Positions 1 through 34,884 of a stretch of DNA of 34,884 nt are shown here, piece after piece. The notes under the pieces are model-generated. The model was not told the origin of the DNA, did not search any database, and was given only the letters and a program-made list of their open reading frames with translations. Each line of letters begins with the position of its first letter. The first letter of the stretch is position 1. The position numbers were made by a program, and so were the translations under genes. The DNA is from Lewinella sp. (GTDB lineage Bacteria > Bacteroidota > Bacteroidia > Chitinophagales > Saprospiraceae): contig JAGQXH010000008.1 in assembly GCA_020436695.1 (NCBI GenBank), positions 1 through 34,884 of the forward strand, written 5' to 3'.

Positions 1-91
1 TAATACCCATAACCGAGCTTGCAACGCAACTCAAATTCCACCAATAAAGATTGAATGAGAAATATTATCCCCTAAACCCGAAATCATTCCC

Positions 92-1360
92 TCATCTCCC
101 CTCCACCGGGATCTCCACCACAAAATCCCCCCGCCAGGGCGGATTCGGCGGTTGAGGGAATTGGATCTGATTCGGTTGCGTGAAGATCCCGAAGATCACC
201 GGTGTCTTATACAACTTATGCGGGAAGGGCGTATAGCCGTCGGTGAGCACCAGGACAGCATCCGGCCGGGGTTTCAGTTGAAGGGCCGCTTCGATACCTA
301 CGATCATGTTAGTGCCGCCGCCGCCGGTAAGGTTCTGTAATTTGAAATAATCAGACGGCGTAGCCACCTGGATGGGATCATAAGCCCGAGCATCGCAGGG
401 TATAATGGTGACTGGAATGCGGAATACTTCCAATACGCTGCACACTTCCGCCACAGCCTGGGCTAATTGCTGCGGCGTCATCGATCCGGAAGTATCCACC
501 ACGCAGGCAATGCGGGCCGATAACTCCCCGCCCAGCGAAGGTGGCAGAATGGGATGAAATACAGTTTGCCGGCGACTGGGCCGACGATAAGAATAATCGA
601 TGCGGCTGCCCACTCCCTGGTTGATAGCCTGACTCATGCGGTGCCGAAGCACCTGCCGCCAGTCGACCCGGGGCCGAAGTTTTTCCTCCGCCCAGCGCGA
701 CCAGCCACCGGGCATACTGCCCCGTTCTTTACTGTTCTTCATCTCATTGGCCACCGATCGACGTACCAGTTCCACTTCCATATCGTCCAGCTGTTGTGCC
801 TCTTCGGGGTCCGATATTTCCCAGGGGCGCGGAACACCGTGTACGCCACTACCTTCATCCGGCAGGTCTTCAGCGCCTTCATCCACGTCGAACAAGGATG
901 TTAAGGCATCCCCCTCGTCTTTGGCAAAGCTAAGGTAATAGGACTCGGCAATTTGCCCGGGAGGCAAATTATAATCTCCGGGCTGTAATCCGGGAAAAGC
1001 CGACGGCATGTGCAGGTCCGGCCAACTGCTGTCATTGATCTCCAGGTCGGCCGCTACATTCCAGAGGCGCGCCTCGGCGCTCAATTCACGAGCCCGGTCA
1101 GCATGCTCCCGCAGCAGGTGCGAGATCTCATGTATCCAAATGAAACCAACCTGAGAAAGACTGTCTTCCCTCGTCCTAGACTGACGATCAATCTCCAGAA
1201 TGGCTTCCGTATTAAAATAAATATTGAAGTGCTGGTCAATAGCGGCAATGGGCACCTGATCGGTAAAGTGAATTCGGCACCGATACAGCGCCGGGGCAAA
1301 CCAGGGCAAGCGCTGGGAGCAATAGGCCCGAGCGAAGCGGATCAGTGATTCGGCGGTCAT
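92..1360 (-). CDS. vWA-like/putative metallopeptidase (DUF2201-type)
   Basis: The 422-residue protein has two recognisable halves. The N-terminal half carries an HEISH zinc-peptidase-type motif (H77, E78, H81), followed by WNVAADLEIND around 100-110, as in the putative metallopeptidase domain of DUF2201 proteins. The C-terminal half is a von Willebrand factor A-like fold with a MIDAS: DTSGSM (D299, S301, S303), a Thr after GGGG (T370) and LTDG (D394). An acidic linker (about 145-190) separates them. No signal peptide is seen, so it should be cytosolic. Its start overlaps the end of the MoxR-type ATPase gene by 4 bp, which indicates translational coupling. MoxR/vWA pairs generally act as ATPase plus metal-binding adaptor in remodelling complexes (RavA-ViaA, CbbQ-CbbO). 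The target here is unknown. Peptidase activity is only inferred from the motif. Confidence 0.85.
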   Translation of the reverse strand: MTAESLIRFARAYCSQRLPWFAPALYRCRIHFTDQVPIAAIDQHFNIYFNTEAILEIDRQSRTREDSLSQVGFIWIHEISHLLREHADRARELSAEARLWNVAADLEINDSSWPDLHMPSAFPGLQPGDYNLPPGQIAESYYLSFAKDEGDALTSLFDVDEGAEDLPDEGSGVHGVPRPWEISDPEEAQQLDDMEVELVRRSVANEMKNSKERGSMPGGWSRWAEEKLRPRVDWRQVLRHRMSQAINQGVGSRIDYSYRRPSRRQTVFHPILPPSLGGELSARIACVVDTSGSMTPQQLAQAVAEVCSVLEVFRIPVTIIPCDARAYDPIQVATPSDYFKLQNLTGGGGTNMIVGIEAALQLKPRPDAVLVLTDGYTPFPHKLYKTPVIFGIFTQPNQIQFPQPPNPPWRGDFVVEIPVEGR

Positions 1361-2556
1361 TGCTCAAATATATTAATGAACTCCTTGAGCCCCTCGTCGG
1401 TGAAAATATCCTGAATAACGGCCATAATCTTTTTACTGGCCTCCGGGCCTTTCTGTTGAGCGGCCGCCATGGCCTTCATCAAAAGGCCTTCCCGACTGAT
1501 CTGCCGGAGTGATACATAGATCAGATCTCGCTGACCGGCATTAAAGATATCTTTGATCAGATCGAAATAGATAAAGGTAGAGGACAAAAGGTTGTCTTTA
1601 CCAAAACGCTGTTGGAGGATGCGGTTCAGACCACCGAAGAGTACGTAAATCTCGCTGTCATTCAAACCACCGATATTCACAGCAATCTTACCATCCAGGA
1701 CTTCCTCCGGATCAGGTAAACGCAGGTTTTTCAGAAATTCCAGAAAAGGAATGGCGGTTCCCTCACCCAGACACCCCTTCAGCAGTTCCATACAGGCAAT
1801 TGAACCTGATGTGTCTCCCACTGGCGCTTCCCCCAATAACTGACAGGAAGCCAGTAATGTTGCCACAAAATCCCAGGAGCGCGGGCTGGCAAATGCATAG
1901 GGATCGGAATCAGGAGCAGTATGCAATGAATTGGGTGACCTTTTAAGAAAAGCCGATACCTTGAGCTTCCACTCAGGTAGCAGTTCAGCGTGAGCCTGTG
2001 GATCGATCTCCGGCATTTCTGCTGTGGGGAAGCCACTTTCCAGCGCAGACAGATAGGTTTCCGCCGGCAGATCCCACTGCAAGTGGACAAAGCGATTGCG
2101 CAAAGGCGGTGACAGTTCCCACCCTCCGGTCATCAGATCCGGCGGATTGGCCGCCGCAACGATACGCACCTGAGGAGGAAGTGGATGAAAGCCTACTTTG
2201 CGTTCAAGTACCACCCGCAGCAGGGCTGCCTGTACCGAAGGTGGAGCGGTAGTCAGCTCATCCAGGAAAAGCAGGCCGTTGCCGTTCTCTTCAAACCGGT
2301 TGATCCACTCCGGGATAGCGTAATGCACCTTCCCTTCATGGTGCACCGGTAAGCCGGAAAAATCGGTCGGATCGTGAATAGATGCGATCAGGGTGAGCAC
2401 CGGAAAGTCAGGGCTTGCCAGCCCTTCCATAAAGCTGGACTTACCTACGCCGGGCCTGCCCCACAACAGAACGGGGATCCCGATCTGCCCGGGTTTCAGG
2501 CCGGGAGTCTGGAGCGCGATAAGTAAAGCACGGGCGCCGGTGGGATAGTTTTTCAT
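1357..2556 (-). CDS. MoxR-type AAA+ ATPase
   Basis: The 399-residue protein is an AAA+ ATPase of the MoxR/AAA_5 kind. It shows Walker A GRPGVGKS (33-40, K39), Walker B LLFLDE (95-100), a sensor-1 Asn in AAANPPD (N137) and arginine-finger candidates in PPLRNRF (R153, R155). The C-terminal 200 residues are helical and not recognised. It sits 10 bp downstream of a HEAT-repeat gene and overlaps the vWA gene by 4 bp, so the three should be co-transcribed. ATP-driven remodelling of a client through the vWA partner is the usual role of such pairs; the client is not evident. No transmembrane segment is seen. The ATPase call is secure and the role is inference. Confidence 0.9.
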   Translation of the reverse strand: MKNYPTGARALLIALQTPGLKPGQIGIPVLLWGRPGVGKSSFMEGLASPDFPVLTLIASIHDPTDFSGLPVHHEGKVHYAIPEWINRFEENGNGLLFLDELTTAPPSVQAALLRVVLERKVGFHPLPPQVRIVAAANPPDLMTGGWELSPPLRNRFVHLQWDLPAETYLSALESGFPTAEMPEIDPQAHAELLPEWKLKVSAFLKRSPNSLHTAPDSDPYAFASPRSWDFVATLLASCQLLGEAPVGDTSGSIACMELLKGCLGEGTAIPFLEFLKNLRLPDPEEVLDGKIAVNIGGLNDSEIYVLFGGLNRILQQRFGKDNLLSSTFIYFDLIKDIFNAGQRDLIYVSLRQISREGLLMKAMAAAQQKGPEASKKIMAVIQDIFTDEGLKEFINIFEQ

Positions 2557-2566
2557 AGCAGGTAAA

Positions 2567-4261
2567 TTAATTACAATATTTGAACCACAGGAATGAGAGC
2601 AATATCAATACGGCCATTATCAGCAGCAGACCGTTCTTTTCCTCTTTATGTTCCGTTTCTACGCTTGTTTCCCTGTCTTTGGCTTCTAACTGCTGCAGCG
2701 CCAGGTCTGCTAATTGTGTGACCTCCTCTTCACCGGTATCCTTCATTTTCTGTAGCAACTGTTCGTTTTCCGGCCAGGGGAGCTTGGCCAAACCAGGAAC
2801 CAGTTCTTTTTGGGTAGAAACACTTTCTTTTCTAACCTCATCGACCAGCCGGTTTGCCAGTTCTATATCCTGGTTTTTCCAGAGAATATGAACCATGGCC
2901 CGTGCTGCCATCGATCGTAATCGATGATCTTCATGTTGCTGCATACGTGCTATCGGTGCGATCATTTCCGGGTCAAAATGCCGGTCTATCATCGCACATA
3001 AAGCAGGATCTGCCGATACGGAGGCATTAATAATACCTTCCTCCAGAAAAAAGACGATCAGTTTCAACTCCTTAACGCCACCGTATTTCCCTAAAAAAGG
3101 CAATGCAGCACTCTGAAGCGCCTGGTTCCGGATTACTTCCATAGATCTGATTACCTGTCCATTGATCCGGGAATCCGCTTTTTCGATAAGCAGATCAAAG
3201 AAACATTCGTATACGAGCTTGTCTTTAGTTCTACCATTAATACGATACAACAAGGCCAGGAGTTCCTCCGCTTCGGGTAAAAGATGGGGCGCCTGAAGAT
3301 TGCGATATTGAAACAACACATTTCTAATATCATCGATGTGGAAGAGCTGTTGGAAAGCTTTTTTTAAATGGACGGCCATCTCTTCTTTACCGACACCGGC
3401 TTTTGAAAGACCTTCAAATGCGGCGGTTCCGATCGCTGCATCATCGCCAACTAATGCTTCAAATACAATGCTGCGGGCCCGTTCATCCGGATATTGTGCA
3501 AGTGATCTTATCAGATACGCTCCTGCTTTCCCACGAGTCAGTCTGTGTCGCTTATAATACCGTAGTAATTGTTCCAGTATCTCCTGACTTTGGTAAAATG
3601 ATAAGCCGTATAAAGGCAACCAGTCGTCCTTACCATCTCGGATGGTTACTAGTTGACGGAGCAGATGAGGAGGCAATAGCGCAGATCGGTAATGTCCGAG
3701 TACACCGATCAACGCCTCATGGTAATCTGTAAGATCATAAAATTCCAGAAACTGAAACAGAATAGGTTCCGCCAGACGAAAATTATCTTCATTGAAGGGC
3801 GAGGGCGATCTCTTCAACAGCTCTTCCGGGGAGGATAACAATTGGTATACCCATTTTAGTTTATCTTCTGCCCCCTGTTCTTTAAGCTCCCAAAGATATC
3901 GTACCCATTGATCATCGATATGGTCCCGGCTGACCATTTCATCGAATGTAGGGGCTGTCCTCAGGCGCTCCATTTGCAGGCGGACTTCCTGCCAGGGATC
4001 CTGCTGAACTATACCTACGGCCACAAGTGGCAGATAGAAGCGGATTTGGGCAAAATGCTGTTTTATTTCCTCCAACACATATTCGGCATCCTTCCCAATA
4101 GTCATGGCCACCGCTTCCCAGGGTAGTTCCAGAATATGACTGACCGCCGACTTCACTTCTCCAAAGGCCGTGTGGGTGACCTCAATGTCATACAGTCCCC
4201 CTTCTACCTCGTATTGAATGGTGGTGCTGATGATAAACTGGTCAGGGATGACATGGGGCAT
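2567..4261 (-). CDS. HEAT-repeat-like protein with C-terminal membrane anchor (HEAT-A)
   Basis: The 564-residue, mostly helical protein is not recognised as a named family. Residues about 10-105 form a conserved-looking domain (beta-rich, then FGEV, LPWEA and RFYLPLVAVG blocks) that is clearly related to the N-terminus of the 525-residue protein encoded just upstream. The middle (about 150-510) has helical pairs of HEAT/ARM type, for example around HRLRSMAARAMVHIL. The C-terminus has a charged linker, then one hydrophobic helix (LLLIMAVLILLSFLWF) ending in KYCN, suggesting a tail-anchored protein. It is the first gene of a tight HEAT-A/MoxR/vWA set (10 bp gap). A scaffold or client-binding role for the ATPase at the membrane is inference. 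Confidence 0.75.
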   Translation of the reverse strand: MPHVIPDQFIISTTIQYEVEGGLYDIEVTHTAFGEVKSAVSHILELPWEAVAMTIGKDAEYVLEEIKQHFAQIRFYLPLVAVGIVQQDPWQEVRLQMERLRTAPTFDEMVSRDHIDDQWVRYLWELKEQGAEDKLKWVYQLLSSPEELLKRSPSPFNEDNFRLAEPILFQFLEFYDLTDYHEALIGVLGHYRSALLPPHLLRQLVTIRDGKDDWLPLYGLSFYQSQEILEQLLRYYKRHRLTRGKAGAYLIRSLAQYPDERARSIVFEALVGDDAAIGTAAFEGLSKAGVGKEEMAVHLKKAFQQLFHIDDIRNVLFQYRNLQAPHLLPEAEELLALLYRINGRTKDKLVYECFFDLLIEKADSRINGQVIRSMEVIRNQALQSAALPFLGKYGGVKELKLIVFFLEEGIINASVSADPALCAMIDRHFDPEMIAPIARMQQHEDHRLRSMAARAMVHILWKNQDIELANRLVDEVRKESVSTQKELVPGLAKLPWPENEQLLQKMKDTGEEEVTQLADLALQQLEAKDRETSVETEHKEEKNGLLLIMAVLILLSFLWFKYCN

Positions 4262-4581
4262 GGTCTACCTTTTATCAATTGATCGGAAAAGGATCTGTTA
4301 CTTTGTTTTTTGCTTTTCGCAATTTAGCAAATTCTTTCTGTAAACTTCTGCACAGCACCTTTCCAACAAAACAATCACATTAAGATTTCACCTACTTATT
4401 TCTGCAAAAAAAGTGCCAAATATAACATCCCGAGCGCAGCGTACACCTAAGTGTCGGGAAAGATCGGCCAAAAGTATCCCTCCCATCTTAGCAGCTTAAA
4501 ACATGTTGAAGTATCCCAGCCCGTCACGAAAGATGAGCCTGCGAACAAAGACGCATGCAAATCACCACGCTTTACCATTCA
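4262..4581. other. 320-bp intergenic gap between the two HEAT genes
   Basis: Apart from the minus-strand TATATTTG box at 4417-4424 and a weak CCCGA/TCGGG pairing near 4430-4460, no gene, RNA or repeat is recognised. The gap is far larger than the 6-10 bp gaps on either side, so HEAT-A probably has its own promoter although all five genes point the same way. Confidence 0.5.
4417..4424 (-). promoter_or_regulatory. Candidate -7 promoter box for the HEAT-A/MoxR/vWA set
   Basis: On the minus strand this reads TATATTTG, a perfect match to the Bacteroidota -7 consensus TAnnTTTG. It lies about 155 bp before the HEAT-A start. No convincing -33 TTTG is seen at the usual spacing, so the call rests on one element. 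Confidence 0.4.
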
Positions 4582-6159
4582 TTAAAAACTATTGTATGCC
4601 TCTTCGGCCGCTTTCCTGACGTGAGAATTCTTATCGTTTCTTAATAAGGTTACAGCTTCTATCACCTGGGGAGAGCGGAAATGTCGAAGCCCTCTTACGA
4701 CAGCGAACCTCACAAGGTGATGATCATGATCTACCTGTGACAACAAGAATGGTAGGGCTTGTTCATCCGGAGCATTTTCCAAAACGTACATCAGCGTGAC
4801 CATGATCTTGATGTGCAGCCAGGATTGTTCTATCTTCCAGATGGCCATCAGGGGCGCAACGGCTTCAGGTAAAGTTTTCTGTTGAGCCGCATCTCTGACG
4901 ATCGCCAGGGCTTTTTGTCTCACTGCGGGCACATCATCTTCCAGCAACCTGACGATCTCCCGAAAATCAGCTGCCTCTCCGATGGCGAGCAGTTCCAGGG
5001 TCCTTTCTCTGATTTCCGGATCGCTATGCCTGAGATAGGGATACAATCGGGTAAAAGCGTTTTCATTTTTCCGTCGGGTGAGCAGTTCCCGGATATTCTG
5101 CCCAAGATCCTGCTGATCGTCAGCGATACTTTCGCAATCCCAGATGAAGATCGATATAAGTTCGTCGGCGGTGGGCAGTAGCGCTGTGTCCTCGATCTGA
5201 TCTAAGGTGTTCAAAGCGCATTTTACGTGCCGTTTTGATCTTTTTTCCCGGATCACCCGCAGCAGATGCGGCAACAGATCTACTTCGGAATAACCGTTTG
5301 TGTGCAAAGCAGCAAAGGCTTCCAATGCCGAATTGGAATTAATGCCGGTCATAAGATCGAGAAATGCGGCATTTACCTCCGGGCCATTATAGGGCTTGAG
5401 GGCGATGATCCAGGGCTCCCAGTCTATGCCTTCTATCTGTCGCTTTTCGTGGTAAAATTTCAGTAGGAATGCCCTGATTGCATCATCCTGGTAATTGCCG
5501 AGCGCCGTCAATATGCGATTTCGATATCTGGCGTAATGTTTATCTACCAGATGGGTCGTAAGTAATAACCTGGAGTTTTCCGTTTGATAATGCCCGATAT
5601 CTTGATAGCAAAGGAGGATCAACGATTCACTGTCCAACACATTTAATACCACGTGGAGCAGCGGTTCGAATATCATTTCCTTGGTCTCCCCTATCCGATG
5701 CAACAGGAATTCGGAAAAGCCTTGGGTATTAATATGAATAAATTCCGCAGCCAGTGAGAGGACTCCCTGCTTTTCCGGATCCTGATGAAGTTGCCGGATC
5801 TGTCTGGTCCATGCATTCGGTAAAGGTTGTTGATTATCCGGCTGCTCGGATAGTTTATGATTCAGTGTGGTAGTCTCCCGGTAAATTGCCTTCCACTGTT
5901 CTTCCTCCATATATCCCAAAGCAGCAATGGGCGTCAGATAGCGCAACAGCAATTCATATGACTTTAGCTTTTCGGCGATGCGACCGGCCGCACTTCCTGC
6001 GATCAACTGTTGTGCTTCGGCCGGCAGCGCTAGAAAGTGATTTTCCAGATGAACAATTTCGCCGTAGGCATTGACATACAGGACAAACTGACAACTTGTC
6101 CCTTCTAATTCTACAGTAAGCGGACAGCCTTTTGTAATTCCCGGGTTGTCAGTAGTCAT
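4582..6159 (-). CDS. HEAT-repeat protein (HEAT-B), paralogue of HEAT-A
   Basis: The 525-residue protein has no signal peptide or membrane segment. Residues about 12-105 match the N-terminal domain of HEAT-A: AYGEIV against AFGEV, ALPAEA against ELPWEA, and RYLTPIAALG against RFYLPLVAVG. The C-terminal third has clear HEAT repeats, such as HSDPEIRERTLELL, DDVPAVRQKALAIV, HHLVRFAVVRGL and NSHVRKAAEEAY. No catalytic motif is seen. The start codon is 6 bp after the sulfatase stop, so the two are probably on one transcript. It is likely a soluble protein-protein interaction scaffold, working with the HEAT-A/MoxR/vWA set by proximity and paralogy. That role is inference. Confidence 0.8.
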   Translation of the reverse strand: MTTDNPGITKGCPLTVELEGTSCQFVLYVNAYGEIVHLENHFLALPAEAQQLIAGSAAGRIAEKLKSYELLLRYLTPIAALGYMEEEQWKAIYRETTTLNHKLSEQPDNQQPLPNAWTRQIRQLHQDPEKQGVLSLAAEFIHINTQGFSEFLLHRIGETKEMIFEPLLHVVLNVLDSESLILLCYQDIGHYQTENSRLLLTTHLVDKHYARYRNRILTALGNYQDDAIRAFLLKFYHEKRQIEGIDWEPWIIALKPYNGPEVNAAFLDLMTGINSNSALEAFAALHTNGYSEVDLLPHLLRVIREKRSKRHVKCALNTLDQIEDTALLPTADELISIFIWDCESIADDQQDLGQNIRELLTRRKNENAFTRLYPYLRHSDPEIRERTLELLAIGEAADFREIVRLLEDDVPAVRQKALAIVRDAAQQKTLPEAVAPLMAIWKIEQSWLHIKIMVTLMYVLENAPDEQALPFLLSQVDHDHHLVRFAVVRGLRHFRSPQVIEAVTLLRNDKNSHVRKAAEEAYNSF

Positions 6160-6165
6160 ATCATC

Positions 6166-7680
6166 TTATTTGTACATAGCTACCTCCACATCATTTTTGC
6201 CCTGTGCCCCCGGTCTGCTTGTACCATCCCGAATGTATTGTTCCATCAAGGTCGTCAGCCGGGCGGTAACTTCCGGCTCCTCTGCGGCCAAATTATGCTG
6301 CTCTGAAGGATCTGCCACGATGTCATACAACTGCACCGAAGGTAAGTTCATCTTTCTCGCTTCTTCCGGACGCGGCGCACTCCATCCGCCCGAACCGGGG
6401 CAGAAATTGAGTTTCCATTTGCCCTGACGAATGGCAAAGCTGCCGTTGATGGAATGATGTACCGTGGCCTCCCGCACCGGTTCATTTTTTCCACCACTTA
6501 ACACCGGCAATAGGTTTACACTGTCCTCACCCTCGCCCATTGTCAGGCTGTCGCCTACAATTGCTGCACAACTGGCCATCAGGTCGGTAAGGCAAACGGT
6601 TCCTTCGTACCGGCTGTTCTGTGGTATCATCGCCGGCCATTGCGCCAGGAACGGTATACGGTGCCCGCCTTCAAAAATATCTGCCTTATTACCCCGGAAT
6701 ATACCACTGGGATCGTGTCCGAAAGCAGCCAGTTCTTCAAAATCGGCCATCGGAGAACAACCATTATCACTGGTAAAGATCAGTAGTGTATTATCGGTGA
6801 TGCCCAGTTCGTCCAGGCTCGCACGGATCTGTCCGACCACGTCATCTACCATGAGCACAAAATCACCGTAGGCGTTGGTACCGCTCTTACCCTGGTATTC
6901 GGCGGTGGGCAGAATTGGTGTATGTGGTGCCGGCAAAGGAAAATAGAGGAAAAAGGGTTGCCCGGTTTGCGACCGGTCTCTAATATAGCTCACAGCCTTT
7001 TCGGTCAGTACCGGCAATACTTCTTCATGTTTAAAATCATTACCCACCGGGCCTTTGCGCCAGAAAGCCTTTCCTGTCATAGCTTCTATCGTATCAATGG
7101 CAGTCGCAGTGATCCGGTCATCCTGAATGTAGACGTAAGGCGGAATATCCAGCGAGGCGGTAATGCCGTAGAAATAGTCAAAACCCAGCTCGTTTGGTCC
7201 GCCGGCGATGGGCAAGGTCATATCTATCTGCCCGGTACTGTCTTTGCCCCAGCCAAGCCCCAGGTGCCATTTGCCGATACAGGCGGTATGGTAATTTTTT
7301 GCTTTCAGCAGATCGGCCACCGTCTGACGGTCCGATGGAATAAGCGGTGGATCCCAACTCCAGCTCACACCGTTTTGCAGACTGCTCCGCCAGGCATATC
7401 TGCCGGTAAGTATCCCGTAACGCGTGGGGGTGCAAACGGCCGATCCGCTGTGAGCGTCGGTAAAGGTCATACCACTATGTGCCAGCGCATCGATGTTGGG
7501 AGTAGTGAAGGCGGCACTGTCATTCAGCGCCGATACATCCCCGTAACCCAGGTCATCGGCCAGGATGTAAATGATATTGGGAAATTGCGGTTCTGTTGGT
7601 GCAGCATTTTGACAACTTTGGAAGAACAGCACAACAGCTAAAGATAATAGTGCGAAGTAAGGTTTGAACATGGTGAACAT
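6166..7680 (-). CDS. Lipoprotein sulfatase (arylsulfatase-type, S1 family)
   Basis: The 504-residue enzyme is a formylglycine-dependent sulfatase. A lipoprotein signal ends at C23 (FFQSC). The metal-binding LADDLGYGD motif is at 41-49, and the sulfatase signature CTPTRYGILTGR starts at C83, the residue that would be oxidised to formylglycine. Further family blocks are GKWHLG, PHTP and FTSDNG. It should hydrolyse sulfate esters, probably on polysaccharides, outside the inner membrane. M4 is an alternative start. It lies 6 bp upstream of HEAT-B, an odd partner for a sulfatase. No SusCD pair or glycoside hydrolase is nearby, so the substrate cannot be assigned. Confidence 0.93.
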   Translation of the reverse strand: MFTMFKPYFALLSLAVVLFFQSCQNAAPTEPQFPNIIYILADDLGYGDVSALNDSAAFTTPNIDALAHSGMTFTDAHSGSAVCTPTRYGILTGRYAWRSSLQNGVSWSWDPPLIPSDRQTVADLLKAKNYHTACIGKWHLGLGWGKDSTGQIDMTLPIAGGPNELGFDYFYGITASLDIPPYVYIQDDRITATAIDTIEAMTGKAFWRKGPVGNDFKHEEVLPVLTEKAVSYIRDRSQTGQPFFLYFPLPAPHTPILPTAEYQGKSGTNAYGDFVLMVDDVVGQIRASLDELGITDNTLLIFTSDNGCSPMADFEELAAFGHDPSGIFRGNKADIFEGGHRIPFLAQWPAMIPQNSRYEGTVCLTDLMASCAAIVGDSLTMGEGEDSVNLLPVLSGGKNEPVREATVHHSINGSFAIRQGKWKLNFCPGSGGWSAPRPEEARKMNLPSVQLYDIVADPSEQHNLAAEEPEVTARLTTLMEQYIRDGTSRPGAQGKNDVEVAMYK

Positions 7681-7787
7681 TGAGATAGATGGTTATGGAT
7701 ATTAGAATATGTTTAAAGGTATCGAAAAGATCAGATACCCGGTTTTGTACATTTCATGACCAGCCGGACGATAATTGCCCACAACTT

Positions 7788-7818
7788 ACAAATAACCGTT
7801 ATCTTATTGCTTATTTGT
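7788..7818. promoter_or_regulatory. Dyad ACAAATAA-N15-TTATTTGT
   Basis: A perfect 8-bp inverted repeat with a 15-bp spacer lies in the divergent intergenic region, ending 19 bp before the SRPBCC start codon. It could be an operator or a weak hairpin in the leader. No regulator is linked to it. Confidence 0.3.
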
Positions 7819-7836
7819 TAAACACCTGACTCCATT

Positions 7837-8310
7837 ATGGAACATTCAAATGTTGAGGCTACCCGCAACTCCAGCACTTTTTCCCTGCAATATGATGTCA
7901 GCATTGAGATAAATGCCGAACCGGAGACGATCTGGCCTTATCTCGTAAATGCCGCCGATTATCCCAACTGGAATTCTACCGTCGACCGGGTGGAAGGCGA
8001 GATCGCCGAGGGAGAAAAGATCAAGGTCTTCGCCAAGATCAGTCCCAACCGGGCATTTCCCGTAGTGGTATCACATCTGGAGCCTCCGAAAAAAATGGTT
8101 TGGACCGGTGGAATGCCCCTGGGCTTGTTCAAAGGTGTACGCACCTTCTTACTCACGCCCGGTGCCGATGGCAATACCACAGTAAGCATGTCCGAGCAAT
8201 TTACCGGCCTGATGGTGCCCCTAATGGCCGGTTCCATGCCGGATCTACGTCCTGCTTTTATCGGTTTTGCTGCTGATCTGAAAACGGTGGCGGAAGGGAA
8301 GGTGAGTTAA
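7837..8310 (+). CDS. SRPBCC-domain (START/Bet v 1-like) protein
   Basis: The 157-residue protein has the SRPBCC layout: an opening strand YDVSIEINAEPETIWPYL, the motif ADYPNWNSTVDRVEG, and a central VSHLEPPKKMVWTGG turn. A long C-terminal helix lies at about 130-155. Members of this superfamily bind hydrophobic ligands or act as cyclases, and no specific ligand can be read from the sequence. No signal peptide is seen. It is transcribed away from the sulfatase, and the next gene follows after 86 bp on the same strand, so co-expression with the esterase fusion is possible. Confidence 0.85.
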   Translation: MEHSNVEATRNSSTFSLQYDVSIEINAEPETIWPYLVNAADYPNWNSTVDRVEGEIAEGEKIKVFAKISPNRAFPVVVSHLEPPKKMVWTGGMPLGLFKGVRTFLLTPGADGNTTVSMSEQFTGLMVPLMAGSMPDLRPAFIGFAADLKTVAEGKVS

Positions 8311-8396
8311 GAAGGGTTGAACAATAAAACTCACCCGCCAAAACAGTGTGCTCCTGCATCTATACCTGTTATCCGATCATATATTGAGCACCTGAC

Positions 8397-10058
8397 ATGA
8401 ACAGAACACTACTTGTTGCCGGATGCATCTGTTATTCGGCATTTTCCCTTTTTGCCCAGCCCCAGTCCGATCTTGCCTACCACTACCCTATCCATTTTTC
8501 GAGTTATGAAAAAGGAGAAGGGCCAGTGATCGTGATCGACGGGGCACATAATAATTATCATACCTACGAAGGCGGTTTTCGGCCCTTTGCCCTTTTACTG
8601 GAAGAAGATGGCTATCGGGTGCAGTCCGGAAAAGAAAAGTTTTCCAATGACTATTTGAAGCAATGCAACATCCTTGTTATTGCGAATCCGCTGAGTGAAG
8701 ATGATACCCACGGCTGGATCAAACCTAATCCCCCGGCCTTCAGCTCGGATGAAGTGGCAGCGTTGAAAAGCTGGGTTAGCGAAGGCGGTAGTCTGCTACT
8801 GATCGCTGATCATATGCCTTTCCCCGGAGCTGCTTCCAATATAGCGGAAGCTTTTGGCTTTCATTTCAGCAACGGTTTTGCCATGGCGGACCAACAACAA
8901 TTCCCCCCTTCCAACTTTGATCGCTCAAGCGGCACCTTACACGAAAATGCCATCACGGAGGGGAGTAGCGCCGATGAAAGGATCGACCATATCGCCTCTT
9001 TCACCGGTTCGGCATTTCAAAGTCCGGAAGGCGCTATGCCCATACTGAGTTTCGGGAAGGATCACCGCTCACTGGAACCCGACACGGCCTGGAGATTCCA
9101 TCCGGATACTCCGGCGGTACCGCTGGAAGGCTGGCAACAAGGCGCCGCTTTAAACTTCGGAAAAGGGCGGATCGTGGTGTACGGTGAGGCAGCCATGCTG
9201 ACCGCGCAAATTGCGCAGAGCAGGCAGGGGCCATTTAAGATCGGTTTTAATCATCCACAGGCCGACCAGAATGCACAACTGGTGCTGAATACCATCCATT
9301 GGCTGGACCATGCCATCTCCCTACAAGCCGGAAAAAAAACAAAGTCTTTGCTTTCGGTAGAACAGATCTCCCTACCTTCCGAATTCTTGGAAGAATGGCG
9401 TGAGTTGTATGTCCATTTGCCGGCCTCTTATGACACTACCAGTCGGGATTATCCTCTACTGGTTGTTCTGGATGCGGATTATCGTTTCAGCGTCACTTTT
9501 GGTATTATCGACTATATGTCTTACTGGCAGGGCCTTCCGGAAATGATCCTGCTCGGTATCCCGAATATTGACCGGGAAGGTCGGAGGCAGAACCTGCTGC
9601 CCACAGCTTACGGAGGTGAAGCTGATCAGTTCCTGCTGTTTCTCAGAGAAGAAGTTCTGCCTTATATCGAGGAACATTACCGGGTATCTTCACAAAGAGT
9701 GTTGATCGGTCACTCGCACGCAGGCGTGTTTACCGCCTATACCCTGCTCACTCAACCGGATCTGTTCCAGGGATACATTGCGGCCGATCCCAGTCTGGAA
9801 GGCCTGATCCCTCTGGAGAAGGAGCAACTGGCTAAAAGCTATCCGGGAAAAAAGCTCTACATCAGTTCTTCCGATGTTGGTTCCGGCCTGGCTCCGGAAA
9901 TTGTCAGATCCCATTTGGACGGCATCAGGGGCTTTCAGGAATATTTGGAGCAAATGTCACCGCGGGGGCTTGCCTGGAAATTTAGTCATATTGCCGATGA
10001 TCATGGCAATGCCTATATGCAGAGTGCAAGTGAGGGCTTACGCTTTGTGTTTAAGTGA
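8397..10058 (+). CDS. Secreted fusion: DUF4350/GATase-like domain plus alpha/beta-hydrolase esterase
   Basis: The 553-residue protein has a Sec signal (cleavage near FAQP, 19-22) and two domains. Residues about 40-305 resemble DUF4350/class I glutamine-amidotransferase-like folds (VIVIDGAHNN, NILVIANPLS, GGSLLLIADHM), without an obvious catalytic Cys. Residues about 318-553 are an esterase of the PF00756 (enterochelin esterase/antigen 85) kind. They carry YPLLVVLDAD, the nucleophile elbow GHSHAG (S440) and a C-terminal catalytic His candidate in DDHGN (H536). It is predicted to act on an ester in the periplasm or outside. The fusion is read through one uninterrupted frame, so it is not a simple frameshift artefact. 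The substrate is unknown. Confidence 0.8.
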   Translation: MNRTLLVAGCICYSAFSLFAQPQSDLAYHYPIHFSSYEKGEGPVIVIDGAHNNYHTYEGGFRPFALLLEEDGYRVQSGKEKFSNDYLKQCNILVIANPLSEDDTHGWIKPNPPAFSSDEVAALKSWVSEGGSLLLIADHMPFPGAASNIAEAFGFHFSNGFAMADQQQFPPSNFDRSSGTLHENAITEGSSADERIDHIASFTGSAFQSPEGAMPILSFGKDHRSLEPDTAWRFHPDTPAVPLEGWQQGAALNFGKGRIVVYGEAAMLTAQIAQSRQGPFKIGFNHPQADQNAQLVLNTIHWLDHAISLQAGKKTKSLLSVEQISLPSEFLEEWRELYVHLPASYDTTSRDYPLLVVLDADYRFSVTFGIIDYMSYWQGLPEMILLGIPNIDREGRRQNLLPTAYGGEADQFLLFLREEVLPYIEEHYRVSSQRVLIGHSHAGVFTAYTLLTQPDLFQGYIAADPSLEGLIPLEKEQLAKSYPGKKLYISSSDVGSGLAPEIVRSHLDGIRGFQEYLEQMSPRGLAWKFSHIADDHGNAYMQSASEGLRFVFK

Positions 10059-10061
10059 GGA

Positions 10062-10101
10062 GGTTGACGTTGGGATTTATAGATATTGGGAGGTTTGGAG
10101 G
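10062..10101. repeat. Degenerate 8-bp periodic array (TTGGGANN-like)
   Basis: Units at 10070, 10078, 10086 and 10094 read ttgggatt, tatagata, ttgggagg and tttggagg. The phase is exact, and the consensus is the one seen in the longer array at 18685-18740. It fills the short gap between two convergent genes. Confidence 0.5.
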
Positions 10102-10128
10102 CGAACGCATAATTTTGTTGACAATCTT

Positions 10129-10902
10129 CTAATCACCTGGACGCTTCCTTCCCACCAGCAGCAGACACTCCGGTAATCCGTGCATAGGAGCCCCTTCCCA
10201 ATCACCGACATGTTCCCCAAATTCGGCCGTATCGATCAATTCGCAACCGGCTTTTAAGATAGCCTGAATGAAGTCGCTAACCGTCCAGTGAAATTCGTAG
10301 CTTGCAAGTCCGCCATCCTCCCGGCTGAGAATATCGTCGGTATACTTGAATACAAAAGGACCGCGATCGTAATAATCGTAAGCCACTTCCAGTTTATCGG
10401 TCCCATCCCGCCAAATACGACGGAACGGATGATATTCATTCACCATAAAAATACCGCCCAGCTTGAGTATCCGGACTGCCTCCCGGTAATATTGCTCCAG
10501 TTCAGCCACCCAAACGGCTACGTGCCCGCCGGTATAGACCAGATCGAAATGATCGTTCTCCAAGGCTTCCAGCCGGCATACATCCGATGGTACAAAGCGG
10601 ATATTCAGGTTCAGCTCTTTTGCCCTGGCGGCGGCAATATCGAGTTGCTGATGAGAAATATCCACGGAGGTCACCTGTGCCCCCAGACCGGCCAGGGCAA
10701 AAACCGCCAGGTTATCACCGCTGCCCAGCACAGCTACCCGTTTTCCGCGAATATGCTGGAAGTATTTTAATTCTTCAGTGACAAACACCAGTTCCGGCGA
10801 GTCGACGCAGTTTCGCCAGGTACCCCTGCGATCGTGCATGGCTTTCCAGTTGGAGGCCGCAGCCTCCCACCGCTTCTGATTTGATTGATGGTAAGGATTC
10901 AT
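10129..10902 (-). CDS. Class I SAM-dependent methyltransferase
   Basis: From the chosen start the protein is 257 residues. It has a Rossmann-type methyltransferase core: motif I VAVLGSGDNLAVFALAGLG, an acidic motif II end in VTSVDIS, a motif III-like VPSDVCRLEAL, the post-motif block DLVYTGGHVAVW, and a later LKLGGIFMVNEYHPF. The reading frame extends 13 codons upstream to 10941. MNPYHQSNQKRWEAAA is a more typical start for this family, and a GGGA lies just upstream of it. The small-molecule substrate cannot be assigned. It is divergent from the M28 peptidase gene, with about 80 bp between starts. Confidence 0.88.
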   Translation of the reverse strand: MNPYHQSNQKRWEAAASNWKAMHDRRGTWRNCVDSPELVFVTEELKYFQHIRGKRVAVLGSGDNLAVFALAGLGAQVTSVDISHQQLDIAAARAKELNLNIRFVPSDVCRLEALENDHFDLVYTGGHVAVWVAELEQYYREAVRILKLGGIFMVNEYHPFRRIWRDGTDKLEVAYDYYDRGPFVFKYTDDILSREDGGLASYEFHWTVSDFIQAILKAGCELIDTAEFGEHVGDWEGAPMHGLPECLLLVGRKRPGD

Positions 10903-10982
10903 ATTCCCATAAAGCAGCTTCTGTGAAAAATGGTTCCGCATTTTGGTGAAAGCTTGTATCTTCCGCCAAACACAATACTAGT

Positions 10983-13082
10983 ATGAAATATCTCTTTCTT
11001 TTTGCTGCGCTACTGCTCATGGTTATGCAGTTACCAGCGCAGGTACCGGGCTTTTTCCCGGATCATCAGTCCAGACAACAAACCATAGAAGAGTTGTTGG
11101 TAGAACTTCCAAAGTCAGAACGTTTTCGCGAGCATTTGCAGGAGTTGACCAAACTCCCCCACCGCGCCGGCTCTCCGGCCAATAAGGCCGTAGCCGATTA
11201 TATCCAGAAAGTCATGGCGGATGCCGGACTGGACGCTGTACAATATCCCTACGATGTCTACCTGCCGACTGGCCCGGGGCAGATTGCCATTGAGCTGGTT
11301 ACGCCCATCCGCTTACCGCTAAACAATCAGGAATATATCCTCACGGAAGATCCTTTCTCCCAACAGGAAGTTGGCCCGGGTTGGAATTCCTATTCCGGTT
11401 CCGGCGATGTAACGGCCGAGGTAGTCTATGCCAATTACGGCACCAAGGAAGATTTCGAGAAGCTAGCCGATCTGGGTGTCTCGGTAGAAGGAAAGATCGT
11501 AATGGCGCGCTATGGTGGAAATTTCCGGGGCTATAAAGCCAAGTTTGCCGAAGCGGCCGGTGCTGCCGGGCTCATCATTTATACCGATCCGGAAGACTCC
11601 GGTTATATGCGGGGGCTGGTCTATCCCGAGGGCGGCAATTTCAGTGAGAGTACCATCCAGCGGGGTTCAGTACTGACCCTGGATTACAGCGGTGATCCGC
11701 TTACGCCTTTCGAACCGGCACTGCCGGTAGACGGCACTACCAAAGTAAAGCGTCTCGATCCGAAAGAAGTTGCTTTTCATACCATTCCCGTGACTCCCAT
11801 CCCTTACGGATCGGCCAAAGAGATCCTCGGTCGGATGAAAGGAGCGGCGGTGCCCGGTGCCTGGCAGGGTGGTCTGCCCTTTACTTATCGCCTCACCGGT
11901 GGCCCGGAATTGAAAGTGCGCCTGATGGTTAAACAGGATATGGAAATGGCACGCATCCAAAACGTTGTCGGCACCCTGGAAGGTAGCACCAACCCGGACG
12001 AGTGGATCATCATGGGTTCGCACTACGACGCCTGGGTACACGGTGCCAGCGATCCCAACAGCGGTACGGCTATGCTGCTGTGCGTGGCGGAAGCCCTGGG
12101 TAAACTCGCCAAACAGGGATATCGCCCCCAACGTACCATCAAGATCGCTCACTGGGACGCAGAAGAGCACGGTATCATCGGCTCCGTGGAATGGGTAGAA
12201 CAGTTCAAGGACGAACTAACCAGCAATGCCATTGCCTATTTCAATGCCGACGGTGCCTGCTCCGGGCTGAATTTCGGTGGTTCTTCGGCCCCTTCGTTGA
12301 AGGGCCTGCTGATAGATGCGACTAAAGTAGTTCCTTATGCCGATCAGGATATCAGCGTGTATGATCATTGGGTATCCCGCCTGGATGATAAAAGCAAAGG
12401 GCCGCGGATCGGAAATCTGGGAGGTGGTTCGGACCACCTGGGTTTTTATGCGCACCTGGGTATTCCCAGTCTGGGGGCCGGCATGCACGGGCCTACGCTT
12501 TACCATTCGGCTTACGACGATTTCCACTGGTATAAGACTTTTGCCGATCCGGAGTTTCAGAGTGGACCTACGGTAGCCAAAGTATTCGGCATTATGTCGC
12601 TGCGTCTGGCCAATTCAGATATATTACCGCTGGATATCGGTCGCTATGGCACCGATCTCACTACCCATATCCGTAACGCGGAGAAAAGCATCAATTCCTA
12701 CGCGCCGGATTACAAGGTGTCCAAGCTACTTACTACAGTTGACCAATTGGCGGAAAGTGCAGCTACCTACGAGCAATTAGTTAAAGAACAGATCGCTAAG
12801 GGTAAGCTAAAAGGTAATAAGTTAAAACAGCTTAACGCCTTACTGATCGGTTTGGACCGGGCCTTTATCGATGAGCACGGCATGGCTTACGGCAATTGGT
12901 TCCGCTCGCTGTATGCCTCTTCCGATCCCTACAGCGGTTATGCTTCCTGGATGCTGCCGGGCTTGCTGTATGAAGCGTCTTTGAAATCCACTAAAGCGCT
13001 CCCCGATCTGGAAAAACGTTATCTGGCGGCATTTGAGCACCTGAATAAAGATATTCTGAAGATGATCGCGATCCTGAAATAG
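10983..13082 (+). CDS. M28-family metallopeptidase, glutamate carboxypeptidase II-like
   Basis: The 699-residue exported protein starts with a Sec signal (cleavage near LPAQ, about 17-20). It then has an M28 segment interrupted by a PA domain (about 135-290, including GKIVMARYGGNFRG), the M28 catalytic core (about 320-560) and a helical transferrin-receptor-like dimerisation domain (about 580-695). The di-zinc site is complete: H347, D357, catalytic E394 with ligand E395, D423 and H508. The spacing of the first four matches human GCPII (377, 387, 424/425, 453). It is expected to be an aminopeptidase or carboxypeptidase acting on peptides outside the inner membrane. Exact specificity is not readable. 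Confidence 0.93.
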   Translation: MKYLFLFAALLLMVMQLPAQVPGFFPDHQSRQQTIEELLVELPKSERFREHLQELTKLPHRAGSPANKAVADYIQKVMADAGLDAVQYPYDVYLPTGPGQIAIELVTPIRLPLNNQEYILTEDPFSQQEVGPGWNSYSGSGDVTAEVVYANYGTKEDFEKLADLGVSVEGKIVMARYGGNFRGYKAKFAEAAGAAGLIIYTDPEDSGYMRGLVYPEGGNFSESTIQRGSVLTLDYSGDPLTPFEPALPVDGTTKVKRLDPKEVAFHTIPVTPIPYGSAKEILGRMKGAAVPGAWQGGLPFTYRLTGGPELKVRLMVKQDMEMARIQNVVGTLEGSTNPDEWIIMGSHYDAWVHGASDPNSGTAMLLCVAEALGKLAKQGYRPQRTIKIAHWDAEEHGIIGSVEWVEQFKDELTSNAIAYFNADGACSGLNFGGSSAPSLKGLLIDATKVVPYADQDISVYDHWVSRLDDKSKGPRIGNLGGGSDHLGFYAHLGIPSLGAGMHGPTLYHSAYDDFHWYKTFADPEFQSGPTVAKVFGIMSLRLANSDILPLDIGRYGTDLTTHIRNAEKSINSYAPDYKVSKLLTTVDQLAESAATYEQLVKEQIAKGKLKGNKLKQLNALLIGLDRAFIDEHGMAYGNWFRSLYASSDPYSGYASWMLPGLLYEASLKSTKALPDLEKRYLAAFEHLNKDILKMIAILK

Positions 13083-13149
13083 ATTCGAGCCATCTCAAAT
13101 ATTAAACAGCACCGTAAGAGCTTAAAAATAGCACCTTCCCATATCAAAA

Positions 13150-13207
13150 ACCGTTACCGGTTGCCGGTTAATCAGTTGATAAACTGGTAATCGACAACTG
13201 GCAACGG
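13150..13207. repeat. Inverted heptamer-periodic repeat between convergent genes
   Basis: The left arm runs in 7-bp steps (accgtta, ccggttg, ccggtta, atcagtt). The right arm, read on the minus strand, does the same (ccgttgc, cagttgt, cgattac, cagttta). The arms can pair imperfectly, so the element may terminate transcription from both sides. Confidence 0.5.
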
Positions 13208-13274
13208 TCTGCTTCTAAAACCTAAGCCCTTAAAAGCTTACTACTCCTCTAAAAGTTAGATGATCCAGGCTGAT

Positions 13275-13832
13275 CTAATTGATACTGATCACAAAATCAG
13301 CCTCCACATCCGTTTCTCCCGTACTGCAGGGATCTGAAGCCGTTTTGGTCGGTTCGTGCTTGAGTAAGATGGTAAATGTACCCGTGCCGGCGGCTCCTGT
13401 TTGTAGCGTACTGGACAAACCCAGGGGATTACCATTTACATCCTGATCCTTGATCGTAACGCTCACATCACCGATAGATACTTCGTAGCAAACCAAATGA
13501 GCGTCGGCCTCTTCCATTACCTCTTCGGTTATGAACTCCGGATTAGCGGCATCCGAGCGATCAATGAATTCCACACTGAGATCGTAAGCCGTATTCGCCG
13601 CAAGGCTGATCTCATCTACAATGGGTGCGTTACCACCAGGGCCATCCTCATCGGAAAAAACAAAAGATTCGGTCGTGCCGCCGGCCACTGGGGTAAAATC
13701 CAGTTGTACCGTAGTAATCACTTCCTGATCCGTCGGTACATCCGTATCGTCATCGTCTTTCTGACAGGCGGTTACACTCAACAGGCCTGCGCCCAAAATT
13801 CCAAAAGTGAAAAGCTTGATTATATTTTTCAT
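13275..13832 (-). CDS. TonB-receptor-associated lipoprotein
   Basis: From the chosen ATG the protein is 185 residues. It begins MKNIIKLF, with a lipobox ending SVTAC, then an Asp-rich stretch, so it is a lipoprotein. The frame extends 10 codons upstream to 13862, but that part is not signal-like. The body is beta-rich with the blocks FVFSDEDGPGGNAP, ITEEVMEEADAH, DQDVNGNPLGL and GETDVEADF. This pattern I associate with lipoproteins encoded beside Bacteroidota TonB receptors. It follows the TonB receptor gene by about 100 bp on the same strand. The acidic/His block could bind metal, but that is inference. No enzyme motif is seen. Confidence 0.75.
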   Translation of the reverse strand: MKNIIKLFTFGILGAGLLSVTACQKDDDDTDVPTDQEVITTVQLDFTPVAGGTTESFVFSDEDGPGGNAPIVDEISLAANTAYDLSVEFIDRSDAANPEFITEEVMEEADAHLVCYEVSIGDVSVTIKDQDVNGNPLGLSSTLQTGAAGTGTFTILLKHEPTKTASDPCSTGETDVEADFVISIN

Positions 13833-13929
13833 GAATAGTATTGCTTGTAGTCCGAAACTCACCGGTCAATAGTCTGCTACCAACAGCGTCTGACCTGGTT
13901 CGGACAAGTGTTTATAAATGATTAAAAAA

Positions 13930-16281
13930 TTAAAAAGGCAGCTTGATTCGCAAGGATATGTTCCGCCCCGGCTCATCCGTAAAGTACCGGAAGCGATTCA
14001 GGTAATCCCGATAGCGAACATTAGCCAGATTAAACACCGCCAGTCCGATCTGAAGCGGCTGTTGGCCTAAAAGGAAAGTTTTTCCCGCCTCAAGGTCGAT
14101 CAGAAAATAGCCCGCCGGTGCCGGAGCGTAATCTCCCTTTTCCGGAGTGCGGGTTTGCCGGAAGACCCTTTGCAGACTCAATTGAACAAAAGATTCCGAT
14201 TTTCCGCCTTCTACCGCATCGGCCGCGCCATAACGCAGCGATGTGGATGCCCGGTCGGCCGGCATAAAAACCAAAAAATCTCCCAGATCACGATTCCAGC
14301 CCCTTACAAGTGAGGTCTGTCCGGACCATTGCCAGTGTTCATTCCATTTCCAGGCAAAACTGGCATCCAGACCACTGATCCGGGCCATGGCCTGTTTGTA
14401 AACAAAGGCAGGGAAGGCTCCCCGGATGGTTAGTTCCGGTTGATCACGAGGCTCCAGGAAGATGTAATTATCGATCAGATTGTAATACAGGTTCAACCGG
14501 GCCTGTAAGGGAAGTTCCTCCGGCAGCCATTCCCATCCGAGGTTGGTATTCAGGGCCCGTTCCGGCATCAGATCAGGATTCCCTTGTTCATAGGAAGCGG
14601 AACCATGATGCACGCCTTCACTGTAGAGTTCGTTGACGTGCGGAGCCCGCCAGGCCGTGCCCATGCTCAGTCGCAGTTTCCAGTCTGTATGTTTATACAG
14701 AAGGCCCAAAGCCCCGGAAAAATTGGAAAAATCGAGCTGTTGTCCGATCGTATCCTGTCCTTGACGCCCCACGTCCATTTGCCGGAGATCATAGCGCAGG
14801 CCGGCCTCCAATTCAAAAGGAGACGGATAGTGCCTCCAGCGTTCGGCCCAGTAGGCTCCGGCCGTCAGACTTTCGTAATTGGGTATCAAAGCACCGCGAT
14901 CTGTCGTGTTCACCTGCCGGATCACCTGTACACCCAGGTTCCCGCTCAGATTGGCGATTGGTTTGTGTTCCCAGTTCAATTCTCCGCTATGAGTAGTTAC
15001 TTCGAACTCGATCTCCGGATCTTCCAGGCCATCCGGTACCTGGCCGTATCCGCTGTGGGCATCGAACTCCTGCCGGCGGTTGAACTGACGGGCATATTGC
15101 AGCGTGAGTGTTCCGATCTCTCCAGTTTTATAGCCTACCTTCGACTTAAAGAGTTCATGACCGATACGCTGTAACGGCCGTTCCAGTTCATAGGTAAAAC
15201 TTCCGGTTTCCAATGGTTCCCCCCTATCCAGGGCATTCTGCAGGTCCGTCAGGTTACCGATATGAGCACCGGAAAAGATGCCCAGCTTAGAGAAGAAATT
15301 ACTGTAGTATAGTTCGGCTGACCAGCGTCCCTTCTGCGTACCCACAGCCCAGGAGTAATTGGTTTCCGACAGGCCGGTATTGTCCAGATAATAATCGGGT
15401 GAACGCATATTTCCTCCTCTTTTCACCGTACCCTGGATGCGGGCACTGATCGGGAGTTTGTTCCCAATCTGGGTTTCCAGTATACCTGACGCCAGCCCGG
15501 TCCGTCCCTGACTAAATCCCGCCAGATTCAGTTCGCCGTGCCAGCCACCGGTAGCAGGTAACGCTTTAGGCTCCACCAGAATAACTCCCCCCAGGGCATC
15601 GGCACCATATCGCAGGCTGCCAGCGCCTCTGATCACGCTCAATTTTTCCGCCACAAAAGGATCGATCTCCGGGGCGTGTTCCAGCCCCCATTGCTGGCCC
15701 TCCAGACGAACTCCGTTGTTCATGATCAACACCCTTTGCCCCTGCATGCCCTGGACCATCGGCTTGGCGATGGAAGAACCCGTTTTCAGCGTGTTTACCC
15801 CGGGCAATTTTTGCAGGCTTTCACCCAGGTTCAGCCCCTGGGTTGCCTCCAAAGCTTCGCCACTCAACTGTTCTTCACCACTTATCGCCTGCATCCGGAT
15901 GGCTTCGGCCTTCACCTCTACCGTGCCCAGTTCGAGTGCGTGCGGGTGCAAGTGAAAATCCTGAAAAACTTGTCCGGCATTGATATTCAGCGTATGTTCG
16001 GCGTGATTGCAATCCACCCGGCTACAAACCACAGTATAATCTCCGGCACAGATATCGGTCAGTGTATACCGTCCATTTTCGTCAGAAACCGTACCTATAT
16101 TGGCACTTTCAATGACGATATTGGCATAAGGCATCGGTTCACCGGTTTCTGCATTCAGGACCCGCCCGGTAAGCACGAGATTGCAAGTTTGCTGTGCCGA
16201 CGTCTGTAAAGGAAGTCCAAACAGCAATGTTAACATCCCCACTATTAGCCCGGGAATGTTACTACCTGCTATAGTTTTCAT
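13930..16281 (-). CDS. TonB-dependent outer-membrane receptor, probable metal uptake
   Basis: Chosen at the internal ATG (MKTIAGSN), the protein is 783 residues, because a proper Sec signal follows it directly (LLFGLPLQTSAQQ). The 44-codon upstream extension is not signal-like. A carboxypeptidase-regulatory-like domain (LTGRVLNAETGEPMPYANI) comes first, then a plug domain (LPGVNTLKTGSS, VQGMQGQRVLIMNNGVR, GAGSLRYGADALGGVILVEP). A long beta-barrel follows, ending in an aromatic C-terminal strand (NISLRIKLPF). Such receptors import metal chelates, cofactors or glycans with TonB energy. Its flanking His/Cys-rich peptide and acidic lipoprotein point to a metal ion, but the substrate is not proven. 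No SusD partner is present, arguing against glycan uptake. Confidence 0.92.
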   Translation of the reverse strand: MKTIAGSNIPGLIVGMLTLLFGLPLQTSAQQTCNLVLTGRVLNAETGEPMPYANIVIESANIGTVSDENGRYTLTDICAGDYTVVCSRVDCNHAEHTLNINAGQVFQDFHLHPHALELGTVEVKAEAIRMQAISGEEQLSGEALEATQGLNLGESLQKLPGVNTLKTGSSIAKPMVQGMQGQRVLIMNNGVRLEGQQWGLEHAPEIDPFVAEKLSVIRGAGSLRYGADALGGVILVEPKALPATGGWHGELNLAGFSQGRTGLASGILETQIGNKLPISARIQGTVKRGGNMRSPDYYLDNTGLSETNYSWAVGTQKGRWSAELYYSNFFSKLGIFSGAHIGNLTDLQNALDRGEPLETGSFTYELERPLQRIGHELFKSKVGYKTGEIGTLTLQYARQFNRRQEFDAHSGYGQVPDGLEDPEIEFEVTTHSGELNWEHKPIANLSGNLGVQVIRQVNTTDRGALIPNYESLTAGAYWAERWRHYPSPFELEAGLRYDLRQMDVGRQGQDTIGQQLDFSNFSGALGLLYKHTDWKLRLSMGTAWRAPHVNELYSEGVHHGSASYEQGNPDLMPERALNTNLGWEWLPEELPLQARLNLYYNLIDNYIFLEPRDQPELTIRGAFPAFVYKQAMARISGLDASFAWKWNEHWQWSGQTSLVRGWNRDLGDFLVFMPADRASTSLRYGAADAVEGGKSESFVQLSLQRVFRQTRTPEKGDYAPAPAGYFLIDLEAGKTFLLGQQPLQIGLAVFNLANVRYRDYLNRFRYFTDEPGRNISLRIKLPF

Positions 16282-16406
16282 AATTATTGACAATTGACTG
16301 GACGCAAGCTGACAAGAATAATCCGACCGGTAAAACCGATCTGTAGCGGCCTTAGTTACTTCCAAAAAAGTAGTAGGCAGCACATTTCGAGACAACTTGC
16401 TTGCAT

Positions 16407-16432
16407 TGATCATACCTGATCAGAACTGATCA
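16407..16432. promoter_or_regulatory. Three TGATCA hexamers phased at 10 bp
   Basis: TGATCA occurs at 16407, 16417 and 16427, each self-palindromic and separated by exactly 4 bp, so the three face the same side of the helix. They lie in the gap upstream of the TonB receptor and downstream of the His-rich peptide gene. A protein-binding site is plausible, but no known operator is recognised. Confidence 0.35.
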
Positions 16433-16511
16433 TGCTCAGAAAGCCTGTTCAGTCCTTCAATCAAGGATAAACCATCAAAATTCATAAAATGGAAAAGAAG
16501 GAAATAATGCG

Positions 16512-16856
16512 TTAGGCCGGAATCGGGGGCGCGCGGGAACTTCGGGTAGAGAAAATTCGCTTGGGCAGCGCTGAACTGTTCACAGCCAGAGGCCCTCCCA
16601 GATCCCATCCGGGAATATGTAATTCGGAAAGGGTTAATTGCCCGTTGTAATGTGAAAAGTGAAAAGTACAAATGTAGCAATGATCAAAGGCATAGCTCTG
16701 ATCGTGGATATGGATCTGACCGTGTTCGCTGTCACAGTGTACCAGCGGCCGGTGTTCTTCCGACCAGTTGTGCCACGACTGAAGAACCATCGGCAAAGCC
16801 AGGATGGTCACCAGCACATAAGTAGCAAAAATACGGTATGTGAACAGCTTTCTCAA
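16512..16856 (-). CDS. His/Cys-rich small membrane-anchored protein
   Basis: The 114-residue protein has an N-terminal hydrophobic helix (about 8-27), either a signal anchor or a signal peptide. A segment at 29-80 is loaded with possible metal ligands: ten His (29, 35, 40, 45, 49, 51, 59, 66, 69, 80) and Cys 41, 60 and 63, including an HCYIC motif. The C-terminus ends in a basic R-A-P-P stretch like that of DUF2946-type small proteins near metal-transport genes; the family link is tentative. It is the first gene of the TonB receptor/lipoprotein set. A periplasmic metal-binding or metal-sensing role is inferred from composition and context. Confidence 0.65.
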   Translation of the reverse strand: MRKLFTYRIFATYVLVTILALPMVLQSWHNWSEEHRPLVHCDSEHGQIHIHDQSYAFDHCYICTFHFSHYNGQLTLSELHIPGWDLGGPLAVNSSALPKRIFSTRSSRAPPIPA

Positions 16857-16872
16857 TAGATGGGAATGCCTT

Positions 16873-16892
16873 TATTTGTACTAACACAAATA
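16873..16892. promoter_or_regulatory. Promoter with overlapping 7-bp dyad upstream of the His-rich/TonB operon
   Basis: TATTTGT-N6-ACAAATA forms a perfect dyad. On the minus strand CAAATATA (16887-16894) reads TATATTTG, a perfect -7 TAnnTTTG box, about 30 bp before the start codon. A dyad lying across the -7 box and the start of transcription fits a repressor operator, possibly Fur/Zur-like, but no known consensus is matched. Confidence 0.45.
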
Positions 16893-17000
16893 TATAAAGT
16901 TTGTTTTACAGAGAAAGTCTGAAAACCAGAAGTCCGTTAAAGACAGGCCCATTTACTGAAAAACGGATTCTTTGACGGATGGCCGACAACTCGCACACAC

Positions 17001-17507
17001 CTATTCCGTTCCGATGCTTACCCGCCGCCTTACTTCCTGGTAGTGATCATCCATTTCACCATCACCATCCCAATCGCGTATTCCCATGAAATAGAGCAGG
17101 CCTTTTTCATAGGAGATCAGATACTGAAAGCTCTGCTTGGACTCGATCATCATGAGCGTATCACCCATAATGTTCCAGATACCCCGGCTAACATCCATGA
17201 CGGAATCACGCCGGTCACGGCGTTCGATCCGGTATTTATGGTCCTTTTCAAAATAGGAAACCGGGGGAGAAACACTAAATACATTCCTCCAGTCGCCTTC
17301 ATTGATCTGAAACACATAGTTGGAATCGGCTACGTTCTCAGCAGAATTTACTTCCACATACATAGATACCGCTTCCCAGGTACCGGGTAAGATCTCTTCG
17401 TAGGCAGGAATTCCCTCATCCTTCGGCAGGTCAGTTGAAGCCTCTCCACAGGCATAAAAAGAAAAGGCCAGCAATCCAATGGCCCAAAGAACTGATCGGC
17501 TACTCAT
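17001..17507 (-). CDS. Small lipoprotein, possibly lipocalin-like
   Basis: The 168-residue protein has a lipoprotein signal ending at FYAC (about 17-20), so it is membrane-attached outside the cytoplasm. The body resembles short lipocalin-like beta-barrel proteins: LPGTWEAVSMYVEV opens it, followed by alternating strands (YRIERRDRRD, GIWNIMGDTLMMI, FQYLISYEKGLLYFMGI). An acidic loop DWDGDGEMDDHYQE near the C-terminus could bind calcium. No enzyme motif is seen. It is not clearly co-transcribed with its neighbours: an inverted repeat lies between it and the GIN-domain gene. Confidence 0.65.
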   Translation of the reverse strand: MSSRSVLWAIGLLAFSFYACGEASTDLPKDEGIPAYEEILPGTWEAVSMYVEVNSAENVADSNYVFQINEGDWRNVFSVSPPVSYFEKDHKYRIERRDRRDSVMDVSRGIWNIMGDTLMMIESKQSFQYLISYEKGLLYFMGIRDWDGDGEMDDHYQEVRRRVSIGTE

Positions 17508-17542
17508 GCTTGTTGTATTTGCGCTCTCGAAAGAATAGGACG

Positions 17543-17550
17543 CAAAAATA
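17543..17550 (-). promoter_or_regulatory. Candidate -7 box for the small lipoprotein gene
   Basis: The minus strand reads TATTTTTG, matching TAnnTTTG, 36 bp before the start codon at 17507. No good -33 element is visible. Confidence 0.35.
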
Positions 17551-17633
17551 GAGTTTAAATAGAAATCTCCGGAGAAATTATTTTCAGAGGTGGTGGAGTG
17601 CCAAACGGAAAGAAGGAGTGAAAGGGAGAAGAG

Positions 17634-17682
17634 GAGACTGGGTGACAGGAATTATTCACCGGTCCTTTTGTCACCCAGTCTC
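17634..17682. repeat. 13-bp perfect inverted repeat
   Basis: GAGACTGGGTGAC at 17634-17646 pairs with GTCACCCAGTCTC at 17670-17682. An inner AGGA/TCCT pairing lengthens the hairpin. It lies downstream of the GIN-domain gene and may end that transcript. The core CTGGGTGAC resembles units of the heptamer arrays elsewhere in the window. Confidence 0.5.
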
Positions 17683-17709
17683 TAAAACGCTTTATGATCA
17701 GGTCTGCTA

Positions 17710-18438
17710 TTATGAGCCGGAACGACCATTGATATCACCGGAACCGGAGATCCGGGAGCTGATGCGCGGGCGGCCCTTGTAATTGACATCGCCGGAGCCG
17801 GAAATGCGCACTTCCAGGTCTTCTCTTACATCCACATCACAGTCACCGCTACCGGAGATCTGTACTTTACAGGATTCACTGTTCAGTTCATAGGCTTCCA
17901 CATTACCACTGCCGGAAATATGCACCTCATGGCGCCCCGTGGTACCTCTCAGTTTGATATTGCCCGATCCACTGATGTGGGAATCAATGGAAGCGGACTC
18001 CACTTCCAAACGGATATCGCCGGAGCCGGAGATGCTCACATCCATGTCTTCTACTCCTGTAAAGCGGCTTTCGCTGGTAATACTGCCTGAGCCGCTTACG
18101 CGTAGTCCACGCAAACTAGGAAGGGTAATGTACACCTTCATACCGTCATAACGGCGCACTGAACGATCAAAACCGATGGTCCAGGCGTCATCAGAGACTT
18201 CCCGCTTGAGATTATCTATGATATTTTCCTGAGCTTCAACTTCTACAGATTGTGGGCTGCCCTGACGAATGTATACTTTGGCATTATTTGTCAGGCGGAT
18301 AGCAGAAAAGTCATCCAGATCCAGTGTCCGTTTCACGACGGGGCCTTCTCCGCTGATGCCGTTTTTCCACCAGTTCTGCGCCTGTGTATTGAAGCTGAAT
18401 AGCAACATTATGCCAAAAATTACAGCAAGGTTTTTCAT
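17710..18438 (-). CDS. GIN-domain (DUF2807) secreted protein
   Basis: From the chosen ATG the protein is 242 residues. It has a clear Sec signal (FGIMLLFSFNTQAQ) followed by the repeated GSGSI/GSGDI/GSGNI turns that define the DUF2807 head-GIN domain, about eight copies from mid-protein to the C-terminus (VSGSGSITS, ISGSGDIRL, ISGSGNIKL and so on). The repeats build a right-handed beta-helix-like shell. The longer frame to 18591 adds 51 residues without signal character. These proteins are annotated as putative adhesins; their function is not established. It stands alone, with no evident operon partner. Confidence 0.88.
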   Translation of the reverse strand: MKNLAVIFGIMLLFSFNTQAQNWWKNGISGEGPVVKRTLDLDDFSAIRLTNNAKVYIRQGSPQSVEVEAQENIIDNLKREVSDDAWTIGFDRSVRRYDGMKVYITLPSLRGLRVSGSGSITSESRFTGVEDMDVSISGSGDIRLEVESASIDSHISGSGNIKLRGTTGRHEVHISGSGNVEAYELNSESCKVQISGSGDCDVDVREDLEVRISGSGDVNYKGRPRISSRISGSGDINGRSGS

Positions 18439-18684
18439 AACAACTATTTTACGAATTGATAAATATGTGTGTATCGTTTGTAGGTCAGTAGCCGAAAATA
18501 CGACTCCCGGTCCATATCTATGATGTAAGACGAAAGGCATTCCCCCTAAGTTACAACCGAAAAGATAGAAGAAAGGCATTCTACAGACCAACGACCGGGA
18601 TTATCGGACAGTCGTCCCGTCCGGGCCGAACTTGAAATCGAATAACAGGAAGCCGGACGAATGCTTATTTGATACTACTGGATG

Positions 18685-18740
18685 TTGGGATATTGGGACG
18701 TTGGGATATTGGGATATTGGGATCTTGGGATGTTGGGACT
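18685..18740. repeat. 8-bp tandem array, 7 units of TTGGGANN
   Basis: Seven exact 8-bp steps run from 18685: ttgggata, ttgggacg, ttgggata, ttgggata, ttgggatc, ttgggatg, ttgggact. Only the last two or three bases vary. The array lies in the gap between the GIN-domain gene and the pyrophosphatase gene. The minus-strand frame through it reads as repeated SQYP/ISQHP and is not taken as a gene. Confidence 0.85.
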
Positions 18741-18918
18741 TTAGATGAATCACAAGATCCTTGTGTCTAAACGGGAGTGTCCAGTCAACTGTGTCTCCTT
18801 CTTGGTGTATCGAGAGTAAAATTTTGATTTTCAATATTTTACTTGACTCGTGAGCACATCAAAACACGAACACATGAACACTCTCGTCCAAACTTTCAAA
18901 TGTCCAGTAGTGTATGCT

Positions 18919-18926
18919 TATATTTG
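18919..18926 (+). promoter_or_regulatory. Promoter -7 box for the pyrophosphatase gene
   Basis: TATATTTG matches TAnnTTTG exactly, 52 bp before the start codon. A weak TTTC at 18894-18897 is near the expected -33 position. Confidence 0.5.
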
Positions 18927-18977
18927 TCCGCCCTTTAATTCGGTTATCCCGATAATTTCCAATCTGATTAAACTAAT

Positions 18978-19583
18978 ATGAAGCACTCATTAATTTTATC
19001 CGGTCTCCTCCTTCTTTTTCTTTCAGCCTGCAATCAGATGGGGAGCAACAAAAAGATCGCTGAACTACCGGCACTCACCGGACAGGGCTTTCAGGTGGTG
19101 GTAGAGATCCCGGCCGGTACCAACAAAAAAATTGAGTTTCAGAAAGACAGTAAAAAATTTGAAGCCGAACTCATCGACGGCAAGGAACGCATGGTCCATT
19201 TCCTCCCCTATCCCGGCAATTACGGCTTTATTCCTTCTACCCTGATGGACGAAAAGCAGGGAGGTGACGGCGATCCGCTCGACGTATTGCTCATTGCCGA
19301 AAGTCTGCCCACCGGCAGTATCGTGGAAGCCATTCCCATCGGCACGCTGCGGCTGGAAGATCGGGGCGAGCTGGATACCAAGATCATCGCCGTTCCGCTG
19401 GATTCCAGTCTGCGCGTTTTCCCGGCCTCCGATTTTCAGGATCTTCTAATGGAATACGATCCGGCTAAAAGGATCATTGAAGAATGGTTCCTCTATTATA
19501 AAGGCTACGGACAAACCCGGTTGATCGGCTGGGAAGATGAAAAGTATGCCTGGCGGGAGATCGAACGGTGGACGGTAAACTAA
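18978..19583 (+). CDS. Exported lipoprotein inorganic pyrophosphatase (family I)
   Basis: The 201-residue protein is a family I inorganic diphosphatase carrying a lipoprotein signal (LLLLFLSAC, C18), unlike the usual cytosolic enzyme. Family motifs are VVVEIPAGTNKKIEF (38-54), YPGNYGFIPST (78-88) and the metal-binding DGDPLDVL (D97, D99, D102). Further matches are DTKIIAVP and a C-terminal YYKGYG. The segment before YPGNYG is shorter than in the E. coli enzyme, and the usual VDRF arginine appears as VHF here (H74). It would hydrolyse pyrophosphate outside the inner membrane, perhaps to scavenge phosphate. That role is inference. Confidence 0.9.
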   Translation: MKHSLILSGLLLLFLSACNQMGSNKKIAELPALTGQGFQVVVEIPAGTNKKIEFQKDSKKFEAELIDGKERMVHFLPYPGNYGFIPSTLMDEKQGGDGDPLDVLLIAESLPTGSIVEAIPIGTLRLEDRGELDTKIIAVPLDSSLRVFPASDFQDLLMEYDPAKRIIEEWFLYYKGYGQTRLIGWEDEKYAWREIERWTVN

Positions 19584-19646
19584 TCCCTTCTTCAGGCGTT
19601 TCATCATAGATCCGAAGCATCGCATTCAACACCCAACTTGGCCTAG

Positions 19647-20900
19647 ATGAAGGTTTGTTTTCAACCGTCCTGTTCTCCTGATTTCCATTCAATCGATGGA
19701 ACCGATATTTCGTTAGCCCAATCAGGCTATTCTTTCAGTTGGTACACCGACTTTGCCGAAGTCCCGGAAGCCTACTGGCTCACGGCGGCAGCCTCGGGAG
19801 ACTTTTTCCTTAGCAAAAATTATCTGCAACTTCTGGCGGAGTGTCCTCCGCAGGGTGTGGAGTCCGTATATCTGCTCTTTTGCAAAAATGAACGGCCGGT
19901 GGGGATCGCCTACGGCCAATTGGTTGAATTTCGGGCCAATGAGCATATTCGTCCGTCGGATCAAGGTTTCGTCTGGTGGAAAAAGCAGCTTGCCCGCCGG
20001 CTCCGATTCCGTTTACTGGTAGCGGGTAACATGCTACTCACCGGGCAGCATGCTTATTTTTTCACGGAAACGGCCGAAGCAATATCCGGTAAACTGTTGC
20101 AGGAAGCACTTCAACACACCGCGAAACAGGTACGATTCCAGGGGGGGAGTATCGAGGGTATCCTGGTAAAGGATCTGTCTCCTGACCTGCCCGTCATTCC
20201 CGCTTTAAGTGGGTCCGGAGGGTTCCGGGAGCTCAGCTTTCAACCCAATATGATCTTTTCTGTATCCCCGGATTGGGAGCGACAGGAAGATTATCTGGAG
20301 GCACTTACCTCCAAATATCGGGTGCGATACCGGCGGGCCAGAAAAAAAGCCGGGCCCATCAGCCAACATGAACTCAGCCTTAGTCAGATACGCGCCTACG
20401 AACAGGAGATCTATCAACTCTATCTGAACATCGCCGAAGAGGCGGAATTCTGCATGACCTATCTTCATCAGAACTACTTTTCGGAGTTAAAGGCCCGGGC
20501 CGCTGAGGGTCAATTCAGATTATGGGGATATTTCCTGGATGATCAACTCGTAGGTTTTTGTACGGCCTTATGGAACGGAGAAAATATGGAAGCTCACTTC
20601 CTGGGGCTGGAAAAAGAAGAGAACACCGATCATCAGCTCTATCTTAATATGCTTTACGACCTGATCGGTACCGGCATTGAAGGAAAAGCCCGGCAGATCA
20701 TCTTTTCCCGCACCGCAATGGCCATCAAGAGTTCGGTAGGTGCTCAACCGGAAGAAGTATCCGTTTTGATCGCAGATCCGGCAAAAACCATGCTCGGCAA
20801 GCTCATTTTACCTTTAGTCAGACTCCTGGAACCGGATGTCTCCTGGGAAAAACGCCATCCTTACAAACATCATTACAAAACTGTAGACTTTTCAAAATAA
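19647..20900 (+). CDS. GNAT/FemAB-like acyltransferase
   Basis: The 417-residue cytosolic protein looks like two tandem acyltransferase folds, as in FemAB/GNAT-like proteins. An N-terminal part carries FFLSKNYLQLL and VYLLFCKNERPVGIAYGQ. A C-terminal GNAT-type core carries YRVRYRRARKKAG, FRLWGYFLDDQLVGFCTALWNG and MEAHFLGLEKEENTDHQLYLNMLYDLI. A basic patch near 225-240 could bind acyl-CoA or an aminoacyl donor. The C-terminus ends KRHPYKHHYKT. Substrate unknown. It is the gene nearest upstream of the double-glycine peptide, with a 152-bp gap. Confidence 0.7.
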   Translation: MKVCFQPSCSPDFHSIDGTDISLAQSGYSFSWYTDFAEVPEAYWLTAAASGDFFLSKNYLQLLAECPPQGVESVYLLFCKNERPVGIAYGQLVEFRANEHIRPSDQGFVWWKKQLARRLRFRLLVAGNMLLTGQHAYFFTETAEAISGKLLQEALQHTAKQVRFQGGSIEGILVKDLSPDLPVIPALSGSGGFRELSFQPNMIFSVSPDWERQEDYLEALTSKYRVRYRRARKKAGPISQHELSLSQIRAYEQEIYQLYLNIAEEAEFCMTYLHQNYFSELKARAAEGQFRLWGYFLDDQLVGFCTALWNGENMEAHFLGLEKEENTDHQLYLNMLYDLIGTGIEGKARQIIFSRTAMAIKSSVGAQPEEVSVLIADPAKTMLGKLILPLVRLLEPDVSWEKRHPYKHHYKTVDFSK

Positions 20901-21052
20901 AATTTGCATTTTTTCAAAATCAAGTTTGTTTTTGCAACAATAATTTCGATACATCGTTATTATTTATATACATTGAAGTCCTGTACTTGATCTAGCTAAT
21001 TGGTTGCAAGCGTAATTTTTAGTTCCATTCCAAACAATTTAAACACAAAAAC

Positions 21053-21169
21053 ATGAAACAATTAGGTGCAATCTCCTTATTGGAGTTCAGGCATTTGGTT
21101 CCCAGCCATGCGGATCAGCAAAAGATTAAGGGCGGTTCTTTGATTGTAGTTGATATTATTGGCCCTTAA
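21053..21169 (+). CDS. Small double-glycine leader-type peptide (38 aa)
   Basis: The short frame begins with ATG after an A-rich leader and encodes a 38-residue peptide. Residues 1-28 look like a double-glycine leader: MKQLGAISLLEFRHL opens it, and it ends QQKIKGG, with Ile at -4 and Gly-Gly at -2/-1. The remainder is a 10-residue hydrophobic core, SLIVVDIIGP. This layout is common among Bacteroidota natural-product or bacteriocin-like precursors cut by C39 peptidase/ABC exporters. No maturation enzyme or exporter gene adjoins it, so the product could be an unmodified signal or toxin peptide. A hairpin that can serve as a terminator follows at once. No database support was available. Confidence 0.5.
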   Translation: MKQLGAISLLEFRHLVPSHADQQKIKGGSLIVVDIIGP

Positions 21170-21181
21170 ATCCTAATTATC

Positions 21182-21226
21182 AATTGGAAGGGGCATAGCA
21201 AAAGCGTTGTTATGTTCCTTCCAATT
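21182..21226. terminator. Hairpin between the peptide gene and the convergent helical gene
   Basis: AATTGGAAGG (21182-21191) pairs with CCTTCCAATT (21217-21226), and CATA/TATG extends the stem inward. The right arm overlaps the last codons of the minus-strand gene, so it probably terminates transcription from both directions. The run TTTTTT follows at 21233. Confidence 0.55.
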
Positions 21227-22637
21227 CAGCGATTTTTTCTTGCAACCAATTGAAACTTGCAATAGAATTTTTATTTTTCAATACTTCTGCTTTCAGTTTT
21301 GAAATTCCATTCCGATCACTAGGCATTATCTTCAGTAGCTTTTTGGAATATTTGATAAGGTTTTGGTAGTATACCCTTCTTTCGTGTGGGATTTCCTTAT
21401 GACGATTGAGGTAAGTTCTAAAACTTTCAAATAAGGAAAACAGCGGTTCTACTTCATCTAATTCATAATAAGTTGCGATTAGCATGGTTTTAGAATTGAG
21501 GTTATAGGAAAAGTCTTCAAACTCTACATCTCTCAGATTTTCAATAACCAATTCGTAACTCTTCTGGTAAAAATAGAGATGAGCTAAATTATATTTCACA
21601 GCGTTGGCTCTCTGGCTTTCCGGCAAATACTTGTTGTACGTATTTACGAAAGACTCTGTCCATTCGAATTCTCCAACCCGACACCCTATAAAAACTATAT
21701 TTCGGAAGTACCAGGGAGATAATTCCCCTTTAGCCAGAATCACTTCGTTCTCCAAAATGGTCTTGTAAAGTAAAAACAGCTCCTTTAAGAATTTGGAGTT
21801 ACCTTGATTAATCTTTTTTATACAGTAATTCTGAGCAGACATATACAATTCTTCATTAGCCTGCTCTTTAGGAAAATAGCCCCCATAATTTTCCAGCAGC
21901 TCCTTAAGCTCGAAATAGTGCCCTTCATTTTCCGGTTCTTCATACATCAGAAAAATTTTTTCGAAGATGGCAACAGGAGGTATTTCGGAGTAATTATTCT
22001 CAGATAAATGTACTCTTATCTCTTCAATTAAATTCAGTTCATAGTCAATGGATTTGATAGATTGGCGACTCAATACCTCACAACCTAGCCTCAACTTTTC
22101 GGAAATAAAAAAGTAATCCAGGTTTTTGGATATTTCCTCAACATTAGCCTTTGCACCTCTTCTAGTATCAAAATCGATGAGATGGTAGTATTTTTTTTCC
22201 AACAAATATTGATTGAAAAAGAACTGAATATCCCGGTATGGATAATTGTCCAGTAGTTTCCTTGCAGATCTCATCGTTCCACTGTAGAGTTTTTCAATTT
22301 TCCTTCGCTCTACTGCTTCGATCAAATTCATAGCTGGGTTTACAGACGTCTCTTCATAAACTTGTTGTGCTAAAAATCCCTCCACTAATTTCAAAAGGTC
22401 GGAACAATATTTCCGAAAACGGACATCATTGTATTCCTTGTTAGGAAAAATGCTCCTCCAGTACACTGCTTTTTCCTGTTCAGGAACCTCGCTATTGACT
22501 TCTTTTACGAAAAGATCAAAAAATTTAACAATATTACTATCTCTGTTGAAATACGGAGATTCGATATACTTTCTACACTTGTTTTCCTCGTATTTATCCA
22601 AGGAACTGATGATTGCGAAGAGTTTGCTATTTTGCAT
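21210..22637 (-). CDS. All-helical protein of unknown function
   Basis: The 475-residue protein is not recognised beyond being a solvent-exposed, TPR-like helical protein. It starts MQNSKLFAIISSLDKYEENK, followed by a YIESPYFNRDSNIVKFFDLF block that I associate with a Saprospiria-type unknown family; that attribution is from memory. The rest alternates amphipathic helices rich in Lys, Glu, Tyr and Phe, with helix-pair segments such as LYFYQKSYELVIENL. There is no signal peptide, membrane helix or catalytic motif. The gene is noticeably AT-richer than its neighbours and runs towards the double-glycine peptide gene, sharing its terminator hairpin. Confidence 0.65.
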   Translation of the reverse strand: MQNSKLFAIISSLDKYEENKCRKYIESPYFNRDSNIVKFFDLFVKEVNSEVPEQEKAVYWRSIFPNKEYNDVRFRKYCSDLLKLVEGFLAQQVYEETSVNPAMNLIEAVERRKIEKLYSGTMRSARKLLDNYPYRDIQFFFNQYLLEKKYYHLIDFDTRRGAKANVEEISKNLDYFFISEKLRLGCEVLSRQSIKSIDYELNLIEEIRVHLSENNYSEIPPVAIFEKIFLMYEEPENEGHYFELKELLENYGGYFPKEQANEELYMSAQNYCIKKINQGNSKFLKELFLLYKTILENEVILAKGELSPWYFRNIVFIGCRVGEFEWTESFVNTYNKYLPESQRANAVKYNLAHLYFYQKSYELVIENLRDVEFEDFSYNLNSKTMLIATYYELDEVEPLFSLFESFRTYLNRHKEIPHERRVYYQNLIKYSKKLLKIMPSDRNGISKLKAEVLKNKNSIASFNWLQEKIAELEGT

Positions 22638-22681
22638 GATGTCTAACTAAATTGGTAGCGACCACTTCAACATAAATTTCA

Positions 22682-22689
22682 CAAAAATA
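22682..22689 (-). promoter_or_regulatory. Candidate -7 box for the helical protein gene
   Basis: The minus strand reads TATTTTTG, matching TAnnTTTG, 45 bp before the start codon. No clear -33 box is seen and the region is very AT-rich, so the match may be chance. Confidence 0.3.
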
Positions 22690-22806
22690 AAAAAATTGAC
22701 CTTTGTATCCCGATGACTAAAGCTTTAAGGGAGACAGTTCTAAAAAATTGACTTACAATTTAAAGAAAACAAATTTTGTAATAGAGGAAAATTCAGATTT
22801 AAATCG

Positions 22807-22814
22807 TATCTTTG
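22807..22814 (+). promoter_or_regulatory. Promoter -7 box for the T9SS surface-protein gene
   Basis: TATCTTTG is a perfect TAnnTTTG match, 38 bp before the start codon. No -33 TTTG is found at the usual distance. Confidence 0.45.
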
Positions 22815-22851
22815 AACGTAGTCCACGAGCAATGAGTTAAATCCACGATCC

Positions 22852-25365
22852 ATGAATGTATCTCTACGAAGAGCTTACGTCCTAGTACTGATGTTGGTGC
22901 TGTTCTCGGCGCCAGCCTGGGCCGTCAGAGATACCCTGCACACCTTCTTTAATCAGTCGGTGGAATGGGAGTTTGTCTCTATGCCAAACGAGCCCAACAC
23001 AGTAGTTCTACCTGAGCACGGCGACATAGACATCGCCAAAAACATCTCCACAAGCAATAATTTTGATTACGTACTGACCTACACACCGGATGAAGATTTC
23101 CTGGGCATGGATTTCTTTACCCTGAAACGTTGGGTGACCTTCGGTTCTTTTAATTACCTCGAAATTGTTGAAGTTACGGTTTATGTAGAGCCGGCAGCTA
23201 TTACTGCCCGGCACGATTACGTCACGACCATGGTCAACGAAGCCGTTGACATTCCCGTCACAATTAATGATTTCAGTAGTAATGGTGTATTGCAGGTAGC
23301 GGCGGCCCCGATGTCCAATAACGGGCAGGTTGAGCTGCTCGACAACCAGACCGTGCGTTTTGTTCCCGGCCCGGATTTTTCCGGACTGGCTCATTTTAAT
23401 TATTCGCTTTGCAACGGAGAAGGGGTGTGTACCAATGGCACGGTAAGTGTCAGTGTGCTTTCCCCTGACATGCCGACCAGTGAAAAAGTCAAGATTTTCA
23501 CTAAAAAGAACCAGCCACAGGACGTGCTGGTCCCGCATGTTTTTGAGATGACCGGTTCTCCGGCCCACGGCACCTACGACAATACCGGTTCGGTTCCGCA
23601 GTATTATCCGGATACCGATTATGTCGGTCCCGATCAGCTCTCCTTTTCCTACGATGGCCACGAGATCGTCGTAACTGTTGAAGTTCTTAATATCACCGAA
23701 AACACTTTTGCCTTTGACGACGAAATTTACACTACTACTCAAAGCACTGTAGAATATAATGTTCTAAAAAACGATGCCTACGGCCAGGCGGCCAATTCCG
23801 TTTACATTAACCAGCCGCAGTACGGTACCATTGAAGTACTCAGTGAGGGCGAGATCGCCTATACGCCGGCTCCGGGTTTTGAAGGTGTCGATCAGTTTAC
23901 CTATACCAGCAATTCTCCCGGCGGTCAGACCGAAACGGCTACTGCCTACGTATACGTCAGCAATTTTGAGCCGGTGTATACCAAGTTCAGCATGCTTACG
24001 CCCAAAAGGACTCCGCTCATTATCGGATACAATGTACCGATCGAGGACTTCAAGTTCCAGATCGTTGAGCAGGGTGAGTTGGGCAGCGTCTATTTTTTCC
24101 CGGGAAATGTAAGCCAGACGATTTACGATACCGAGATCTCCGGCTACAACCTGATGGTTTATATCCCGAATGAAGAGATCGATTCGGGTGTCGATCATTT
24201 CGAGGTTGCCTATTGTGTAAATGAAGGTGATCAGTGTGCTTACACCAAATCGGTGAAAGTGGACATGGAGATCCTGAATATCGGTCCCGGCGACGGTCCG
24301 CTCTGCTTTGGAGACTGTGTCTGGCCCGGCGACACCAATTTCGACGGTATCGTGAATATGGAAGATCTCCTGCCGCTGGGGCTGGAAATGGGTGAAGTGG
24401 GCAAACCGCGGCCGGATGTCGACTTCGGCAACTGGTACGGTCAGTTTGCTCCCGACTGGAGCGCACTGTTCAATCCCAATCCCGTTAATTCCAAGCACAT
24501 CGATGCCGACGGAGATAGCATAATCACCGCGAACGATACCATTGCGATTAGTCAGTTTTACGGAAGAACCCACTCTCTGACCCCGAGCAATGTTCCTTTC
24601 TACGATTTTGTGATCCGTCTGGACGGTGATGTTTTTGCCGAACCGGGTGATCTGGTAGAACTGGACCTTTATGTAGGAACACCTGAGACACCGGCCACAG
24701 ATATATATGGTTTTACTTTCCCCTTCGATTACAATCCCAAGTTCTTTAGACCGGAAAGTGTTGAGGTCGAGTTCGATAATAACAGTTGGTACAGCTATAA
24801 TTCGCCCATTCTGCATATGAGCAGAAATGACCAAAATGCGGGTAAAGTAGAAACTGGTATTACTCGTACCAGTGGAATTTCGGCTTCAGGGTTTGGCAAG
24901 ATCGGAACAGTCAGCTTTATCGTTTCTGATGATCTCATCGGATTCAGACCGGATTCTACTCCGCAATCTGATCAAATGGGGCAAACGATTACCCTGGGCG
25001 GCGGCATTTCCAAGGCCATCAATAGTGCCGGACGTAAAATGGGGATCCGGATCGAGGAATTTGAACTGACGATCAATGCCCCTACTTCCAAAGAGGAAAT
25101 GGCTACACAGCCTCTTGAACCTGCTAAATTAAAATTGTCTCCCAATCCGGCTAACAACCGGGTACAGCTCCATCTGAACGGGAATACAGATTTCGAGCAG
25201 ATCGCTGTTTATAATTTAATGGGACAAGAAATTTATCGTTCTTCTCAAATGGATACCAACCGGAGCAGTATTGACGTAAGTCAGTGGGCCAATGGCTTTT
25301 ATCTCTTAAAGGCTTTTACCAGCCGGGGTACCATACAAAAGAAATTTGAAGTCCTTCATTATTGA
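22852..25365 (+). CDS. T9SS-exported surface protein with Ig-like and dockerin-like segments
   Basis: The 837-residue protein begins with a Sec signal (MLVLFSAPAWA). Residues about 30-475 hold several cadherin/Big_9-like beta repeats with recurrent blocks (YTPDEDFLGMDFFTL, FVPGPDFSGLAHFNYSL, YTPAPGFEGVDQFTY). Residues about 484-570 resemble a dockerin-like pair of calcium loops (GDTNFDGIVNMEDL and DADGDSIITANDTI) separated by about 50 residues. A cohesin-like beta segment follows (DLVELDLYVGTPE, then a VSFIVSDD block). The C-terminus, from about 760, is a type A T9SS sorting domain (LKLSPNPANNRVQL, IAVYNLMGQEIYR, GFYLLKAF). It is therefore expected to be displayed at or released from the outer membrane; its ligand is unknown. 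Confidence 0.88.
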   Translation: MNVSLRRAYVLVLMLVLFSAPAWAVRDTLHTFFNQSVEWEFVSMPNEPNTVVLPEHGDIDIAKNISTSNNFDYVLTYTPDEDFLGMDFFTLKRWVTFGSFNYLEIVEVTVYVEPAAITARHDYVTTMVNEAVDIPVTINDFSSNGVLQVAAAPMSNNGQVELLDNQTVRFVPGPDFSGLAHFNYSLCNGEGVCTNGTVSVSVLSPDMPTSEKVKIFTKKNQPQDVLVPHVFEMTGSPAHGTYDNTGSVPQYYPDTDYVGPDQLSFSYDGHEIVVTVEVLNITENTFAFDDEIYTTTQSTVEYNVLKNDAYGQAANSVYINQPQYGTIEVLSEGEIAYTPAPGFEGVDQFTYTSNSPGGQTETATAYVYVSNFEPVYTKFSMLTPKRTPLIIGYNVPIEDFKFQIVEQGELGSVYFFPGNVSQTIYDTEISGYNLMVYIPNEEIDSGVDHFEVAYCVNEGDQCAYTKSVKVDMEILNIGPGDGPLCFGDCVWPGDTNFDGIVNMEDLLPLGLEMGEVGKPRPDVDFGNWYGQFAPDWSALFNPNPVNSKHIDADGDSIITANDTIAISQFYGRTHSLTPSNVPFYDFVIRLDGDVFAEPGDLVELDLYVGTPETPATDIYGFTFPFDYNPKFFRPESVEVEFDNNSWYSYNSPILHMSRNDQNAGKVETGITRTSGISASGFGKIGTVSFIVSDDLIGFRPDSTPQSDQMGQTITLGGGISKAINSAGRKMGIRIEEFELTINAPTSKEEMATQPLEPAKLKLSPNPANNRVQLHLNGNTDFEQIAVYNLMGQEIYRSSQMDTNRSSIDVSQWANGFYLLKAFTSRGTIQKKFEVLHY

Positions 25366-25490
25366 TTTTTTCTATAATGATTCTTTGCATGTAATAAAAA
25401 CCTCATATCTTGCGTTCTTAACTAGGATTTCAAAGAAAACAGAGAATTCATTGCTTTTTTATATTCGTGGAATTATAATCATTGCTAGTG

Positions 25491-25519
25491 AGTCGCACAG
25501 AAATGTGCGACTTTTTTTT
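25491..25519 (+). terminator. Rho-independent terminator after the T9SS surface-protein gene
   Basis: AGTCGCACA pairs with TGTGCGACT around a GAAA loop, giving a 9-bp perfect stem, then runs into eight T residues (25512-25519). Confidence 0.9.
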
Positions 25520-25524
25520 GTAGT

Positions 25525-25545
25525 CCAGCCGGCTTTTCCGGCTGG
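25525..25545. terminator. Second short hairpin downstream
   Basis: CCAGCCGG and CCGGCTGG form an 8-bp perfect stem around CTTTT, 5 bp after the main terminator. No T-run follows, so it may be a second stop signal or a repeat element. Confidence 0.5.
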
Positions 25546-25546
25546 A

Positions 25547-25565
25547 AGTCGACAGTCAATAGCCT
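25547..25565. repeat. Short inverted partner of the heptamer array at 25713
   Basis: GTCGACAGTCAATAG, read on the minus strand, gives tgactgt then cgacttc, the same YGACTNN units in 7-bp steps. It could pair with part of the array 150 bp downstream. Confidence 0.4.
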
Positions 25566-25655
25566 AAAACCTGCTCAAAATCTGCCAGGTTAGTTGGCTT
25601 GCTTAGTAAGATCTCTCCTGGCCTATCTGTGCTATAGTCTAGGTCTCACAAATAA

Positions 25656-25696
25656 TAAAGTCCTGTTCGAACCATCAAGGATCAAACAGGACTTTA
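25656..25696 (-). terminator. 12-bp perfect hairpin, likely terminator of ilvE
   Basis: TAAAGTCCTGTT (25656-25667) pairs with AACAGGACTTTA (25685-25696), with a 17-nt loop. On the minus strand the stem runs into TTTATTATT. It lies about 60 bp beyond the ilvE stop in the transcribed direction. Confidence 0.7.
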
Positions 25697-25712
25697 CATT
25701 ATCACTATGCAT

Positions 25713-25754
25713 CGACCGTCGACTATTGACTTACGACTATCGACTGCCGACTAA
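25713..25754. repeat. 7-bp tandem array, 6 units of YGACYNN
   Basis: Six exact 7-bp steps read cgaccgt, cgactat, tgactta, cgactat, cgactgc and cgactaa. The array ends 3 bp before the ilvE stop, on the strand opposite its coding sequence. Confidence 0.75.
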
Positions 25755-25757
25755 ATT

Positions 25758-26837
25758 CTAATCTACCAGTTCCAGCGTCTTTACCTCTTCTACCCATCCG
25801 TGAGTATCCTCGATCCGGCCGGAACGCAAACCGTCGATCTCATCCTTGATCATGGGACCGATCTTCCGACCCTCGATGGCAGGCAATTCCAGAACGCGGT
25901 CGCCATAGGCGATCTTCGCCACATGAGAAACCACTGCAGCCGTACCGGTGCCGAATACTTCCTGCAATTCGCCACGATCAAAGGCAGCCACCACTTCGTC
26001 AATATGCAAGGGCTTTTCGATCACTTCATACCCCTTCTCACGCAGCAGTATCAATATGGTATCACGCGTAATGCCTTTGAGAATGGCACCATCCGTTGCC
26101 GGTGTTACGACCTTACCATTGATCACAAAGAAAATATTCATGGTGCCGACTTCCTGGATGTACTTGAATTCTTTTCCGTCCATCCACATCACCTGATCGT
26201 AACCTTTTTCCTGAGCAACTCTGGCTGGAAGCAAAGAGGCGGCATAATTACCACTGGTCTTGGCCTCTCCGGTTCCACCTGCAACGGCGCGGATATAGGT
26301 TTGTTCAGCAATAAGGCTGACCGGCTTGGCATAATATGGACCTACCGGGCCGGTAAAAATAATGAAGCGATAAGTATCCGAAGGGCGCACTCCGATGAAC
26401 TCGTCAGTAGCGAACATGTAGGGGCGAATGTATAGCGCACTGCCTTCCTGAGGCGGTATCCAACCCTGATCCAGCGCTACGAGGCTGTGAATGGCTTCCA
26501 GGAACAGATCTTCCGGAAAATCCGGCATACACATCCGTTGTGCAGAAGCGTTAATCCTTTTGGCGTGCATTTCCGGCCGGAAGAACATCGGCTGGCCGTT
26601 CTCGTTCTTGGAGGCTTTCATACCTTCAAAAATTGACTGGCCGTAGTGCAGGACCATGGAAGCAGGATGAATGGAGAACGGTGCAAAAGGAACAATGCGT
26701 AAGTCGGTCCACTTTCCGTTTTCGTAATCCGCGACGAACATATGGTCCGAAAAAACGCGGCCAAAAGGAATATTGTCAAAATCTACCTCGTTCAAACGAG
26801 ATTGTTTAGTTTTGGATACTTTTATATCATATTTCAT
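25758..26837 (-). CDS. ilvE: Branched-chain amino acid aminotransferase
   Basis: The 359-residue protein is a fold-type IV PLP aminotransferase that interconverts Leu, Ile and Val with their 2-oxo acids using glutamate/2-oxoglutarate. Family blocks are LHYGQSIFEGMKA (63-75), FRPEMHAKRINASAQRM (about 86-102), LYIRPYMFATDE (about 135-146) and GGTGEAKTSGNYAASL, in which K193 is the PLP lysine. Later come MWMDGKEFKYIQEVGTMNIFF and the phosphate-binding EVFGTGTAAVV. Length and motif order fit the bacterial/mitochondrial-type BCAT (group with longer N-terminus). It is monocistronic here, divergent from the next plus-strand gene and ended by the hairpin at 25656-25696. Confidence 0.95.
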   Translation of the reverse strand: MKYDIKVSKTKQSRLNEVDFDNIPFGRVFSDHMFVADYENGKWTDLRIVPFAPFSIHPASMVLHYGQSIFEGMKASKNENGQPMFFRPEMHAKRINASAQRMCMPDFPEDLFLEAIHSLVALDQGWIPPQEGSALYIRPYMFATDEFIGVRPSDTYRFIIFTGPVGPYYAKPVSLIAEQTYIRAVAGGTGEAKTSGNYAASLLPARVAQEKGYDQVMWMDGKEFKYIQEVGTMNIFFVINGKVVTPATDGAILKGITRDTILILLREKGYEVIEKPLHIDEVVAAFDRGELQEVFGTGTAAVVSHVAKIAYGDRVLELPAIEGRKIGPMIKDEIDGLRSGRIEDTHGWVEEVKTLELVD

Positions 26838-26930
26838 CGGACTGATTTTTTACAATTATACAGTTAAATTCTGGATGCCACAACACAACTTTAGACAGAC
26901 AGAATTTAATTTCTAATAAAAATGATAAAA

Positions 26931-26944
26931 CAAATATAGTTTTG
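26931..26944. promoter_or_regulatory. Overlapping divergent -7 boxes between ilvE and the next gene
   Basis: CAAATATA (26931-26938) reads TATATTTG on the minus strand and suits ilvE, giving a leader of about 85-90 nt. TAGTTTTG (26937-26944) is a plus-strand match. The plus box would place the transcription start after the apparent TTG start at 26942, so the minus-strand assignment is preferred. Confidence 0.35.
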
Positions 26945-27406
26945 AGTCACAGTTTTTTTGATTTCGACCTTTTTGCGGCTCCGGAGCCAGGGCACTTTCT
27001 AAAGGATCTGAAAGGCCGTGGACGGGCCGGCATCCTGGTCATTTTCGAGTTTGATGAGGACGCCACACCGGATCAGGAGTACCTGGAAGCAATTTTACGC
27101 CCGCTAAAACTCGATCTGCAAAATGACGCCTTTTTTTTGGCTTTACAAAAAAAAGAGGCGATTTCCGTAGCCTCTGTCCTACAACAGTACGAGAGCAAAT
27201 ATATACTGATATTTGGTGGAGAGCTGAATCGCTTTGGTATCCGTCTTCGACTCCCCGATTACCAACCGGTCAAATTTCAGGGAAAATATTTCCTGAAGGC
27301 CGATTCGCTGCAACAGATAAGAACCGACCGGGAAAATAAAGACAACCGCAGAGCCGGTGCTTTATGGAATGCTTTAAAGGAAATATTTACTGAGAGGCTG
27401 CAATGA
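26942..27406 (+). CDS. Uncharacterised protein, weakly reminiscent of a DNA polymerase III psi-type subunit
   Basis: The 154-residue protein starts at TTG; no in-frame ATG or GTG is available and the body is clearly coding. It has an acidic/aromatic N-terminus (SHSFFDFDLF), a strand IL VIFEFDED, then alternating helices and strands: LRPLKLDLQNDAFFLAL, YILIFGGELNRFGIRLRLP and LWNALKEIF at the C-terminus. Proteins of this shape occur in Bacteroidota as unnamed small proteins; the resemblance to HolD (psi) is only a memory-based impression. It precedes rdgB by 82 bp on the same strand. No signal peptide or catalytic motif is seen. Confidence 0.55.
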   Translation: MSHSFFDFDLFAAPEPGHFLKDLKGRGRAGILVIFEFDEDATPDQEYLEAILRPLKLDLQNDAFFLALQKKEAISVASVLQQYESKYILIFGGELNRFGIRLRLPDYQPVKFQGKYFLKADSLQQIRTDRENKDNRRAGALWNALKEIFTERLQ

Positions 27407-27488
27407 GGCCCCTGAAAAAAAACAATTATTACACCAACAACGGTCATTGTAAAATCATTCCCGAAATACCCAAAATTTAAAAAAAAAT

Positions 27489-28070
27489 ATGAAATCCGTC
27501 GTTTTTGCCACGGCCAATCCGCATAAAGTAAGAGAAGTCAACGAGTTATTGGGCGACCGCTACGATATCAAAAGTCTGCAGGACATTGGTTGTACCGAGG
27601 ATATTCCAGAAACGCAGAATACCATCATGGGAAATGCGCTTCAAAAAGCCCGCTATCTCAAGCATCACTACGGACATGATTGTTTTGCGGAAGATACGGG
27701 GCTGGAAATTGATGCGCTGGAAGGTGCACCGGGGGTATATACGGCCCGGTATGCCGGTCCGCAACGTGATCCGCTGGCAAATATGCAGAAGGTACTGGAA
27801 GAATTGGCCGATACCAATATGCGATCTGCTCGTTTTCGTACGGTTATTGCGCTTATCCTGGATGGCGAAGAGCATGTATTCGAAGGGATTGCGGAAGGTA
27901 CGATCGCCGAACAACCCAGTGGAGACAAAGGTTTTGGTTATGATCCTATCTTCATCCCGCAAGGCTACGATCAAACCTTTGCGGAAATGGATGCCGACGA
28001 AAAAAATGCCATCAGCCACCGGGGTAAAGCAGTTGATCAACTGGCTGCTTTTTTGCAGAGTTACTATTAG
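27489..28070 (+). CDS. rdgB: Non-canonical purine NTP pyrophosphatase (RdgB/HAM1)
   Basis: The 193-residue protein hydrolyses ITP, dITP and XTP to the monophosphate, keeping deaminated purines out of DNA and RNA. It shows the family's opening VVFATANPHKVREV, DCFAEDTGLEIDALEGAPGVYTARYAG (about 64-90), the central KGFGYDPIFIP and the AISHRGKA motif near the C-terminus. Length is typical. It is followed after 57 bp by the DUF4340-like gene on the same strand. The assignment is secure. Confidence 0.96.
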   Translation: MKSVVFATANPHKVREVNELLGDRYDIKSLQDIGCTEDIPETQNTIMGNALQKARYLKHHYGHDCFAEDTGLEIDALEGAPGVYTARYAGPQRDPLANMQKVLEELADTNMRSARFRTVIALILDGEEHVFEGIAEGTIAEQPSGDKGFGYDPIFIPQGYDQTFAEMDADEKNAISHRGKAVDQLAAFLQSYY

Positions 28071-28127
28071 AGATAGTATCTGATTTCCAGATAAGCAGAT
28101 CATCTATTTCATCCCAATCCCAAAGCT

Positions 28128-29078
28128 ATGAATCTGAGGAATCTCGTTTTGATCCTGATGTTCGGTGGGCTATTCTACGGTATGTATTATTTGTACCATG
28201 CCCAGGCCTCCCAACCGCTTCAGGCCGATCTCATCGCAGTAAATCCACTACAGATCAGCCGGCTACGGATTACGGGTCCGGAAAGAGAGCAGTATATTGA
28301 ACTGCAACGCCAGGACTCCGGCTGGATCGCTTCCAATGGTCAGGTACACCTGATTGCCCTTTCAGCACCGGTAGAAGCCGTATTACAAAACCTGCATAAG
28401 ATCACCACCACCGACATTGCCGCGACCAGCGAATCGGACTGGAATAATTACGGTTTAGGAGATGGATACGCCGTTCGGGTCGAACTTTTCAGCGGCAAAG
28501 AACGGATCGAGGATTTTTGGGTGGGGCAGGTTCCTCCGGGTGAACTGCCTGAAGACAGTCTGGTGTATCTCCGCATTCAGGGTGAGCAGGAAGTCTATGT
28601 GGTAAAAGGATTGCAAACGGCACCTTTCTATCAACCCTTTTCGGCTTATCGCCCAAAGACGATCCTATCCATTCCAGTGGATAGTCGGATTGACAGCTTC
28701 TCTTTTATTTATCCCGATACTACATATACGCTCAACCGCCGGCCACAAGGTTGGATACTCAATAGGCTGGCCATGGCTGAACCTGCTGAGGTAGATCATT
28801 TCCTGGGAAATCTTCAGGATCTGTCTTCCAGCGATTTTGCGGATGATTTTGACCACAACCGTGCCGGAGTGGAGCGGCTGCTCTCACTGCAGCTATACCC
28901 TTCCCCGGCGGAAACGCCGATCCTGGTCGATATGTACCTGGATACCCTGCGCGAGCATCCCTATGTGTTGCGTTCTACCCAAAACCCGGGCACCTGGTTT
29001 GAATGCGATTCGCTCGAACTCTATAAAAGATTTGTGTTACCTCTGGATTCTCTCCAACTACAAAATGTCAAATTGTGA
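28128..29078 (+). CDS. DUF4340-like protein with N-terminal membrane anchor
   Basis: The 316-residue protein has one hydrophobic helix at 5-25 (LVLILMFGGLFYGMYYLYH), with the rest predicted outside the cytoplasm. The body has the repeated beta architecture of DUF4340 proteins: INRLR-like short strands, IELQRQDSGWIASNGQ, VRVELFSGKERIEDFWVGQ, VYVVKGLQTAPFY, then a second copy (YTLNRRPQGWILNRL) beginning near 200. Function of the family is not established; some members neighbour ABC-type gliding/auxiliary genes, which are not present here. Its stop overlaps the pxpA start by 4 bp, so the two are translationally coupled. Confidence 0.75.
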   Translation: MNLRNLVLILMFGGLFYGMYYLYHAQASQPLQADLIAVNPLQISRLRITGPEREQYIELQRQDSGWIASNGQVHLIALSAPVEAVLQNLHKITTTDIAATSESDWNNYGLGDGYAVRVELFSGKERIEDFWVGQVPPGELPEDSLVYLRIQGEQEVYVVKGLQTAPFYQPFSAYRPKTILSIPVDSRIDSFSFIYPDTTYTLNRRPQGWILNRLAMAEPAEVDHFLGNLQDLSSSDFADDFDHNRAGVERLLSLQLYPSPAETPILVDMYLDTLREHPYVLRSTQNPGTWFECDSLELYKRFVLPLDSLQLQNVKL

Positions 29079-29800
29079 TCGATCTTAATTGCGATATGGG
29101 CGAAAGTTACGGTCGTTTCCAAATTGGAAATGATGAAGCGCTGTTCCCCTATATTACTTCCTGCAATATTGCCTGCGGATTCCATGGCGGAGACCCTCTC
29201 CATATCGAAAGAACAATAGAAAAGGCACTGGCCCATGATCTACGGATCGGAGCGCACCCCTCCTACCCTGATCTAATGGGATTCGGACGAAGAAAGATGC
29301 AATTGTCCAGAGACGAATTATCTGCCCTGATCAAATACCAGGTAGCAGCCTTAATAGGCATGGTAGAAAGTATGGGTGGGCAGCTGAGCTACGTCAAGCC
29401 GCATGGTGCCTTGTACAATAGTATGGTACAGGATGCCGCTGAGGCCGAAACTGTAGTTCTTGCTATTAAGGCCATTTCGCCGGAACTGGCCGTGATGGGC
29501 CTGGCCGGGAGTCAGGTGAAGGCTATTACCAAAGCCGCCGGAATGACCTTCATCGCGGAAGCCTTTGCCGACCGTCGATACGATAATAACGGGCACCTGG
29601 TAGCCAGAGGTAAACCCGGCGCCGTGATCGGAGACGCCCATGCCGCTGCTGAGCAGGTCTGGGAAATGGTCAATCAGCAGCAGCTTACCTCCATTGAAGG
29701 CAAAAAGCTTAGCCTTAAGGCAGACAGCTTCTGCATTCATGGGGATAATCCGGCGGCAGTAGCCATCCTGAAAGCGATCCATGCAAAATTTAGCGCATAG
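29075..29800 (+). CDS. pxpA: 5-oxoprolinase subunit A (LamB/YcsF family)
   Basis: The 241-residue protein is the PxpA component of the ATP-dependent 5-oxoprolinase that turns pyroglutamate into glutamate. It starts at GTG and its motifs are full: IDLNCDMGESYGRF (2-15), SCNIACGFHGGDP (about 28-40), IGAHPSYPDLMGFGRR (about 57-72) and YVKPHGALYN (about 105-114). Near the C-terminus comes ADRRYDNNGHLVARGKPGAVI. Length is normal. It overlaps the DUF4340-like stop by 4 bp, and pxpB follows after 58 bp. The pathway assignment is reliable, but pxpC is not in this window. Confidence 0.95.
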   Translation: MIDLNCDMGESYGRFQIGNDEALFPYITSCNIACGFHGGDPLHIERTIEKALAHDLRIGAHPSYPDLMGFGRRKMQLSRDELSALIKYQVAALIGMVESMGGQLSYVKPHGALYNSMVQDAAEAETVVLAIKAISPELAVMGLAGSQVKAITKAAGMTFIAEAFADRRYDNNGHLVARGKPGAVIGDAHAAAEQVWEMVNQQQLTSIEGKKLSLKADSFCIHGDNPAAVAILKAIHAKFSA

Positions 29801-29858
29801 AGACTATTTTAAAATCTCTCACTGGGCTACTTTTACTTAATCTCTAAGCGCAATAGAG

Positions 29859-30542
29859 ATGAACATTACCTTTCATCGTTTCGGCAGCCAGGCTCTCCTT
29901 ATCCAATGGGAGCAACGTATTGATCGCGACATCAATGCAGCGGTTGTTCGTTTGGCCAAGGAAATAGAACAGGCCAAGATTCCCGGTATCACTTATTGTT
30001 TGCCGGCCTATTGCTCGCTTACGGTTGGTTACCGCTCACCAATGATCACTTATGATCTGCTTTGCCGGGAAATAGAGGCCCTGATTTCAGCACAACGAAC
30101 ACTAACCTCTACTATGCCATCACCCCGACAGATCACAATTCCGGTCTGCTACGAAGGTCCGTGCGCTCCGGACCTGGAATGGCTGAGTGAGCATACCGGG
30201 CTGGACTGTGAGCAGATCATCAGTTTACATACTTCTACCCCATTCCATGTATACCTGATCGGTTTTCTGCCGGGTTTCCCGTATCTGGCCACTTTACCTT
30301 CGGTGCTGCACGCCCCACGCAAAGAGACGCCCCGCTTGCGTGTCCCGGCAGGTTCGGTCGCCCTGGCGGGGCTACAAACCGGTATTTATCCCCTCGAATC
30401 TCCCGGCGGCTGGCAGATCATTGGTCGCACGCCGGTTCGTCTGTTCGACCCCAAAAGGGAATCACCTTTTTATTTACAGACCGGTGATGAAGTACGCTTT
30501 GAAGCGATTGGGTGGGACGCCTTTCAGCATGCATCGGATTGA
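29859..30542 (+). CDS. pxpB: 5-oxoprolinase subunit B (KipI/PxpB family)
   Basis: The 227-residue protein is the PxpB subunit of 5-oxoprolinase (KipI family; the N-terminal domain was first described as an inhibitor of KinA in Bacillus). Motifs present are the opening ITFHRFGSQALLIQW, PAYCSLTVGY, ITIPVCYEGP, then VYLIGFLPGFPYLATLP (about 131-147), VPAGSVALAGLQTGIYP and SPGGWQIIGRTP. Length is typical. In most bacteria it is directly followed by pxpC. Here the next gene is a thioredoxin-domain lipoprotein after 174 bp, so the AB pair is split from C. Confidence 0.95.
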   Translation: MNITFHRFGSQALLIQWEQRIDRDINAAVVRLAKEIEQAKIPGITYCLPAYCSLTVGYRSPMITYDLLCREIEALISAQRTLTSTMPSPRQITIPVCYEGPCAPDLEWLSEHTGLDCEQIISLHTSTPFHVYLIGFLPGFPYLATLPSVLHAPRKETPRLRVPAGSVALAGLQTGIYPLESPGGWQIIGRTPVRLFDPKRESPFYLQTGDEVRFEAIGWDAFQHASD

Positions 30543-30631
30543 TTAGAAATCCACATGCTCCAAACCTTGCAATTCTATCAGGTTTTACGATAGAAGCATT
30601 AATTTTCACCAATCTCTTTTTATCTTCAACG

Positions 30632-30658
30632 TCAATTGGCGTTTGCTTACGCCATTGA
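30632..30658 (+). terminator. Possible terminator hairpin after pxpB
   Basis: TCAATTGGCG pairs imperfectly with CGCCATTGA around TTTGCTTA, followed by a short T/A-rich tail. It would separate the pxpAB transcript from the thioredoxin gene. The stem has one bulge and the tail is weak. Confidence 0.35.
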
Positions 30659-30716
30659 TTTATTAAAAGACCGTTACCTGTTTTCCCAGGCTATCGGATG
30701 ATCAAAACCAAACGAA

Positions 30717-31931
30717 ATGAAAAACCTACTACCATATCTTACCGGTATGGCCTTAAGTTTATTGACCTTTTCTGCCTGTCAGTCGGAGAGCGGATCGCAA
30801 AGCGATGAAGCTGCTTCGACGGAATCCAACGCTCCAACAGCTACCTTTGTAGCAAATCCTCAGGCAGTAGCGGAGCAAGATGTAACCACCTTAAAGATCG
30901 GTGCACAGGCACCTGATTTCACCCTACCCGGAATTGACGGCAAAATGCATTCTCTGGGAGATTACACTGATGCAGATGTGCTAGTGATTATTTTCACCTG
31001 CAATCACTGCCCTACGGCCCAGGCTTACGAAGAACGCACCAAACAGATCGTGACCGATTACCAGGCCAAAGGGGTCCAGGTAGTGGCGATCTCTCCCAAT
31101 AGCCCGCTGGGGCTGTTATACGAAGAACTCGGCTATACCGATCTGAATGATGATTATGATGATATGATCATTCGCGCTGATGATCAGGATTTCAATTTCC
31201 CTTATCTATACGACGGAGATACGGAATCAGTATCCCTTAAATATGGCCCGGTCGCTACACCGCATGCTTTCGTATTTGATAAACAGCGTAAACTACAGTA
31301 CGTCGGACGATTGGACGGCGTGGAAAAACCCGGTGGGGCCAATGCCGAAGACCTTAGGGCCGCCATTGATGCCGTGCTGGCGGGTAAGACTCCGGAGGTG
31401 CAGGAAACAAAGACCTTCGGCTGTTCCACCAAATGGGGTTGGAAGACGGAAATGAAAGCCCGGGTCAGTAAAGAATGGAGCGAAAAGCCGGTCAGCCTGG
31501 AAAACATTAGTGTTGATGGAATTAAGGCATTACTAAAAAACGAAGATTCCGAAAAATTGCGCCTGGTTAACGTCTGGGCCACCTGGTGTGGTCCCTGCAT
31601 TCTGGAATATCCGGAATTCATTGTATTGCAGCGCATGTACGGAGCCCGGGATTTCGAATTTGTATCCATTTCTGCGGATAAGCCTGAACAAAAAGACAAG
31701 GCCCTGAAATTTTTACAAAGCAAGAGCTCCGCACTTACCAACTATATCTTCGATCAGGATGATAAATACGCTCTGATCGAGGCCATCGATCCCAATTGGA
31801 ACGGAGCCCTCCCCTACACTATTCTGGTAGAGCCGGGCGGTGAAGTAGTCTGGGCGCATCAGGGTGAAGTGGACTTTATGGAACTGAAAAGGACCATTGT
31901 AGATCACCCGATGATCGGAAGGTATTACTAA
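30717..31931 (+). CDS. Lipoprotein with two thioredoxin-fold domains (peroxiredoxin-like plus TlpA-like)
   Basis: The 404-residue protein has a lipoprotein signal (LLTFSAC, C21) and a Ser/Asp-rich linker, then two thioredoxin-fold domains. The first (about 58-225) is AhpC/TSA-like, with GAQAPDFTLPGIDGK and a CNHC site (C95, C98) followed by a TPHAFVFDKQ cis-Pro block. The second (about 255-400) is TlpA/ResA-like, with VNVWATWCGPC (C291, C294), FVSISADKP and a LPYTILVEPGG cis-Pro block. C236 lies in the linker. Both CxxC sites look intact, so a periplasmic thiol-disulfide relay is plausible. Its partner and client are unknown. Confidence 0.88.
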   Translation: MKNLLPYLTGMALSLLTFSACQSESGSQSDEAASTESNAPTATFVANPQAVAEQDVTTLKIGAQAPDFTLPGIDGKMHSLGDYTDADVLVIIFTCNHCPTAQAYEERTKQIVTDYQAKGVQVVAISPNSPLGLLYEELGYTDLNDDYDDMIIRADDQDFNFPYLYDGDTESVSLKYGPVATPHAFVFDKQRKLQYVGRLDGVEKPGGANAEDLRAAIDAVLAGKTPEVQETKTFGCSTKWGWKTEMKARVSKEWSEKPVSLENISVDGIKALLKNEDSEKLRLVNVWATWCGPCILEYPEFIVLQRMYGARDFEFVSISADKPEQKDKALKFLQSKSSALTNYIFDQDDKYALIEAIDPNWNGALPYTILVEPGGEVVWAHQGEVDFMELKRTIVDHPMIGRYY

Positions 31932-31943
31932 AATAATTCAAGT

Positions 31944-31978
31944 TGTCAGTTACCCAGTCGTCAGTTCGTCATACCAGT
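31944..31978. repeat. Heptamer-periodic arm (left)
   Basis: 7-bp steps tgtcagt, tacccag, tcgtcag, ttcgtca and taccagt. Together with the array at 32079-32106 it makes an inverted pair: CAAGTTGTCAGT at 31939-31950 against the minus strand of 32099-32110. Confidence 0.55.
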
Positions 31979-32078
31979 GCTGAAGATCAACAGTATCGGC
32001 CCTGATTTCAGGAAAATGAGGGCTTCGATCCTGTCAATTTCGCATTGATCGGCTCAATTTTAACTTTGCCGATCACAA

Positions 32079-32106
32079 CTGACCACTGATCACTGACGAC
32101 TGACAA
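32079..32106. repeat. 7-bp tandem array, 4 units of CTGAYNA (right arm)
   Basis: Units ctgacca, ctgatca, ctgacga and ctgacaa in exact 7-bp steps. It lies about 50 bp before the Nramp-family start. Confidence 0.7.
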
Positions 32107-32156
32107 CTTGGATTTAAATAGTCGTAAGTCACCCGTCACGACTAAACTTAATCCTA

Positions 32157-33509
32157 ATGGAGCAAGACCCATACATACTTTCACCGGACAAGATCATGGA
32201 GCCGCCGGTAAAGTTTATTGATAAACTCAAACATCTTGGCCCGGGATTTATCCTTTCGGCCTCCATTGTAGGTTCCGGAGAACTCATTGCTACCACCAGT
32301 CTGGGTGCGGAGGCCGGTTTTATCACTTTTTGGGTGATCATACTGAGTTGCCTGGTTAAAGTGGCTATCCAGGTAGAGTTCGGCAAGCACACCATTCTGA
32401 CCGGAGAAACCGCCATGACCGCCTTTCATCAACTACCCGGGCCGGCCATCGGCCGGGCACGCTGGACCGTCTGGACGGTTTTTCTGGTGATGCTCATCAA
32501 GTTATTGCAGATGGGGGGCATCGTCGGTGGTGTAGCTATCATCCTAAACATTCCCTTTCCGCAGATCAGCATTTCCGTCTGGGCCCTCCTGATCGCACCT
32601 ATTGTCGGTGTGCTGATCTTCCGGGGATATTATCGTTTCATCGAGAAATTCTCGCTCGGTATGATCGCTTTCTTTACCCTTTTTACTTTTTCGGCCCTTT
32701 GGTTGTTGCATGACACGACCTATGCGATCACCTGGGCGGATATTGGTACCGGGTTAAAATTTCAGTTACCCCCCGCAGCCGTGGCCGTCGCTTTCGGCGC
32801 TTTCGGTATCACCGGTGTGGGAGGCGATGAGATCATTCATTACAATTACTGGTGCCTGGAAAAAGGCTACGCCGCCCATACAGGACCACGCGATGATTCG
32901 GAGGCCTGGAAAAGGCGGGCAGCAGGCTGGATCAGGGTCATGCAACTGGACGCTACGATTGCCATGATCGTATACACTACAGTTACAGCAGCATTTTATC
33001 TATTGGGAGCAGCCGTACTACACGCTCAGGGGAATGTACCGGCCGGGGATCAGATGGTGGAGTCGCTTTCCACTATGTATACGGAGGCGGTTGGGCCGGG
33101 AGCCAGGCCCTTTTTCCTGTTTGGAGCTTTTGTGGTATTGTTCTCTACCTTATTTGCTGCATTGGCGTCTTGGACGCGCCAGTGGTCGGACATTTTCGGA
33201 AACATCGGCCTGATCCACTTTCACGATATGGCGGAGCGAAAAAAAACCATTGCCATCCTTGCCTGGGTACTCCCTGTACTATGGGCCCTGCTGTATGTCT
33301 TCATCCGGTTGCCTAAGATCATGGTCATAAGTGGCGGTATTGTCGGATCATTGTTGCTCTTTCTCGTTGTGTACGCCGTATACCACTTCCGTTATCGTCG
33401 GTTACACCCTGATTTCAAACCCAAACTTAGTTATGACATCCTGCTATGGATCAGCATCCTGGCCATTATTGGGGTGGGGATGTATGGATTGGCCCGGATT
33501 GATTTTTAA
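32157..33509 (+). CDS. Nramp-family (YcsG-like) membrane transporter with non-canonical substrate motifs
   Basis: The 450-residue protein has about eleven hydrophobic helices in Nramp order. The TM1 segment reads LGPGFILSASIVGSGELIATTSLGAEAGF (27-55); the canonical DPGN metal motif is absent and SGEL sits near that point. TM6 reads FGAFGITGVGGDEIIHYNYW (213-232), lacking the usual MPH motif. Other family features remain, such as the charged loop KFGKHTILTGETA-like stretch. In Bacillus subtilis the Nramp-family ycsG lies between ycsF (pxpA) and kipI (pxpB), matching the context here. It may carry something other than a divalent metal, perhaps a solute linked to 5-oxoproline; that is inference. 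Confidence 0.85.
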   Translation: MEQDPYILSPDKIMEPPVKFIDKLKHLGPGFILSASIVGSGELIATTSLGAEAGFITFWVIILSCLVKVAIQVEFGKHTILTGETAMTAFHQLPGPAIGRARWTVWTVFLVMLIKLLQMGGIVGGVAIILNIPFPQISISVWALLIAPIVGVLIFRGYYRFIEKFSLGMIAFFTLFTFSALWLLHDTTYAITWADIGTGLKFQLPPAAVAVAFGAFGITGVGGDEIIHYNYWCLEKGYAAHTGPRDDSEAWKRRAAGWIRVMQLDATIAMIVYTTVTAAFYLLGAAVLHAQGNVPAGDQMVESLSTMYTEAVGPGARPFFLFGAFVVLFSTLFAALASWTRQWSDIFGNIGLIHFHDMAERKKTIAILAWVLPVLWALLYVFIRLPKIMVISGGIVGSLLLFLVVYAVYHFRYRRLHPDFKPKLSYDILLWISILAIIGVGMYGLARIDF

Positions 33510-33521
33510 TCCCGGCAAGGC

Positions 33522-33564
33522 GAAGTAAGCATAGAATGGCTTCGAGCCATTCTATGCTTACTTC
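33522..33564. terminator. Bidirectional terminator, 20-bp perfect palindrome
   Basis: GAAGTAAGCATAGAATGGCT (33522-33541) pairs exactly with 33545-33564 around TCG. It lies between convergent genes and includes the stop codon of the flavin reductase gene. There is no long T-run, so it may act as a hairpin stop for both transcripts. Confidence 0.75.
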
Positions 33565-34199
33565 TCATCCAGCACGATAAGTTCCCGATCCATCTTGGCG
33601 TAGGAAAGGCGAGCCAGTTTGTGCGTAGAATGATAGGCATCTAGTCCGGATACCGTAATGCTGCCGGCCTTTTCGATATCGAGATAACCATCTTGCTGTA
33701 AGCAGTCATCAGGATAGTAGATCTCCTGTATTTCACCGATTATCAAGATCGTTCCGTTGAGTTGAATATCAATTTTTTCACGAAATTGAAGACCGATCTT
33801 AACCGGGCTTTCTGCGACAAAAGGAGCCGGGAAATTACTGGTAAATTCAGCGTGCAAACCGACTGCTTCAAACTCCGATACACCGGCGGGATATCGGGCG
33901 GACGTCTGATGCGCCTGAGGAAAAATGCCTTCGGTGATGTGATTGAAGGTATAATAGCCGGTTTGCATGATATTATCGTAAGTATCGCGGGTGACGCTTA
34001 CCGGCCGCATAATGAACCCCATTAATGCCGGATCGGCGCCCAGATGGATCACAGAGCTGACTATGGCGCAATTCGGCCGGCCCTGCCGGTCAACGGTACC
34101 GACCAGGTTGACACTCTTGAAACCGCTCAGGGAGTTGATCAGACGTGCCCGGTAGCGTTTTCCCAGTTGCCTGATCTCATCGGAATGCATTCTCTTCAT
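33558..34199 (-). CDS. Flavin reductase-like FMN-binding split-barrel protein
   Basis: The 213-residue cytosolic protein belongs to the flavin reductase/FMN-binding split-barrel family. It has the strands KSVNLVGTVDRQGRPNCAIVSSVIHLGADPALMGFIMRP (about 27-67), TRDTYDNIMQTGYYTFN and a later helix-turn HQTSARYPAGVSEFEAVGL. The last two thirds follow the family pattern, including LQFREKIDIQLNGTILIIGEI. It probably binds FMN; whether it reduces flavin with NAD(P)H or has another flavin-dependent task is not readable. M4 is an alternative start. It is convergent with the Nramp-family gene and stands alone. Confidence 0.88.
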   Translation of the reverse strand: MKRMHSDEIRQLGKRYRARLINSLSGFKSVNLVGTVDRQGRPNCAIVSSVIHLGADPALMGFIMRPVSVTRDTYDNIMQTGYYTFNHITEGIFPQAHQTSARYPAGVSEFEAVGLHAEFTSNFPAPFVAESPVKIGLQFREKIDIQLNGTILIIGEIQEIYYPDDCLQQDGYLDIEKAGSITVSGLDAYHSTHKLARLSYAKMDRELIVLDEK

Positions 34200-34399
34200 C
34201 GTGTTAAGCCCTCATGTAGGATGTTTGTAGGGTAACAGCTTTTTCCAGTAAAGGTTTACAGATTAGCCTGGACTAATACAATCCAGCATACTGTATTTCT
34301 TCACCTGGCTTTTATTTTTTAACAATTTAGCCTGATCTCTCCCGGATCAAACATGAAGGATTTCATTATATTTACCCAACTGATGTAAAATCTTCGCTC

Positions 34400-34884
34400 A
34401 TGAGATCTCTCGATGTATTTTTCCTGTTTATTTTTCTCTCACTCAGCACCCATTCTCTCCAAGCTCAACTTTCCCGTTTTTCCCGGATCTATTCCGGCGG
34501 TGGCAGTATGTCTGCCGATAATTCAGACATTCGGTTGTCCGCTACGCCGGCTACCCAGTATTTTCTGGGCAGGAAAGTTTCCTTCGGTGGTCAGATGCAG
34601 ATCAACGGCAGTTTCAACCGGGGCCTGCAACTGGTGGTGGCCGAACCGGAATTGCGGTTCTATTTTAACCCGGATCATTTCCGAACCCAGTGGTTCGCCT
34701 TCAGTCGCGGTCATTTCGGGGTGTATACCAAAGAAAGTGAGCAACTGGACATTCCCTTCATACTGAGCGGCGGTTTGGGCATACTTGCACATCTTGGCGA
34801 CGGCCTGGTCTGGGAAAGTACTTTTTACGTATCCTTCCACCAGGAACCAGTCAGTAGTTTTTTTGAATACCCTGCCTTTTTCCT
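34400..34884 (+). CDS. Outer-membrane beta-barrel-type protein, truncated by the window end
   Basis: The open frame starts at ATG 34400 and runs off the right edge with no stop, giving 161 residues so far. It opens with a Sec signal (MRSLDVFFLFIFLSLSTHSLQAQ). After that come alternating strands of the outer-membrane-barrel kind: FSRIYSGGGSMSADN, SATPATQYFLGRKVSFGGQM, LVVAEPELRFYFNPD and FILSGGLGILAHLG. This fits the small porin-like or OMP_b-brl families of Bacteroidota. A TATATTTA at 34367-34374 is one base off the -7 consensus. Partial sequence prevents a firmer call. Confidence 0.7.
   Translation, partial: MRSLDVFFLFIFLSLSTHSLQAQLSRFSRIYSGGGSMSADNSDIRLSATPATQYFLGRKVSFGGQMQINGSFNRGLQLVVAEPELRFYFNPDHFRTQWFAFSRGHFGVYTKESEQLDIPFILSGGLGILAHLGDGLVWESTFYVSFHQEPVSSFFEYPAFF

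Follow-up and report, generated by a model that had tools for sequence, protein, structure and literature searches.

NorQ/NorD (PMC9976466) and RavA/ViaA (PMC10585395) are remodelling couples, each consisting of a MoxR ATPase and a vWA protein. In NorQ/NorD, the vWA cochaperone plugs the MoxR ring and binds the client via its MIDAS (PMC9976466). Target selection by MoxR-vWA machines is poorly understood. A pair in which MoxR is combined with a metallopeptidase-vWA cochaperone is encoded by group 2.2 jumbo phages, and a role in virion assembly has been proposed for it (PMC7824862). Kaur et al. 2020 described MoxR-vWA systems, which they found mostly in multicellular prokaryotes, and compared the sequence entropy of their core components; ternary conflict systems (VMAP, iSTAND) have, next to MoxR and vWA, a third component of greater variability, and HEAT repeats are present in them as domains fused to the vWA protein (PMC7159879).

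We analyzed a locus in which a MoxR-vWA pair is encoded beside two HEAT-repeat proteins. The locus is located at the start of a contig from a Flavilitoribacter MAG (8.5 Mb, 85% complete), and the whole stretch of DNA analyzed, 34,884 nucleotides, is referred to as the window. The motor pair itself is already known, from phages and plasmids, and the original prediction of an undescribed complex fails for the MoxR-vWA pair as such, since jumbo phages already have it (PMC7824862). What we judge to be novel is the combination of a MoxR-vWA machine with a diversifying family of HEAT proteins specific to one lineage, a group of marine Bacteroidota; these proteins would contact the machine and function as its adaptors. 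With moderate confidence, we favor the reading that the locus encodes a three-part, ATP-driven remodelling machine in which dedicated HEAT adaptors work with a MoxR-vWA motor.

Architecture of the locus

Transcription on the minus strand runs from the arylsulfatase gene through HEAT2, HEAT1 and MoxR to the DUF2201 vWA gene, and the four genes of the system are intact (Table 1). The MoxR AAA+/vWA pair was confirmed, with a shared ATGA at positions 1357-1360 that contains both the MoxR stop and the vWA start. Likewise, both of the predicted same-strand HEAT-type genes upstream of MoxR encode proteins with matches to Pfam HEAT_2 (2.6e-6 for HEAT1 and 3.7e-16 for HEAT2), and one of the two proteins has the expected tail anchor, a C-terminal hydrophobic segment in HEAT1 with a Kyte-Doolittle value of 2.76 (residues 544-560). 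The spacing is 6 bp from the arylsulfatase stop to the HEAT2 start, 320 bp between HEAT2 and HEAT1 and 10 bp between HEAT1 and MoxR, and the contig edge lies directly beyond the 3' side of the vWA gene. No HEAT remnant or pseudogene was found in the 320-bp gap. A scan of positions 4200-6300 for promoters and terminators, which does not cover Bacteroidota promoters, gave no excess over shuffled sequences.

Table 1. Positions of the genes and domains of the locus in the window.
Feature	Position	Strand	Description
DUF2201 metallopeptidase-vWA gene	92..1360	minus	zincin-like N-terminal domain (HEISH, putative) and C-terminal vWA with MIDAS
MoxR-type AAA+ ATPase gene	1357..2556	minus	Pfam AAA_5/AAA_3
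HEAT1 gene	2567..4261	minus	N-domain (residues ~1-130), HEAT solenoid and hydrophobic tail (~544-560)
HEAT2 gene	4582..6159	minus	HEAT1 homologue without tail anchor
HEAT1 N-terminal domain	3872..4261	minus	alignment A5; motif G-E-[VIL]..F.xLPxxAxxLxxG
HEAT2 N-terminal domain	5770..6159	minus	A5 profile, 131.9 bits
Arylsulfatase gene	6166..7680	minus	upstream of HEAT2

The motor pair and its relatives

The vWA protein matched two Pfam families above the curated cut-offs, the putative metallopeptidase domain PF13203 DUF2201_N (2.7e-25) and the vWA domain PF09967 DUF2201 (7e-16). It contains the MIDAS motifs DTSGS, GGGGTN and LTDG, and the sequence HEISH corresponds to HExxH. Both HExxH and DTSxS were present in each of the 24 aligned orthologues. 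The vWA protein is predicted from its sequence to have peptidase activity. MoxR matched AAA_5 (1.3e-8) as well as AAA_3, the latter above the cut-off with neighbors in frame, and its Walker A (GRPGVGKS), Walker B (LFLDE) and sensor 1 (AAANP) motifs were kept across four aligned orthologues. Adjacency of MoxR to a vWA gene with intact MIDAS was observed in the window and also in most of the orthologous loci. Long or interrupted vWA ORFs (457-628 aa as called) occur in one group of uncultured Saprospiraceae (L095, L097, L098 and L099), where additional sequence separates MoxR from the vWA core. On a different contig, the window's genome contains another DUF2201_N gene, which adjoins an AAA_3-type ATPase gene (G000:C173:10194-11951).

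In the AlphaFold model of the vWA protein (pLDDT 84), the core at residues 278-422 resembles solved vWA domains, including that of NorD in the NorQ complex (9qh8_G, Z 11.7 over 140 residues). With regard to a possible vWA "finger" that would insert into the MoxR pore, the segment RPSRRQ..PILPP (residues 253-279), just N-terminal of this core, is conserved and has low confidence in the single-protein model. The pair shares with NorQ/NorD and RavA/ViaA the combination of MoxR and a vWA protein with MIDAS, in addition to the fold match to NorD. The N-terminal domains of NorD and ViaA differ from DUF2201_N, and we know of no HEAT partner family described for either couple.

Relatives of the vWA protein are encoded by 355 phage and 110 plasmid records, and PHROG matches were obtained for both proteins of the window's pair, P0002 (phrog_1297, 4.5e-53) and P0001 (phrog_1314, 1.6e-49). 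The pairs of jumbo and N4-like phages also combine MoxR with a vWA protein carrying an N-terminal metallopeptidase domain, and the best-listed phage proteins were 24-28% identical over most of their length. Unlike these, the Saprospirales version is chromosomal, conserved and accompanied by the HEAT family, no member of which was found in the two phage neighborhoods read; the virion-assembly role is not directly transferable to it. Several phage relatives of the vWA protein (phrog_1314; H2, H4, H9, H11 and H15) are annotated as "HNH endonuclease", apparently a propagated misnaming, and others as "putative metallopeptidase".

Plasmid MoxR/VWA-like (DUF2201) pairs were found in Rhodococcus, Mycobacterium, Streptomyces and Allomeiothermus, with best vWA matches of 34-35% identity over about 90% of the length, and the ATPase gene adjoins the vWA gene in most of the loci read. 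Profiles of the HEAT family gave no match when run against the neighbors of the pair in Allomeiothermus, Rhodococcus, Streptomyces and one phage, and no recognized family member was seen beside the phage and plasmid pairs in the loci read, where some neighbors were judged by annotation only. Because the phage and plasmid versions mostly have no HEAT neighbor, the core pair does not need HEAT. Of the plasmid loci read, the sole one with a repeat protein beside the pair is that of Allomeiothermus silvanus pMESIL01, where an LRV/HEAT-like protein without the N-domain is encoded directly upstream of vWA and MoxR (L172:4767-8351). This protein is unrelated by profile to the HEAT proteins of Saprospirales and is possibly an independent solenoid partner.

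The HEAT protein family

HEAT1 and HEAT2 are mutually homologous (BLASTP 3e-14), and they share with the copies in Flavilitoribacter nigricans a common layout in which an N-terminal domain (the N-domain, about 130 residues) is followed by HEAT repeats. A Pfam search with 22 members of the family gave no consistent match for the N-domain. The AlphaFold model of HEAT1 (mean pLDDT 90) consists of a three-stranded sheet with helices (residues 10-81), a solenoid and a long C-terminal helix that bears the hydrophobic tail. Structural matches to the solenoid comprise many repeat proteins, such as INTS4 (7bfp_C, Z 14.8, rmsd 3.4 over 257 residues), and do not identify a function; the solenoid filled the matches in the search with HEAT1, none of which bore on the fold of the N-domain. 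In the phylogenetic tree, HEAT2 and F. nigricans copy f form one clade with support 99/97 at an identity of just 31.5%, and these two genes are likely to be orthologues. HEAT1 grouped with the other copies of the F. nigricans array with weaker support.

C-terminal tail segments were observed in 3 of the 34 HEAT copies, namely HEAT1 and F. nigricans copies a and c, all from Flavilitoribacter. The membrane link that had been proposed for the complex is consequently not supported as a general property of the family. Likewise, nothing in the analysis pointed to the suggested role in stress response. These tails also bear on the alternative that the HEAT proteins are clients or structural scaffolds and that the MoxR-vWA pair is a chaperone for the assembly or maturation of a HEAT-based complex in the membrane or cytoplasm. 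We consider this alternative quite improbable. It is consistent with the membrane segments in the three tailed copies and with the precedent of MoxR-vWA couples whose client is encoded alongside them, as in NorQD/cNOR (PMC9976466), whereas the predominance of tail-less copies (31 of 34) argues against it. The client of a conserved motor should also be conserved to roughly the same degree, a level that the HEAT proteins usually do not reach. Sequence alone does not separate the client or scaffold reading from the favored model of HEAT proteins as adaptors.

Copy number and gene order in relatives

The nearest genome searched is that of F. nigricans (G001; contig C75, NZ_PDUD01000038.1), which belongs to the same genus. 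Its sulfatase gene and MoxR-vWA pair are syntenic with the window and enclose six tandem HEAT homologues, and a seventh homologue is encoded on a separate contig. The array has a sulfatase-like gene on either side (L034:7764-9572 and L035:8145-9680), one of which overlaps the vWA end. The number of HEAT copies per genome ranges from one to seven, with one in most Neolewinella, two in the window and seven in F. nigricans.

A profile search of named genomes with the vWA protein yielded 30 loci, all from Bacteroidota and mostly from Saprospirales. As counted from the neighborhoods, a HEAT gene of the family was located at most a few genes away from the pair in 19 of these. Its position was upstream of MoxR in L072, L074 and L079, between MoxR and vWA in L075/L145 and L147, and downstream of vWA in most Neolewinella and Lewinella as well as in L101. 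The HEAT gene was unlinked to the pair in Neolewinella persica (L137 versus L138) and in G179, where they are about 150 kb apart, and on contigs other than that of the pair in G310 and in the MAGs G697, G699 and G700. In several species of Neolewinella, the locus is located near SMC. No family HEAT protein was detected in 4 of 10 extra MAGs that carry the pair (L073, L078, L096 and L100, all outside the genome draw analyzed below), which may be explained by gaps in the MAGs or by divergence. Thus, the prediction that HEAT genes are kept beside MoxR/vWA agrees with most relatives but not with the genomes in which the genes are unlinked or the HEAT protein is undetected, and a conserved order of the four genes is not supported, given the variable number and position of the HEAT genes.

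The HEAT gene beside the pair in Lewinella cohaerens is divided into two overlapping frames, due to a frameshift or an assembly error, whereas it is intact in the relative G203 (L143:6688-8236). On the contig from G138, an ORF similar to IS200-type transposases is located between the MoxR and HEAT ORFs, and two ORFs make up the divided vWA gene (L145:5781-11036).

Co-occurrence of the N-domain with the pair

The N-domain profile (A5) and the search for vWA orthologues (more than 500 bits) were run on one set of 298 genomes from the order. At E<=1e-3, the N-domain was identified in 17 of the 17 genomes with a vWA orthologue but not in any of the 281 others, counts that are not corrected for shared ancestry. 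One further genome matched the N-domain at E 0.0067 (18 bits, 64 residues), which was taken as noise, and genomes with only distant DUF2201 proteins had no N-domain at E<=1e-3. In a draw of 395 genomes from the phylum, the N-domain was found only in the window's genome (G000) and in G007, both of which have the pair. Together with the usual location of the HEAT genes beside the pair, this pattern supports the proposal that the HEAT component is dedicated.

The co-occurrence is retained in genomes with unlinked genes (N. persica and G179) and across the three relative orders. This argues against the reading that HEAT and MoxR-vWA genes are adjacent merely through shared ancestry and synteny, with no joint function, which we disfavor as highly improbable, although the arylsulfatase gene beside HEAT2 and HEAT-f in Flavilitoribacter is likewise syntenic with no evident functional link. 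The sulfatase was rejected as a part of the system; it is syntenic in Flavilitoribacter, but no such gene was observed next to the pair in lineages other than this one.

Proposed mechanism

In the favored three-part machine, a MoxR hexamer would couple to one metallopeptidase-vWA protein, and the HEAT-repeat proteins would be the dedicated adaptors of this motor. Docking of the adaptor onto the motor pair would be the task of the N-domain, and client binding that of the diverging solenoid; a single motor could therefore serve several adaptors, from the single copy of most Neolewinella to the two in the window and the seven in F. nigricans. A tail-anchored adaptor, such as HEAT1 or F. nigricans copies a and c, would position the machine at the membrane, and the zincin site may trim the client. 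Association, homology and divergence are what the sequence data show, whereas physical contact, the adaptor role, N-domain docking, peptidase activity and client identity are inferred.

More tentatively, we suggest that a single conserved MoxR-vWA/zincin motor in Saprospirales works with a growing and diversifying repertoire of HEAT adaptors that are interchangeable and have a docking domain of their own, and that this repertoire could serve multi-client recognition or be the recognition arm of a conflict system. If the model is correct, swappable partners in one to seven copies on one motor would provide a natural test system for adaptor-based target choice, and the DUF2201 proteins, described only from phages in the literature found, would gain a cellular setting and a testable third part.

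Divergence of the HEAT proteins

Across eight loci of the Neolewinella type, pairwise identity had a median of 70.3% for MoxR, 64.6% for vWA, 72.9% for the downstream SMC and 43.2% for HEAT, and the HEAT identity was below that of both MoxR and vWA in all 28 pairs. When ranked among local reciprocal best hits, HEAT had the lowest conservation in 9 of 10 pairs and the second-lowest in the remaining one. A comparison of the window with F. nigricans showed identities of 80% for MoxR, 69% for vWA, 71% for the sulfatase and 31.5% for the best HEAT pair. Rapid divergence is not universal, since in the close Lewinella pair G203/G267 the HEAT proteins (85-91%) are as conserved as vWA (85%), with MoxR at 92%. 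In addition, sequence change is tolerated by HEAT solenoids, and a low identity is thus not necessarily a sign of selection for new specificity.

Strong divergence of HEAT and the six-copy tandem expansion in F. nigricans would also be consistent with a MoxR-vWA ternary system in biological conflict (immune or self/non-self), with the HEAT proteins as fast-evolving sensors or effectors in an arms race. The combination of a conserved MoxR and a third component with more variation recalls the systems described by Kaur et al. 2020 (PMC7159879), and related pairs are present on plasmids and phages. We consider this explanation unlikely, however, because in Neolewinella the locus is vertically stable, lies close to SMC in a number of species and is not part of a mobile island, and because the G203/G267 pair has no excess HEAT divergence. 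Unlike in the ternary conflict systems, the HEAT proteins of the window are free-standing with their own N-domain, the vWA protein has DUF2201_N, and no effector domain was found. A Pfam match to VMAP or iSTAND at E<=1 was absent in all four proteins, for a library that may not include all of those models. A known defence system was rejected, as PADLOC gave just generic AAA/HEAT similarity.

The variation along the HEAT proteins was not uniform. In the Neolewinella alignment, columns 91-150 were the most variable (0.21), the N-domain motif was intermediate (0.51), and the most conserved columns, 331-420 (0.58-0.65), were located in the C-terminal half.
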